From: Planctomycetota bacterium
GTDB taxonomy: Bacteria > Planctomycetota > UBA1135 > GCA-002686595
DNA: 64,000 nucleotides
NCBI GenBank assembly: GCA_002683825.1
Contig: NYUD01000011.1
Span: forward strand, 62,001 to 126,000
Direction of reading: 5' to 3'
Of the stretch, positions 1 to 64,000 are shown piece by piece; position 1 is the stretch's first letter, and every line of letters begins with the position of its first letter. A program made the position numbers and the translations under genes. The notes below the pieces were generated by a model. That model worked only from the letters and a program-made list of their open reading frames with translations, had not been told where the DNA came from and did not search any database.

Positions 1-91
1 TCCCACCGGGCCGAAAAAGCTCTTCGGCCTCCTCGACGCCCAGAGCCCTCAGGGTGGGCAGCTCCCCGGCCAATTGGATGCGCGTGGACAC
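1..91 (-). CDS. possible 5' end of a CDS running off the left edge (GTG start; VSTRIQLAGELPTLRALGVEEAEELFRPGG...)
   Basis: Open minus-strand frame from a GTG at 91 to the window edge, AGGAG about 14 nt upstream; too short to identify. Confidence 0.25.
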   Translation of the reverse strand, partial: MSTRIQLAGELPTLRALGVEEAEELFRPGG

Positions 92-239
92 GGCGGGAGC
101 GATTGTCTCCTTTGAAGCAAGACTTCGAAAGTGGAAAGGAACCTGGCGGTGGGTTGAGTCGCCCTAGAATGTGCGCTTCCCAGGAGACTGCCCCCCCCCC
201 CACTGTCCCGTGCCCCGTGGCACCGTAGCTCATCCCATC

Positions 240-2705
240 ATGCTCTCACTGACCACGATCCTGCTCCCTGCCATCGCCATCCTGCCGCAGACCGTGTCCC
301 CCACCGCGCAGGAGCTCCCCCCGGCTCCCCGGCTGGCTCTGATCGAGATCGACCTGGGCGCGGAAGGCCTGTCCCGGGCCCGGCTCCAGGCGGGCGGCTT
401 CGACGTCGTCCACCAGGATTCGAACGACGTCGTCCAGGTCCTGGTCGACAGCCAGGAGCAACAGCAGCTGGTCCGCAGCCGGGTGAACTACCGCATGCTG
501 CACGAAGACCTGGCGAGCTACTACGTGGAGCGCAACCAGGGCCAGCCGGCCTCCTCACCTCCCTCACAAGGCGCCTCGCTCGTCCCGCCCTTCGGAAGCG
601 GTTCCCAGGCGGGGTTCTACTCGTGGTCCGAGGTCGTATCCGTTCTGGACCAGATCACCGCCACCCACCCCAGCCTGACCACCGACAAGTTCAGCATCGG
701 CCAGACCCTCGAGGGTCGCGACATCTGGGCCGTCAAGATCTCCGACAACCCCGATACGGATGAGAACGAACCCGAGGTGCGCTTCGACGCCATGCACCAC
801 GCGCGCGAGCCTCAGAGCATGCAATGCACGCTATGGACGATGTTGTGCCTGCTGGAAAACTACGGCACGGACCCGCTGGCGACGTATCTGGTGAACGAGC
901 GGGAGATCTGGTTCATCCCCGTGGTCAATGCCGACGGATACGTCTACAACGAGAACACCAACCCCTCGGGCGGCGGGTTGTGGCGCAAGAACCGCCGCAA
1001 CAACGGCGGAGGCTCCTTCGGCGTCGACCTGAACCGCAACTACACGTTCCAGTGGGGCGTCGACAATGACGGCTCGAGTCCGGTCTCGAACTCGGAGACT
1101 TACCGCGGCACGGGCCCGACGAGCGAGCCCACCATCCAGGCGATGGAGGCCTTCATGGCCTCGCACAGCTTCGCGACCTCGCTCTCGGTGCACTCCTTTG
1201 GAAACCTGTGGCTGGAGCCCTGGGGCTACACCTCTTCCACACCGTCGCAGACGGCGCAGTTCGCCGAGTTGTCGGCCATGGCGACCGAGTTCAACAACTA
1301 CACCTCCGGTCCCGCTTCGGTCGTGCTCTATCTGGCCAACGGCGTGACCGTCGACCACGACCACGGCGCCCACGGAACCTATTCCTGGACGCCCGAGATC
1401 GGTTCCGACTCCGACGGCTTCTGGCCCCTGCAATCGCGCATCGTCCCGCTGGCCCAGGAGAACGAGCAGTCCTTCATGCGGACGGCCTGGGCAGCCGGCG
1501 CGTGTGTGCGCGCCATCGATACGACGGTGACGGAGATCGGTGACGGCGACGGCTTCTACGAGGCCGGCGAAAGCCTCCAGATCGTCCTCGACCTCCGCAA
1601 CAGCGGTCTGGAAGCCGCTGCCAGCGTCAGCGTCGGAGTCTCGAGTGCTTCGAGCGAGGTCAACGTCGCCGTTCCCAGCGCCAACCTCGGAAGCCTGGGC
1701 TCTTTCGCAAGCGCCGACAACTCCGCCCAACCGCTGGTGCTCGACATCCTTGCCGGCGCGAGCCCCGGAACCGCGGTCGACTACTCGGTCACACTCACCT
1801 ACCAGGGCTTCACGCAATCGGACGAGCGGACGCTTCTCATCGGGGAGCAGCGCACGATCATGACCGACAATGTCGAGGTCGATCTCGGCTGGGATATCAC
1901 GAACACGGCCTCGACGGGCCTGTGGGAATGGGGCGATCCGGTCGGCACCACCTCGAACGGTGAAGACTCCAACCCGGAAAACGACGTCTCGGTCCCCGGG
2001 GTGAACTGCTTTGCCACGGGCAACGGTTCCACCAGCGCGGGCGGCGATGACGTCGACGATGGCTCGACCATCCTGATCACGCCGGCCTTCGACCTGACGG
2101 GCGTCACGACGGCCCTTTTGACCTACCATCGCTGGTACGCCAACCTGGGCGCCGCCGACGACATGTTCACGGTCGACATCTCCGACAACGACGGCGCCAG
2201 CTGGCTGAACGTGGAGACGATCACGAACCAAAACGCCTGGAACGAGGTCAGCATCGACGTGAGCGACTACGTTTCGCTGACCGATGAAGTTCGCCTGCGC
2301 TTCACGGCGGAGGATGATCCCAACAACTCGCTGGTCGAGGCGGGCATCGACGAGCTTCGCGTCCAGACCTTCGATTCGGGATCGCTCTTGAATTTCTTTG
2401 GAAAGCCCCAGATCAGCACACAGATGGCCATGCATGTCGCGGGCAACGGGAGCGACTTCTACGCCGTCTACGGCTCGAACGCATCGGCTTTCATCATCAT
2501 CCCGGGGCTCGACGGAGCCTTACAGCTGGACCCCGGCGGCCTGTTCTCGCTCTTCTCGGGCGTGATTCCGGCCGGAGGACTGGCGCGCACGGTGTTCACG
2601 ATCCCGAACAACCCCGGCCTGGTTGGAAACACGTTCTACGTACAGGTCTTCACGGCGGGATCGGGACTACGCGCCTCGAACCTGGTCGACATCACCTTCG
2701 AGTGA
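240..2705 (+). CDS. secreted zinc carboxypeptidase (peptidase M14) with C-terminal beta-domains
   Basis: Signal peptide MLSLTTILLPAIAILPQTVSPTAQ; M14 signatures MHHAREPQS, NADGY, GVDLNRNY; long C-terminal extension. ATG at 240 preferred over ORF start 171. Confidence 0.9.
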   Translation: MLSLTTILLPAIAILPQTVSPTAQELPPAPRLALIEIDLGAEGLSRARLQAGGFDVVHQDSNDVVQVLVDSQEQQQLVRSRVNYRMLHEDLASYYVERNQGQPASSPPSQGASLVPPFGSGSQAGFYSWSEVVSVLDQITATHPSLTTDKFSIGQTLEGRDIWAVKISDNPDTDENEPEVRFDAMHHAREPQSMQCTLWTMLCLLENYGTDPLATYLVNEREIWFIPVVNADGYVYNENTNPSGGGLWRKNRRNNGGGSFGVDLNRNYTFQWGVDNDGSSPVSNSETYRGTGPTSEPTIQAMEAFMASHSFATSLSVHSFGNLWLEPWGYTSSTPSQTAQFAELSAMATEFNNYTSGPASVVLYLANGVTVDHDHGAHGTYSWTPEIGSDSDGFWPLQSRIVPLAQENEQSFMRTAWAAGACVRAIDTTVTEIGDGDGFYEAGESLQIVLDLRNSGLEAAASVSVGVSSASSEVNVAVPSANLGSLGSFASADNSAQPLVLDILAGASPGTAVDYSVTLTYQGFTQSDERTLLIGEQRTIMTDNVEVDLGWDITNTASTGLWEWGDPVGTTSNGEDSNPENDVSVPGVNCFATGNGSTSAGGDDVDDGSTILITPAFDLTGVTTALLTYHRWYANLGAADDMFTVDISDNDGASWLNVETITNQNAWNEVSIDVSDYVSLTDEVRLRFTAEDDPNNSLVEAGIDELRVQTFDSGSLLNFFGKPQISTQMAMHVAGNGSDFYAVYGSNASAFIIIPGLDGALQLDPGGLFSLFSGVIPAGGLARTVFTIPNNPGLVGNTFYVQVFTAGSGLRASNLVDITFE

Positions 2706-2724
2706 CCCGATCGGGCACCCTAGC

Positions 2725-4149
2725 GTGATTGAGACGCATCTGCGCCGGACCGCTCTGCTGATCGGTTCGGCGTTGTTCGTTTGCTGCGGAAGCTCGAATC
2801 CTGAGGGCCCCTCGCTGATCCTGGTCGTCGTCGACACGCTGCGGGAGGACTTTCTCGGCTGCTATGGATTCGAAGGGGAAACGAGCCCCAACCTCGACCG
2901 CCTGGCCCGCGAGGGCATCGTCTTCGACAACTGCTTTGCTCAAGCCCCCTGGACCAAGCCGTCCGTCGCCACGCTCCTGACCTCGCTGCACCCCCGCACG
3001 CACGGGGTCCTGACGCACCACGGTTGGTTCGACAAACGCGATGGCGAGGAACCTGTCGAAGCTCACGCGGCGGGCTCGGATGCGGGGGGAGAAGAGGCCG
3101 TCACGGACGTGCTTCCTCAGGAAGCCTTGACCCTGGCCGAGGTCCTACGCAGCCGTGGTTATCGCACGGCCGCTTTTGTAGCCAACCCCTGGATCCGTCG
3201 TGAGTGGGGGTTCGCCCAGGGCTTCGACGTCTTCCGACAATTCCAGGAGCAAACGGCACAACGACCGATCCTCGAAGCGACGCAATGGCTAGAAGAGATC
3301 GGGGACCGGCCCGGTTTCGTTCTCCTGCATCTGATGGACGTGCACGGACCCTACGATGCGCCGGAGGACGACTTTCGCGCGCTGGGAGACAGTCAAGGAC
3401 TCTCGCTATCGCGGCCCCTGGACGACCGAGCCCTCGAACGCATCCCCGAATACCTGCGGCTTGCCGCGTGGGCAAAAGAGCCCGCAGCCCGAGATCTCAA
3501 TACCTGGCGAACCCGCTACGCGGCGGGGGTGCGTTCGGTGGACCGGGCCATCGGAGCGCTCGTCCAGAACCTCGGGGCGGACGACAGGCTCGAAAACACC
3601 GTCTTGATGGTGACCTCGGACCACGGTGAAGAGCTCATGGAGCACGACGGTTGGGACCACGGACGCAACCTCTTCGACCACCAGACCCACGTGCCCTGGA
3701 TCGTGCGCTTGCCGCAGATGCGCCACGCCGGCCGGCGCGTGAACAGTGTGGTCAGCCTGGCCGACGTCATGCCCACCGCGCTTTCGTTTCTCGGGTGCAG
3801 CATACCTGCGACGTTGCAGGGGGTGGATCGTTCCGCCCTCGACGAAAGCGACGATCCGCTCGCCGCGAGTTTCGCCGAGGGGATCAAGTGGCAACCCCAG
3901 GTCTTCAGCGTACGCACGGGGGCCTACAAGCTCGTCGCGGACCTGCAGCAAAACAAGCACGCGCTCTATCACCTCCCGACCGACCCGGGGGAAGTGCGAG
4001 ACGTATCCACGCGGGAGCCGGAGACGATTCGGTTGCTTCTGGAACAACTGCGCTTCCACATCGAGACAACCGGCGAGAGGGGATTGCGTCCCACGCAGGT
4101 AGACATCTCGGAGGGGCTTCAGGCGGAACTGAACGACCTCGGATACTGA
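2725..4149 (+). CDS. sulfatase-fold (alkaline phosphatase superfamily) lipoprotein hydrolase
   Basis: GTG start; lipobox-like LFVCCGSS; LILVVVDTLREDFLGCYG, SDHGEELMEHDGWDHG; Thr in the usual Cys/Ser nucleophile position. Confidence 0.85.
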   Translation: MIETHLRRTALLIGSALFVCCGSSNPEGPSLILVVVDTLREDFLGCYGFEGETSPNLDRLAREGIVFDNCFAQAPWTKPSVATLLTSLHPRTHGVLTHHGWFDKRDGEEPVEAHAAGSDAGGEEAVTDVLPQEALTLAEVLRSRGYRTAAFVANPWIRREWGFAQGFDVFRQFQEQTAQRPILEATQWLEEIGDRPGFVLLHLMDVHGPYDAPEDDFRALGDSQGLSLSRPLDDRALERIPEYLRLAAWAKEPAARDLNTWRTRYAAGVRSVDRAIGALVQNLGADDRLENTVLMVTSDHGEELMEHDGWDHGRNLFDHQTHVPWIVRLPQMRHAGRRVNSVVSLADVMPTALSFLGCSIPATLQGVDRSALDESDDPLAASFAEGIKWQPQVFSVRTGAYKLVADLQQNKHALYHLPTDPGEVRDVSTREPETIRLLLEQLRFHIETTGERGLRPTQVDISEGLQAELNDLGY

Positions 4150-4210
4150 GCGCGCACAAGAACGACTCCTGCACTCGTGCTACCGGATTTCCTGAATCGC
4201 TACGCCGGAC

Positions 4211-6193
4211 TCAATGCCGCCCGAGGAGCTCTACGTCGAAGCTGAGGTCGGGAGTGTTCGGCACATCCTGGTGGACCTCGACCGCCAGAACGTTGATGCC
4301 GGTTCTCAGCTTGCGATGATCGATGCGTGACTCGAAGTACGTAGTTTCCCCGGCACCTACGATCCCGACACCCGCGGCGGTCGTCTCGTCCAGGTCGCCT
4401 AACGGCAAATTGTAGCGGTACACCTCCCGGCCGTTCAGAAACACCGCGGCCCCGTCGTCGCGAACCAACCTGAGAATCAGTGCATCCCATGCACCCGCGT
4501 CCGCCACGAAGAACTCGTGGCGGAAGTAGGTCGTCGGGTACTTGTCAGCCGGGTCGGGGCCGAAACCGACGACCGTGGCTTCGCCTCCGTCTCCATATCC
4601 CAGCTCGGCCGGACCGACGGGCCAGAGCGAATCATCGAAGCCCACCTGGGGCCAGCTCGGTCCGGGGAAGGTGCCGTCGTCAAAGAAGGACCACATCGCC
4701 CCCGGCGCAACGAGCACCTGCGAGTCGCGAATCGCCTGAAGGTTAGAAGCGAAGCTGATGTCGCTGCTGGTGCCCGAGACCTGGTGGATTTCCACGGCCA
4801 GAACGTTCAAGCCCGCGGTAAGGAGACCCGGGTCCAAGTCGTGCTCGTACAGCGAATCCTCGATGTTGTCGGCCACGGCGCTGAGCGCTGTGGTCGTGAT
4901 ACTCACCGGCCCCGCCGGCAGGTTCGTTCGAACGATCTCGGTCCCGTTCAGGTAGGCGATGGCGCCGTCGTCGCAAAGCAGGTCGAAACGCAGTTCCGTG
5001 ATTTCGCCGGGATTGGAAACCGTGAACGTGCGCCGGAAATGGGTCGTTATGTACTTGTTGTTGGGATCGGGGCCATAGTCGATGAGCGTGTCCTCATCGC
5101 CCTCCACATAGCCGAAGTGACCGGATCCGACCGCCCAGGTGCTGTCGTCGAAACTCGCACTCGTCCAGGCGGGTCCGGGATCCGTCCCGAGGTCGAGATA
5201 GCTCCACTCATCGGCATCCGCCGCCAGGAACTCGGGCTTCTCGCTGAAGTCGCGAGCGAACACCGAGTAGTCGTCGAACACGATGCCGTTCACGGACAAG
5301 AGCCGGATGCGGGCTCTGCGCACGTCGGCATCCACGACTTGCGCTCCGTGGGATCGCCGATAGCGCGATCGGCTGCCCGCGATGGAATCCGATTCGAAAC
5401 CATACAACACCGGGTTTCCGCCGATGCCGTTCACGAAGTACGGGATGCCATCGAGATCGAGCCTCTCGTACAGGTGGTCGTGGCCCGCGAAGACCGCGTC
5501 CGCACCCCAGGCAGCAAACGGCCATTGCATCTCGATGTCCGGTCCATGGCTGGACGACGATGAGTAGGGCGTGTGGTGCATGAACACGAACTTGAACGGC
5601 GCGCCGGAGGACTTCAGGCCGTTCTCGAGCCACTGTCCCTGGATCGAGTCCTCAGTGACCCCGTCCGGTTCGTCGGAATCACTGTCGACCACGAAGGCGT
5701 GCACGGGCCATCTGAGAACGTCGTAGTAGCGCTCGTTGCCCGGCAGAGAGAAGTACGCCAGATAGGGAAAAGCGCCCGGCGTATGCCAATCATGGTTCCC
5801 CAGCGCCGGAAAGAACCGATTCTCATCCGCACCGAAGCCATGGATCCCGAAGTAGGGAGCGATGAAGTCGTGATAGTACTGGCCGACGTTTTCGTCGATG
5901 GTCGCCGCTGTCCCATCGGGGTAGTTGTTGTCCCCCACGGTGAAGATCAGATCCGGGTCCATCCCCAGCACCAGGGCGGCAACCGCCGCCTCGGCCGGCC
6001 CCGCCAGACCGTAGTCACCGAGGACCGTAAAGCGAACCGAGCTGTCGCTCTCGATCGTGCGGGGCGGTGCCGAACCCGGCGGGCCGCCGGGTCGACCCAC
6101 CGTCTGGGAGGAGGCGGGGTTGAGCCCCGGCACGGAAAGAAGGGCCGCGACGGCGAGGACGAGATATCGGAACACGGAGCGCATGTCGATCAT
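4211..6193 (-). CDS. secreted metallophosphoesterase with two tandem C-terminal beta-sandwich-like repeats
   Basis: GDYGLAG, GDNNYPDG, GNHDW, GHDHLYER motifs; signal peptide MRSVFRYLVLAVAALLSVPG; two repeats with WS(Y/F)xD...FDDSxWxVG...NVLAVE(I/V)HQ. Confidence 0.88.
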   Translation of the reverse strand: MIDMRSVFRYLVLAVAALLSVPGLNPASSQTVGRPGGPPGSAPPRTIESDSSVRFTVLGDYGLAGPAEAAVAALVLGMDPDLIFTVGDNNYPDGTAATIDENVGQYYHDFIAPYFGIHGFGADENRFFPALGNHDWHTPGAFPYLAYFSLPGNERYYDVLRWPVHAFVVDSDSDEPDGVTEDSIQGQWLENGLKSSGAPFKFVFMHHTPYSSSSSHGPDIEMQWPFAAWGADAVFAGHDHLYERLDLDGIPYFVNGIGGNPVLYGFESDSIAGSRSRYRRSHGAQVVDADVRRARIRLLSVNGIVFDDYSVFARDFSEKPEFLAADADEWSYLDLGTDPGPAWTSASFDDSTWAVGSGHFGYVEGDEDTLIDYGPDPNNKYITTHFRRTFTVSNPGEITELRFDLLCDDGAIAYLNGTEIVRTNLPAGPVSITTTALSAVADNIEDSLYEHDLDPGLLTAGLNVLAVEIHQVSGTSSDISFASNLQAIRDSQVLVAPGAMWSFFDDGTFPGPSWPQVGFDDSLWPVGPAELGYGDGGEATVVGFGPDPADKYPTTYFRHEFFVADAGAWDALILRLVRDDGAAVFLNGREVYRYNLPLGDLDETTAAGVGIVGAGETTYFESRIDHRKLRTGINVLAVEVHQDVPNTPDLSFDVELLGRH

Positions 6194-6364
6194 CCTGGAT
6201 GGTGTGTTCCCCGTCCGACGAGGGGGCGGACTCATCTTACCCAATTTTTTTATGCCGATACGCTGCGGGAGGAGGGTCTCGGGGAAACCGGTTGCCCAGG
6301 TGGCTCTCACGGTTCATCGAAGAGTCCGATGGAGCCCTGCCCGTCGGTGCCGTCGAGAGAACCG

Positions 6365-6781
6365 TCAAGCAGAGCGGCTGCCGAGAGCGGCCCGAACCAG
6401 TGCAAACAGAAGAAACAGGGCCCCCACGGGAACGAGCAGTATCCCGGGTGAGGCATCGCCCTCCGAATTCAAGACGCCTCCGAGAAAGAACCCGACAGGC
6501 ATCAGGATGGCGGCCGTGCGCAACGCCCGGCCGGCCCCTGTCAGGGCCTGACCGTGAAGCGTGCGTGGGGCCAGGCTGGCGAAGAGAAGACACAAGATCC
6601 CGAGCATGCTTCCGTGGGCGTGGGCCAGCGTCCAGAGCTCGCGTCGCAGCTGGCTGGCCAGGTAGACGGCCACCTTGAAGCCGTGCAAGGCCTCCAGGGT
6701 GAGCCCCAACGGCAACCAAACAGCCAGGAGAATCCATCCGAGACGCAGGGTCTTGCTGACGGCGGGGTCCGACGAATCCAT
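6365..6781 (-). CDS. small polytopic membrane protein of unknown function
   Basis: About four hydrophobic segments, AHAHGSMLGI motif; start codon overlaps the stop of the upstream multihaem cytochrome gene (TGATG). Confidence 0.7.
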   Translation of the reverse strand: MDSSDPAVSKTLRLGWILLAVWLPLGLTLEALHGFKVAVYLASQLRRELWTLAHAHGSMLGILCLLFASLAPRTLHGQALTGAGRALRTAAILMPVGFFLGGVLNSEGDASPGILLVPVGALFLLFALVRAALGSRSA

Positions 6782-8754
6782 CACTCACCTATCGAAATGG
6801 GACTGGAGGACTGGAGCTCGAGCAGGGCTTGCACGCGATCGAGATCGAGGCGCAGATCGGATCCCAAGAGCGTGGCGGGCGGCGGGACATCGAATCGATC
6901 CCGGTGTCCGGCGAGTCGCGTGAGAAGCTCGGAAATCACTTCACGCCGCCTCTCGGGATCGCCAAAAAGCCCCTCGTCGGCAAGCCCGGATGCGAGGCCG
7001 AGTTCGAGCTCCTCATCCAGCGCCACGAGGGACCGCCGGGCCAGATGCCGGATGGCCGGATAACCGTCACCGAGGGTCACGATCAGGTGAGCGACGAGCC
7101 ACGCCTTCGCGCCGCTCTCCAGGGCGACCTCCGGCGCACCGAAGTGCTGCGCCGCGACGGCGCGCTGCAGAACGTCGCCAGAGAGAAGCGAGGCCAGGGC
7201 CTCGGGAACATCGAGCGGGGCTCGATCGGGTCGCCGGCGCGGGGCCTCAAAGGGCCTACCGAAGATGCGCGTCATCTCCCTCGCCACCCAACCTCCATCA
7301 CGATCGAGATGGCACAACGTGCAAGCGTTCGGCCGCCCGGCCTCGATGTCGCGCCGTGGATCGGGGCTCTCGATGCGATGGCTGCGGCGTATCCCCAGAA
7401 GCCCGTAGACGATGCGCGGCATGTGGCAGGCGACGCAGCGGGATCCCGGCGAATCCGGAGCGTGCCCCGTGTGCCGCTCCAAGGCGTCGACCATCCCCGC
7501 ATGACACCCGGTACAAGCACGATCCCCCTTCAGGTCGGGATCGATCTGTGCACGGGGATCGACCTCGCGCCCGCGGGCGCTGCGATGCATACGGTGACAC
7601 GAATCGCAGCGCAAGGCACCGGCCTCAAAACAGGGCGAAGTGGTCACGCCCTGGTATTCATAGGCGGTCAGACGCGGTGTCCCCTCGCTCCAGAAGCGCT
7701 TCCGAAAGAGATCGGGGTCGCTCGGATCGACCGAAGGCGTATCGATTCGCAGGGGCTCTACGTGATCGCCCAACAGGTCCCCGGGACGAAAGGTCGGACC
7801 TCCTGCCATGAATTCAAAGATCCGCTCGTGGGGGTTGGGCAAACGCTGTGCGTGACACTGCCCGCACAAGGAAACCTCGCGCTCCTGGGAGAGCTTTTCC
7901 GGATGAACGATCGTGGGATCGTCTGAGTCCTCGAACTGAACCACATAACGCAACAGCGGATTCGCGTGGCGCTCGACATGGCGCCGGCCGGGACCGTGAC
8001 AGGCCTCGCAGGCGATGCCGAGTTCACTCACGCGCGAATCGAAGGATCGGTAAGCCTCGCCCCCCCCCGCCTCGGTTGTCCGCATCCGCGGTCGCGGCCC
8101 TGTGTTGTGGCAGAAGATGCAGTTCTCGTTCCAGAGAGCTGCGTGCCGGCCGGGTACGCCGTCGCCGGGATGAAAAAAGACGCGCCCGACGGGCATCCAC
8201 GCCCGCTCTTCGATGTGCCACAGGAACGGCAGGCGGCGGTAGGTCGAGAGTTCCGACGAGTCGATGCGTTCGAAGTATTGCTGGTACACATGCGACCCGA
8301 CAACGAGCGCGATCTCGGCCTCACGGTCGGGGAACGACATCAGGAAAGCATCCCCGCGCCGGAGGGGCGCCCAGGGCCCATCCACCCCCTCGCGCAGCAC
8401 CCCGTCAAACTCGCCCCGCACCGAGCGCGGACCCGGAAGCTGCGTCATCGTTCTGTGGTACGTTCCCCACCAGCTGGCATGCTGGTCGGGATGGCAGGTT
8501 CCGCAGTGCGGCGCGCCTCGATCTTCAGCTCTACGCTCGACCAACACATCGGGCTCAAGGATGAGTGGATCGGGGCCGAGCGCGAGCGTCCCCATCACCG
8601 CCACCGGGGCGACGATGAGAGGAAAAAACAGTCGCAAGGGTATGCGCGCGGCGGGCACCGCCCCGAGTATAGCCCAGCCCGATCGCTCGTCCGACCACGA
8701 TCGCCCGGCGAGAGCCCGGCCGATCGTCTCTCGAGCGGGCCGCGCCCGCCCCAT
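6781..8754 (-). CDS. octahaem c-type cytochrome with C-terminal helical (HEAT-like) region
   Basis: Eight CxxCH motifs: CGTCH, CIFCH, CEACH, CGQCH, CDSCH, CTGCH, CVACH, CTLCH; N-terminal hydrophobic segment RIPLRLFFPLIVAPVAVMGTLAL (true start may be downstream of 8754). Confidence 0.88.
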   Translation of the reverse strand: MGRARPARETIGRALAGRSWSDERSGWAILGAVPAARIPLRLFFPLIVAPVAVMGTLALGPDPLILEPDVLVERRAEDRGAPHCGTCHPDQHASWWGTYHRTMTQLPGPRSVRGEFDGVLREGVDGPWAPLRRGDAFLMSFPDREAEIALVVGSHVYQQYFERIDSSELSTYRRLPFLWHIEERAWMPVGRVFFHPGDGVPGRHAALWNENCIFCHNTGPRPRMRTTEAGGGEAYRSFDSRVSELGIACEACHGPGRRHVERHANPLLRYVVQFEDSDDPTIVHPEKLSQEREVSLCGQCHAQRLPNPHERIFEFMAGGPTFRPGDLLGDHVEPLRIDTPSVDPSDPDLFRKRFWSEGTPRLTAYEYQGVTTSPCFEAGALRCDSCHRMHRSARGREVDPRAQIDPDLKGDRACTGCHAGMVDALERHTGHAPDSPGSRCVACHMPRIVYGLLGIRRSHRIESPDPRRDIEAGRPNACTLCHLDRDGGWVAREMTRIFGRPFEAPRRRPDRAPLDVPEALASLLSGDVLQRAVAAQHFGAPEVALESGAKAWLVAHLIVTLGDGYPAIRHLARRSLVALDEELELGLASGLADEGLFGDPERRREVISELLTRLAGHRDRFDVPPPATLLGSDLRLDLDRVQALLELQSSSPISIGE

Positions 8755-8857
8755 TCAACTCAGCCAGGCCCCCCGGCTATTTCTCGAGCGGAACGGTCGT
8801 GGTCACCTGGAGGCATCCGTCGCCGAGAGGGAAAACGTCCAGAAGCCGACAGGTTGC

Positions 8858-9580
8858 CTATCGCACTTCGTTTCGCAACCTGTGCGACATGGCGAAGAGT
8901 TCGCGGAAGGCCTTCAACACAACCCCGGGATTCGCGCCCGTTTGCTCGCCCGCAGGCCTGGGATAGTGGTGTACGCCGACCTCGCGGATCCGCGCTCCTT
9001 TATTCTGCAGCTTGATCATCAATTCCGTGGACAGCATCGCACCGTCGGTTTCAAGTTTTCCGACATTCGCCAGCACCGAGCGTCGAAAGAGCTTGAAGGC
9101 GCAGTTCACATCGCGAATCCGCAGGCCCAATAGAATGCGCACGAGGCGGTTCCAGAGGAACGCGTTGAGCAAGCGATGAAGCGGGTCGCGACGCTTGAGC
9201 CGGTAGCCGCATACGACGTCAGCGTCCTCGATACGATCGAGCAAGAGCTCGAGTTCCGAGAGATCGAACTGAAGATCGCCGTCCGTAAAGAACACGAGGT
9301 CCATCGCAGCCGATTCGATTCCTGTGCGAACCGCTGCCCCGTAGCCCTGGTTCACCGGGTGATGAACGACGCGCACCTGAGGGTGATCCTGCGCCAGGCG
9401 ATCGGCGATCTGGGGCGTGCTGTCGGAGGATCCGTCATCGACGATCAGCACCTCAAAATTGCTGACCCACCCAGGCAGGACCTCGAGCGCCTTCCGGACG
9501 GATCCCTCGACGTTCTCTTCCTCGTTGTACATGGGAAAGAACACCGTCAGGGAGTCGTCGGGAAAGCGCGGAGATGTCAT
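8858..9580 (-). CDS. glycosyltransferase family 2 (dolichyl-phosphate mannose synthase-like)
   Basis: LTVFFPMYNEEENV, VLIVDDGSSDSTPQIAD, FFTDGDLQFD; ATGA overlap with upstream gene. Confidence 0.9.
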   Translation of the reverse strand: MTSPRFPDDSLTVFFPMYNEEENVEGSVRKALEVLPGWVSNFEVLIVDDGSSDSTPQIADRLAQDHPQVRVVHHPVNQGYGAAVRTGIESAAMDLVFFTDGDLQFDLSELELLLDRIEDADVVCGYRLKRRDPLHRLLNAFLWNRLVRILLGLRIRDVNCAFKLFRRSVLANVGKLETDGAMLSTELMIKLQNKGARIREVGVHHYPRPAGEQTGANPGVVLKAFRELFAMSHRLRNEVR

Positions 9581-11805
9581 CGTCTGAGTGCGCGCCGAAG
9601 CCACATGCGACCCCTCCCGAAATCGAGGAGGAAGAGCATCATCAAGAAAAGCGGGGAGGCGAAGACCAGGAGCTTTTGCCAGACGGGCGCGCGGAAAGAG
9701 AAACGCACCTCGTGCTTGCCCGGGCCGAGGGCCAGCCCCATGAAGGCGGGCGACAGGGTGTACAGGGGTACGGGCTGGCCGTCAACCTCGGCACGCCAGT
9801 AGGGGTGCGGCGTCACCTTCAAGAGCAACCAGGCATCGTCGGACCAGACTTCGGCACGCGTCGCGTAACCGTTCAACTCGACTTTCTCCTCGGAAAGCGT
9901 ACCGCGGCGGCGACGGTCGGTTTCGAAGGAACGTCGGGGCCATTCGACCGCCTCCTTGCCGAACTCTTCGTGGGCCAGGTTCGCCTTGGGCAGGGAGAGG
10001 CCGCGCCCCTGAATCGGATCGGGCAAGCGCAGAAACCTGGCGCCCTTTGGATATCCCTGCCGCAGCCAGCGCCCGAATAGCTTGCGGTGCTCGACGGGCG
10101 AACCTGCGCCCACCACTTCCGGCTCTCCGATCAACTCGAAATAGCCGTATTCGCCGGGGAGTCTGACGGCCTTGTATCGGCCGCGCCGGAAGACGAGTTC
10201 CGGGCGGAGAAAATCCAGGTCGAGCTTTGGATCGTGCAGGACGTAGCGCACGTTGAACAATCGCGCCAACGCCTGCGCCCGTTCTTGGTCCAGAATGCGA
10301 AAGAAGGACAGGTAGTAGAGGTTCAGACTGTCCTGAACCCCCACGCCGATACTGAGCGTCATCGGCTTCCCCGACAGGAGCGACATGTAGGCCATGGCCC
10401 AGTGGTTGTCGTGCCCGGTCTCCTTGCTGGTGTAGATGCGGCCGGGATTCTCTTCGGCCAGAAGCGCATCGGCGGTCGCGCGATAGGCCTCGGGTTCCAG
10501 CTCTTCGAAGAATGTCCCCAGCCCCCAGCGCACGTCCTTCACGTGCAGCGGCAGGCCCAGGGCCGTCAGCGGAATACAGACGCAAACCACCGCCGCCCAG
10601 CCCTTGTCCCTCAAGGCGGGAATGCGGCGCACGTATCCGGCGAGCACCTCTCCCCCCAGGCCCGCAGCCAGGGCGATAAACAGCTGCAGCATCGCCACCC
10701 AGCGCAGAAGTCCCTCGATGCGCGTGTTCGGAGGAAAGATCCAATCGACCGCGTCTCCAAAGCTCTTGCGCCCGGCCACAAAGCAAAAAAACAAGAGGAC
10801 GCCGAATAGCATCACCGAGTTCACGGCCCGGCGGCGAAAGGTGAGGATTGCGGCACCGAGGCCGAGAAACGACAGGGCCGTCACCACCGGCAGCCGCCTC
10901 AGATCCACGAGCCGTCCGCTGCCCCAATCGCCGATCAGAGCCACGACGCCGATGCCGTCTCGACGCTCGGCATCGCTGAACGGCCAGCCGCCGAAGTAGT
11001 CCGAGCACGAAAGCTGGGGCAGGAGCCAGAAGGCGAGACAGGCCCCGCTCAAGGAGCCGATGGCAACGAGCCGCAGGAAGCGTTTTGAAAGCGGGGGCGC
11101 CGAGGAAAACGGAGCGAACAGCGTGGCGAATACGTAGACGAGAATCATCCCCAACGCCAACAACCCGTGGGCCAGGAAGAGGACGCTGAAACTTGCCACT
11201 GCCAGCGACAGCCTTCCGCGCCCCTGCAAGAAACGCACGCCTTCGGAAAGCGCCAGGGGTGCGAAGACGGCTCCCCAGAGCAGGGTATGCAGCCCCGACA
11301 GAAGAAAGTGGCGGTTCGTCAGACCGTAGGCGTCCTTGGGGGTCGACAGGATCACGAACGAGATGGTCGCGACGATGGCTCCGGCCCGGGAAAGATCGAG
11401 CCGTCGCATGCCGAGGTAGGTCGTGAGAGGCAGCAAGGAAAGCAAGAGCACCACGACCAGCTTGTAGGCGAGTCCGGCCTCATCGGGACCGCCCAGTAGC
11501 AGCGCCAGGATCGCCACCGCCGTGTGCGGCAAGGGCTGATAGAAGTGCGCCAGCGGAAAACCGAGATTGAGCTGCGCCATCCACCAGCCCGGCGATCCCG
11601 CCTGCAGATGCCGCGCGATTTGATGGGCCGCCAAAATGTGAGATGAGGCGTCCTCACCCACCGGCTCGGCCCCACTCAAGTAGCTGGGAGCAAACCACCA
11701 GATCACACCGACGAAGAGCGCCAGGAAGAAACCAGCAGCCCACCTCTCGGCGCTCCAGGCGCGTTGAAGTTCGAGGGACTCAGCGGATGCTTCTCTCTTG
11801 GCCAT
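9577..11805 (-). CDS. large polytopic membrane protein (YfhO/6-pyruvoyl-tetrahydropterin-synthase-related type), possible lipid-linked sugar glycosyltransferase
   Basis: More than 10 hydrophobic segments, soluble C-terminal part and final TM; adjacent to GT2; start MAKREAS at 11805. Confidence 0.75.
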   Translation of the reverse strand: MAKREASAESLELQRAWSAERWAAGFFLALFVGVIWWFAPSYLSGAEPVGEDASSHILAAHQIARHLQAGSPGWWMAQLNLGFPLAHFYQPLPHTAVAILALLLGGPDEAGLAYKLVVVLLLSLLPLTTYLGMRRLDLSRAGAIVATISFVILSTPKDAYGLTNRHFLLSGLHTLLWGAVFAPLALSEGVRFLQGRGRLSLAVASFSVLFLAHGLLALGMILVYVFATLFAPFSSAPPLSKRFLRLVAIGSLSGACLAFWLLPQLSCSDYFGGWPFSDAERRDGIGVVALIGDWGSGRLVDLRRLPVVTALSFLGLGAAILTFRRRAVNSVMLFGVLLFFCFVAGRKSFGDAVDWIFPPNTRIEGLLRWVAMLQLFIALAAGLGGEVLAGYVRRIPALRDKGWAAVVCVCIPLTALGLPLHVKDVRWGLGTFFEELEPEAYRATADALLAEENPGRIYTSKETGHDNHWAMAYMSLLSGKPMTLSIGVGVQDSLNLYYLSFFRILDQERAQALARLFNVRYVLHDPKLDLDFLRPELVFRRGRYKAVRLPGEYGYFELIGEPEVVGAGSPVEHRKLFGRWLRQGYPKGARFLRLPDPIQGRGLSLPKANLAHEEFGKEAVEWPRRSFETDRRRRGTLSEEKVELNGYATRAEVWSDDAWLLLKVTPHPYWRAEVDGQPVPLYTLSPAFMGLALGPGKHEVRFSFRAPVWQKLLVFASPLFLMMLFLLDFGRGRMWLRRALRR

Positions 11806-11893
11806 CAACCTGCAGGGGGGGGTGAATTCACGGCAAAGCCTACTCGAGGTGAAGCCTCGTGGAACTCGCGCTCCAGAGGATAAGATCCCCGCC

Positions 11894-14614
11894 ATGCCGC
11901 GTCTTTTCCTTCTCGACGGAACCGCCCTCGCCTACCGCTCTCACTACGCCCTCGCAAAGTCGACGTTGGCGACGGCCGACGGCACTCCGACGGGCGCGAC
12001 CTACGGCTTTGCGATGACGCTGCGGCGAATCCTGACGGAGGAAGAGCCCGACCTCTTCGCGGTCGCCTTCGACGCACCCGGGCCTACATTCCGGCACGAA
12101 CGCTACAAGGAATACAAGGCCACGCGCCAGAAAGCCCCGAGCGAGATGATCGCGCAGATGGAGTTCATCCGCGAGATCGTGCGCGCGCACGGTCTACCGA
12201 TCTTCGAGATACCCGGTTTCGAAGCCGACGATGTGATCGGCACGCTGGCGTTGGAAGGGGAAAAATCCGGCCACGAAGTTTTCTTGGTCACGGGCGACAA
12301 GGACTTCATGCAACTGGTGAGCGAGCGCGTAAAACTCTACAACGTCTTCCGCCCCGGCCAGCCGCCGGCCATTCAAGGACTGCAGGCGACGCGCGACAAA
12401 TTCGGCACAGCTCCCGACCGCGTGTGCGACGTCCTGGCCATCATGGGCGACTCGTCGGACAACATCCCGGGCGTCAAAGGCATAGGCGAGAAGGGAGCCA
12501 TCAAGCTGGTTTCCGAGTTCGATTCCGTCGCGGGGTTGCTGAAGCGCCTGGACGAGGTACCGGAGAAGACGCGTCGGAAAATCGAGGCCGATCTCGAGAA
12601 TCTCGAACTCTCGCGCGAGCTGGTCGTGATCAATACACAAGTGCCCCTCGATCCGGGGTTCGAAGCGATCACTCCCCCTGCTCCGGATGCGGCACGGCTG
12701 ATTCAGCTCTTCCGCGAGTTTGAGTTCGTCAGCCTGGTCGATCAGGTGGTTGCGGCTTCGCCGGAGGCTCATGACAGAGGCCAGCGCGACTACAACACCG
12801 TGACGGATCGGGCGGGGCTCGACGCAATGTGCGCAGAGCTCCATGAAGCCGGTTCGTATGCACTGGACACGGAAACGACCAGCCTGTTTCCGATGGAAGC
12901 CGAGATCGTCGGTATGTCCTTCTCCGCGGCGGAGGGCCGGGCGTGGTATGTGCCCTTCAACGCCGAGTCGCCCATCGTACCTGGAGGCAAGGCGGGCCTC
13001 ATCGACGCGCTACGCCCCTTGCTGACCGACCCCGGCCTCGAGCGCATCGGCCAGAACACCAAGTACGACTGGCTGGTCATGGGTCAACTGGGACTGGACC
13101 TTCCTGCCCCGACCTTCGACACCATGGTCGCCAGCTTCTGCATCTCCGGCGGCGAGCGGCGCACCCACGGCCTGGACGCCCTGGCGCTGTCGTACTTCGG
13201 GCTGAAGAAGATCCCCACGAAAGATCTGATCGGCACCGGCAAGAAAGAGATCACGATGGACCGGGTGCCTATCGCCCAGGTAGCAGAGTACGCGTGCGAG
13301 GACGCCGACGTTACCTGGAGGCTGGGCCGGGTGCTGGAGGCCGAACTGGAACAATCGAGCTCTTCTTCACTCTTTCACGATCTCGAAATGCCGCTCGTCC
13401 CGGTTCTCGGAGCGATGGAGGAGCGCGGCATCAAGATCGATTCCAAGCTGCTGGAGGACCTGCGCACGCAGATGGAAGCCGAGATCGAGGAGCTGAAGTA
13501 CTCGCTGCACGGCCACGCCGGTGAAAACTTCAACGTCAACAGCACCAAGGCCCTGGGCGAGATCCTCTTCGAAAAGCTCCGCATTCAAGAGCAGACCGGG
13601 GTCAAGCGCCCGAAGCGAACACGGACCGGCTGGGCCACCGACGCGGACTATCTCGCTGACAAGTACGGTGAGGTCGAGATCGTGAAGGACCTGCTCCTGT
13701 ACCGCGAGGTTCAGAAACTGAAGAGTACGTACGTCGACGCCCTACCGCGCTACGTGAACCCGAAGACAGGTCGCATCCACTGCTCCTTCAGCCAGGTCTC
13801 AGCCGCAACGGGCCGTCTGGCTTCCAGCGACCCGAACCTGCAGAACATCCCGGTTCGCTCCGAGCGCGGGCGCAAGCTGCGCGAGGCCTTCATCCCTCGT
13901 CCGGACGACGAGCGTGGAAAGTGGGTCCTCTTGGCCGCGGACTACAGCCAGATCGAACTGCGCATCCTGGCCCACCTGTCGGGGGACGAACACTTGCGGC
14001 GCACCTTCGAAGAGGGTCTCGACGTCCACGCAGCGACGGCGAGCCGGATCTTCAACGTGATGCCGGAAATGATCACGCGGGAAATGCGCTCCCAGGCAAA
14101 GGTCATCAACTTCGGCCTTCTGTACGGCATGGGCCCCTCGAGGGTGGCGCGCGAGACCGGACTGACGCTGGCCGAGGCACGCAAGTTCGTCGAGAAGTAC
14201 TTCGCGTCCTTCCCGACGGTCCGGGGGTGGATGGACAGCATCTTGGAAGGGGCCCGGAAGAACGGGTACGTCGAGACGTTGCTCGGGAGAAGGCGCAGGA
14301 TGGGTGAGGTGAACTCGACGAACTCGAGACTGCGAGCCTTCGCGGAGAACGCGGCCATCAACACGCCGGTTCAGGGTTCGGCGGCCGATGTCATCAAGCG
14401 GGCCATGATCGACCTCGAGGAGCGCCTGCAGGGATCGCAGCTGGCCGCAAGAATGCTCTTGCAGGTGCACGACGAACTGGTGCTGGAGGTACCGGAACGG
14501 GAGCTGGAGGACACGCGCGAGGTCGTGAGGAAGGCGATGGAAGAGGCGTGTGTGCTGGATGTGCCCCTGAAGGTCGATTTCGGATGGGGCCGAAACTGGC
14601 TGGAGGCGCACTAG
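11894..14614 (+). CDS. polA: DNA polymerase I
   Basis: 5' nuclease (FLLDGTALAYRSHYA, GDKDFMQL, GIGEKGA), 3'-5' exonuclease (ALDTETTS), Pol A motifs (DYSQIELRILAHLSGD, RSQAKVINFGLLYGMG, QVHDELVLEVP). Confidence 0.97.
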   Translation: MPRLFLLDGTALAYRSHYALAKSTLATADGTPTGATYGFAMTLRRILTEEEPDLFAVAFDAPGPTFRHERYKEYKATRQKAPSEMIAQMEFIREIVRAHGLPIFEIPGFEADDVIGTLALEGEKSGHEVFLVTGDKDFMQLVSERVKLYNVFRPGQPPAIQGLQATRDKFGTAPDRVCDVLAIMGDSSDNIPGVKGIGEKGAIKLVSEFDSVAGLLKRLDEVPEKTRRKIEADLENLELSRELVVINTQVPLDPGFEAITPPAPDAARLIQLFREFEFVSLVDQVVAASPEAHDRGQRDYNTVTDRAGLDAMCAELHEAGSYALDTETTSLFPMEAEIVGMSFSAAEGRAWYVPFNAESPIVPGGKAGLIDALRPLLTDPGLERIGQNTKYDWLVMGQLGLDLPAPTFDTMVASFCISGGERRTHGLDALALSYFGLKKIPTKDLIGTGKKEITMDRVPIAQVAEYACEDADVTWRLGRVLEAELEQSSSSSLFHDLEMPLVPVLGAMEERGIKIDSKLLEDLRTQMEAEIEELKYSLHGHAGENFNVNSTKALGEILFEKLRIQEQTGVKRPKRTRTGWATDADYLADKYGEVEIVKDLLLYREVQKLKSTYVDALPRYVNPKTGRIHCSFSQVSAATGRLASSDPNLQNIPVRSERGRKLREAFIPRPDDERGKWVLLAADYSQIELRILAHLSGDEHLRRTFEEGLDVHAATASRIFNVMPEMITREMRSQAKVINFGLLYGMGPSRVARETGLTLAEARKFVEKYFASFPTVRGWMDSILEGARKNGYVETLLGRRRRMGEVNSTNSRLRAFAENAAINTPVQGSAADVIKRAMIDLEERLQGSQLAARMLLQVHDELVLEVPERELEDTREVVRKAMEEACVLDVPLKVDFGWGRNWLEAH

Positions 14615-14689
14615 CCCCCGAATAATTCGGTGCTACGGGTCGGCCAGGCGGCTATCTTTTGGATACTTCTCGCTCGTCAGAAGGCCAAG

Positions 14690-15901
14690 ATGACTGGCGG
14701 GCCCCCCGACCGAACCAACCCCACGCGCAGCGAAATGGCAGAATCGCCCATTCAGGAGACCGTCGCCCAGGCAGAGAGGTTCCGGGTCGACCCGGAGCTC
14801 TGTATCGCCTGTGACGCCTGCTGTCAGGATTTTCCGGAAGTCTTCTACATGGGCGACGACCTGAAGGCGCACGCCCACGACGAGCATCCGGCCGAACTCT
14901 ATGACGCGCGCACGGTCGTCGACGTCTGCCCGACAACGGCCATTCTGTTCTCCGGGGAGCTGCCGCCGCCCGAAGATCTCTCCAAGCTCGAAGAGGTTCC
15001 CGGCTGGGAGCTCGAATGGGCCCGCTGGCGCGGCGTCGAAGAGAATCACGTCGAGCGGGACCGCCGCTATGGACGCGACTACTCCATCACGGAGGAGGAG
15101 GGCTACATCCACGTCCGCTTCCATTTGCCGACCCGGGTCCCGGCGGTACGCGATCGCTTCCGTTACGGGTTGCCCGAGGAAATGCCGCTCTACAAGGGAC
15201 ACGTGCAGCTCACGGGCAACAGCATCATGGTCGCGGGCTGGCTGACCGACCCCAAGGTACGCGCTCTGTGCCACACGTCCTCGTCCTTCCCGGCACAGTT
15301 CATGACGACCATAGACTTCAAGAAAGATCTCGTCGGCATCACCTCGCGCTACGACGCCCACTCCGAATTCGAGATCATCCTGTTCACGGATCCGGCCACG
15401 ATGGCGACATGGCAATGGAAGGCGCACTTCATCACGGACAAGTGCACCGCCTGTACGATTTGCGAACGGGTCTGTCCGACCAACGCCATCACTAGCGGCG
15501 AGATCTTCTATATCGATCCGGACCTTTGCATCAACTGCTCTGTTTGCGGTGTCTACTGCCCCTTTGACGCTATCGATGACAGCACCGACGTCACGGTCCA
15601 GCGCATCAAGGCAAAGAAAGTCCCCAAGGCCCTCGTGCACGAGGAGATGTGCACGGGCTGTGAATTCTGCGTCGATATCTGCCCCTTTGACGCGATCGTG
15701 ATGCAACCGGCCGAGGAGGGGATGGCTACGGACCACCCGCTGCCGCAGACGAGTCAGATCGCCGTGGTTCTCCCGAAGGCCTGCGTGTCCTGCAAGCTAT
15801 GCGAGCAGGTATGCATGAAGGACGCGATCGAGGTACCGAGGCAGCACCAGTTCCAGAACATCGGGATGAGCTTCATGAGCTACATCACCGATAATCACTG
15901 A
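14690..15901 (+). CDS. poly-ferredoxin-type iron-sulfur protein, five Cys clusters split by a beta-rich middle domain
   Basis: CIACDACC...CP; CTACTICERVCP; CINCSVCGVYCP; CTGCEFCVDICP; CVSCKLCEQVCM. Confidence 0.85.
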   Translation: MTGGPPDRTNPTRSEMAESPIQETVAQAERFRVDPELCIACDACCQDFPEVFYMGDDLKAHAHDEHPAELYDARTVVDVCPTTAILFSGELPPPEDLSKLEEVPGWELEWARWRGVEENHVERDRRYGRDYSITEEEGYIHVRFHLPTRVPAVRDRFRYGLPEEMPLYKGHVQLTGNSIMVAGWLTDPKVRALCHTSSSFPAQFMTTIDFKKDLVGITSRYDAHSEFEIILFTDPATMATWQWKAHFITDKCTACTICERVCPTNAITSGEIFYIDPDLCINCSVCGVYCPFDAIDDSTDVTVQRIKAKKVPKALVHEEMCTGCEFCVDICPFDAIVMQPAEEGMATDHPLPQTSQIAVVLPKACVSCKLCEQVCMKDAIEVPRQHQFQNIGMSFMSYITDNH

Positions 15902-15908
15902 TCGGCAC

Positions 15909-15948
15909 GGAGCCGGGCTCGACTTCCCATACGATCGAGCCCGGCTCC
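15909..15948. terminator. bidirectional intrinsic-terminator-like hairpin between convergent genes
   Basis: Perfect 14-bp inverted repeat ggagccgggctcga/tcgagcccggctcc with 12-nt loop between the poly-ferredoxin and BI-1 genes; no U-tract. Confidence 0.6.
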
Positions 15949-15955
15949 GCGTGTA

Positions 15956-16657
15956 TCAGTCGCGGCTGGTAAAGGACAACAAGAGCTGCAACACGTAAAA
16001 GAACATCAGCGCCACGGAGGCGAACAGCTGCAACGAAGCGGCAACGTAGCGGTCCTCCGGATAGTGATGAATGACGTTGGAGGTATCGTACAGAACCGCA
16101 GCGCCTGCGAAGAGGATCATTGCCACCGTGAACCAGGTTCCGAGCGCAAACGAAAAGAACATCGACGCGACGATGGCGATCAACGCACCGATAGCGATCC
16201 AGCGCAGCATCCCTCCCTGGAACGAGAAGTCCTTACGAGTCCAAAAAGCGATGAACGTGAGAACACCGAAGCCGGTCAAGGTGATGGCCGCAGCGCTGGA
16301 AATCACACCGTCCGCGTACCCATTCGCGATATAGAGCAGCGGGACGAAGATCAAGGCCTCGACCGCTACGAACGCGGCGAGCGCAAGGTACTGCACGACC
16401 ATCGACTTGGCCGTCGCCGCCGCCCGGGACCCCAGCCAGGAAACGAGCATGAAGGCGCCCAGGACGATGAGCCAGTTCTTCATGAGCGGCGCCGCGATGC
16501 TTGCGGCGACACCGCTTGAGAACAGGAAAAACTCGATCAGCGTGAAGGCGAGGATCGCCCCCAGCAGGTTGGTATAGGTGCGAACGATGAACGTCGCACG
16601 CGAATCGACATCGAGCTGGTCGACGGTACGGACTTCCGAGGCGTAGATGTTCTGCAT
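15956..16657 (-). CDS. Bax inhibitor-1/YccA family membrane protein
   Basis: Seven hydrophobic segments; family-like ending LYDTSNVIHHYPEDRYVAASLQLFASVALMFFYVLQLL. Confidence 0.88.
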   Translation of the reverse strand: MQNIYASEVRTVDQLDVDSRATFIVRTYTNLLGAILAFTLIEFFLFSSGVAASIAAPLMKNWLIVLGAFMLVSWLGSRAAATAKSMVVQYLALAAFVAVEALIFVPLLYIANGYADGVISSAAAITLTGFGVLTFIAFWTRKDFSFQGGMLRWIAIGALIAIVASMFFSFALGTWFTVAMILFAGAAVLYDTSNVIHHYPEDRYVAASLQLFASVALMFFYVLQLLLSFTSRD

Positions 16658-16696
16658 GGTATTGTTTCTCCCTTGCTTCCGAGGGACCCCGGAATG

Positions 16697-17947
16697 CTAC
16701 GGAACCTGCCCCTCGCTTTCGAGGCCCCCTTCGCTGGCACGGTCCCTGACCCGGTCCCGGGCCATGAGGCTCGCCGGAATCACGGCTCCGCGGCCGTAGC
16801 GCCTGCGGAGCGAATCGAGCGCCTTGGTTGCCCGCTCCATCCGTCCGTCTCCACCGTCGGGCCGCGCTACCTGCGGATCCCCCTGGTCGAACAGGTCGTT
16901 CTGGGCCGGTTCACGCACGTCCGACAGGTTGGAAACCTGTACGCCGATGAGTCGCACGGGGCCGGCAGGGACGCGGCGTAGCAATTCCCGCGCGGTAGAA
17001 TACAAGCGCTTGCCCATGTTGATCGGGTACTCGAGGGTCTTCGAGCGCGTGAGGGTCTTGAAGTTCCAGTACCGAATCTTCAGCGTGATCGTACGACCGC
17101 GTAAACCGCGGTGCCGCAGGTCCCAGGCGACCTCTTCGCAGAATTCGTACAGGATCAGACGCAGCTCCTCGCGGTCGGAGATGTCCTTGACGAAGGTGCG
17201 CTCCATCCCGTGGGACTTTTCGATCCGTTGCGAATGAACGCGCCGTGGGTCGATGCCATGGGCCAGATCGTGTATCCAGGCTCCGGAGGCGCCGAAGCGC
17301 TTCTGAACCTCGTTGCGCTCGCGCGAAGCGAGGTCCGCGACGGTCTTGACGCCCAGCGACTCCAGGCGCTTGGCCGTCCGTGGACCGACGCCGAAAATCT
17401 TCGAAACGGGTAGCGGATCCAGAACCGCGCGGACTTCGTCCTCCTGAATGACGCGAAATCCGTCGGGTTTGTCCAGATCGGAGGCGAGCTTGGCCAGAAA
17501 CTTCGAGGGCGCCACACCGATCGAGGCGACGAGCCCCGTTTCCTTCAGGATGTCCTCCTTGATGCGTCCGCCGATCTCGACCGCATCGCCGAAGAGCCGC
17601 TCGGTTCCAGTGGCGTCAAGGAACGCCTCGTCCAGGGACAGCGGTTCGACCACCGGCGTGTAGCGACGAAAAATCTCCATGATCTGACGGCTGACGCGCG
17701 TGTATTTGTCGAAGTCGGCGGGCAGGAGCACGAGGTCCGGACATAGCTTGAGCGCGCGTGCCGTGGGCATGGCCGAATGCACGCCGAAGCCGCGTGCCTC
17801 ATAGCTCGCGGCCGCGATCACGCCGCGCTGATCCGCGCGCCCCCCCACGCACACGGGGAGCCCTCGCAGATGGGGCTGGTCGCGGGTTTCCACGGACGCG
17901 TAGAAGGCGTCCATGTCAACGTGAAGAATGCGCAGAGGTTCGCTCAA
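16697..17947 (-). CDS. dinB: DNA polymerase IV (Y family)
   Basis: ILHVDMDAFYASVE, SLDEAFLD, SIGVAPSKFLAKLASDLDKPDG; start codon appears to be TTG. Confidence 0.95.
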   Translation of the reverse strand: MSEPLRILHVDMDAFYASVETRDQPHLRGLPVCVGGRADQRGVIAAASYEARGFGVHSAMPTARALKLCPDLVLLPADFDKYTRVSRQIMEIFRRYTPVVEPLSLDEAFLDATGTERLFGDAVEIGGRIKEDILKETGLVASIGVAPSKFLAKLASDLDKPDGFRVIQEDEVRAVLDPLPVSKIFGVGPRTAKRLESLGVKTVADLASRERNEVQKRFGASGAWIHDLAHGIDPRRVHSQRIEKSHGMERTFVKDISDREELRLILYEFCEEVAWDLRHRGLRGRTITLKIRYWNFKTLTRSKTLEYPINMGKRLYSTARELLRRVPAGPVRLIGVQVSNLSDVREPAQNDLFDQGDPQVARPDGGDGRMERATKALDSLRRRYGRGAVIPASLMARDRVRDRASEGGLESEGQVP

Positions 17948-18064
17948 AGATCATCGGAGGGGGGGCTCACCCTCCCCCGCTGATGTAAGGTGCACCCTGC
18001 ACCGGGAATCCGTCAACCCGAAGTCCCTTCTCTTTACCGCCGAGCTCTATCCCCGGTCCCGTCC

Positions 18065-19099
18065 ATGCGTTTCAAAAACGTGCGTATCGCCGCCGTAGGC
18101 CATGCTCTGCCCGAAGAATGCGTGACCTCTGCGGCCATCGAGCTGGAATTGCGACCCCTGTACGAACGCTTTCGGCTGCGCGAGGGCAGGCTCGAGCTGA
18201 TGAGCGGAATCCGCGAACGGCGCTTCTTCGAGCGCGGCACGCGCCCCAGCACCGCGGCCGCCCGGGCGGGCGCCCAGGCCCTCGAAATGTCGGGGCTGGC
18301 GCGCGAAGATATCGGTTGTCTCATCCACGGCGCCGTGTCGCGCGACTTCCTCGAACCGGCCACGGCCGCGGTCGTGCATCGTCTGCTGGAGTTGCCCGAC
18401 GCCTGCATGGTGTTCGACCTCTCGAATGCATGCTTGGGCGTATTGAACGGCATGGTACTGATTGCCGGCATGATCGAGCGCGGCGAAGTCGAGGCCGGCA
18501 TGGTCGTCACCGGAGAGGAGGGGCGCGGGCTGGTCGAGGAAACCATAAAGGATCTACTGGCCTCGAAGACCCTCGACAAGCGCGATTTCAAGCACGCCTT
18601 CGCGTCGCTGACGATCGGATCGGGGGCGGCCGCGGTCGTTCTACAACGCGCGGAGGGAAGGCGAGGTCGGCGCCTGATCGGTGGCGCAGTCATGTCTGCT
18701 ACCGAACACAACGTGCTTTGTCGGGGGGACAGTACCTACGGCAGCGGCGGCCCGCTGATGACGACCGACTCCGAGGCCATGCTGCAGGCAGGCAACGACC
18801 TCGCCGGCCGCAATTTTGAACGCTTCTTGGAAGCGATGCAGTGGACGCGCGACGACATCGATCGGGTCATCACACACCAGGTTGGATCGGCCCACCGACG
18901 GTTGCTATTCGAAACCCTGCAGCTCGACATGAAGCGCGACTTCCCGACCATCGAGACCCTGGGCAACGCCGGCTCGGCAGCCCTGCCGATGTCGCTTTCC
19001 CTGGCCCTCGAGACGGGCTTTATCCAACAAGATCAACGGGTCGCCTTGCTGGGCATCGGCAGCGGCCTGAACTGCATGATGCTCGGGCTCGAATGGTGA
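18065..19099 (+). CDS. 3-oxoacyl-ACP synthase III-like (KAS III/OleA-type thiolase fold) enzyme
   Basis: Active-site SNACLG, ITHQVGSAHRR, ETLGNAGSAALP, GIGSGLNCMMLGLEW. Confidence 0.88.
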   Translation: MRFKNVRIAAVGHALPEECVTSAAIELELRPLYERFRLREGRLELMSGIRERRFFERGTRPSTAAARAGAQALEMSGLAREDIGCLIHGAVSRDFLEPATAAVVHRLLELPDACMVFDLSNACLGVLNGMVLIAGMIERGEVEAGMVVTGEEGRGLVEETIKDLLASKTLDKRDFKHAFASLTIGSGAAAVVLQRAEGRRGRRLIGGAVMSATEHNVLCRGDSTYGSGGPLMTTDSEAMLQAGNDLAGRNFERFLEAMQWTRDDIDRVITHQVGSAHRRLLFETLQLDMKRDFPTIETLGNAGSAALPMSLSLALETGFIQQDQRVALLGIGSGLNCMMLGLEW

Positions 19100-20097
19100 A
19101 ACGCGACTGGAGGCGCACGAGCGACGCCAAACTCCAGACGATACGTCTGCGCGATCTACGTCTGAAGATCAAAGACAGTCCTTTGCAAGGGCGCATCGAA
19201 AGGCTCTATCAGGAACTTTCCCGTCGGGGGATCGAGTTTCGGCCGCACGTTTGGTTTTCGACCGATTGGTTCTCGCCCGACAGCGTGCCGGGGATCGCCG
19301 TGCCCTTCTACCTGGGACATCCGCGCCTGGCGCACTTCGAACGCCGACGGCACGTCATCGCGGAGGGCTGGAACGAGCGCGAGTGTATGCAACTCCTGCG
19401 CCACGAGGCCGGACATGCGATCGACACCGCCTACGGACTGGCCCGGCACGCCGCCTGGCGCGAGGCTTTCGGACCGCGCAACGCACCCTATCACGGGACG
19501 TACCGGGTCAATCCCTTCTCCCGCGACCACGTACGCCACCTGCCCCGGTGGTACGCCCAGAGCCATCCGGCCGAGGACTTCGCGGAGACCTTCGCTATCT
19601 GGCTCTCCCATGGCACGCGGCCAGGGAAGCCGGGGACCCTGGCGAAGCGCAAACTGGAGCTGGTCGCACACTTGATGCGCGACGTCTGCGGTAGGCAGCC
19701 CAAGGGCCTCCTGCGCGAACGCCCCTACTCGCTTGCGAAGTCGGTAATAACACTCGGTGAGCACTACCTTCGCAAGGAGAAGGCACGCGGTGGCGATCCT
19801 GCGCCGCCCTTCGAGCCATTCCTGGTCCGCTATGCCCAGCCCGGAGCAGCCCGCGGTCGCAGCAGGGTAGCGGCACACGTAATACGCCTGAAGCCCGGGG
19901 TGCGAGCATCCCTCGAGCGCAACACAGCGGCACTGCACTACGACATCGATCAGATCCTCGACGGCATGGTCTCGAACGCGCGAATGCACGGCCTCCGGTG
20001 GAAAACACGGCACCGTCCCCGGGCGGCGGAGCTCGCGGCCTGTGTACGCACGTGCTGGAACAAGCTTCGGCGGGGAACCACGTTCCTCCCGCGTTAG
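19093..20097 (+). CDS. putative zinc-dependent metallopeptidase
   Basis: LRHEAGHAIDTAYGL (HExxH) followed by WYAQSHPAEDFAETFAIWL (candidate Glu ligand region); starts inside the 3' end of the KAS III-like gene. Confidence 0.8.
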   Translation: MVKRDWRRTSDAKLQTIRLRDLRLKIKDSPLQGRIERLYQELSRRGIEFRPHVWFSTDWFSPDSVPGIAVPFYLGHPRLAHFERRRHVIAEGWNERECMQLLRHEAGHAIDTAYGLARHAAWREAFGPRNAPYHGTYRVNPFSRDHVRHLPRWYAQSHPAEDFAETFAIWLSHGTRPGKPGTLAKRKLELVAHLMRDVCGRQPKGLLRERPYSLAKSVITLGEHYLRKEKARGGDPAPPFEPFLVRYAQPGAARGRSRVAAHVIRLKPGVRASLERNTAALHYDIDQILDGMVSNARMHGLRWKTRHRPRAAELAACVRTCWNKLRRGTTFLPR

Positions 20098-20267
20098 TCC
20101 GCAGTCGTAAGGTTCTACGCAAACGGGGCAGGAGTTTGGCCCTGAGAACGCAAAGAGAGCCACATGCTCCCTGCTTGTTTCCGACTTCGTCATATCAGAC
20201 CCCTTGTACTCCAACCCCAGAGGTGGTGAGGTCTAGGCGCTCCTCTTCCACCCACAGCTCGTTCACC

Positions 20268-21359
20268 ATGACTCCTTCCACGTCTTCGCTGACCAAGAGC
20301 CGCAAGAAGAGCGGCAAGGCGCGCACCAAGCACCGCCGGGTGCTGATGATCTGTCACAACGACCTCGTCCCGCCGGATTCCATCCGCGGCCTGTCCGACG
20401 AGGACATATCCGAATGGCGCACCGAGTTCGATGTGCTGTCGACCATGCGTGATCTGAACTACGAGATCGAGGTTCTCGGCGTCGGTGACGATATCGACGT
20501 GATCCGCAAAGCGATCGAGGGATTCAAACCGGAGGTCTGCTTCAATCTGATCGTCGAATTTCTCGGGGCAGCCAACTATGACCAACACGTCGTCAGCTAT
20601 CTCGAGCTGCATCGCCAGCCCTACACCGGTTGCAACCCGCGCGGCCTGACGCTGTCGCGCGACAAGGCGCTTTCGAAGAAAGTCCTTGCCTGGCACGGCT
20701 TGCCCGTGCCGAAGTTCGGCGTGTTTCCGATGAACCGCCGGGTACGTCGCCCGAAGGAGCTGGAGTTTCCCCTGTTCATCAAGTCGTTGAACGAGGAGGC
20801 GTCACTCGGCATCTCGCAAGCCTCCATCGTTCACGACGACACTAGACTCGAACAGCGCGTGCGCTTCATCCACGAGAAGGTCGGCACCGACGCGATCGCC
20901 GAGGAGTACATCGAGGGGCGCGAGTTTTACATCGGCATCCTGGGCAACGATCGGCTGGAGGCGCTGCCGCTGTGGGAGTTGAACATCCCCAACTTGCCCG
21001 AGGGCGCACCCCGGATCGCCACACGCCGGCTGAAGTGGGACATCCCCTATCAGCGCTCGCTGAAGGTGAAGAACCGCCGCGCAACGGACCTTTCCGTAAA
21101 GCTCGAAGCCAGCATCCAGCGGGCCGCCAAGGACGTCTACCGAGCCCTGGGACTTTCCGGTTTCGCTCGCCTCGACCTGCGCATGCGTCCGGATGGACGC
21201 TTCTACTTCCTGGAAGCCAATCCCAACCCCGACCTGACCTACGGCGAGGACTTCGCGGAATCGGCCGAAGCCGCCGGCATTCCCTATGAAACCTTGATCG
21301 AACGCATCGTCGATCTGGGTGTGCGCTACCCGGTCGAGTGGAGGCACGGGACCTCCTGA
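20268..21359 (+). CDS. ATP-grasp ligase (D-alanine--D-alanine ligase-like)
   Basis: FPLFIKSLNEEASLGIS, AEEYIEGREFYIGILGN, SGFARLDLRMRPDGRFYFLEANPNPDLT. Confidence 0.88.
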   Translation: MTPSTSSLTKSRKKSGKARTKHRRVLMICHNDLVPPDSIRGLSDEDISEWRTEFDVLSTMRDLNYEIEVLGVGDDIDVIRKAIEGFKPEVCFNLIVEFLGAANYDQHVVSYLELHRQPYTGCNPRGLTLSRDKALSKKVLAWHGLPVPKFGVFPMNRRVRRPKELEFPLFIKSLNEEASLGISQASIVHDDTRLEQRVRFIHEKVGTDAIAEEYIEGREFYIGILGNDRLEALPLWELNIPNLPEGAPRIATRRLKWDIPYQRSLKVKNRRATDLSVKLEASIQRAAKDVYRALGLSGFARLDLRMRPDGRFYFLEANPNPDLTYGEDFAESAEAAGIPYETLIERIVDLGVRYPVEWRHGTS

Positions 21360-21361
21360 GT

Positions 21362-23695
21362 TCAGCCTCCGAGCTTGAACTTGTTCAGCTCGATTCTCCG
21401 GGGCTCTTCACGACCTTCGACAAAGAGCAAGGTGCGATCCATGGGCACGTCGGCAAAGACCTGTACTCCCTGACCGGGCCATTGGATCTCGAGGCGGGAG
21501 ATTTTCTCGGCCTCTCCCAGCCCGATCGTCTGGCGCAGGGGATTGCAACCGAAGCTGCCGCCGCTGTTGATCCAACGGTAAATCGAACGGGTTTCTCCCC
21601 CCTCCTCGATCTGAATGTGCACGCGCGCCCCGATGGCAGAGCGATTGGATCGGTTCCCCTGCAGATGAACCGTCAGCCAGTGCTTCTTGAAGCCCGGATT
21701 CTCGAACAGCGCATCGTTGAACTTGTCACCCGGCCACGCTCCTCCCATCTGGGCATACAAATCGTTGTCGCCGTCGTTGTCGATGTCCCCGAAGGCCACG
21801 CCGTGTCCCTTTTGCAGGTGCCCGAATCCCCCTGCCATGGTGACGTTGGCGAAGCCCTTGTCCCCTCGGTTCAGGAACATCAGGTTGGGACGTAACTCGG
21901 AGTACGGCACATTCCCCGTTCCCAGGTAGAAGTCGAGATACCCATCGCCGTCCAGGTCACCGAAATTCGCTCCCATCGGCTGTGACGGATAATCCAACCC
22001 GACTTCCAGAGCTACCTCGTCAAAACCTCCGGAGCCGTTGCCGCGATAGAGTCGATTGCGTCCAATGCGCACCTTCTTGGAAGCCAGTACGGCCACCGGA
22101 CCGCTCGAGCAGGCGGCGTAAAGATCCAGGTTCCCGTCGTTGTTGAAGTCCCAGAACCAGCAGGGAAATCCGGCGATCGGCTCGACCACGCCCAGCTTTT
22201 CGCCGACCTCGGTGAACGTACCGTCACCGTCATTGCGATAGAGCCGATTGGGGCCTCCGCCGGGGATGACCATCACGGGATTGGGGGAGCCGACCGAAAC
22301 GTACAGATCGGGGTCCCCGTCGGCATCGAAGTCCCCCCACGACGAGCCCATGCAAAAGAACTCTCCCGCAACACCGGCCTCCACGGCAACGTCGGTGAAG
22401 GTGCCGTCGCCCTGGTTCTGGAAGAGCTGGCACGGCGCCCGGAAATTCGTCGATGACTCGTTGCCGATGAAGAGGTCGAGGTCCCCGTCCAGGTCATAGT
22501 CGGCCCAAGCCCCCGTCTTGGTGGGGTAGCTCGCTGCGGCCAACCCCGCAGCGTGCGTCACGTCCGTGAACGTCGCGTCGCCGTTGTTTCGAAGCAAGGA
22601 ATTGGGATGCTGCCCGCGATGTCTCAACCACGCTCCGCGCAGAACGAACACATCGATGTCCCCGTCGTTGTCGTAGTCGGCCTGGATCATGTTGAGTCCA
22701 CCGAAGAAGCCGTGCAGCCCGGCCGACTCGGTGTGGTCCTCGAACGTTCCATCGCCCTGATTCACGAAGAAACGCATCTCGCCCTGACGATCCCAGGAAG
22801 ACGTCACGATGTCCAGGTAGCCGTCGTTGGTGAGGTCATCGAGTACGACCCCTCCCGAAAGACCAAGCGTGTCCAAACCCAGCTCCGGCCCGATGTTCTT
22901 GAAACGCGGAAAATCGAAATCGATCTCGAAGGCATCCAGGTTGACCCGATACTCCTCGGGCACCTTGTCCGGATACTCGCCCAATGTCATGTAGGCAATG
23001 TTCATGAGCCACTTGGCGGGTAGCTGGCACTCGATTGTCTCCTTCAGGCTCATCCGCTCCGGACGATTCTCCAGCACCTCCGTAAAGCACCGGATCGCAC
23101 CGACCGAGCCGCGCCGCTCGACGTGCAAGCCTCCCCCCTTGATAGGGAAGATGCAGCTTTGGCTGTTGTAGCGCTTGCAGCAGTTTTCGATCTCACCCAG
23201 CCGCAGATAGGCGACGCCCAGTTGCAGCTTGGTCAGGTTTTCCTGATAGACCCGAGCAGCGGCCATCCGCGGCACTTGCCCGGCCTCGATCGCGGAGCTG
23301 AAGTCAACGTCCTTCAACAACTCGAAAGCTCTTTCGAGATATTCGATGCCCTCCTCGGCGTTGTCTTCGCGCAACTCGACCATCCCCAGGTCGCGCCACA
23401 ATCGCCAGGCCTCGAGCGGCATGAGCTCTTCCGATTCCCGATCCGAAGCGGTCACATTCGCATGCCGCGCTCGAAGACCCAGAACCAACGGCCGCTTTGC
23501 ATGGGCCTCGGCGATCTCTCCGAGCGCCCGGCGCATCCGATCGTGATTCGCTTGCTCGCGCGATTCCTCCTCGCTCTCTTGCGACCGGGTGGACGTCTGC
23601 CATCCGGCACCGGCGCAGGGCGCGGTGACGATGGCGACGGTGAGCACGGGAGTCCACTGCAGGATCCAGCCGGGAAGAGGCAATCTGGCAGACAT
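21362..23695 (-). CDS. secreted CRTAC1-family protein (FG-GAP/VCBS repeats plus ASPIC/UnbV domain)
   Basis: Repeated DYDNDGDIDVFV / DFDADGDPDLYV / DLDGDGYLDFYLG motifs; C-terminal SAIGARVHIQIEEGG...SGGSFGCNPLRQTIGLG. Confidence 0.9.
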   Translation of the reverse strand: MSARLPLPGWILQWTPVLTVAIVTAPCAGAGWQTSTRSQESEEESREQANHDRMRRALGEIAEAHAKRPLVLGLRARHANVTASDRESEELMPLEAWRLWRDLGMVELREDNAEEGIEYLERAFELLKDVDFSSAIEAGQVPRMAAARVYQENLTKLQLGVAYLRLGEIENCCKRYNSQSCIFPIKGGGLHVERRGSVGAIRCFTEVLENRPERMSLKETIECQLPAKWLMNIAYMTLGEYPDKVPEEYRVNLDAFEIDFDFPRFKNIGPELGLDTLGLSGGVVLDDLTNDGYLDIVTSSWDRQGEMRFFVNQGDGTFEDHTESAGLHGFFGGLNMIQADYDNDGDIDVFVLRGAWLRHRGQHPNSLLRNNGDATFTDVTHAAGLAAASYPTKTGAWADYDLDGDLDLFIGNESSTNFRAPCQLFQNQGDGTFTDVAVEAGVAGEFFCMGSSWGDFDADGDPDLYVSVGSPNPVMVIPGGGPNRLYRNDGDGTFTEVGEKLGVVEPIAGFPCWFWDFNNDGNLDLYAACSSGPVAVLASKKVRIGRNRLYRGNGSGGFDEVALEVGLDYPSQPMGANFGDLDGDGYLDFYLGTGNVPYSELRPNLMFLNRGDKGFANVTMAGGFGHLQKGHGVAFGDIDNDGDNDLYAQMGGAWPGDKFNDALFENPGFKKHWLTVHLQGNRSNRSAIGARVHIQIEEGGETRSIYRWINSGGSFGCNPLRQTIGLGEAEKISRLEIQWPGQGVQVFADVPMDRTLLFVEGREEPRRIELNKFKLGG

Positions 23696-23975
23696 GGGGA
23701 ATCGTCCGCTTCGCATCGTAGCACCCCCGCAGGACCCTATCGGGGCGCCAAAGTTGAAAGCAGGCCCCATACGCCATGTGTCGGGCTCCTGTTGGGAGTT
23801 CGGCGGAAGCTCTTTCCTTCGATGCGCTTACTTTTCCCCATGGATCCGGAACTTCGAGGCAGGAACACGCGAAGAAACGGGGCGCCCGGGCCTCGACTAC
23901 CGGCAGCTGGAGATCGACTTGACGATCCCCGCGGGCCTTCTCCGCCGACCCGGGCGGTCACGGGGTCCGAATCGA

Positions 23976-25838
23976 CTAGCGGCCGCGCAAGACCGCCTTC
24001 AGGAGCAGCACCTCGGCGCCCCGGCGCACTTCGAACTTGACCTCGTCGCCGGGCTCGTGCCCGGCGAGCATGCGCAGCCAGGAGGGAACGCTCTCGAGCT
24101 CCCGGTCCTGCCACCTGACGATGCGATCCTCGGCCTTGACCCCACCTTCGGCGGCCGAGGACCCCGGAGTCACCGAGGCGATCAGCACGCCCGGCTCGGG
24201 ATCTTCGTTGGGGTCGGCCAGGGTGACGCCGAAGCGCACCCTCGGCCCGCCGCGGGCCGTGCGGTTGTCGCCGCCGATCCGCTGAAACTCAAAACCTTCG
24301 CCGTGGGTCGCGACGGCCATCCCGACCTTGTGGAACAGGTCGACCGTGTGGACGGCATCGACGCGATTGATCTTCGAGGTGACGTCACGCGGGGTGTGAT
24401 AGTCCCCGTGGAAGTCCGCGATGATCCCGAACAGCACCGGAACGTCCTTGCGATAGAACGAGGAGTGATCGCTTGCCCCCGACATTCTCTCGGGTTGAAC
24501 GATCTCGAGGTCGCTCTCCTCGAAGATGGGCTCGAGGAACTCGGCCATGCCCTTGCCCGACCCCGCACCCGAGAGCGAAAGCCGTTTGTTCAAGATCCGC
24601 CCGATCATGTCGAAGTTGATCATGAGCGCGTGCTCCTCGAGGGGCACCAGCGGGTTGTCGACGTAATAACGGGATCCGTTCAGACCCGACTCCTCAGCAC
24701 TGAACCCCACGAAGAGCACCGACCGGACGGAGGCATCGTCATCCAGCTCGGCATAGTCCTCCGCCATGCGCTCGGCGATCATCAAGATCGCCGCGCTGCC
24801 CGAGGCGTTGTCGTCGGCTCCGGGGTGGAGCACGCGGCCGCGCTCACTCGCTGCTCCGCGGGATCCGAAGTCGCCCTGGCCCAGGTGGTCCAGGTGAGCG
24901 CCGATGACGATCAACTCGTCCTTGAGATCGCCCTTGCCCGGAAGGAGCCCACCGACGTTCTCGGCCGTCATCCTCTCCAGCTCCATCTCGACATGAAGCG
25001 CCAGTTTGCCCTGTAGGTCGAATACCTGCCGCCCCTCGTCGCACAGCTGCCGCAGCTCCAACGCCGAGCGTCCCTCGGGATCCATGGCGGACAGAAGCCT
25101 GTCGCCGGCTTCGATGCTGACATGCATCATGGGCACCTTGTTGCGACCGCCGGCGCCACGAAACGGGATCAGCGAATTGGCGCCATCGTGATTCGACGCG
25201 GGCGGATTGATCATGACGACGGCCACTGCCCCGCGCTCGACCGCCTCGGAGACCTTGCCCGAATAGGAAGCGCGGCGGCTCCAGGCGCGCTCGTCCAGCT
25301 TGCTGTCACCGCTTTCATCCATGGGCTCGAGGCGGAACATCACGGCGATCTTGCCGGTGAGGTCGTCGGATTCCCCGTAGCTTTGGTAGTCATCTTCCTG
25401 CCTGGAACGGGGAAGGGAGTAGCCTACGAACACCGCCGGGGCCTCGATGGTTCCGGAAGCCCCTATGGCCAGGGGCGTGAAGTCGGTACCGAAGGCCAGC
25501 TCGCCCTCCTCGTACGCGAACGACGAACCGAGCAATTTGGTCCTCGGCGCCAGATCGAAGGGTTGGCGGAACGATTCGTCCCAGGGAGTCTCGAGCCCGG
25601 TCTTCTTGAAATAGAACTCCATGTATTCCTTGGCGAGCTCCATGCCGCGCGTGCCGGGCAAGCGCCCCTCCATCCAGGGAGAGGCCAGCGTCACGACGTG
25701 ATCGTTATAGATGTCGACCTCCGCGGCGAAGTCATCGGAGACATCCGCCTGAACTCCTTGGCTCGCAATCACCGAGGAAAGCGCTAGCAGGGTGGAGGAA
25801 AAGGAAAAGGAGGCTGCGCAGGGGAGGGATCTCTTCAT
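23976..25838 (-). CDS. secreted M28 aminopeptidase with PA and PDZ domains
   Basis: Signal peptide; LIVIGAHLDHLG, HPGADDNASGSAAIL, GFSAEESGLNGSRYYV, SDHSSFYRKDVPVLFG; C-terminal PDZ-like SVTPGSSAAEGGVKAEDRIV. Confidence 0.92.
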   Translation of the reverse strand: MKRSLPCAASFSFSSTLLALSSVIASQGVQADVSDDFAAEVDIYNDHVVTLASPWMEGRLPGTRGMELAKEYMEFYFKKTGLETPWDESFRQPFDLAPRTKLLGSSFAYEEGELAFGTDFTPLAIGASGTIEAPAVFVGYSLPRSRQEDDYQSYGESDDLTGKIAVMFRLEPMDESGDSKLDERAWSRRASYSGKVSEAVERGAVAVVMINPPASNHDGANSLIPFRGAGGRNKVPMMHVSIEAGDRLLSAMDPEGRSALELRQLCDEGRQVFDLQGKLALHVEMELERMTAENVGGLLPGKGDLKDELIVIGAHLDHLGQGDFGSRGAASERGRVLHPGADDNASGSAAILMIAERMAEDYAELDDDASVRSVLFVGFSAEESGLNGSRYYVDNPLVPLEEHALMINFDMIGRILNKRLSLSGAGSGKGMAEFLEPIFEESDLEIVQPERMSGASDHSSFYRKDVPVLFGIIADFHGDYHTPRDVTSKINRVDAVHTVDLFHKVGMAVATHGEGFEFQRIGGDNRTARGGPRVRFGVTLADPNEDPEPGVLIASVTPGSSAAEGGVKAEDRIVRWQDRELESVPSWLRMLAGHEPGDEVKFEVRRGAEVLLLKAVLRGR

Positions 25839-25935
25839 GGTCGGGAACGCGGACTGAGCACGGAACGTGCTGGAAACGAGGGAACGGGTAAGGTCCGTCT
25901 TCACACGCGAAGTATACTCACCGCCTCGTCCTTGG

Positions 25936-27303
25936 ATGGTTTCGAACGCGGCCAAGAGGAGCCTCATTACGAAGGAACAACAAGAACGGCCCCGGGGAAA
26001 ACCGGACCGGCTGGGTCCGACCCTCGCAGCCGCGCTCCTCTTGGCGGTTTCCGGGCCCGACACCCGCGATCCCCAGGATGGGCCCCACGCCGACGTGCGC
26101 ATCACCATCCACGACGAGGGTGTGCGCGTGAACCTGATCGTAAATCTGGCCTTCGTGGACGAGGTGGTCGACGTGCCGCGCGAAAGCCCGAATGAACTCT
26201 ACCAGGTCGAGCGGGATCTCTTGCGGGAAGTACTGGAGGCCCATTTCCGGGAGAGCATCGCAGTCACGATCGACGATGTCTCGGTTGCACCGCTCTTCAG
26301 CGAGTTCGATGCCCCTGAACCGGACGTGCAGCTATTGCCGCTCTTCCCGCGCACGGGCATGCGCGCGCTCCTGCGGCTGCGTTTTGGCATCGACTATCCC
26401 TGCGACAAGCCGCCGCGCGTCGTGAAGCTAGAGTGGAGCGACTATCCGCCCAATCCGATCATGGAAACCGAGGAAGGCATCCCGTCCCTGGAGGTCGGGG
26501 CCCTCGTGTCGGGCTACGGTACCCACCGCATGGTTCGCTTCAACGAAGACGAGCCGGAGTACACGTGGCACTCCAGCGGACTTTCCCTCGATGATCTGTT
26601 CAGGAACGTCCCCGCGCCGCCGACTCAAGCCCGGATCGAGGTTTCGATTCCAACACTTTCGCTGATCGTGGTCTATCTGCTCGCGCTCGGCTTCGGCGCC
26701 GTTCGCGGGTCGCTACGGCGCGTACTCACCTTCTTTCCCCTGGCGATCGGGGGAGGCGTTCTCGCCTGGAACGTCGGCCGCGTGAGCATGGCGGACCCCC
26801 GAGGCGACGGCCCGGTGCTCGACGAACAGGCCGCACGCACAGCGCTCGAGCCCTTGCTCGCCAACATCTATCGCGCTTTCGACTACAGGAAAGAGAAGGA
26901 CGTCTACGATTCCCTTTCGAAAAGCGTGGCCGGGGATCTCCTGGATCGGCTCTATCAGCGCATCTACGAGAGCCTCGTCTATCAAGAGGCGGAAGGGGCC
27001 GTTGCGCGGGTGCAACGCTTCGAACTCCTCGATTGCTCACTCGGAAAAACGTTCGAGCGCGAAGGCGCACTCGCCTTTGAGATCGGCGCGAGCTGGCAAG
27101 TGGAAGGTGGGGTCTATCATTGGGGGCACACCCACAGTCGCCTGAACGAGTACCAGGCGAACTATACGATCGCGGATATCGAGGGCAGCTGGCGCATCGT
27201 GGAAGAGGAGGTTCTTTCAGCCACGCGCATCGACTCCAATCCCGACGAGGGTTTCGCGGACGCACTGGAAGAGGAATGGATCGCACCGGATCAGGAATTT
27301 TGA
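25936..27303 (+). CDS. exported/membrane-anchored protein of unknown function (extracytoplasmic N-domain, central TM, C-terminal NTF2/Tim44-like domain)
   Basis: N-terminal and central hydrophobic segments (VSIPTLSLIVVYLLALGFGAVRG); C-domain YRAFDYRKEKDVYDSLSKSV...WRIVEEEVLS; overlaps the start of the ABC ATPase. Confidence 0.7.
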   Translation: MVSNAAKRSLITKEQQERPRGKPDRLGPTLAAALLLAVSGPDTRDPQDGPHADVRITIHDEGVRVNLIVNLAFVDEVVDVPRESPNELYQVERDLLREVLEAHFRESIAVTIDDVSVAPLFSEFDAPEPDVQLLPLFPRTGMRALLRLRFGIDYPCDKPPRVVKLEWSDYPPNPIMETEEGIPSLEVGALVSGYGTHRMVRFNEDEPEYTWHSSGLSLDDLFRNVPAPPTQARIEVSIPTLSLIVVYLLALGFGAVRGSLRRVLTFFPLAIGGGVLAWNVGRVSMADPRGDGPVLDEQAARTALEPLLANIYRAFDYRKEKDVYDSLSKSVAGDLLDRLYQRIYESLVYQEAEGAVARVQRFELLDCSLGKTFEREGALAFEIGASWQVEGGVYHWGHTHSRLNEYQANYTIADIEGSWRIVEEEVLSATRIDSNPDEGFADALEEEWIAPDQEF

Positions 27304-27968
27304 CCTTCGCCCTGCGGGATCTCGTCTGGCGTTATGCCGGCGCTGATTTCGAGCTACGGGTCGATGAATTGGCAGCCCGAAGGGGCGAGGCGGTGGCCTG
27401 TATCGGCCCCAGCGGCTGCGGCAAGACGACCCTCGTGCACCTGATCGCCGGCATTCTGGTCTCCAACAACGGCACGGTCCAGCTGGACGGCACCGACCTC
27501 TCGACGCTCAACGAACGCGAGCGACGCGCGCGCCGGATTCGCACGATCGGGATGGTGTTTCAGGAGTTCGAGTTGCTTGAATACCTGAGCGCACTGGACA
27601 ACATCCTGCTCCCCTATCACGTCGCGGACGAGCTGCAACTGGATGCCGATGTGCGCGGTCGGGCACGCGAACTGGCGAGCGAAATGGGAATCTCCGATCT
27701 CCTGGCCCGCAAGCCCAAGAAACTTTCACAGGGCGAGCGCCAGCGGGTCGCGCTTTGCCGTGCGCTGGTGACTCAGCCGAAGCTTCTCATCTGCGACGAA
27801 CCGACGGGCAACCTCGATCCGAAGAATGCAGAGACGATCGTCGAGCTACTCCTGAGGCAGGCCCGGGAGCACGCAGCAACCGTATTCATGGTGACCCACG
27901 ACCACGGTCTGCTGAAACGCTTCGATCGCGTGGTCGACGTACGCAATCTCAACGGGAGAGACGCGTGA
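27276..27968 (+). CDS. ABC transporter ATPase (LolD/MacB-like)
   Basis: Walker A GPSGCGKTT, LSQGERQRVALCRAL, Walker B LLICDEPTGNLD, H-loop VTHDH. Confidence 0.93.
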   Translation: MDRTGSGILTFALRDLVWRYAGADFELRVDELAARRGEAVACIGPSGCGKTTLVHLIAGILVSNNGTVQLDGTDLSTLNERERRARRIRTIGMVFQEFELLEYLSALDNILLPYHVADELQLDADVRGRARELASEMGISDLLARKPKKLSQGERQRVALCRALVTQPKLLICDEPTGNLDPKNAETIVELLLRQAREHAATVFMVTHDHGLLKRFDRVVDVRNLNGRDA

Positions 27969-29134
27969 AGGGCGTCCTTCGCTTGTCCTGGCTGCACGCT
28001 TGGCACCACAAGGCTGCCACGGGGATTTTGATCTCGTGTCTCGGGTTGACCGCCTTGCTTCCCGCAGCGACGCGAGTCGTGGTGGAGCGTTACGGAGAAG
28101 ACCTGACGGCACGCGCACGGGCCACGCCGCTGGTTCTGGGGCCGAAGGGCAACCGCTTCGACCTGACGCTCGGCGCCCTCTACTTCAGCGCCAGCTCCCT
28201 GGATACCGTGCCCTACGCCCTGGTGCGCGAGATCGCTGCGGGGGGAGACGCGACTCCGATCCCCATTTCGAACCGGTTCACGGCTCGCGGTAGACCGATC
28301 CTCTGCACGTCGCCCGAGTACTTCGCACTTCGAGGGCTTACCGCCCGCACGGGAACGCCCCCCCTGCGGGTCGGCGATGCGGCACTGGGAGCTCGCGCCG
28401 CCGAGCAACTCGGACTCGCGGTCGGCGATACGCTGCCCTCGGACCCTACCGCCCTGTACGACCTCTCGAAACCCGCATCCTTCGGTTTGCACATCACCGG
28501 CATCTTCGAAGCGAACGGTACGGCCGATGACGAGGCGATCTTTTCCGACGTGAAAACCGCCTGGGTGCTGGAGGGCATTGCCCACGGCCACGCCAAGACC
28601 GACGAACTCGACAACAACCTGATCGTCGACCGCAGCGCGGGCAACGTCGCTCTTTCGGGCGCCCTGATCGAGCACACCGAAGCCACGCCGAAGAATCTGG
28701 AGGACTTCCATGTCCATACGGGTGAAGACCGGCTGCCCTTGACGGCCATCATCGTCCTGCCGCGGGATGACCGCGCCGACACGATCCTGAACACGGGCTT
28801 CAACCTCAGAGAAAAGTTGCAGATGGTGCGGCCGCGGGAGGTGATCGACGATCTCCTGGCCATCGTCTTCAGCATTCGGCGGTTGATCGATCTGATTTCA
28901 CTCGTGCTGGGAGCCGCCACGATCCTCCTGACCGTGCTGGTGCTCATGCTTTCCTCAAAGCTGCGGGCACGCGAGCGCGATACGCTGCACAAGATCGGGT
29001 GCGCCCCGGGCGCCGTCGCCCGTCTGCTTGGCTACGAGATCCTCCTGGTGCTGGGTACGAGCCTTATCCTCGCCTCGGTGGGAACGGCTGCGGTTGCCCG
29101 GTTCGCCCCGAGCCTCACCGCAACGATGAGGTAG
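27965..29134 (+). CDS. FtsX/MacB-like ABC permease, short form
   Basis: N-terminal TM, large extracytoplasmic domain, then two hydrophobic segments (LIDLISLVLGAATILLTVLVLMLSSKLRARERD; LLGYEILLVLGTSLILASVGTAAVARF); GTG start overlapping ATPase stop. Confidence 0.82.
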   Translation: MKGVLRLSWLHAWHHKAATGILISCLGLTALLPAATRVVVERYGEDLTARARATPLVLGPKGNRFDLTLGALYFSASSLDTVPYALVREIAAGGDATPIPISNRFTARGRPILCTSPEYFALRGLTARTGTPPLRVGDAALGARAAEQLGLAVGDTLPSDPTALYDLSKPASFGLHITGIFEANGTADDEAIFSDVKTAWVLEGIAHGHAKTDELDNNLIVDRSAGNVALSGALIEHTEATPKNLEDFHVHTGEDRLPLTAIIVLPRDDRADTILNTGFNLREKLQMVRPREVIDDLLAIVFSIRRLIDLISLVLGAATILLTVLVLMLSSKLRARERDTLHKIGCAPGAVARLLGYEILLVLGTSLILASVGTAAVARFAPSLTATMR

Positions 29135-29141
29135 AAGCGAC

Positions 29142-30059
29142 ATGATGAAAGCAAGCCTCGCACTTTTTTCCGCACTTTTCGCGGCGGCGTGCGCACACGA
29201 CGCCCCCGAAGCGGAGGCCGCCGCGCCGCCGCGCGTCGCGACGAGCTTCTATCCGCTGACCTATTTTGTCGAAACGATCGCGGGGAATGAGCTCGAGCTC
29301 TTCACGCCGGTTCCAGCGCAGGCGGATCCAGCGCTCTGGAAGCCGGATACGGATGCGCTGCTCGCCCTGCAGGAGGTCGATCTGATTCTCTTGAACGGCG
29401 CGGGCTTCGAACAGTGGGTCTCGAAGGTCAGCTTGCCCGAGAGCCGGGTCATCTACACGGCCGACAGCTTCCGCGAGACGTGGATCGGCCACGACGAGGA
29501 GTCCCATTCCCACGGTGGACTCGCACCCCATTCCCACGGCGCCATCAACGGACACACCTGGGTAGACCCGGTTCTGGCCGAGCGACAGGCCGAGGCCATC
29601 TTCGCTGCGCTCCTGGAACGCTGGCCGGATCGACGCGCCGCCTTCGAAGCGGGCCTCGCAAGCCTCAGGGCACAGCTCGCCGAGCAGGAGCGCCTCTGGA
29701 GGGATCTGTGCTCGCGCCTGCGAACGGCGGCGGTCCTCGCATCGCACCCCTCCTACGACTATCCCATCCGAAGCTGTGGAGCGCGCATCGAGAACTTCGA
29801 CCTCGACCCGGCGGCGCCGCTTTCCGCGGCCGAACTCGATGAGATCCTTCTACGAGCGGGCGAAGGTGTACCGAGGCTCATGCTCTGGGAATCCGAACCC
29901 CAGGCGGCCACACGCGCGGTTCTTCTCGAGCACGGCATAGAGAGCGTGGTCTTCGAAACGGGTGAGGCGCTCGATGACGCGGAGCTCGCCCAGGGGCGGA
30001 ATTTCCAGACGCTCATGCTCGACAACCTGAAACGACTTGCCGAAGCGCTCGGCAACTGA
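29142..30059 (+). CDS. metal ABC transporter substrate-binding lipoprotein (ZnuA-like, His-rich loop)
   Basis: Lipobox-like FAAACAH; VATSFYPLTYFVETIAG; His-rich GHDEESHSHGGLAPHSHGAINGHTWVDPVLAERQAE. Confidence 0.88.
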   Translation: MMKASLALFSALFAAACAHDAPEAEAAAPPRVATSFYPLTYFVETIAGNELELFTPVPAQADPALWKPDTDALLALQEVDLILLNGAGFEQWVSKVSLPESRVIYTADSFRETWIGHDEESHSHGGLAPHSHGAINGHTWVDPVLAERQAEAIFAALLERWPDRRAAFEAGLASLRAQLAEQERLWRDLCSRLRTAAVLASHPSYDYPIRSCGARIENFDLDPAAPLSAAELDEILLRAGEGVPRLMLWESEPQAATRAVLLEHGIESVVFETGEALDDAELAQGRNFQTLMLDNLKRLAEALGN

Positions 30060-30108
30060 ACTAGACTGCGCGCCCCCATCCTCCAGGTGCCAATCCAAGA
30101 TTCCTCTC

Positions 30109-30645
30109 ATGAGATCCACCACGACCCTTTTCCCCTCCCTCGCACTCGCCTTCCCCCTCGCCTTTTCCGGCCTGATCTCGAGCCGATCTTCGCCCCCTGA
30201 ACCGGCGCTGGAACCGACTCGACATTGTCAGATCCCCTGTGGCATCTACGGCGACCGTATGCGCATCGCGATGCTGATGGAGGACTGCGCAACGATCGAG
30301 AAGGGAATGAAGATGCTCGCCGTGTTCGACAAAGAGAAATCCCCCAGCAAGAACCAGGTCGTGCGCTGGGTGATAAACAAGGATCACCACTCCCAGGCCA
30401 TCCAGGACCAGGTAGCCGCCTACTGGCTGGCCCAGCGCATCAAGGCGCCCAAGGACGGCAAGAAGGACAAGTACTACGCACAGCTGGAGTTCATGCACGG
30501 CATCACGGTCGCCGCGATGAAGTGCAAGCAAACCGCCGATACGCAGCACGTCGAGAACCTGCGCAAACTCGCCTTCGAGTTCTCGACCACGTACTTCAGC
30601 AAGGAAGACCTCGAGCACATCAAATCGCATCACTCGGATCACTAG
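30109..30645 (+). CDS. sodN: nickel-containing superoxide dismutase precursor
   Basis: Nickel-hook motif HCQIPCGIYGD (consensus HCxxPCGxY) at residues 39-49, helical body RWVINKDHHSQAIQDQVAAYWLAQRIK...; leader MRSTTTLFPSLALAFPLAFSG. Confidence 0.9.
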   Translation: MRSTTTLFPSLALAFPLAFSGLISSRSSPPEPALEPTRHCQIPCGIYGDRMRIAMLMEDCATIEKGMKMLAVFDKEKSPSKNQVVRWVINKDHHSQAIQDQVAAYWLAQRIKAPKDGKKDKYYAQLEFMHGITVAAMKCKQTADTQHVENLRKLAFEFSTTYFSKEDLEHIKSHHSDH

Positions 30646-30668
30646 GCACAAGCGCATTCCGCCTCACC

Positions 30669-32144
30669 ATGCTGTACACGCTACCGCTCCTCGCTTCGCT
30701 CGCGCTCCCTCAGAACGCCCCGTCTTTCGACGTTCACCTGGCGGAGGCCGCTTTTGCAGAGCCCTTCTCCGGGGACATCTTCGTGGCCTTTTCGGAGAAT
30801 GACGAACCGCGCAGCTCGATGCACCGTTGGCTCGGAACGCCACCGTTGATGCGCTTCCACGTCGAGAATGTCGCTCCCGGTGGATCCGTCAGGCTTTCCC
30901 CCGAGAACGCCGCAGCCCGCCACCCCTCCCGATGGAACGAAGTCATCGGGAAACCATGGCACATCCAAGCGATCGCCAGGGTGAACCCTGTCAATCGGGT
31001 GGCGGGAACGGGTGAAGGCGATGTCTACGGCGACGCCGTCCAGATCGACTACGTTCCGGGCGCAGGCGCGATCGAGTTGCGATTGGATCACGTGGTCGAG
31101 ACGCAGCCCTTCAAGCAAACCGAACGTATCCGGCTATTCTCCTTTGTAAGCCCTTCCCTGTCTAAATTTCACGGATTGCAGTACACGCTGAACGCCGGCC
31201 TGATGCTTCCGCGGAACTACGAGCCCGATGTGACCTATCCCGTGGTCTACAGCGTGACCGGCTTCGGAGGCACGCACCACGGAATTCACAGATGGGCCCG
31301 GCGCGTGGCCGAGGGCAGCCTCCTCGACGAGTGCATCATCGTCATTCCCGACGCGAGCAATCTCTACGGCCATTCGGTCTTCTGCGACTCCGACAGTATC
31401 GGTCCCTGGGGCGAGGCTCTCGTCCATGAGCTGATTCCGGAACTCGAAGAGGAATTCGGAGGCGCCGGCAAGGACCACCGATATGTGACGGGCGTCAGCT
31501 CGGGCGGCTGGTCGTCCCTGTGGCTGCAGGTCGCCTACCCCGAGGAGTTTGCCGGCTGCTGGAGCCATGTCCCCGACCCGATCGACTTCTTCGACTTTCA
31601 GCAGATCAACCTCTACGACCCGTTGCCGGACGGCTCGCCACGCAACATGTACGTCGATGAGGACGGAAACGCCCGCCCCCTCGCTCGCCGCGGCGAGGAA
31701 GTCATGCTCACCTACGAGGACTTCGTCCGTCGCGAGCACGTCACCAACCCCGGCGGCCAGATCCGTTCCTTCGAGGCCACCTTCAGCCCGTTGGGAGCGG
31801 ACGGCACACCCCACCGTATCTTCGATGTGGAGACAGGCGAGATCGATCACGAGGCCGCACAGGCCTGGAGGAAGTACGACATCTCGCACATCCTGCTGAC
31901 GCAGTGGGATGAACTACGGAACTCTCTCTCGGGCAAGGTCCACGTCTACGCGGGCGAAGTGGATACGTTCTACCTCGAGGGAGCGGTCGAGCGCTTTCAG
32001 GCCCTGGCGCGCGAAGCCGGGATGCTGGATGAGATGGTGGTCGAGGTCGTCCCCGGTATGGCGCACACCCTGTACAACAAGGGGCAGGAGGACATGCTGG
32101 AGACCATCGCGGAGCGCTGGTCGAGACTCGGCGGTGCACAGTAG
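30669..32144 (+). CDS. secreted esterase D/feruloyl-esterase-like alpha/beta hydrolase
   Basis: YPVVYSVTGFGGTHHG, nucleophile VTGVSSGGWSSLW, C-terminal GMAHTLYN; signal peptide MLYTLPLLASLAL. Confidence 0.82.
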   Translation: MLYTLPLLASLALPQNAPSFDVHLAEAAFAEPFSGDIFVAFSENDEPRSSMHRWLGTPPLMRFHVENVAPGGSVRLSPENAAARHPSRWNEVIGKPWHIQAIARVNPVNRVAGTGEGDVYGDAVQIDYVPGAGAIELRLDHVVETQPFKQTERIRLFSFVSPSLSKFHGLQYTLNAGLMLPRNYEPDVTYPVVYSVTGFGGTHHGIHRWARRVAEGSLLDECIIVIPDASNLYGHSVFCDSDSIGPWGEALVHELIPELEEEFGGAGKDHRYVTGVSSGGWSSLWLQVAYPEEFAGCWSHVPDPIDFFDFQQINLYDPLPDGSPRNMYVDEDGNARPLARRGEEVMLTYEDFVRREHVTNPGGQIRSFEATFSPLGADGTPHRIFDVETGEIDHEAAQAWRKYDISHILLTQWDELRNSLSGKVHVYAGEVDTFYLEGAVERFQALAREAGMLDEMVVEVVPGMAHTLYNKGQEDMLETIAERWSRLGGAQ

Positions 32145-32317
32145 GGTGACGGCGGCTTCACGGCTTCCGGTGCGGCGTTCCTGATTAGGAGCTGGGAATA
32201 CGACGCGCGGACGCCTCCGGGGGAACCCACGCCGATCCAATCGGGGCTGACGTCTCGATCGGAGCCGGAGATTCGAACCCGCGGCCGTCGGGATCAGGAA
32301 ACCGAGGCTCTTGGGTC

Positions 32318-33970
32318 TCATCCACCGGGTGCGCGCACCTCGAAGCCCTGCAAGACCAGGCCGGCTCGCTTCCCTCTCATGAACGTGAACGAACGCGTTG
32401 TCTCGATACGGACAAACCGATATTGCTCTTCTCCGGATTTTTCTATGCCCTGCCGTAGCAAGAACTCACCCGTTCGTTCGATCACGTGTTCCTCCCCGTT
32501 CAAGCGGACGACGGCCGGAAGCTCGGCGAAGCTTGGCAGCCAGCACTTCAGGACGAGTTCGCCGGTGCGGTTCGGCACCAGGATTTCGCCCTTCTCCCGC
32601 ATGACCCAGCCGTAGGTTTCGCCCCACCAATCCGAGCGCCAACCGTGCCAGCCGAATCCCATGAGTTCGGGGCGGATCTCGACCTGGAGATCGATCTCGC
32701 TCTGTTTTTCGAATACGAGCGTGGGAAGATCGACAGGTTGTCCATTCGTCCCCCCCGGCGCACGCGTCTCACCCTTATCGAATGCCTGGATCGCGCGGGC
32801 TATCTCGCGTCCGGCAAGGGCGTGGCCCCGCCCGTTCCAGTGGCCGTCCTGGCGGTACATCGAAACCCGCTCCTCTGCCGTTTCGCGACGGAGCGGATCG
32901 AGGAGTGAGACCGTCTCGATCTCCAGACCTCGAAGAAGTGCCACCAGACGCCGCTCGGGTAGATTCCAGTCGAGCCGGTCGTTCAGGGGAGGCGACTTGG
33001 AGCGGAGCAACGTTCCGTCCATACCGATCGACGAGGCATCGCGCTGCACCTGAAACTTGTGCGGGAGGATGGCGACGATCAGCCGGGCCCCCAGCCGACG
33101 CACTTCGTCGCGGATCGCTTCCAGGGCGACGGCCGTCGCATCCCAGCCGGCTTCCCAGTGCTCATCCTCTTGCGTGGTGAACATATCGAGGTAGGGGAGC
33201 GGCAGCCGGCCTGCCGCGAGCCGGTCTTTCCGGGAGAGCAGCGCCCCCTCTCGTCGCGCCTGTGAATCGATCCATTCCATGCGCAGCAAGCGATGTTCGA
33301 CCAGCTGAAAAACGCGCGAGCTGGCACGCAGCGCTGCACGGGCGGGCTGGAGCCAGGTCGTGCGCAGGTCGCCGGAATCGTCTCGCAGGAGGAAGGGGCG
33401 CAGGTACCCTCCGGAACTCACAAGCGTGCGCCCGACGAGGTCCCGTGCATTGTCCGCCACATCGTTTCCCGTGGAGAAGCACAGGACGACGTAATCGGGG
33501 TCCAGAGGGCCGGCGTACTTTCGCAGGAGGATCCACTGCTGTGCGGTTCCGTAGCCGTCGCAGGCGATACTGTAGCTCTCCACGTGCCGGCCTGACTCGC
33601 GCAGGGCGCTCTCCGTCGAAAACGGAACCAAGGCCTCCTTGCGAACCTGCCACCCCATGAGAAAGGTATCGCCGCAAAAGAGCAGGCGCTCGGTTCCGGC
33701 AAGCTTCGAGTCGGTCGGCAGTTCGGGACCGCGAAATCCCTGATTATTCAGGTCGTAGGGAAAGCCTCCGCCCGGATCGGAATTCCCCAGGTGCACGTTG
33801 GCCGGGGCACGAAACCCGAGCCCCGGATCGTAGGGCAGGCTGTGAACGTAACGGGGCGCCGGAAAGGCGAGTCGCGCCCCGAGCTCGCAGGCCAACAGCA
33901 CGAACACGAGGGTGACCTGGGCCACGCCAAGGGGACGCGCGTATGCAAACGGATTCGATTTTTTCCCCAT
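32318..33970 (-). CDS. membrane-anchored SGNH/AlgX-like protein
   Basis: N-terminal TM; LLFCGDTFLMGWQV (block I), CDGYGTAQQ, VLCFSTGNDVADN; YRQDGHWNGRGHALAGREIA. Confidence 0.75.
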   Translation of the reverse strand: MGKKSNPFAYARPLGVAQVTLVFVLLACELGARLAFPAPRYVHSLPYDPGLGFRAPANVHLGNSDPGGGFPYDLNNQGFRGPELPTDSKLAGTERLLFCGDTFLMGWQVRKEALVPFSTESALRESGRHVESYSIACDGYGTAQQWILLRKYAGPLDPDYVVLCFSTGNDVADNARDLVGRTLVSSGGYLRPFLLRDDSGDLRTTWLQPARAALRASSRVFQLVEHRLLRMEWIDSQARREGALLSRKDRLAAGRLPLPYLDMFTTQEDEHWEAGWDATAVALEAIRDEVRRLGARLIVAILPHKFQVQRDASSIGMDGTLLRSKSPPLNDRLDWNLPERRLVALLRGLEIETVSLLDPLRRETAEERVSMYRQDGHWNGRGHALAGREIARAIQAFDKGETRAPGGTNGQPVDLPTLVFEKQSEIDLQVEIRPELMGFGWHGWRSDWWGETYGWVMREKGEILVPNRTGELVLKCWLPSFAELPAVVRLNGEEHVIERTGEFLLRQGIEKSGEEQYRFVRIETTRSFTFMRGKRAGLVLQGFEVRAPGG

Positions 33971-34011
33971 CCGTCGGCGGATTGCAGTCGCGGGTTGCGG
34001 ATCCGAAGCGA

Positions 34012-34239
34012 TCAGTCGGGATCCGGGACGACGCTCTGGCTTCCCTCACGGACGCTACACTCGAGGAGGCATCCCAGGGGACCGCCGAAGAGCACGGCGA
34101 GCGGGTTGGCCTCCATCCCCCGCGCAGGATCCTTACGTTCTTGCGTGGTCGTGCAGGCGCCGAGCAAGAGCGTACAAAGGAGCGCGATGGCCCCGGCGCC
34201 GACGCGGGCGCTGAGGGAGCTGTGGATTCGCGGGGGCAT
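34012..34239 (-). CDS. small lipoprotein
   Basis: Signal peptide with lipobox LLLGAC|TTT in a 75-aa ORF. Confidence 0.6.
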   Translation of the reverse strand: MPPRIHSSLSARVGAGAIALLCTLLLGACTTTQERKDPARGMEANPLAVLFGGPLGCLLECSVREGSQSVVPDPD

Positions 34240-34303
34240 ACCTCACCCTACCCCGTTCTGGGCCTCGGGATCCGGAAAAGAATTCCCGGGCCGTGCCGAG
34301 GGC

Positions 34304-34663
34304 TCAGTTCGTATTGCGGCTCAGCTCGCGCCAGCCGTCGGCAAACGGCAACGCCACGGCGTGCATCGACTCGGCGCCGGTTTCCTCCCGAACCCATCCC
34401 TTGGGGTTCCACTCGGCGAGTTTGATCAAGCCCAGGTCATGGACCTTCCAATCCCCGCCGGCCCCCATCAGGGCGCTGCCCGTGCTCTGGATCAGATCGC
34501 CGAGGAAAGCGTGGTTATCGTCGAGCCCTTCCGTGAAGACGTCGATCCGGGGGTCACCCTGCGGCAAGTTCCAGCGGCAGAACACTCCGATACCGACAAG
34601 GACGAAGACCACCGGCCACAGAAGGCTACGCCGCTTCTCGATCGTGCTGGTTCCGAGTTCCAT
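34304..34663 (-). CDS. small single-TM hypothetical protein
   Basis: MELGTSTIEKRRSLLWPVVFVLVGIGVFCRW; collinear with flanking genes. Confidence 0.55.
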   Translation of the reverse strand: MELGTSTIEKRRSLLWPVVFVLVGIGVFCRWNLPQGDPRIDVFTEGLDDNHAFLGDLIQSTGSALMGAGGDWKVHDLGLIKLAEWNPKGWVREETGAESMHAVALPFADGWRELSRNTN

Positions 34664-34722
34664 GCGGCCCCTATCGGCCTTCGCTCCAAGACGTTTCGAG
34701 ACACTTCTGCAAGGAATGGGGT

Positions 34723-35460
34723 TCAGCGGTGCGAAACCAGTTCGCACAGTCGCACGGCATCCCCCACCACGGCCGAGAGACGGGCGCTTTCCGGCACGCG
34801 CAGGTCGAACCCGAGGCGCTGACACAGCGGCCGAACGATGCGGAGCTCTTCGTCGGTCGTGGAAAAAATAGCCGGTGTCTTTGCAAAGGCGAGGGCGCGG
34901 GTCGTGAGCTCCTCGGCAACGGCGAGTTCCGTCGCCGGGTCTCCACGACCGGTGGCGAGTTCGCCCGTACGTTCGTACAGGCGATCGTGCAGAGCTGGAA
35001 ACACGTCAGGGTCGGTCAGCACGCTGACCATCCACAGATGGTCGCACGTGGGGTCGCTCGACTCGGGCAAGTCCTCGATCTTCGGCAGCGGTACCTGGCA
35101 GTCCAGCTCCTTCGCAACCTGCGCGAGCGCCTGTGTCAGTGCGGTCGTGACCGGCGTTTCCTTCTCGTACCAAAGGACGTCGCGTCCAAGGATCTGGCTT
35201 TCGACGAGCATCGGCACGAGCTCGGCGACGGACGCGCCGACGTACAGACTCCTTCCCGACGGCGTCAGGAGCGCCGCAAGATCGTCCGCAAACAAGAGAC
35301 CCGCATCGAGAATCGCGTCCCGATCCTCGACACCGAAAAAGGACTCGCCCCCCTCGTGACAGTGCAGGACACCGAGCCGCTCCCAATCGAGTGCAGCGTC
35401 CAGTACGCTCCAGATGTGGGCGAAGCGCTCGGCTCTCGCCTGTTCCGCACCCGGGCTCAT
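34723..35460 (-). CDS. hypothetical protein, possible degenerate Rossmann-like fold
   Basis: ATGA overlap with upstream RNA methyltransferase gene; SLYVGASVAELVPMLVESQILGRDVLWYEKE resembles a nucleotide/SAM-binding loop. Confidence 0.65.
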   Translation of the reverse strand: MSPGAEQARAERFAHIWSVLDAALDWERLGVLHCHEGGESFFGVEDRDAILDAGLLFADDLAALLTPSGRSLYVGASVAELVPMLVESQILGRDVLWYEKETPVTTALTQALAQVAKELDCQVPLPKIEDLPESSDPTCDHLWMVSVLTDPDVFPALHDRLYERTGELATGRGDPATELAVAEELTTRALAFAKTPAIFSTTDEELRIVRPLCQRLGFDLRVPESARLSAVVGDAVRLCELVSHR

Positions 35461-36599
35461 GGATCGATTTTCGCGCAGAGAAGTCGGCAGTCCAGCCCAC
35501 CGTTCAGGAGCGTGTGGCGCTCCGGCCGACGCAGGCCCAGCCTTTTTGTCAGCGGTCCCAGGGGGCACAGGAGCGCGACGTGGTAACCCTCACAATGAGT
35601 GCGCAGAGCATCGCCGAAACGCTCGTACAGGACTTCTAGATCGATCCCTCGATCGATGCGTTCACCGTACGGCAGATTGCTTGCGATCCAGGCGTTCCAG
35701 CCCCTGCGCGGGGCAAATTCACGAGCGTCCGCCACCTCCAGCTCGACCTGGTCGCCCACTCCAGCGGAAGCGGCGTTTTCGCGAGCCTCCCCGATACGCT
35801 GCTTGTCACGGTCGGTGCCATAGAGACGCAGCCTCTTCGGCGACCGACGCTTTTGGTGGGCCTCGGACTTCTCTCGCTCCCAGGCCTTGGTGTCGTGGCC
35901 GGGCCAGTTCTCGAAACCGAAGCCCTGCGAGAACAAGCCGGGCGCGATCCCGGCCGCCATGAGTGCGGCTTCGATGGGAATGGTGGCGCTGCCGCAGAAG
36001 GGATCCAGGAGCGGCGCGCGCCCATCCCAGCCGGAGAACTTCACCACGGCCGCCGCAAGGGTCTCCGCCAGGGGCGCACGCCCCTGGTGCTTGCGCCACC
36101 CACGGCGGTGAAGGGCGTGCCCCGAGGTGTCGACCGAAAGTGTGCAACGGTCCCGAAAAAGATGGGCGTGGACCCCGAGATCCGCCCCCTCACGATCGAC
36201 ATTCGGCCTGCGCCCGGTCTTTTCACGAAAGCGATCGACGATCGCGTCCTTGACGCGCTGTTCGATGAAGCGTGAGTGGGAGAGGCTCGAATCCCGGGAC
36301 TGGGCATCGACGACGAGGCCGCCATCGGCCCGCAGGAAGCTCTCCCAGGGGACGCGTTTCGTTTCGGCATAGAGCGTCCCCTCGTCTCCGCAGGCGAACC
36401 GTTGCACGCGCATCAAGACGCGGATTGCCGTACGCAACCATAGATTCGCGCGCCGCGCAGCCTCGATGCCACCCTCGAAGTACACACCCCCGACCTGGCG
36501 CTCCGAACGCGGCAGGCGCAAGGCGCGGATCTCCTCGTGCAACACCGGCTCGACCCCGGGTGCGCAGGTGGCGAAGAAAATGTTTTTCTGTGAACTCAC
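35457..36599 (-). CDS. THUMP-domain class I SAM-dependent RNA methyltransferase (RlmL/YcbY N-terminal type)
   Basis: IFFATCAPGVEPVLHEEI, PLLDPFCGSATIPIEAALMAAGIAPG, IASNLPYGER. Confidence 0.92.
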   Translation of the reverse strand: MSSQKNIFFATCAPGVEPVLHEEIRALRLPRSERQVGGVYFEGGIEAARRANLWLRTAIRVLMRVQRFACGDEGTLYAETKRVPWESFLRADGGLVVDAQSRDSSLSHSRFIEQRVKDAIVDRFREKTGRRPNVDREGADLGVHAHLFRDRCTLSVDTSGHALHRRGWRKHQGRAPLAETLAAAVVKFSGWDGRAPLLDPFCGSATIPIEAALMAAGIAPGLFSQGFGFENWPGHDTKAWEREKSEAHQKRRSPKRLRLYGTDRDKQRIGEARENAASAGVGDQVELEVADAREFAPRRGWNAWIASNLPYGERIDRGIDLEVLYERFGDALRTHCEGYHVALLCPLGPLTKRLGLRRPERHTLLNGGLDCRLLCAKIDP

Positions 36600-36600
36600 G

Positions 36601-37404
36601 CTAGCGCCTACGAAGGATGAGCACGCAATCGAGCTGTTCGTCGTTCAGTTCGCGTTTTTCGCCGTAGGTAAAGTCATAGGTGGCGACGTGTTCAAGTTCG
36701 GGAACGCTGGCCAGGAGTTGACGCAACTCCTTGGCATCGTAGGTTCGGAAGTCCCACAGTGTTTCCGTGCGGTCGACGCGCCCCTTTTCTTCCACCGTCA
36801 GACGCGCTCGCACGCGCTCGACGCGTTTGCGTTTTTCGGGCGGCCAGCTCTGAATGTTGCACACGATTCTTGTTCCGCCTCGCTCGGCCACCCAGCGTTC
36901 GCGTAGCCGATGGCGCCAGTTGTACTGGGTCAGGTGCATGCCCAGCACGAAGATCCCGCCGTTCTTCAGCGAGCGCGCCACGGATTGCAGAGTGGCACGC
37001 GCCGATTCTTCATCCAGGAGGTGTTTGAAGGTATTGATCAAGCAATGCGCGAGGTCGAAGCTCCTACGGAAGCGAAAGTTCTCCATCGACGCCACCTGCA
37101 GCTCGCCCGCGAGCCCCTTTGCGGCCAGGCGCCGGCGGGAATACTCGATCATGGGTGCACTGAGGTCGATGCCCGCAACCTTCCAGCCGCGCCGCGCCAT
37201 CTCGACCAGGAGCCGACCGCTGCCGCTGGCGATCTCCAGGACCGAGAGCCCCTCGGTCCCTTGCCTGGCTCGGGTCGTCTTCGAAAAGCGCTCGAGCGCC
37301 GCCTCGAGGAAGGTCCCCTCGAGCCTTGTATCGTCCTCGAAAAGGATGTCGCAGTAGTGAGGGGTCGCGTACCAGTCCGCTCGGCGAAAGGTGGGCATGG
37401 ACAT
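36601..37404 (-). CDS. class I SAM-dependent methyltransferase
   Basis: SVLEIASGSGRLLVEMARRGWKVAGIDLSAPMIEYSRRR, FDLAHCLINTFKHL. Confidence 0.88.
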   Translation of the reverse strand: MSMPTFRRADWYATPHYCDILFEDDTRLEGTFLEAALERFSKTTRARQGTEGLSVLEIASGSGRLLVEMARRGWKVAGIDLSAPMIEYSRRRLAAKGLAGELQVASMENFRFRRSFDLAHCLINTFKHLLDEESARATLQSVARSLKNGGIFVLGMHLTQYNWRHRLRERWVAERGGTRIVCNIQSWPPEKRKRVERVRARLTVEEKGRVDRTETLWDFRTYDAKELRQLLASVPELEHVATYDFTYGEKRELNDEQLDCVLILRRR

Positions 37405-37516
37405 ATCGTGACCGATCCCGGCGGCGTGTCCAAGATAGCCCCTGCCCGGTCTGACCGATGGCGCCGCCCAACGCGCACCTTTCCGCCGAGCCACCCCTCC
37501 CGCTGCCAGGTTGCGG

Positions 37517-40510
37517 CTACGGTTTCAGAACGATCCCCTCGCCTGTCCGCCCGCTCAGCTTGATGACCAACGGCTTCTCCGTTCGAAGATGCACGACGAA
37601 CTCGGTGCGCTCGAGCGGAGCCTGACCGGCAAGCCAATCCCAGTCGAGCTTCCCTTCACCCAGGGTGGGATTCACCGTGAAGTATCCCACGCCGCTGGAA
37701 GTCAGGTTCTGGAAGAAGTGGGTGCCCTGTGACGGCGCAACCCTCAGATCCTCGAAGCCCGATTCCACGATGATCCGCGCGCCTGAAATCTGGTTCCAGC
37801 TGACCGGAATCCCAAGTCGCGGGTCGGAAGACCCCCAGCGCCCCACACCGATCAGGAGATAGGGGCGTCCCCCTTTGCGCAGCAGGGCATCGAACTTCGC
37901 GACCTGCTGAGCTACATCCTGGGTGCGCATGCGATCGAAGGACGACAAGTCGATGGCGACGATGTCGTGGACCCCTTCGATCAGGCCGTTGCCCAGAACC
38001 TTGTTGCTACGGCAGAGAACCTCTTCCGCAGCCACATCACCAATGGCAACCTCCTCGGTCTCCGCCGAAAGCGCCAGGGGCCGCAGTTGCAGAAACGCAA
38101 ACTGCGATTTGCGAGCCGTCTTGCCCGGCCCGCTCACCCCCAGGTTTCCTGCAAACTCGATCTCGACGGGGCCTCCCGTTCCCTCACTGCAACGGTCCAG
38201 GAGCGCCGATAGGATCCGGGCGAGGGGGTAGATTTCGTGCTTCAACACCTGCGCAAAACTCACCAGGCGAACTCCCGACCGCGAGATACCGTCTACGATC
38301 CGGTCGTCATCGGGCAGGAAGGTCGACCCCAGCCAGGCCAGGGGCCCATCCTCTTCCGCCATCTCGAGTGGGTAGGAACGCATCCCGGCTCCGAGCCCAC
38401 GGCCGGTCTCCCAGGTCAGATCAAGGGCGATGAATTCGCGTTGCGAGTTCTCGAGCGCGTCCGCGACGGACGAGAAGCGCACCAGCTGGCGCGGATGCTT
38501 CGGACAGAAGCGCAAAGCCGTGCCGCCGCCGACAACGGTCCGCCCCAATCCTAGCGCTACCACCGCCACCCCATCCTCGGCCCGATGTCCGGGTTCGGGA
38601 TAGAAGTTGTGCGAGCGGGCGACCCCAGCGAAGTCCGGATAGAAGGTGTCTCCGTGTTGCTGCCCCACCAGCTGCTGGATCATCACGCCCATTTTCTCCT
38701 CTTCCAAACGGTAGGAGGTCATGGCGAGATAGCTCTTCGCTTGCTGGGTGAAGGCGGAGGCGTAGACGTGCTTGACGGCGCTCTCGAGCTGGAAAACGCG
38801 CGCCTCCAGTTCGTAGGAATTGTTGGGCAACATCAGGGTGTCGTACACACCCGCAAAGGGCTGCGAAACCGAATCTTCCAGCAGGCTCGAGGAGCGCACG
38901 GCGAGCGGGTACTGAACCCGCTGAAGGAAGGCCCGTAGCGCTAAACTGGGATCGTGCGGGAACGGCGCACGTTGAAAATGCATCGCGACCGCCTCGTCAT
39001 CCTTGGATGAAAGGGCGAAGTCATGAATGCGCTCGAATTTCAGAAACTCATCGTAGGTCTGGGTTCCGAGAACGACCGAAGGGGGAACAAGCAGATCGAC
39101 GCCGGGAAAGAGTTCCTCGTGTTCCATGTCCCGCAGAATGCGGTTGGCGAAGGCCACACCCCGCGCCTTGCCGCCGATCGATCCCCCGCCGATACGCGTG
39201 ATAGTGACTTCCGGTTGAAAGCGCGTGCGGTCGAAATCGGCGATCACCGTGCGGTGTCTCTCGAGCCTATATTCCTCGATCTTTTGCACGAGCACCTGAC
39301 GCAGTTCTTCGATGTCGTCGAAGGTGCCGACCTGGTGCGGTTCCAGGCGCTCGGCCAGGACGAATTCCGTGCGCGCCTTGAGCCAATTGGAAAAGTGGTT
39401 CAACTCACCGTGATAGCCGACGCTAGCGGACGGCACACTCTTCAGTTTCTCGGCGAGCGACTTCAAACCGTGGGCTCGCCCGACCTCAACGCCGTTGGGA
39501 AGCCGGAAGATGAAGTCACCGAAACCGAAGCGTTCGGTCAGAAGCTCCTGAAGGTCGTGCAACAGGAGAGGGGATCCCTTCGTCAGAAACGAAGCGCCCA
39601 GTCTGCGCGCCTGTTCCCCGTTTTTCTCATCACTGGACTGCAAGACAAGCCGTAGGTCGGGACGTAACCCGCGGGCGCGCTGGCACAGATTGAGACCCGC
39701 CTGGGGATCCGAGACGCCGTCCCGGGGGAACTGGAAATCCGAGATGATCCCCAACACGTGTTTCTGATACCGCTCAAAGTACCCCCAGGCTTCCTCGTAG
39801 TGATTGCACAGAAGGACCTTGGAGCGCGCGCGCATGCGCAGCATCTTCTGCGACGAATTCAAGTCCTCCGAAAGCAGCTTATGCGTGTGCCTGAACAACT
39901 CGCCGTAAATCGTCGGCAGGAACGAGGAATAGAAACGGATGTTGTCCTCGACCAGGATGATCAGCGGCACCCCCGAAACCTCGATGTCGTTGGCAACGTT
40001 CAGACGATCCTCGAGGCCGAGAATCATCGCCATGATCAGCCGGACGTCCCCCTGGTAGAGAAAAACGCGCTCGAAACAGGAGATGTCGTTGGCCTTGGAG
40101 AATTCATTCAGCTCGCGGCTGGTGTACGCCAGGCCCATGATCGGAGCGGTGCAGCCTTCGCGTAACTTCGCGACGAACTCCGCCGTCGTGTCTCCGCGAA
40201 CACCACAGATGATGAGGTCGAAGCCGTGGTCCCGGGACAGAAGGTCGAAGGCCTCTTTTCCAGTCGAGACCTGGACCAATCTCGGAAGCGTCGACGCGTT
40301 CATTTCGAGGAATTGGCTCTGCAGCGTCTCCTGCAGGTTGCCTTCTTCGGAGAGGATGAACGAATCGTACAGGCTTGAAATCAGCAGAATGCGCCGCACG
40401 CGTTTCTGCATCAGTTCGCTGAAGCCGCCGACGGTGCGAGCGTGCCCCGCTCCTGCACCGCCGCGAGCAGAGCCCGCGACTTGAGATTCGGACTCGCTCG
40501 AAGCGCTCAT
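37517..40510 (-). CDS. PEP/pyruvate-binding (PPDK_N-like) protein with N-terminal pseudo-receiver and receiver domains
   Basis: Receiver-like VPLIILVEDN...GIISDFQFPRDG...VLQSSDE...FLTKG; GGGSIGGKARGVAFANRIL; PLAVRSSSLLEDSVSQPFAGVYDTLML. Confidence 0.85.
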   Translation of the reverse strand: MSASSESESQVAGSARGGAGAGHARTVGGFSELMQKRVRRILLISSLYDSFILSEEGNLQETLQSQFLEMNASTLPRLVQVSTGKEAFDLLSRDHGFDLIICGVRGDTTAEFVAKLREGCTAPIMGLAYTSRELNEFSKANDISCFERVFLYQGDVRLIMAMILGLEDRLNVANDIEVSGVPLIILVEDNIRFYSSFLPTIYGELFRHTHKLLSEDLNSSQKMLRMRARSKVLLCNHYEEAWGYFERYQKHVLGIISDFQFPRDGVSDPQAGLNLCQRARGLRPDLRLVLQSSDEKNGEQARRLGASFLTKGSPLLLHDLQELLTERFGFGDFIFRLPNGVEVGRAHGLKSLAEKLKSVPSASVGYHGELNHFSNWLKARTEFVLAERLEPHQVGTFDDIEELRQVLVQKIEEYRLERHRTVIADFDRTRFQPEVTITRIGGGSIGGKARGVAFANRILRDMEHEELFPGVDLLVPPSVVLGTQTYDEFLKFERIHDFALSSKDDEAVAMHFQRAPFPHDPSLALRAFLQRVQYPLAVRSSSLLEDSVSQPFAGVYDTLMLPNNSYELEARVFQLESAVKHVYASAFTQQAKSYLAMTSYRLEEEKMGVMIQQLVGQQHGDTFYPDFAGVARSHNFYPEPGHRAEDGVAVVALGLGRTVVGGGTALRFCPKHPRQLVRFSSVADALENSQREFIALDLTWETGRGLGAGMRSYPLEMAEEDGPLAWLGSTFLPDDDRIVDGISRSGVRLVSFAQVLKHEIYPLARILSALLDRCSEGTGGPVEIEFAGNLGVSGPGKTARKSQFAFLQLRPLALSAETEEVAIGDVAAEEVLCRSNKVLGNGLIEGVHDIVAIDLSSFDRMRTQDVAQQVAKFDALLRKGGRPYLLIGVGRWGSSDPRLGIPVSWNQISGARIIVESGFEDLRVAPSQGTHFFQNLTSSGVGYFTVNPTLGEGKLDWDWLAGQAPLERTEFVVHLRTEKPLVIKLSGRTGEGIVLKP

Positions 40511-40526
40511 GAGCGAGGCGCGCCGC

Positions 40527-41921
<1,395 letters not shown>

Positions 41922-41981
41922 TTAGCTCGGAGGTGTGAAGAGATCCGAGAATTGCGGGGGAAAAGGCCGAACGTACGGCGG

Positions 41982-42452
41982 TCAGCGGCCAGCCTGCTGG
42001 ACGGCGATGCCGGTCATTTCGAAGCGAGCGCCGCGCAAGAGCGGAGGCGTTCCGATGAAGGCCCTTGCCGGCAGGCCGCTCCTCTGAAAGTAGCTCCGGT
42101 AGATCCCGTTGAACGTGCTGTAAAGCGAGAGGTCCGAAGCGAAGACTTGAACGTGGACCAAGTCGTCCATGCTCATCCCTACCAGGGCGAGTTTGTCCCG
42201 AAAACCATCTAGCATCAGCCGAATTTCGGCTTCGGGATCCTCAGGCGGTTCTCCCGTTCGCGGGTCGATTCCCAGAGTTCCGGCGACATACAACGTGTCG
42301 CCGGCCAAAACGACGTCGCTGAACGGCAAGTCGTCAGAACGCCCCTGGGACTGAATGTGGCGCACCTTCGGATGCCGTTCGAGCACGGCTGCGCACGAGC
42401 CGGAAAGAAACAACCCAAGGACGAGCGGAAGGGCGTGGACGGGGTCTTTCAT
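41982..42452 (-). CDS. exported RidA/YjgF-family protein with lipoprotein-like signal
   Basis: N-terminus MKDPVHALPLVLGLFLSGSCAAV (lipobox LSGSC) followed by RidA-like core VVLAGDTLYVAGTLGIDPRTGE...VHVQVFASDLSLYSTFNGIY. Confidence 0.8.
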   Translation of the reverse strand: MKDPVHALPLVLGLFLSGSCAAVLERHPKVRHIQSQGRSDDLPFSDVVLAGDTLYVAGTLGIDPRTGEPPEDPEAEIRLMLDGFRDKLALVGMSMDDLVHVQVFASDLSLYSTFNGIYRSYFQRSGLPARAFIGTPPLLRGARFEMTGIAVQQAGR

Positions 42453-42582
42453 CGGAGATGGCTTTCGGCGCCGGACACGAGGACGGCCTGGGCTCGCGGA
42501 CCATGGTACCTGGTGGAGCCCGCTCTCCGTAGAGGCAGGGGCCTCTTCCGCCCGAGACTCGCCCGTGGGGTAGTCTTGGATC

Positions 42583-43689
42583 ATGGGAGAAGTCCCAGCT
42601 CCCCAAGCTATTTCCCGACCCCGAATGATCTTCTCATCCGATCCCGCATATTCGCCGACGCACGAAGACTCGATCCCCGCCGTGCGCGGACGCATGGAGG
42701 GGGCCTTCCTCTCCGCATCCCGAGAGGGGCGTCCCGTCTCCCTCATGATCCTCGGAGCCGACGATCTCGAGCAGGCGGCGGATCGCGAAGATTCCGGGGA
42801 GGAGGCTCTGATGGAGGCGTTGCGCGCGCGACTCGAAGTCGCGCTGGAGGGTCGCGATGTTCCTATCCACGTCTACGCCGAGGGCGCCCACATCGTCGCT
42901 CTACTGGAAATGCCCCTGGCGGAGGCCGAAGCCGTCGGGCACGAAATCGTCCTCAAAACGAAGCGTCTCCCCTTCGACGGCCGCAGCGTCCGCCTGGCGC
43001 TCAGCGCCGGATTGGCGGAAAACCGCACGGAAATCGAACTCTTCTTCGAAACCCTGATCCTCGTGGCCGAGGAAGGCCTGGCAGTGGCACGGGCTCGCGG
43101 CGGTGGATGCTGCGTACACACCATGCTCTATCACTCCCTTCAGGAGATGAAGGAACGCGACGAGGGCGATTTCGCCGACAGCCCCAAGGCCTCCCGCCAA
43201 CCCGCGAAGACAGTCCACTCCCCCCGGCCGACGCAACACTCCAAGGAGCCCGCCCCAGCCCCCCGTACCCTCACTCTGAACGGGGAGATCGGCGCCGAGG
43301 AGGAGATTCGCAGGCGGGCCACGACCCTCGCCGAAGCGATGGCCGCCGACGCGGTGGCCGATATCCAAGAGGAGTTCGAGAAGCGCCTGAACGAGGCGCG
43401 CAAGGAGCTGGAACTCTCGGAAGGCTCACCGGAAAGCATCGAGCTGCTTCGGCTTCGAATCAGAAAGCTCTCGGAGTCCCTGGGAAAGACCGAAGAACGC
43501 CTCGCCCATGTGTGCAGGATGAAGGGACTCGACACCGGTATCTCCTCGATTTATCGGGAAGTTCAAGGTCTTTCGGACAGCGACAGCAACCAATCGGTGA
43601 AAAAGGAGATGATGAAGGGCATCTTCCTGGCCAATCTGGCGATGCAGCACGAGGCAGGCCTGGGCCGAAAACCGTTCTCCCCCGTTTGA
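42583..43689 (+). CDS. degenerate GGDEF-like protein with C-terminal helical region
   Basis: MEGAFLSASREGRPVSLMILGADDLEQA, sign-off-like AEEGLAVARARGGGCCV, but VYAEGAHIVAL where GGDEF is expected; start could also be 42625. Confidence 0.6.
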   Translation: MGEVPAPQAISRPRMIFSSDPAYSPTHEDSIPAVRGRMEGAFLSASREGRPVSLMILGADDLEQAADREDSGEEALMEALRARLEVALEGRDVPIHVYAEGAHIVALLEMPLAEAEAVGHEIVLKTKRLPFDGRSVRLALSAGLAENRTEIELFFETLILVAEEGLAVARARGGGCCVHTMLYHSLQEMKERDEGDFADSPKASRQPAKTVHSPRPTQHSKEPAPAPRTLTLNGEIGAEEEIRRRATTLAEAMAADAVADIQEEFEKRLNEARKELELSEGSPESIELLRLRIRKLSESLGKTEERLAHVCRMKGLDTGISSIYREVQGLSDSDSNQSVKKEMMKGIFLANLAMQHEAGLGRKPFSPV

Positions 43690-43734
43690 TCCGGCGGCCC
43701 GTTCGCTATTTTGGAGGACTCTGGAGACTCCAAA

Positions 43735-45483
43735 ATGCTCATCCTTCTCCTCCCGTTTCTGCTCGCCGGCGGCGAAGAATCACCCGTCCAGGGTCCGGCC
43801 CGGCGCCCCAAACTCGTGGTGCAGATCACGATCGATCAGTTGCGGGCGGATTTCCTGCCACGTTTCAAGGAACGCTTCGGCACCCACGGCTTGCGATACC
43901 TGATGGAACACGGGGTGGACTTCCGGGATGCCCGGTACGCGCACGCCACCACGTTCACTGCCGTGGGACATGCGACCCTGTTCACCGGAGCTCATCCGGA
44001 AGGGCATGGGATCGTGGGAAATTACTGGCTGGACCGCACGACCAACACGCAGGTGTACTGCGTGGACGACGCTCTGCACGCAAGGAGCGCGCGCAACCTG
44101 CTCTCCAGCACGATCGGCGATGAACTCGTGCTGTCTTCGCCGAAATCCAAGGTGTTCAGTGCTTCCTTCAAGGATCGCGGAGCCATCCTTCCCGGCGGCA
44201 AGCGCGGCAAGGCCTTCTGGTACGACCGGGACACCGGGTCGTTTCGCTCAAGCACCGCTTATTATCCCGAGCACCTACCGTCGTGGGTCGTGGCCTGGAA
44301 CGAAGCGGGACGAGCCGTGGGGCTGGCGGGACGTGAATGGGGTTTGTTGCGCAATCCCTTTTCCTACGCCGCCCTCGAACGCGACGACCGACAGGGCGAG
44401 CGGCCGCCGCCGGGATTCGAACGCACGTTTCCGCACGCTCTGCCCTCCGAGAAGGCCGATCTCTTTCGGTTGCTGCCTTTTACTCCGTTCGGAGACGAGC
44501 TCCTTCTGGACTTCGTGCTCGAACTGATCGACCAGGAGAAGCTCGGTCAACGCGGCGTCACGGACATGCTGGCGATCAGCTTCTCGTGCTCCGACTACAT
44601 CGGACACGCCTTCGGACCGAACAGCCTGGAGGCGGAGGATAACCTGTTTCGGCTGGACGAGACGCTCTCGCAGTTGCTCTTGACTCTCCAGGAGAGGGTC
44701 GGCCTGGAGAACTGCCTCATCGTCCTATCGTCGGACCACGGCGTCGATTCGATCCCCGAAGAACGCCACCTACTAAGCTGCGACAGCAAGCTGAACGACG
44801 AAGCCTGGGTGGCCCGATCGACGAACGAGCGCGAAACCTTCCTCAAGCACGTTGACTCGGGGGTCGCATGCTGCGAAGCCGGACGTCACTACCCGGACGA
44901 TTGGATCACAGAGGTCAATCGCAAACTCTGCAAGCGCTGGAACCTCGAAGATGGCACGCGACCACTGCTCGGTTTCTGGAACCCCTCGGTATACCTCAAC
45001 GAGAATTGGTTTGCGGAGCAGACGCTCGAACGCAATCTGATCGAGAAGATCGTTGCAGCCGAATTGCGCCGGATCCCGGGAATCGCCTTCGTGCTGGAAA
45101 AACACCGTCTACAGCAAGGCGCGACGCCGCGCTCCGAGTGGGTCGCGATGGTCGAACGCAGCTTTCACGACTCCCGCTCGGGGGACTGGATCCTGGTCCA
45201 GGAGCCCTTCTGGTTCCTCAATCCCGTCCCGAACAAGTACGCGGCCATGCACGGCTCACCGTACTCCTACGACACCCAGGTGCCGGTCCTGATCGCGGGT
45301 GCGGGCATCGCTCCCGCTGTCGTGCATCGACGGATCGGACCGGAAGACATCGCCCCAACCATCGCCGTCATCCTGGGCATCCAGCTCCCCTCGGCCAGTG
45401 TCGGGCACGTGCTGATCGAAGCGGTACCGGGCGAGGAAGAGGTGCGCCGACGCGCGCTGGAGGCCAACTGGCGCAAGCGCTAG
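43735..45483 (+). CDS. PafA-like alkaline phosphatase-family protein
   Basis: LVVQITIDQLRADFLPRF, HATTFTAVGHATLFTGAHPEGHGIVGN, LSSDHGVDSIPE, ISFSCSDYIGHAFGPNS. Confidence 0.9.
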   Translation: MLILLLPFLLAGGEESPVQGPARRPKLVVQITIDQLRADFLPRFKERFGTHGLRYLMEHGVDFRDARYAHATTFTAVGHATLFTGAHPEGHGIVGNYWLDRTTNTQVYCVDDALHARSARNLLSSTIGDELVLSSPKSKVFSASFKDRGAILPGGKRGKAFWYDRDTGSFRSSTAYYPEHLPSWVVAWNEAGRAVGLAGREWGLLRNPFSYAALERDDRQGERPPPGFERTFPHALPSEKADLFRLLPFTPFGDELLLDFVLELIDQEKLGQRGVTDMLAISFSCSDYIGHAFGPNSLEAEDNLFRLDETLSQLLLTLQERVGLENCLIVLSSDHGVDSIPEERHLLSCDSKLNDEAWVARSTNERETFLKHVDSGVACCEAGRHYPDDWITEVNRKLCKRWNLEDGTRPLLGFWNPSVYLNENWFAEQTLERNLIEKIVAAELRRIPGIAFVLEKHRLQQGATPRSEWVAMVERSFHDSRSGDWILVQEPFWFLNPVPNKYAAMHGSPYSYDTQVPVLIAGAGIAPAVVHRRIGPEDIAPTIAVILGIQLPSASVGHVLIEAVPGEEEVRRRALEANWRKR

Positions 45484-45565
45484 TACGCCGTGGCGCGCCG
45501 GGTTCGGTTCTCGGCGTTGTGGGCGTGGTGGGTGGAAGATGGCGAAAAGTCGCCTCCCCGGCTCC

Positions 45566-47524
45566 TCAGCGAGGGTCCTTGATGGACTCCGTCTTCTCCT
45601 TCGGTGCGGGCCAGGGATGCCCCAGCCAATCTGCGTAGACCGCCTTCTGCGAGTCGGTCGGCTCATCGACGCGCTTCACGGACCAGCTGCCATCGGGCTT
45701 GCCGGCCAGGGAGACCTCGATCTCGAGCAGCTCATCCCGGCGCAGCAGGTGCAGTGTGACGAGATCGCCGGGCTGCATGCGCTCGAGACGCTTGTCCAGC
45801 CTTCCCGAACGCAGACGCCTGCGGTTCAGTGTGATGATCTCATCGCCCGCGAGAATGCCCGCCTTGTAGGCGGGTCCATCGGAAAAAACGCTTTGCACGA
45901 TGGCGCCGCCGCCGGCCGATCTCAGACGCACGCCGAGACTGGCCTTCAACGCCACCTTCTGCGATGAGGAAGGGGACTTCGTGTCCTCCTCGGAGACGGA
46001 GTCCGCCTCGCCCCCCGCTTCCGCCTCGGGCTTCACGTCGGGCTCTTCACCGAGTTTTTCACCGGGCTTGAACCAAAGTTCGAGGCCCGCGGTCATCAGT
46101 GCCGCTTCCAAAGCAAGCGTCTGTGTGCCTTCGATGCAGTCGTCGAAGAACCGGCGGAAAGAAGAACTGGAATGGCGCTCCAAGGTCGCGACCAAATCGT
46201 CTGTCGTATAGCCCGGACCGCCCAATGGGAAGCGCTCGTACATATCCCGCATGACCGTATCCAGCGAAGCTCTGTTTTCGGTCCGACGGCGAACCTCGAG
46301 GTCCAGCAGGAGACACGCCAACGCCCCCTTGCTGTAGAAGGACACTTCCGAGTTCACATCGTCGGCGGAGCGCTTGTTGAATTTCGTCCAGGCATCGAAG
46401 GACGAGGCCGCCAGGCTCTGCACCCGCGCTCCCGGCAACGTGCGCTCTGAATTCACAGCTCGCCCGATCGAGTCGATGTAGCTCTTCTCCTTCGTCAAAC
46501 CCGCCCGCACGAGCGAGAGGCGGCCGTAGTAGCTCGTCCCACCCTCGGCGACCCAAAGGAGGTCGGTGTAGTTCTCGCGTTCGTAGTCGTAGGGGTGGAG
46601 CCCGGCCGGTCGCAGCTGCTTCACGTTCCAGGTGTGGAAGAACTCGTGTGCGACCAACCCCAAAAAGCCCTTGTAAGGGTCGTCGTTGCTGAAGCTGGCC
46701 TCCAGGGCGGAAGCCGAGGTCTGCATGATGGTGGAGTTCAGATGCTCGGTCCCTCCTCCACCGACACCGACGTGCGTCAGAAAAACGTAGCGAGAGCACG
46801 GAACCTCTCCGAAGACCGCCGCCTGGGCCTCGATGATCTTCGTGAAGTCCCGCTCGAGACGCCCGGAATCGAGCTCGATTCCGGGGGGCCAGATGACGAT
46901 TTCATAATCGGTGTCGGCCACCCGAAATTCGTACCGATCGTGAAGCCCGATCTCCAGGGGTGAATCGACGAGGACATCGTAGTTCGCGGCGAAGTAATCT
47001 CCGTTGCCAAGGAGCCGGAGTCCGGTTGCCACCTCCCAACCCTCGGGCGCATGGTCGATATGGACGCGGACGGGCGCATTGCGCATAGACGGGGAGTACA
47101 TGAAGACGGACGACCCGGATAGGAAGGCGTGCGTGGAGTCAGCATGTCGCGTTCGATCGCCGATCGAGTTGGCGTAGATCCGATAGCCGAGGTGGACTAC
47201 TTCCGCACCGTTGGGAGCGATGACCCAGGTGGCCTTGGCCGTCTTCTTGATCGACAGGGATTCTCCATGGGGGTCGCTGGCCCGCACATCCCGCACGCCC
47301 CCCACCGTGTCGAGAATCTCATAGCGCCCCGGCCTCCAGGCGGGCAGGAGAACCTCCAGACGCTCGATGCCCGCAGCAGGAAGATCGATATGGATCGACA
47401 CCATCTGCGCATGGGCGTCCTGCAACCCGATCCTGTAAACAACCTCTTCCGTCTGCACGATCGAGGTCATGGACAGACAGGCCACACAGCAGGGAAGCCA
47501 CGACAGTAGAAGCGCCTTTCTCAT
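45566..47524 (-). CDS. M61-family metallopeptidase with PDZ domain
   Basis: VAHEFFHTWNVKQLRP (HExxH), WVAEGGTSYYG, C-terminal PDZ; signal peptide MRKALLLSWLPCCVACLS. Confidence 0.92.
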   Translation of the reverse strand: MRKALLLSWLPCCVACLSMTSIVQTEEVVYRIGLQDAHAQMVSIHIDLPAAGIERLEVLLPAWRPGRYEILDTVGGVRDVRASDPHGESLSIKKTAKATWVIAPNGAEVVHLGYRIYANSIGDRTRHADSTHAFLSGSSVFMYSPSMRNAPVRVHIDHAPEGWEVATGLRLLGNGDYFAANYDVLVDSPLEIGLHDRYEFRVADTDYEIVIWPPGIELDSGRLERDFTKIIEAQAAVFGEVPCSRYVFLTHVGVGGGGTEHLNSTIMQTSASALEASFSNDDPYKGFLGLVAHEFFHTWNVKQLRPAGLHPYDYERENYTDLLWVAEGGTSYYGRLSLVRAGLTKEKSYIDSIGRAVNSERTLPGARVQSLAASSFDAWTKFNKRSADDVNSEVSFYSKGALACLLLDLEVRRRTENRASLDTVMRDMYERFPLGGPGYTTDDLVATLERHSSSSFRRFFDDCIEGTQTLALEAALMTAGLELWFKPGEKLGEEPDVKPEAEAGGEADSVSEEDTKSPSSSQKVALKASLGVRLRSAGGGAIVQSVFSDGPAYKAGILAGDEIITLNRRRLRSGRLDKRLERMQPGDLVTLHLLRRDELLEIEVSLAGKPDGSWSVKRVDEPTDSQKAVYADWLGHPWPAPKEKTESIKDPR

Positions 47525-47546
47525 GGACACGTTATAAAGGGCCGCG

Positions 47547-48620
47547 ATGTCGGTGCTCATCCCTGCTCTCTCGTTTTTGTTCGTCTCCGCCTGTATCACG
47601 CTGCCGCACCGAGAAAGCTCTCCGGTGCAGCGCATCGCCTTCGGTTCCTGTTTCCAAAGCGACGGTCCTTCTGAGATCTGGGACACGATCGCTGACTACG
47701 ACCCCGAGCTCTTCATCCTCCTCGGCGACAACATCTACGCAGATACCGAAGACATGCAAGTGATGCGTGGCAAGTACGCCCGGCTGGACTCGGTCGAAGG
47801 CTTCGCTCGCCTGCGCACGTCGGCGACGATCCTGGCAACCTGGGACGACCACGACTACGGCGTAAACGACGGCGGGGCGGACTATCCCATGCGGAAGGAA
47901 GCCCAGCAGGTGTTTCTCGATTTCCTGCGCGTACCGAAGGAGAGTGCTCGCCGGAAACGCGAAGGGATCTTCCACGCCCGGATTCTGGGCTCCCCCGGCC
48001 AACGGGTGCAGGTGATCCTCCTGGATACGCGCTACTTCCGCGGACCGTTGATGCTCCGAGCGAAGCGTTCGAACCCGGCCCTGGGAACGGGCGGACCCTA
48101 TCGACCGAACACCGATCCCGAGGTCACCGTGCTGGGTGAGGCGCAGTGGAAGTGGCTCGAAGACGAGCTACGCAAACCCGCGGAGCTACGGATCCTCGCC
48201 TCTTCGATACAACTGGCCGCGGAAGACCACGCTTGGGAAGCGTGGATAAATTTTCCTCTGGAGCGCAAACGGCTCCTGGAAACGATCCGTGGAACCGGAG
48301 CCGAGGGCGTGATCGCTATATCGGGCGACCGTCACAAGGCCGAAATATCGATTTTAGATCCTGCGCGTGCGAAACCCGGCTCGGCCGTCGATACGGGCTA
48401 CCCCTTGATCGATGTCACTTCGAGCAGCCTGAACAGACCTTCGACCTGGTACAACGAGGTCAATCGGCACCGGGTCGGTTCTGTCTATCACGCTGAGAAC
48501 TTCGGAACGATCGAGGTCGATTGGAAGTCCGCCGGCCTCGTGCTGGCGATTCGCTCGCTCGCAGGCGCGGAGGTCATTCGTTACGAGGTTTCGCTGCACG
48601 ACCTCGCCCGGCGCGAATAA
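47547..48620 (+). CDS. PhoD-like alkaline phosphatase/phosphodiesterase
   Basis: RIAFGSCFQ, FILLGDNIYAD, LATWDDHDYGVNDGG, VILLDTRYFRG, AISGDRHKAEIS. Confidence 0.9.
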   Translation: MSVLIPALSFLFVSACITLPHRESSPVQRIAFGSCFQSDGPSEIWDTIADYDPELFILLGDNIYADTEDMQVMRGKYARLDSVEGFARLRTSATILATWDDHDYGVNDGGADYPMRKEAQQVFLDFLRVPKESARRKREGIFHARILGSPGQRVQVILLDTRYFRGPLMLRAKRSNPALGTGGPYRPNTDPEVTVLGEAQWKWLEDELRKPAELRILASSIQLAAEDHAWEAWINFPLERKRLLETIRGTGAEGVIAISGDRHKAEISILDPARAKPGSAVDTGYPLIDVTSSSLNRPSTWYNEVNRHRVGSVYHAENFGTIEVDWKSAGLVLAIRSLAGAEVIRYEVSLHDLARRE

Positions 48621-48782
48621 ACGCGCAAAGCTTTCGCACACCGCGCGATCCCGGGAGAAGCGCTTTCCCGGCGCGATGACCACTCACTGTAAACACGACA
48701 GCAAGCCACCGGGTGGCCAGGCCACGCCCTCGGAGGGAGCCTATAGTTGAGAGTGGGACCTCCCTTCGCTGCGCTCGCAACC

Positions 48783-51032
48783 ATGCATCGACAACCCAAG
48801 GGCCGCTTCGCAATCGCTCTTCTGTTCTCCCTCGGCACGGCCTCCATCACCGTCGCTCAGGAAACGATTCCGAACCGGATCTTCCCCTCCAACTCCAAAC
48901 CGATCCTCTACGCTCCACCCGAGCGTGTAGCTGCCGGTACGCCCGCGCCCGAACACTACGTCAATGTCTTTCTGCCGCCCGGCACGCCACCCACCGCGGG
49001 TTGGCCGGTCGTGGTCACCACGGGCTTCGGCGGAGGCATCGCGACGCCTCCCCAGCGACTGCTCGGCAGGATCGGCCCAACCGCGGCCCTGCACAGGCTG
49101 CTCGGCGCGGGGATCGCGGTCGTCTCCTACGGAGTACCCGGAGTCGGTGGCGGTCGCGGGCTCTGGTATCCACCGGGGCACCCCAGCGGCAGGTACGAGT
49201 CCTTCGATCCGTCGAACGACAATCCGGAGAAGTCCGGCGTGTGGGCGGTGCAGTGGGTGCGCAACCAGACCGAGTTTCCCCTCGATCTATCGAACATGGG
49301 ATTGCGCGGCTCCTCCGGTGGAGCGGTCCTGGCTGTGCGCACCGCAATGGGGCCAAACCGTGCGTCCATGGACGGCTCGGCACAGCTGCAAACCGAGACA
49401 CGCGTCAAGGCGATCCTCGCGATCCAGCCGCCGACCTCGATCTTCGCCCTGGAACAGGGCCCGGAGCTCACGCTCGGTCTTCCGACACACCTGGAACAGG
49501 CGGCGAACCCCGGTTCCGCCGCCAACATCCTCGATCAGGTCGACCACGAGTTGCAAAAGGACTACAGCCTCATTCGCACCGCCTTCGAAAGCGCGGAGGC
49601 TCGAGCGAACAACGGAGAACAGCGCATCTGCCTGGTCTTCGCGGACCCCGTGCTCCAAGTCGCAGATCAGCCCGCGACGATGGCCCTGGATGGAACGGGC
49701 TTCCCCCTGCTCTACGACGCGATCAATCAGCCTTTCCAGCACGACGGCTGGTTCGGCTACATCTTCTTCAAGAGTTTGCTTGAGCTATCCCCCACGGCAG
49801 AGATGTTCCATCGGGCGAACTCGGTGTTCGCGATGCGCCTCGATTACGCCCTGGCACCACCGCTCGACTACCACACCACCACGTTTAGTGGAGCCTTCAA
49901 CGGCACAGAAGCCAACGACATCGGGCACCTCTGGCTGGTGTCCCAGTTGATCGGTGACGACGGGGGCGTCGATCCGCCTCCCCCCCCGCCGCCGCCCGCC
50001 GCGGGAGCTCTCGCGGATGCGAGCTTCGAGGCGCAAACCGCCGGAACGATGCCTGTCGATCCCTGGGGCGCATTCGGCGCCGGAAGTCAAAGCGTGCTTT
50101 CGCAGGGAACCGACACGGAAGTCGGCCTGCCGAGCGACGGTCTCTTGTGGCTCGAGCTCGATGCAAACGGCACATCGGGGACGACTCCGCCAACCAACCC
50201 CTCAGACGTGACACAACCCGCGCTCGGCGGCTCCGGAGTTCAACAAGCATTCCTGTTCGACCCCACGCAAACCATGCTCCAGTTCGAAGCGGCGTTCGCA
50301 CCGGCGGACATCTCCTCGGCTGCACGCAACGATTGGATGAGCGTGGACATCAGCGATGGTTCGACCACCTGGAACCTCTTTTTTGCGGATACGTTTTCCC
50401 CACTGCCGATGACCTCGACGCGCACGGGCGGAGCGATGACGGCGGTGCGCACGATGACCGTGGACACGGCCGTGCTCTTCCCGCTCGCGGATGGAGCGAC
50501 ACCCCTCTTGCTCTCCGCCCAGGTTGGCAACTTCGGCGACGGCCTGCGTCCATCGATCGGCTACGTCGATGGGTTTCGGCTGATGGCAGAAGCCAACGTC
50601 CGGCCCTTTGGATGCGGGATCAACCCCTCCGGCAGCCTGCTCATCCTGAGCGGCCGACCGGAGCTGGGCCAAACGATGACCTTCGGCGTGGACAATCCCC
50701 TGGGCACCCAGGCAGCCGGCGCCATTCCCGTGATCGCCATGTCGACGGTTCCCGCGCGTGGCTTCCCTTGCGGAATACAACGTTCGGGCTACGGCATGGC
50801 GGGTGACACCGGCGAGCTCCTGTTCAACCCCGCGCGGCTTTTGATGCCCTTCGTCCTGGGACTTCCCTGGCAAGGTCCCGCCAATCCGGCCCCCGTCAGC
50901 GTGCCCATTCCCATCGATCCTGTCCTGGCGGGGGTCCATGCCTTCGTCCAGGGGGTGCTCTATGACCCCTCAGCCCCGTCAGGCAGCCGGGTGAAACTGG
51001 GCGAGGCCGTCGAGCTCACGCTCAGCCTCTGA
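48783..51032 (+). CDS. secreted alpha/beta-hydrolase-like protein with C-terminal beta-domains
   Basis: Signal peptide; GWPVVVTTGFGGG, nucleophile elbow GLRGSSGGAVLAV; polyproline linker PPPPPPPPAAG; C-terminal module FGVDNPLGTQAAGAIPVIAMS... Confidence 0.75.
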   Translation: MHRQPKGRFAIALLFSLGTASITVAQETIPNRIFPSNSKPILYAPPERVAAGTPAPEHYVNVFLPPGTPPTAGWPVVVTTGFGGGIATPPQRLLGRIGPTAALHRLLGAGIAVVSYGVPGVGGGRGLWYPPGHPSGRYESFDPSNDNPEKSGVWAVQWVRNQTEFPLDLSNMGLRGSSGGAVLAVRTAMGPNRASMDGSAQLQTETRVKAILAIQPPTSIFALEQGPELTLGLPTHLEQAANPGSAANILDQVDHELQKDYSLIRTAFESAEARANNGEQRICLVFADPVLQVADQPATMALDGTGFPLLYDAINQPFQHDGWFGYIFFKSLLELSPTAEMFHRANSVFAMRLDYALAPPLDYHTTTFSGAFNGTEANDIGHLWLVSQLIGDDGGVDPPPPPPPPAAGALADASFEAQTAGTMPVDPWGAFGAGSQSVLSQGTDTEVGLPSDGLLWLELDANGTSGTTPPTNPSDVTQPALGGSGVQQAFLFDPTQTMLQFEAAFAPADISSAARNDWMSVDISDGSTTWNLFFADTFSPLPMTSTRTGGAMTAVRTMTVDTAVLFPLADGATPLLLSAQVGNFGDGLRPSIGYVDGFRLMAEANVRPFGCGINPSGSLLILSGRPELGQTMTFGVDNPLGTQAAGAIPVIAMSTVPARGFPCGIQRSGYGMAGDTGELLFNPARLLMPFVLGLPWQGPANPAPVSVPIPIDPVLAGVHAFVQGVLYDPSAPSGSRVKLGEAVELTLSL

Positions 51033-51214
51033 TCGGGAGAAATTTGTCCGAGCCCCCCCACCCTGATCCTGGGCTGAAATCACGGTCGATTCTTGAACAC
51101 GGCGGGTCTGGTTGGCTGATTTTCGTCCTCCGCCCGACCATTTCGCCCCGGACTTTCCTACCCTGTCCGGCTCAGGGCCCGCGAACGAGGCGCGCGACGC
51201 TTCACCCTACGGAA

Positions 51215-51673
51215 ATGAAGAAACCGGCGCGGACCCGAAAAGCCTCCTTTGAGAGTTCCTTGATGCAGGCGTCCGGCCGTGTTCTCGGTAACAAGCCGCG
51301 AGAGACCCGTGAGCTGGGGGCGATCGCCGTCCCGCTTCTCGAGGTATCGACCGAGGTCAACCCCGGCGGCATCGTGAAGATCTCCCTGAAGGGCCGCGCC
51401 GACGAGCGCTTCCTGATCCTGGCGGCGCCCCACCCGGGGCCGATGCAACTCGGAAACTTCCCCATTCCCGTGGATCTCGGAAACCGGGAAGAAGACCTCA
51501 TCCTGGCCCTCGATGGGACCCTGGATTCCTCGGGGAAGACCCTCAGGAAGCTCGAGGTTCCCGATGACCCGCTCCTGCCCGGCAGGCCGCTGTACTGGCA
51601 GGCCCTGCTCTTTTCGGCCCAGGGCGTGGCGAAGACGAATCTGGCCCAGACGTTTGTCTGGGAACGGGCCTAG
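51215..51673 (+). CDS. hypothetical protein resembling C-terminal modules of exported proteins
   Basis: MKKPARTRKASFESSLM...ALDGTLDSSGKTLRKLEVPDDPLLPGRPLYWQALLFSAQGVAKTNLAQTFVWERA. Confidence 0.55.
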   Translation: MKKPARTRKASFESSLMQASGRVLGNKPRETRELGAIAVPLLEVSTEVNPGGIVKISLKGRADERFLILAAPHPGPMQLGNFPIPVDLGNREEDLILALDGTLDSSGKTLRKLEVPDDPLLPGRPLYWQALLFSAQGVAKTNLAQTFVWERA

Positions 51674-52195
51674 AAAGGGACGTAGCGGCCCCCAGAGGGG
51701 ATTCGGCGTTTTCTAGGGGTAGTCCCCGAAAAAACTTTCCCGATTCGCCAAGGTTTCGAACCCGCCCGTTCGGAGGTTGCTGCGAGCAGTGTGAGCTGCT
51801 CATCGCTGATAATTTCCAAATCCTTCCCCATGTTCGTCTGGAGCGGTTCTCCGGGGACGGCGGCTTCGGCCGCACACGGAGACACCAAGAGCTGTGCGAT
51901 CAGGGCCGTACTGTCCTTCGCTTGAGCTCTTCACTCTGAAGAAACGCTCCGGCGGACATGGGTAAAGGGCGGGGCTTGGGGGGCGAACCTCGCGGTAGGG
52001 GATTCCTTCTCCTCCCCACCCCCTCGTTCTCCTGGTCCTTGCGCTTTCTTCCCCTCCCGGATGATCGCGCGTCCCGTAGGACCTGAGGGGAGTCCCTAGC
52101 CGTACCTCAACCCGCCCGACCGGGCCGATCGTAAGGTCGGTCCGGTATCTGGCTATGCGCGTGAAGCCCCCCCGCCCCGGTGAACCCGACCCGGT

Positions 52196-54661
52196 TCAGC
52201 TCCGCCCCCTCCAGCGCGCCGCCTTCTCCACGTCCCCGGTGCTCTTGTAGATGCCGTAGAGCTTGTACGCACAACTGCGAGTCTCCCCGGCGTCCTTTCC
52301 GAGAACCGCCGAAAACACGCCGTAGGCCTCCAGAAGCAGCTCTGCCGCCTCGTCCAACCGCGACATCCGCTGCAAGCACTCGCCGTGGTCATGGAGATAG
52401 AGCCCCAATTCGATCCTGCGCTTGTCTCTCCTGCGGATCTCGTCCACGGCGGCATGGAGTCTTCTCTCGGCCTCCTCCAGGCGGTTCTGCCGCATGCTGA
52501 CGCGCCCTAGAGCATTGAGCGTCGCCACGGTCTCCGGCGCCGACTCCCCGATCTCTTCCACCTGCATGTCGTAGACCTCTGAAAACACCGCATCGGCGTC
52601 CTCGTAGCGACCGGTGTCGAAGAAGACCTCACCGAGGTTGAAGCGGCTGAGCAGAGTCCACGGATGGCTGTCGCCGAGGTTCTGGATTTCAAGTTCAATC
52701 GCGTCCCGGAGGATCGCCTCTGCTTCGTCAAAACGATTATGTTTGATGCGTAGCAGGGCCAAACCGTTCATCGTGGTGGGCGCCGCTCGACCGAAGCGTT
52801 CGGTCTCGATCCGAATCACATCGTTGAAAATCGCCTCGGACTCGGCGTCCCGGTCCCAGATCTCGTAGAGGCTCGCGAGCGAACCACGGGCGCCCAGGGT
52901 GTCGAAGTCCAGGGCGCCGCGCAGGGCTTCATAGCCCGCGATGGTCTCCAGGTAGGACTTCTCGGCTTCCTCGAAGCGCCCCTGCTCGAGCCACAGCGAG
53001 GCGCGGGCGCCCTTGGCCTCCAGGGTGTCCTCGTGGACCTTGCCGAGAACGACCTCGAGCCGCGGGATGATCTCGTTGAGCTCGCTCTCCGTCTCGCCGG
53101 CCTCCGATTCCTGGACCAGGATCAAGCCGAGTCGGGCCCGCAAGGAGTGCGGGTGATCCACCCCCAGGTGGTCTTCGAGGATGTCTATCGCCTTCTGTAG
53201 GTGCTCTTCGGCCGCCTTGATTTCGCCCAGCGAGTGGTAGGTGCGCCCGATCGTCGAAAGCACCCGGCCGTGCAAGATCGGGGCGTCCTCGAGGGCCGCC
53301 AGCTTGAGCTCCATTCGTCCCAGGAGGACCTCGACGGTCGGCAGGACCCTGTTGCGACGCGGATCGATGTCTTCGAGGCTGCGCGCGAGGAAACCCGTCA
53401 TCGCCTCTGCGTCCCGGCGCGCGCGCTCCTCCCGCTGGGCCCAGAGCAGTGAGAAGATCGCCCCCAGGATCAACCCGAAACCGACGAAGGCGGAGGTCGC
53501 CGTGACGACGGGGTGGCGGCGAAAGAAGAGCCGGCTTTGATAGACCAGGCTGGGGGGCCGCGCCAGAATCGGCAGTGACCTCATGAAGCGATCGAGATCG
53601 ATCGCCAGGTCCTGGACCGTTCTGTATCGACGCGAGGTCTGCTTTTCGAGCGCCTTCTCGACGATGGTCTCCAGATCCCCTTTGACCCCCGGATTGGTTG
53701 CCGAGGCGCGCATCGGACGGTGCTCCTGGATGATCCGTGTGGCCTCGGCGATGGGCAACTCGGTGACATCGTAGGGCAGTCGGCCCGTCACGAGTTCGTA
53801 CAGGATGATCCCCAGCGAGTAGACGTCGCTGGCAGTATCCAAGAAACGGTCGCTGAATTTCAGCTGTTCGGGGGACATGTACTGCAACGTCCCCATCAGC
53901 TGGCCGGCTTCGGTCAAGGTCGGGGCCTCGGTAGCCATACTGCGCGCGACGCCGTAATCGATCAGCTTGGGAACGCCGTCGCTGCCGACCAGGATGTTCG
54001 AGGGCTTGAGATCACGATGGAGGAAGCCTCGACTGTGCCCGTGCGCAACGGCATCGCAGATCTTGATGAACAGCTCGAGCCGGCCGCGGAGGCTCAGTTC
54101 CTTCTCCCGGGCATATTCGGTGATCGAGCGGGCGCCCTCGACAAACTCCATGACGAAGTAGGGAACCTGCTCGTAGGTTCCACCACCGATGATGCGGCAG
54201 ATGTTCTCATGACGCATGCTCTCGAGAACCTGGCGTTCTTTTTCAAAGCGCTCGATCACCTTCGCAACGCCGGCACCGAACCTCACCATCTTGAGGGCGT
54301 ACTTCTTCTTCGTCTCCTCGTGCTGGGCCAGGTAGACGCGCCCCATGCCGCCCTCACCGATGCGCATGAGAATCCTGTACTCACCGATATAGCGTGGCGC
54401 CTTGTTCGGGAATGTGGTGACGGGCGCGGAGATCTGATCGGTGTCCTTTTCGGTCACCAGATTCTGAACCGGGCTCAGCAGAAACCCCTTCGTATCCGCA
54501 GCGTCCTCGGCGAGCATCGAGTCCACCTCTTCCAGCAGCTGCGGCGCATCGTTGCACTCGCGTTCGAGGTAGTCCTTGCGTTCCTCTCGGGGGAGTTTTC
54601 GCGCTCGCTGAAAGAGGTATTCTAGACGTGTAATGTCCGAGTTGCTTCCCGCTCCGCTCAT
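52196..54661 (-). CDS. serine/threonine protein kinase with TM and TPR repeats
   Basis: RIGEGGMGRVYLAQHEE, GFLHRDLKPSNILVG, LIDYGVARS, TM VTATSAFVGFGLILGAIFSLLWA, many TPRs. Confidence 0.95.
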   Translation of the reverse strand: MSGAGSNSDITRLEYLFQRARKLPREERKDYLERECNDAPQLLEEVDSMLAEDAADTKGFLLSPVQNLVTEKDTDQISAPVTTFPNKAPRYIGEYRILMRIGEGGMGRVYLAQHEETKKKYALKMVRFGAGVAKVIERFEKERQVLESMRHENICRIIGGGTYEQVPYFVMEFVEGARSITEYAREKELSLRGRLELFIKICDAVAHGHSRGFLHRDLKPSNILVGSDGVPKLIDYGVARSMATEAPTLTEAGQLMGTLQYMSPEQLKFSDRFLDTASDVYSLGIILYELVTGRLPYDVTELPIAEATRIIQEHRPMRASATNPGVKGDLETIVEKALEKQTSRRYRTVQDLAIDLDRFMRSLPILARPPSLVYQSRLFFRRHPVVTATSAFVGFGLILGAIFSLLWAQREERARRDAEAMTGFLARSLEDIDPRRNRVLPTVEVLLGRMELKLAALEDAPILHGRVLSTIGRTYHSLGEIKAAEEHLQKAIDILEDHLGVDHPHSLRARLGLILVQESEAGETESELNEIIPRLEVVLGKVHEDTLEAKGARASLWLEQGRFEEAEKSYLETIAGYEALRGALDFDTLGARGSLASLYEIWDRDAESEAIFNDVIRIETERFGRAAPTTMNGLALLRIKHNRFDEAEAILRDAIELEIQNLGDSHPWTLLSRFNLGEVFFDTGRYEDADAVFSEVYDMQVEEIGESAPETVATLNALGRVSMRQNRLEEAERRLHAAVDEIRRRDKRRIELGLYLHDHGECLQRMSRLDEAAELLLEAYGVFSAVLGKDAGETRSCAYKLYGIYKSTGDVEKAARWRGRS

Positions 54662-55233
54662 CCGCAGCCCTTCGCCGACTCGACACGCCGCTGCAACCAG
54701 GCTCGGGCAAAGCGCCAATCGTTTTCAACCGTGCTCAGGGAAACATCGAGAACCTTGGCGATAGCAGCCATCGAAAGACCGGCGAAGAAACGCAACATGA
54801 CCACCTGGGCCTTACGAGATTCGATGGCCTCCAGGTCTTCGAGCGCTTCGTCGAGCGCCAATATGTTGTCCGTCGGAGGCTCGATCGCGGGCTCGATCGC
54901 CTCATCGATCTCGCCATCGAACCGGGAGCTGCGCTTGCGTCGCGCCTGATCGACGAGGATGTTGCGCATCGCCCGTGCGGCGGCTCCGAAGAAGTGGGCG
55001 CGGTTCTGCCAGTCCGAGGAGTCGGATTTAGATACCCGCATCCAAGCCTCGTGAACGAGCGCCGTTGTCTGCAGGGTCTGTCCGGGCCCCAACCTGGCCA
55101 TCTTACTCTTCGCAAGTCTGCGCAGATCCTGGTAGACCAAGCCCAGAAGTCGATCGGCGGCGTCCAGCTCCCCCAAGCTGGTGGCACGCAAGGCCTCGGT
55201 GACACTCGCGTCTTTGGCTCCGGATCCAGTCAT
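54658..55233 (-). CDS. ECF-family RNA polymerase sigma factor (TIGR02999-like)
   Basis: LVYQDLRRLAKSKMARLGPGQTLQTTALVHEAWMRV, RAMRNILVDQARRK, LDVSLSTVENDWRFARAWLQRR. Confidence 0.93.
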   Translation of the reverse strand: MTGSGAKDASVTEALRATSLGELDAADRLLGLVYQDLRRLAKSKMARLGPGQTLQTTALVHEAWMRVSKSDSSDWQNRAHFFGAAARAMRNILVDQARRKRSSRFDGEIDEAIEPAIEPPTDNILALDEALEDLEAIESRKAQVVMLRFFAGLSMAAIAKVLDVSLSTVENDWRFARAWLQRRVESAKGCG

Positions 55234-55315
55234 GGTGCCCTATCATGACGCAGCCGAGCCAAACAGGCAAAAAAGACCGGCCGAGATCGTCCCCCGAGAA
55301 GCCTCCTTTCCCAGC

Positions 55316-56341
55316 ATGAGCCCCGTCCCCCGCTACCGTCGCTACCGGTGTTTTCTGGCCTTGATCTTGGCCTTGCTGGGGCTGGAATTGGCTTGCCGCT
55401 TCTTCTGGAAGGCCACCCAGGGGATTCCCGTGCTTCACCCGGAGCGCTTCGTGCAGCTCTTCTACCCACAGCTGAAGCACTCCCACTACGACGCGCCGCC
55501 CCCGGAGGAAGCCTTCGACGTCCTGATCCTCGGAGCCTCCGTCTTCCACGAAGATTTCGGGAACTTCGAGGCGATGTTCGAACGTGAGCTGAGCAAGCGG
55601 ACGGATCGTCCACTCAGTGTTTGCAATCTGTCCACTCCGGCTCACACCAGCCGAGACAGCTTGCTGAAGTACCGCTATGCGAGCGAGCGGCGGCAGTTCG
55701 ATCTCATCATCGTGTACCACAACATCAACGAGCTTCGCGCCAACAACTGCCCGCCGGAAATTTTTCAGAAAGACTACGGCCACTACGCGTTCAATCGCCT
55801 CGCAAACGCCTACTTCGAACACCCGGCGCTCACTGCAACTTCCCTGGGTGCGACGGTCTACTACGTCTTGAACAAGCTCGCGTGGAAACTCGGCCTCCTG
55901 GAGTCGATCCCTCGCGGCCGCCCGAATCCGAAATGGTTGGAATTCGGCGCAGACATTCGCACCGCCGCATGTTTGCAGGACAACTTTGAGGCCATCATCG
56001 AGGATGCGCAGGAACGCGGCACTCCCGTGCTCTTGATGAGCTACACGTTCTACATTCCCGATGGCTACTCAATCGATAGGTTTCTCGCGAAGGAGCTGGA
56101 CTACGGCACGTCTGAGCTCCCCATCGAACTGTGGGGAACGTTGGAAAACGTGCGCGAGGGTCTGGAGCAACACAATCGGACGATCGCCAGCCTGGCTGCG
56201 GAACACGAATGCCTCTGGGCCGATCAGAATGCCTCGGTCCCGAAGAACGCCGAGACTTTCAACGATATCTGTCATCTGACGGGTCGCGGCCTCGAGAGTT
56301 TTATCGTCAACATGATGCAATCCATCGATCACCTTTTTTGA
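55316..56341 (+). CDS. membrane-anchored SGNH-like protein
   Basis: N-terminal TM; VLILGASVFHEDFGN, CNLSTPAHTSRDSLLKYRY, LIIVYHNINELRAN. Confidence 0.7.
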   Translation: MSPVPRYRRYRCFLALILALLGLELACRFFWKATQGIPVLHPERFVQLFYPQLKHSHYDAPPPEEAFDVLILGASVFHEDFGNFEAMFERELSKRTDRPLSVCNLSTPAHTSRDSLLKYRYASERRQFDLIIVYHNINELRANNCPPEIFQKDYGHYAFNRLANAYFEHPALTATSLGATVYYVLNKLAWKLGLLESIPRGRPNPKWLEFGADIRTAACLQDNFEAIIEDAQERGTPVLLMSYTFYIPDGYSIDRFLAKELDYGTSELPIELWGTLENVREGLEQHNRTIASLAAEHECLWADQNASVPKNAETFNDICHLTGRGLESFIVNMMQSIDHLF

Positions 56342-57276
56342 TGGACCGCATACACAAGGGGGGAGAGCGGACCGAGCCATCCGCACCCCCCACCTGGGTC
56401 ATCAACGGGGGCATTGTCGTCTTGTCCCTGATCTGGGGCAGCACGTGGCTCGTCATCCGACAGGGACTCACCGACCTTCCCCCACTGACCTCCGCCGCGA
56501 CACGGTTCGTGCTCGCAGGAGCGATCCTGGCCTCGATCGCTCCCAAGCTCGCCCGCCTCGAGGGAGGCGCGCGCCCGTCCTTCAAACTTGCACTGGCCTA
56601 TGCCGTTCTGACCTTGGCCGTGCCCTACGGCGTGATCTATGAGGTGGAAACGATCCTCCCCTCCGGATTGGTCAGCATTCTGTGGTCGGTCTACCCCTTG
56701 ATCCTGGCCTGCTGCGCCCACGCTTTCCTTCCCGATGAACGGCTCGGAGTGCGCCAGTGGTGCGGCCTTTTCGCGGGCTTCGGAGGCATCCTGCTCCTGT
56801 TTGCAACGGAGGTCCAGGCGCTCGGTCCGGAGGCGCTGCCCGCCGGCCTGTGTCTTCTGTCCAGCCCGGCCCTGTGTGCCGTGGGCAACACGGTGATCAA
56901 GCGCTACGGGGGCGGCACAAGTTCGGTCCTTCTCAACCGCAACGGCAACCTCTTCGGAGCGCTCCTTTTGGTGGTCTCCGCCGTGGCCCTGGAACACGAC
57001 CAAGAACGCTCCTGGAGCACCCAGGCGATAGGCAGCATCCTCTACCTGGCTCTGGTCGGCTCTGTCCTCGCTTTCTCGCTGTACTACTGGCTCTTGAGAT
57101 ATGCTCCCGCCACACGCATGTCGCTACTGGTCTATGGTATCCCTCTGGTCGCTGTGTTGCTGGGCGTCACGCTCGGCGAAGAAGAGGCCGGTCCAAACAC
57201 ATTCCTCGGGATGGCCGCAATCCTCGCGGGAGTTTTCCTGGTCCTGACACCTCGGACAAGAAAGTCGAATGGTTAG
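56341..57276 (+). CDS. EamA/DMT-family transporter
   Basis: About ten TM segments; SLIWGSTWLVIRQGL, LPSGLVSILWSVYPLI, ATRMSLLVYGIPLVAVLLGVTLGEE; TGATG overlap with upstream gene. Confidence 0.92.
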   Translation: MDRIHKGGERTEPSAPPTWVINGGIVVLSLIWGSTWLVIRQGLTDLPPLTSAATRFVLAGAILASIAPKLARLEGGARPSFKLALAYAVLTLAVPYGVIYEVETILPSGLVSILWSVYPLILACCAHAFLPDERLGVRQWCGLFAGFGGILLLFATEVQALGPEALPAGLCLLSSPALCAVGNTVIKRYGGGTSSVLLNRNGNLFGALLLVVSAVALEHDQERSWSTQAIGSILYLALVGSVLAFSLYYWLLRYAPATRMSLLVYGIPLVAVLLGVTLGEEEAGPNTFLGMAAILAGVFLVLTPRTRKSNG

Positions 57277-58093
57277 CCGACGCAAGCGCAGAGTCGTTGG
57301 AGTGCTGGGAACAACCCTCGCCGTGTTTCTTGGGGTTGTAGCCGGCGGCTGCATGAATCCGTCGCTGCCCACGGACTTGATCTTGAATCTCCCCGGCACC
57401 CCCCATGACCAGGAGCTCGAGGCCACCGAACGAACACTGGTCGTCCTGCAGCACGGCCTGTGGCGGTCCTGGGGTTCGATGTGGCGCCTGGAACGAGCGC
57501 TCGAAGCGCACGGCTATGAGGTCTTGAACACCTCCTACCCCAGCACCCGTGCCCACATCGAGGACCACGCCCAGCGGTTGGCGGGGCATATCGAAGAGCG
57601 TGTGTCGCACAGCAAAGACCCCTTCACACGGATTTGCTTTGTCGGCCACTCCATGGGTGGGTTGGTCATACGCAGCTACCTGCAGTCAGAGGACGCAAGG
57701 GGTGCCTGGGCCTGCGTTTTCATCGCAACACCCCAGCGCGGTGCGACTCTCGCGCAACAAAACCGAGAGGGTTTTTGGTTCCAGCTGGTTCTGGGAACCA
57801 AGAGCGCTTCACAGCTCGCGTCGTCGGATCCCTATTACGCCGGACTCGCTCCCCTTCACTGCGATCACATCGGCGTCATCTCCGGCGGCAAAGGCGACGA
57901 TTCGGGTTGGAGCGACAAGATCCCGGGCGACGATGACGGCGCGGTCGGGACGGACGAGGCGCTCCTTCCCGAGCAAACCGACGCGATTCGTCTGAGACTC
58001 GGCCACACGCGCCTGGGTTTCGCGGCACAGACGATCCGCCAGGTGCTGGTTTTCCTGCGCCACGGGAAGTTCGAAGACCCGGCCACGCGCTAG
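57269..58093 (+). CDS. lipase/alpha-beta hydrolase lipoprotein
   Basis: Lipobox VVAGGC; VLQHGLWRSWGSM, FVGHSMGGLVIRSYL, ATPQRGATLA. Confidence 0.87.
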   Translation: MVSRRKRRVVGVLGTTLAVFLGVVAGGCMNPSLPTDLILNLPGTPHDQELEATERTLVVLQHGLWRSWGSMWRLERALEAHGYEVLNTSYPSTRAHIEDHAQRLAGHIEERVSHSKDPFTRICFVGHSMGGLVIRSYLQSEDARGAWACVFIATPQRGATLAQQNREGFWFQLVLGTKSASQLASSDPYYAGLAPLHCDHIGVISGGKGDDSGWSDKIPGDDDGAVGTDEALLPEQTDAIRLRLGHTRLGFAAQTIRQVLVFLRHGKFEDPATR

Positions 58094-58149
58094 GCCGCAT
58101 AGGTTGGTTGTTGCGCCCCGACAGGGTCGAGCTTAGTTTCCTTCTCCCC

Positions 58150-58869
58150 GTGACGAACTTGTCTCGAGTCAGTATCTGCCTCTTCGCCGCCACCCCTTTC
58201 GGTTGCGGAGCGACGAGAGAACCCGCCGCACAGCCCCCTCCCGAACTCGTGGGGGCAACCGATCAGGATCGGATTAGCTCGAGCCTCTACGAGCGTGCGC
58301 GTGTCCTCGAGGAGTATGGCCTCCTTCGCGAAGCGATCGGGGCCTACACCGAGGTGCTTGATCAGTTTGGCGAGTACAAGGACTCGAAGGAACGCCGCCA
58401 GCAACTTGCTGACGCCCTTGGAATGAGCCTGGCCGAAATCATCATTCCCGAGCGGCCGACCGCCGCCACAGCCCAGGTCGGGGCGCCCTTCGGGCCGGCG
58501 AAGATCCCATCCGGCGAGGGCGCCCCGCGCCTGCCTCCGCGATCCGGTGGCGCGCCTTCCGGTTCGAGCGAGCGCGAAACGCGGTGGATTGAAATGTATG
58601 GGCGCGCCAAGGAACACGAGCGCGCACACCGCTACCTCACGGCAATCGACGTGTATACGGAATTGCTCGACGGCCGCGGAAGCTACAAGGACGCTGCACT
58701 GCGCCGCTCGACGCTCGTCGCCCTGCACCGACTGGCCGAACAGCTCTATGCCAGAGGAGTCGCTGCAGCCTCTGAAGAGGAAGCACAGAACAACTTCGAG
58801 CAGATCGAGGTGTTCTGGCCCGAATTTCGCGATATCGCCGAGCGCCTGGCGGAGCTGCGCGAAGATTAG
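58150..58869 (+). CDS. TPR-like lipoprotein of unknown function
   Basis: GTG start, lipobox-like TPFGC; two related helical repeats YERARVLEEYGLLREAIGAYTEVLDQFGEYKDS / YGRAKEHERAHRYLTAIDVYTELLDGRGSYKDA. Confidence 0.65.
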   Translation: MTNLSRVSICLFAATPFGCGATREPAAQPPPELVGATDQDRISSSLYERARVLEEYGLLREAIGAYTEVLDQFGEYKDSKERRQQLADALGMSLAEIIIPERPTAATAQVGAPFGPAKIPSGEGAPRLPPRSGGAPSGSSERETRWIEMYGRAKEHERAHRYLTAIDVYTELLDGRGSYKDAALRRSTLVALHRLAEQLYARGVAAASEEEAQNNFEQIEVFWPEFRDIAERLAELRED

Positions 58870-58880
58870 TCGAGCTCGCA

Positions 58881-61349
58881 ATGCCGGCCCAAACGCAGTC
58901 TCGTCACGAGGAAGCCCCGCTAGACCTGAAGCGTGCCTTGCGCGCCCTGTGGATCGTGGGAGTGTGGAGCACGCTCGTGTGGGCAGCCACCCGCGGAACG
59001 CTGCTCTTCGGCATGGATCGCATCGCTCACGGTAGCGATCTGGTGCGCACCCAGCTGCGCCTGGCAGCGGCACTGCCGGACGTGGTCCTGCGCTCGGGCT
59101 TCTTCGCCTTCACTATCTGCTGCGTGTTCGTGGTCAGCGGGGCCATCCGGAAGCGCGGTGTACGTTGGCCCCTGCTCGGCGCCGTGCTTGTAGCGGCGAC
59201 TCTCGTGGGGCAAAGCTTGCTCGCCGGCTGGGACGTCGATGACGCATCCCGTGCAGTCGGTCATGACACCCAACGCGGCCGCATGGTGGGCCACGTACTT
59301 CTCGGCATCGCCGGCCTCTATAGCGCGGCCTCGCTCTTTGCTGCGGACCGCGCTCGGGGTGCTGTGTGTCGTCTGTCCTGGAGCGTGCTCCCACTCCTCT
59401 TGTTGGTCGGCGTACCGCTGGGCATTCGAATCGCCTATTCGTCCATCGGCAATCGCATGGCGATTCGCAAGACGCTCGTAGATGTGCTGGCAGTTCCGGA
59501 CGCGTGGACCGTGGTCGACGGACGAAGGGATGCACCGCCGGGAATCGAATCGTTGTGTCCCTCGGTGGACTACCGCATCGCCGGAGCGGATATGCCCAGT
59601 CTGATGATCGCTCCCCCCGGAGAGGTTTCATTCCGCGCCCCCGAGGGCCACGGTCCGCTCGTGCTCAACACAAGAGCAGGCATCCACCACACTCTGGTCG
59701 CTCCCGAAAGCGCGTGGCTCAAGCGTGGCACCATCCGCTTCGAAGTCCGAGTAGACGACAAGGGGCGCAAGCGCATCGACATTCCGATCGAGCCCCAGGG
59801 AGGCCGGTTTCCCGGAACCGAATGGGTACCCGTCGGTGGCGAATCGGGTCTTTGGGTCGCTCCCGGGAGTGAAGTTCGCTTGAAGACGCTCTTCCTCGAT
59901 GAGGACGGTATCGAGAAGAAGCCGTCCGAGGCGCTGCGGGTCGGATTTGGGGGCCTGTCGTTCGAACGCCGCTGGAGCACCGAGCGGACGCTCTCTTCGT
60001 CCGACAAGCCGAATGTCATTCTGATCGTCATGGACACCCTGCGTGCCGATCGAATGGACGTCTACGGGTACGCCAAACCCACGACGCCGAACCTCTCCCG
60101 TCTTGCACAGCGCGGCATCGTGTACGAACGCGCCTACTCAACAGCCAGCTGGACCTGGCCTTCGACGGCGTCCATTCTGACGGGCAAGCTGCCCCAGGAA
60201 CACGGCGTCCAGGACGAGGCCAGTGCGTATCTGTCCGGACTGAACATGACGGTAGCCGAGGCCCTACAGGAGCAGGGGCTCACGACCGCTGCCTTTTCGG
60301 CCAACATCCTGATCGTGCCCGACAAGAACTTCGATCAGGGATTCGAGTTCTTCGACCACGGGAGCGGAGGGACGCGCCCCAGCAACGTCGTGATGCCCGC
60401 GGTTCTGGAATGGGTCGAGGCGACAGCTCCGACGCGCTTTTTCCTTTACCTGCATCTGGCCGATCCGCATGCACCGCTGGACCCCCTACCCGAGGGGCGA
60501 AGGCTCTTTGCGGCGGACGTGCCCCGAGATTTTTCTTCAAGGCAGGCCAATGAACACCAGCACCGCTTGCTGGATGGCTGTGGCTACACGGATGACGGTC
60601 GGTCGATTCTGAATGAGTGCGTTCCCGAACAGGAGCAGATCTGGGTCCACCAACTCTACGACGCATGTGTGTGGAGTGGAGACCATCAGGTCGGCAGGTT
60701 GATCGAGCTGCTCGAACGGCTGGAGATCGCCGACGAAACGATCATCGCCTTCACCAGCGATCACGGCGAAGAACTGTACGAGCACGGCTTTGCGACGCAC
60801 GGGCATGGACTACACGAAGAGCTCGTGCACGTGCCGTTGATCCTGGCCGGCCCGAGACTCCGGCCGGGGCAGCGTATCGCAGCGCCGGTGGCCAACCGTC
60901 ATCTCGCTCCAACGTTGGCGAAACTTGCGGGAGCCGCATTCGAAGGCGCGTCGGATCCGCTCGACCTGTCGCAACCCTCGGAGATTACACAGGGACAAAC
61001 CGGCGGCATCCTGACTTCGACGAACGCCGGCTGGTGGAAGGGCCGGTACCGCACGAGACTCCTGGGATTACGCAAGGGCACGCTCAGCCTGCATTACGCC
61101 CCCGAAGGAGCGCCCTGGGGAACCGTCGAGCCGAGTGCTCTGGGAGACTGGAAGCTATACGACCTGGCCCGCGACCCCGATCAGGAAGAGGATCTCTCCA
61201 GGGTGCGCAGCGACGAGGCCGAAAGCCTGCGCAAGGAGCTCGAACGCAGGATCCTTGAACTGAACGCTCGCCGCCCCAGTTCCCCACTCCTGGAGGCCGG
61301 AGAAGCCACGCTGGAGCGCTTGAAAGCCATCGGCTACGTCCAGGATTGA
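58881..61349 (+). CDS. membrane-anchored sulfatase-fold hydrolase
   Basis: N-terminal TM segments; VILIVMDTLRADRMDVYGY, ASWTWPSTASILTGKLPQEHG, FTSDHGEELYEHGFATHGHGLHEE. Confidence 0.88.
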   Translation: MPAQTQSRHEEAPLDLKRALRALWIVGVWSTLVWAATRGTLLFGMDRIAHGSDLVRTQLRLAAALPDVVLRSGFFAFTICCVFVVSGAIRKRGVRWPLLGAVLVAATLVGQSLLAGWDVDDASRAVGHDTQRGRMVGHVLLGIAGLYSAASLFAADRARGAVCRLSWSVLPLLLLVGVPLGIRIAYSSIGNRMAIRKTLVDVLAVPDAWTVVDGRRDAPPGIESLCPSVDYRIAGADMPSLMIAPPGEVSFRAPEGHGPLVLNTRAGIHHTLVAPESAWLKRGTIRFEVRVDDKGRKRIDIPIEPQGGRFPGTEWVPVGGESGLWVAPGSEVRLKTLFLDEDGIEKKPSEALRVGFGGLSFERRWSTERTLSSSDKPNVILIVMDTLRADRMDVYGYAKPTTPNLSRLAQRGIVYERAYSTASWTWPSTASILTGKLPQEHGVQDEASAYLSGLNMTVAEALQEQGLTTAAFSANILIVPDKNFDQGFEFFDHGSGGTRPSNVVMPAVLEWVEATAPTRFFLYLHLADPHAPLDPLPEGRRLFAADVPRDFSSRQANEHQHRLLDGCGYTDDGRSILNECVPEQEQIWVHQLYDACVWSGDHQVGRLIELLERLEIADETIIAFTSDHGEELYEHGFATHGHGLHEELVHVPLILAGPRLRPGQRIAAPVANRHLAPTLAKLAGAAFEGASDPLDLSQPSEITQGQTGGILTSTNAGWWKGRYRTRLLGLRKGTLSLHYAPEGAPWGTVEPSALGDWKLYDLARDPDQEEDLSRVRSDEAESLRKELERRILELNARRPSSPLLEAGEATLERLKAIGYVQD

Positions 61350-61409
61350 GGACGGGACCCGCTCGGCGGCCTTTCGCCTAATCCACGCGCTTCCCGAAAA
61401 CGCCGGAAC

Positions 61410-62600
61410 CTAGGCCGCCTGTGCCTGGCCGGGCGATTCCTCAACGCCGAAGGGCCGAACGCTCGCCAGCGTAAAGCGGAAGTGCGCTCCCTCGCCCGGT
61501 TCGGATTCGACCCAGATCCTCCCGCCGTGCCGTTCGACGACGGTCTTGCAGATCGACAGCCCGATCCCATTCCCCTTGAACTCCATTCGAGAGTGCAGCC
61601 GCTTGAAGGGGGTGAAGATGGAGTGCACGTATTTCGAATCGATGCCGATGCCGTTGTCGCGTACACCTATGACGTGTTCATCACCAACGAGCTCATAGGT
61701 AAAGTGCAGCCTTGGAATTTTGTCGCGCACGAACTTCAAAGCGTTCCCCGAGAGGTTCTGTAACATCTGCGAAATGAGGCCGGGATCACCATGGATGGTC
61801 GGCAATTCGTCGATCAGAACCTCGGCCCCCGTCTCTTGGATACACAGACTGAGCGTGTTCATAACTTCAGTCACGCAGTCCTTGAGGGGAACCTTGACCC
61901 ACTGCATCATCGAGTTGCCTGCTCGCGAAAGCCGCAAGAGGTCTTCGATCATTCGGCTCATGCGCGAGGCCGAATCTCGGATGTAGTAGATATCCTGCGT
62001 GACAGCCTCGTCCAGCTTATCGCCGAGGTCTTCATTCAGAAGATCGCTGAAGGCCAGCAGTTTGCGCAGGGGTTCCTGCAAATCGTGGCTGACTTGATAC
62101 ACGAACTCGTCCAGTTCCCGATTCTTGTTTGCGAGCTCCGTGTTGGATGACTCCAGCTCGACGGAGTGACACCGCAGCTCCTGGGTCATCTGCCTGAGGA
62201 GACTCTCCCGGTTGTGCGAGTCGGAGATGTCCTGTACCTCCAGCAGACAATAGCGTTGCCCGTTGCTGGCCCGGATGCTACGGACGGTCAAGGAGTGAAT
62301 CAGCCACTTGCGTGGATTCTCGGCATCCCGCAGGGGTAGCGGATGTGGGGCGAAGGCGTGCGAACGACCAGCGAAGGAACTTCCGTCCAGGGACTTGCCA
62401 ACGACGCGCAGAAGCCGTCCTGACAGTTGGTGACGCGACCCAAAAGCCTCACTGAGAGGCTTCCCGATCACCTTCTCGGTCGCTCGACGGGATCGGTCCT
62501 CCATCCAGCGATTCCAAAGGCAAACACGGCCGGCCGCGTCGAGCAATATTTGCCCGTACATCGTCTCGTGAACGATTTGCCGGTAGACCGCGTGATCCAT
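61410..62600 (-). CDS. PAS-domain sensor histidine kinase
   Basis: PAS-like N-terminus; H-box VYQVSHDLQEPLRKLLAFSDLL; N-box LSGNALKFV; VRDNGIGID, GNGIGLSICKTVVERHGG. Confidence 0.93.
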   Translation of the reverse strand: MDHAVYRQIVHETMYGQILLDAAGRVCLWNRWMEDRSRRATEKVIGKPLSEAFGSRHQLSGRLLRVVGKSLDGSSFAGRSHAFAPHPLPLRDAENPRKWLIHSLTVRSIRASNGQRYCLLEVQDISDSHNRESLLRQMTQELRCHSVELESSNTELANKNRELDEFVYQVSHDLQEPLRKLLAFSDLLNEDLGDKLDEAVTQDIYYIRDSASRMSRMIEDLLRLSRAGNSMMQWVKVPLKDCVTEVMNTLSLCIQETGAEVLIDELPTIHGDPGLISQMLQNLSGNALKFVRDKIPRLHFTYELVGDEHVIGVRDNGIGIDSKYVHSIFTPFKRLHSRMEFKGNGIGLSICKTVVERHGGRIWVESEPGEGAHFRFTLASVRPFGVEESPGQAQAA

Positions 62601-62733
62601 GGAAGTGACTCGAACAAGGAGCCGTAGCATTCTTCGGCCTCGGTCCGGGTCCAGGCGAAGTCCAATTCAAGATTGTGGGAGCAACGGGATCCTGCTCTTG
62701 GTCGCCGTGGGATTGCGCCGATAAGGGCGATCC

Positions 62734-63126
62734 ATGAGTTCCGCCAGGAAGTGCATCACGATTCTCGCGATCGATGACGACCAGGGAGACCTCGCTATCC
62801 TGAGACGGCTCATCAGCCGCATAGAGGACTGGGATGTTTCCCTCCATCTCCATTCGGACCCCAAGGCGGGCCTGGAACAGCTGGCGTCGGCCCCGTGCGA
62901 CCTGGTCATCCTGGACTACGACCTGGGCAAGGAGAACGGATTGGAGGTCTTCGCTCGGATCCGCCGTGCCCACACTGAGCTGCCGGTCATATTGTGGACC
63001 GGGCGCGGCGACTCCGAAACCGAAGAGCGAGCCCGGAGCGCCGGTGTCTCGGAGTATCTTCCCAAGAACTCGGTCGACCGAGAAAGCCTACGGGAAACGA
63101 TCAGCGGAGTGCTGGCGCTTCACTGA
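62734..63126 (+). CDS. single-domain response regulator
   Basis: ILAIDDDQGD, DLVILDYDLGKENG, ILWTGRGD, EYLPKNS. Confidence 0.92.
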   Translation: MSSARKCITILAIDDDQGDLAILRRLISRIEDWDVSLHLHSDPKAGLEQLASAPCDLVILDYDLGKENGLEVFARIRRAHTELPVILWTGRGDSETEERARSAGVSEYLPKNSVDRESLRETISGVLALH

Positions 63127-63157
63127 TCGGCGGCCTGGTGGCCGACCGCCCGGTCCG

Positions 63158-63622
63158 CTACTGCCCGTCCGGGTAGTGGAAAGTGCGGTTCTGGTCCTTC
63201 AAAATCCGCGGCGAGGTCCGATGCGGTAGCGTGAGCGCGACTTGAATGGTCGAAGCGATCCGGGCCGGATCCAGATCCGACTTGCACAGGTACGCATCCG
63301 CCCCATGCCAGTGGAAGTTCATCACCAGCATGTCGTCGTCCCGGTTGGTCAACATGATGATCGGTCCGTCGTACCCACCCTCACGAAGCTCCTTGAGCAC
63401 GTCGAGGCCGCTCTCCGCAGTTCCCAGATGGTGATCCAGGAACAGCAGGTCTCCCTTTCCTGAGAGAAGGGCTGCGAGCGCGCGATCGGGACGGGTGTAG
63501 TGGTGGACATCCGCGTCCAACCAATCGATCTTGCCGAGAAACCGGGCCAACAGATGAGCCTGCCCGGCGTCGTCGTCCAGATAAATCGCTTTGATGTGCT
63601 TTCTGTCGCCGTAGGATTCCAT
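63158..63622 (-). CDS. single-domain response regulator (Rcp1-like)
   Basis: AIYLDDDAGQAH, DLLFLDHHLGTAESG, IIMLTNRDDD, DAYLCKSDL. Confidence 0.88.
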   Translation of the reverse strand: MESYGDRKHIKAIYLDDDAGQAHLLARFLGKIDWLDADVHHYTRPDRALAALLSGKGDLLFLDHHLGTAESGLDVLKELREGGYDGPIIMLTNRDDDMLVMNFHWHGADAYLCKSDLDPARIASTIQVALTLPHRTSPRILKDQNRTFHYPDGQ

Positions 63623-63786
63623 GGCGTAGTCTTGAGGACTTGGAGCGCCGCCGCGCGTTGATCTGGCCCCCTTATCGGAGGAATGCGCCCCAGATCTGAG
63701 TCCTGCCAGCCAAACTGCGCGCGGAACCTCTTCCGAGAGCCTCGGAAACCGTGGGGCCCCGTCACCGCGGTGGTTATCCTCTGGCA

Positions 63787-64000
63787 ATGCCCGTTCTCAG
63801 CATCACCACCTCCAACGATCTTTTCGAGAGCGTCCGCGAGAAAATACTTCGAGAAGCCTCCGTCGTCGTGGCCAGGAGCCTCGGCAAGTCCGAGGCCGCG
63901 GTCATGGTCACGCTACGCAGCGGGCACAACCTCTTCGGCGGGGATCCCGGCCCTTCCGCTTTTCTCGAACTCCGGAGCGCGAGCTCGCTGGACTCGAATA
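63787..64000 (+). CDS. MIF/tautomerase-superfamily-like protein (partial, runs off right edge)
   Basis: MPVLSITTSNDLFESVREKILREASVVVARSLGKSEAAVMVTLRSGHNLFGGDPGPSAFLELRSASSLDSN: Pro at position 2 and LFGGDPGPSAFLELRS resemble the MIF pattern. Confidence 0.7.
   Translation, partial: MPVLSITTSNDLFESVREKILREASVVVARSLGKSEAAVMVTLRSGHNLFGGDPGPSAFLELRSASSLDSN

Follow-up and report, generated by a model that had tools for sequence, protein, structure and literature searches.

Three consecutive open reading frames, for a thiolase, a putative zinc metallopeptidase (PEP) and an ATP-grasp ligase (GRASP), raise the question of whether their products serve one pathway or two. The locus lies in a stretch of 64,000 nucleotides (the window), which corresponds to positions 62001–126000 of contig 1 of a 5.4 Mb draft genome. 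The features are as follows.

16697..17947, minus strand: gene for DNA polymerase IV; divergent from the adjacent oleA, for which it serves as synteny anchor within the family
18065..19099, plus strand: gene for a predicted OleA-type thiolase, earlier called KAS III-like; 344 aa; from NF006720, PDB 3fk5/3row and residues
18353..18355, plus strand: OleA-specific glutamate E97, followed by Pro; Glu117 of Xanthomonas OleA by alignment, invariant; role from PMC7064751
18431..18433, plus strand: predicted OleA nucleophile C123; Cys143 of Xanthomonas OleA by alignment
19093..19099, plus strand: overlap of oleA stop and PEP start, ATGGTGA, 7 bases; repeated in the relatives G034 and G007
19093..20097, plus strand: gene for the putative zinc metallopeptidase PEP; 334 aa, distant Peptidase_Mx, predicted cytosolic
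19402..19416, plus strand: HEAGH zinc motif, PEP residues 104–108; H104, E105 and H108 invariant in the alignment
19573..19596, plus strand: EDFAETFA motif, PEP residues 161–168; E161, D162 and E165 invariant, constant spacing from HExxH
20268..21359, plus strand: gene for the predicted Ddl-fold ATP-grasp ligase GRASP; 363 aa from ATG; PF07478 (92.9 bits) and Foldseek
21213..21257, plus strand: GRASP motif EANPNPDLTYGEDFA, in place of the Ddl second-substrate motif (ETNTLPGMTSHSLLP in the genome's own Ddl)

Organisation of the locus

The three frames lie on the same strand. The initial annotation had reported that the first two genes overlap and that the ATP-grasp gene follows in the same direction. 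The overlap amounts to the 7 bases at 19093–19099 (ATGGTGA; ...GAATGGTGA...), and an identical junction was found in G034 and G007, where the PEP stop also overlaps the GRASP start. In the window, PEP and GRASP are separated by 170 bases, GRASP running from its likeliest ATG at 20268 (homologues start near 20334) to the end of its frame at 21359. The peptidase signature HEAGH...DFAETFA, likewise reported before, is present at residues 104–108 and 161–168 of PEP. Chance is excluded, since each of the three proteins has homologues in many genomes, and we infer that oleA, PEP and GRASP are co-transcribed as one operon.

Upstream of oleA, the window carries genes for PolI, a multi-cluster ferredoxin-like protein and DNA polymerase IV (11894–17947), an order that is kept across many genera of the family.

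Assignment of the first gene product

The first gene product had been described as a KAS III-like enzyme. It scored 419.5 bits against the NCBIfam model NF006720 (cutoff 285), a model that is itself named 3-oxoacyl-ACP synthase III; the identification as OleA rests on the PDB match, the catalytic residues and the pathway partners. The closest solved structures are those of Xanthomonas campestris OleA (PDB 3fk5/3row; E about 1e-64), matched over the full length. The catalytic set of E97, C123, H271 and N301 is kept in 30 of 30 family homologues, and E97 precedes P98; a mechanism using this glutamate (Glu117-Pro) is described as unique to OleA among the characterised members of the thiolase superfamily (PMC7064751). 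No second OleA homologue was detected in the window genome at E 1e-30.

That the protein is an ordinary FabH-type KAS III initiating fatty acid synthesis is hardly credible. Membership of the thiolase superfamily is common to both enzymes and a weak resemblance to FabH models does exist, but these models gave less than 125 bits, all under their own cutoffs, and NF006720 scored about 300 bits above any of them. The OleA glutamate and the presence of OleB, OleC and OleD genes in the genome, and in the same cluster in relatives, also speak against FabH. Judged by its sequence, the gene at 18065–19099 encodes OleA, and the KAS III label is to be corrected.

Remaining genes of the Ole pathway

OleA would perform the first Ole step, the head-to-head joining of two long acyl chains to a beta-keto acid; conversion of this acid into a long olefin would fall to OleD, OleC and OleB. 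As in Xanthomonas campestris, partners for all of these steps are predicted in the genome, but the window oleA sits apart from oleBCD and overlaps PEP. Contig C25 carries both a block from an HTH to a PPTase gene (L190:9202-16273) and the OleB-OleC-OleD stretch (L191:8379-12027). OleC scored 608.6 bits against NF006754 (cutoff 478), and the model nearest to OleD is NF042422; no Ole protein of this genome reached the curated cutoff for OleD or for olefin beta-lactone synthetase, and OleD and OleB were assigned by best match and position.

In most family members, with gene order read as far as the contig ends, oleA is followed by HTH, FabF, ACP, two CrtI-like flavoenzymes, FabZ, FabI, PPTase, OleB and OleC, so that the cluster contains FabF, ACP, FabZ, FabI, PPTase and the two CrtI-like enzymes as additions to the Xanthomonas campestris set. 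In G027 the order is KAS-PEP-GRASP-HTH-FabF-ACP-CrtI1-CrtI2-FabZ-FabI-OleB-OleC-OleD, and a FabG-like gene also occurs in the cluster of some relatives. The cluster is split in the window genome, PEP-GRASP having remained with oleA. The combination of OleBCD, the dedicated FabF-ACP-FabZ-FabI-PPTase set and two CrtI-like flavoenzymes was also observed in relatives (L193, L068).

From this gene content, OleA appears to be the entry enzyme of a long-chain olefin pathway that receives its chains from a dedicated fatty-acid-synthase set; for the OleA of Shewanella there is evidence for the use of ACP-bound chains (PMC6463001). The cluster partly resembles, by gene types, the ladderane-candidate clusters of anammox bacteria (PMC2649909, PMC4790861), which likewise combine FabF, ACP, FabZ and phytoene-desaturase-like enzymes in a planctomycete, but it has OleABCD instead. 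A ladderane pathway proper was set aside, as no radical SAM gene was recognised in the Ole/FAS cluster and Ole genes are present. If the assignments hold, a planctomycete lineage encodes every step of a long-chain hydrocarbon pathway and, with it, a dedicated fatty-acid synthase set and CrtI-like enzymes.

GRASP, a predicted Ddl-fold ligase distinct from Ddl

GRASP matched PF07478 with 92.9 bits, and its predicted fold is Ddl-like (Foldseek against Ddl structures, E about 1e-25). Its best curated Ddl match, NF002378, reached 119.8 bits against a cutoff of 243. The initial annotation had proposed a comparison of its substrate loops with those of Ddl and had left room for GRASP as the sole housekeeping Ddl. 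The latter is ruled out by a canonical Ddl elsewhere in the genome (G000:C60:12446-12940; 153.8 bits), situated beside a dapB-like gene. Alignment of GRASP with this Ddl showed DLTYGEDFA where Ddl has the second D-Ala motif GMTSHSLLP, and alanine in place of the first serine of GSSVG, at the Ser150 position. In E. coli DdlB, the former motif binds the second D-Ala and Ser150 is part of the catalytic triad. GRASP thus shares with the Ddl/Van ligases the ATP-grasp fold, the E-x-N motif and the ATP-grasp lysines, but differs in the second-substrate loop (DLTYGED for GMTSHSL) and at the Ser150 position, and scores far under every curated cutoff. On this comparison GRASP is a ligase of the Ddl fold but no Ddl.

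Two more Ddl-fold ATP-grasp genes were found in tandem at L207:4133-7226 and L208:5234-7239; at L207 they adjoin genes for a GNAT acetyltransferase and a DUF3109 protein.

PEP, a putative zinc peptidase

PEP scored 26.3 bits against PF15887 (Peptidase_Mx), just below the gathering cutoff of 27, and 23 of 23 aligned PEP members matched this model at E 0.01 or better. The similarity covers the HExxH region, but about half of PEP, C-terminal to residue 171, falls outside the match. In 101 of 102 homologues, HExxH and the EDFAETFA-type motif lie exactly 57 residues apart, and E165 is the probable third zinc ligand. The zinc motif and the sub-threshold Pfam match point to peptidase activity. A search of the literature for Peptidase_Mx returned incidental mentions only and no function. 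The AlphaFold model of PEP (pLDDT 86.9) found nothing significant by fold among the solved structures (best E 1.6), and its sequence likewise matched none of them. A hydrophobic N-terminal segment or export signal is absent from both PEP and GRASP, which for PEP suggests a cytosolic enzyme.

Conservation of the PEP–GRASP pair

A profile search with PEP in named genomes, covering relatives of PEP rather than Peptidase_Mx as a whole, returned 393 relatives, and the best 80 were analysed. Adjacency was counted by tblastn, and genes in relatives were called by a simple codon-usage script. GRASP lies directly downstream of PEP on the same strand in 79 of these best 80 loci; at the 80th, the contig ends 133 bases past PEP. 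The hosts of these 80 belong to at least eight phyla (Planctomycetota, Acidobacteriota, Pseudomonadota, Nitrospirota, Nitrospinota, Myxococcota, Binatota and Eiseniibacteriota), many of them being metagenome bins for which individual phylum labels may be wrong. The adjacency of such metallopeptidases and ATP-grasp ligases in other bacteria, stated in the initial annotation, is borne out by these counts, and its confinement to close relatives is ruled out. Around the same 80 loci, no third gene recurred beyond clade level and oleA was found near none. An 11-member gene cluster near the pair was antisense to GRASP and was discarded as an artefact of gene prediction.

Within the family, 41 of 43 full-length PEP copies have GRASP within 1 kb on the same strand; of the two exceptions, one has an extra gene in between and the other is split over contigs. 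Full-length GRASP without adjacent PEP occurs in ten family genomes. The GRASP of G032, another member of the family, is identical to that of the named Planctomycetota contig L143, which places the window genome in this phylum. A paralogous set, PEP2 and GRASP2 (about 35–40% identical), is neighbouring in several genomes (L195, L196, L197, L198 and other family loci), usually in convergent orientation and, in some genomes, with other genes between them. The association outlives such a rearrangement, which is good evidence for cooperation of the enzymes, and adjacency across many phyla makes it very probable that they form one machine. Some genera have a TrpD-like gene of glycosyl transferase family 3 ahead of PEP2.

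PEP and GRASP constitute a two-gene module of their own with wide conservation. Such side-by-side occurrence of ligase and peptidase in at least eight phyla points to an unrecognised amide modification. Literature searches found no function assigned to the pair and no text naming ATP-grasp together with a zinc-binding metallopeptidase, and a PADLOC search for anti-phage defence systems gave no match for OleA, PEP or GRASP.

Possible function of the pair

Our best explanation, which we consider to have about an even chance of being right, is that the operon holds two units: OleA for the first Ole step, and GRASP and PEP as an independent maker and remover of an amide. GRASP would activate a carboxylate with ATP and join it to an amine, its substrate being something other than D-Ala-D-Ala. 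PEP, as a cytosolic zinc peptidase, would cleave this amide or one related to it, and the pair would in this way add and remove, or make and trim, a small amide-linked group on a cellular target. The division of labour is suggested by analogy with RimK and RimB, an ATP-grasp ligase that adds glutamates and a protease that takes them off again (PMC11957791). The likeness is one of gene-level logic, in which an ATP-grasp ligase has a peptidase of its own consistently beside it, and is meant as 'works like', not as membership; RimB is an aspartic protease whereas PEP carries a zinc motif. RimK belongs to another ATP-grasp subgroup. Two findings weigh against a maker and remover: the ten family genomes with GRASP but no adjacent PEP imply that PEP is not always needed, and the PEP model lacks a significant structural match. 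The making and trimming of an amide had already been put forward in the initial annotation; as a general idea it is still the best one, and the pairing behind it is real, while the individual roles are conjectural.

Alternatively, PEP may cleave a protein or peptide of the cell, and what is released may be extended, capped or cyclised by GRASP, the product being a small peptide and not a tag. This we regard as unlikely. A graspetide survey described two ATP-grasp branches, 7 and 8, that are strongly tied to peptidases and come without recognisable precursors, and its authors explained them in this way (PMC8939145); the present loci are alike in both respects, and full-length PEP in the family is almost always beside GRASP. 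On the other hand, the surroundings of the 80 loci (best 80 of 393) yielded no recurrent gene for a precursor, transporter or maturase, and a GRASP without PEP would be unexpected if PEP supplied the substrate.

Modification of an envelope component, as considered in the initial annotation, is disfavoured. Here GRASP would be an accessory D-Ala-D-X ligase acting on an envelope or peptidoglycan precursor, with PEP as its peptidase. The Ddl fold is compatible with this, and the best curated families of GRASP are Ddl/Van, all far under their cutoffs, but the second-site motif for D-Ala-D-Ala is absent and the serine position is replaced. Furthermore, PEP matched no known peptidoglycan peptidase in sequence and structure searches, neither protein has an export signal or hydrophobic N-terminal segment, and any third gene near the pair recurs at clade level at most (best 80 of 393). 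We therefore consider this very unlikely.

Linkage of the pair to oleA

If GRASP and PEP form an independent amide maker and remover, their position beside oleA calls for a separate account. The idea that the KAS III-like gene might travel with the pair did not hold: oleA is linked to the pair or to GRASP in 6 of the 42 genera of a single family. The GRASPs adjacent to oleA (window, G007, G023, G027, G033 and G034) form one clade (support 99/95), which makes a single origin of the linkage likely. The module would have been set beside oleA once, in an ancestor of the six genera, and would mostly have stayed there. In the OleA tree, the oleA-linked genomes fall into one group (94/96) together with G008, a genome without the linkage; G008 and G023 carry a sister copy of the pair elsewhere in the genome. 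In G023 only GRASP is beside oleA and the sole PEP is elsewhere, and in G033 GRASP is beside oleA while PEP was found nowhere. With the only PEP of some relatives in the clade located elsewhere, a role of the pair in the Ole pathway is possible, but a strict one is argued against.

In such a role, the pair would have been recruited in the oleA-linked clade to attach and remove an amino acid on a lipid derived from OleA. Its position between oleA and the remaining cluster in G027, G034 and G007, the start/stop overlaps in the cluster and the retention of PEP-GRASP with oleA at the split of the cluster in the window genome are all consistent with this. Nevertheless we hold it to be quite unlikely, considering that none of the 80 pairs from named genomes (best 80 of 393) is near oleA, that G008 lies inside the oleA-linked OleA group with its pair elsewhere, and that the PEP genes of G023 and G033 are displaced and missing, respectively. 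The fuller version, in which the pair is built into a pathway of OleABCD and the dedicated fatty-acid synthase and reversibly amino-acylates its long-chain OleA product, is highly doubtful; if true, it would mean a new class of amino-acylated membrane lipid from the OleA pathway.

Farther along the window, at 27276–30059, genes for an ABC ATPase, a permease-like protein and a putative metal-binding lipoprotein, as judged from their translations, follow one another consecutively.
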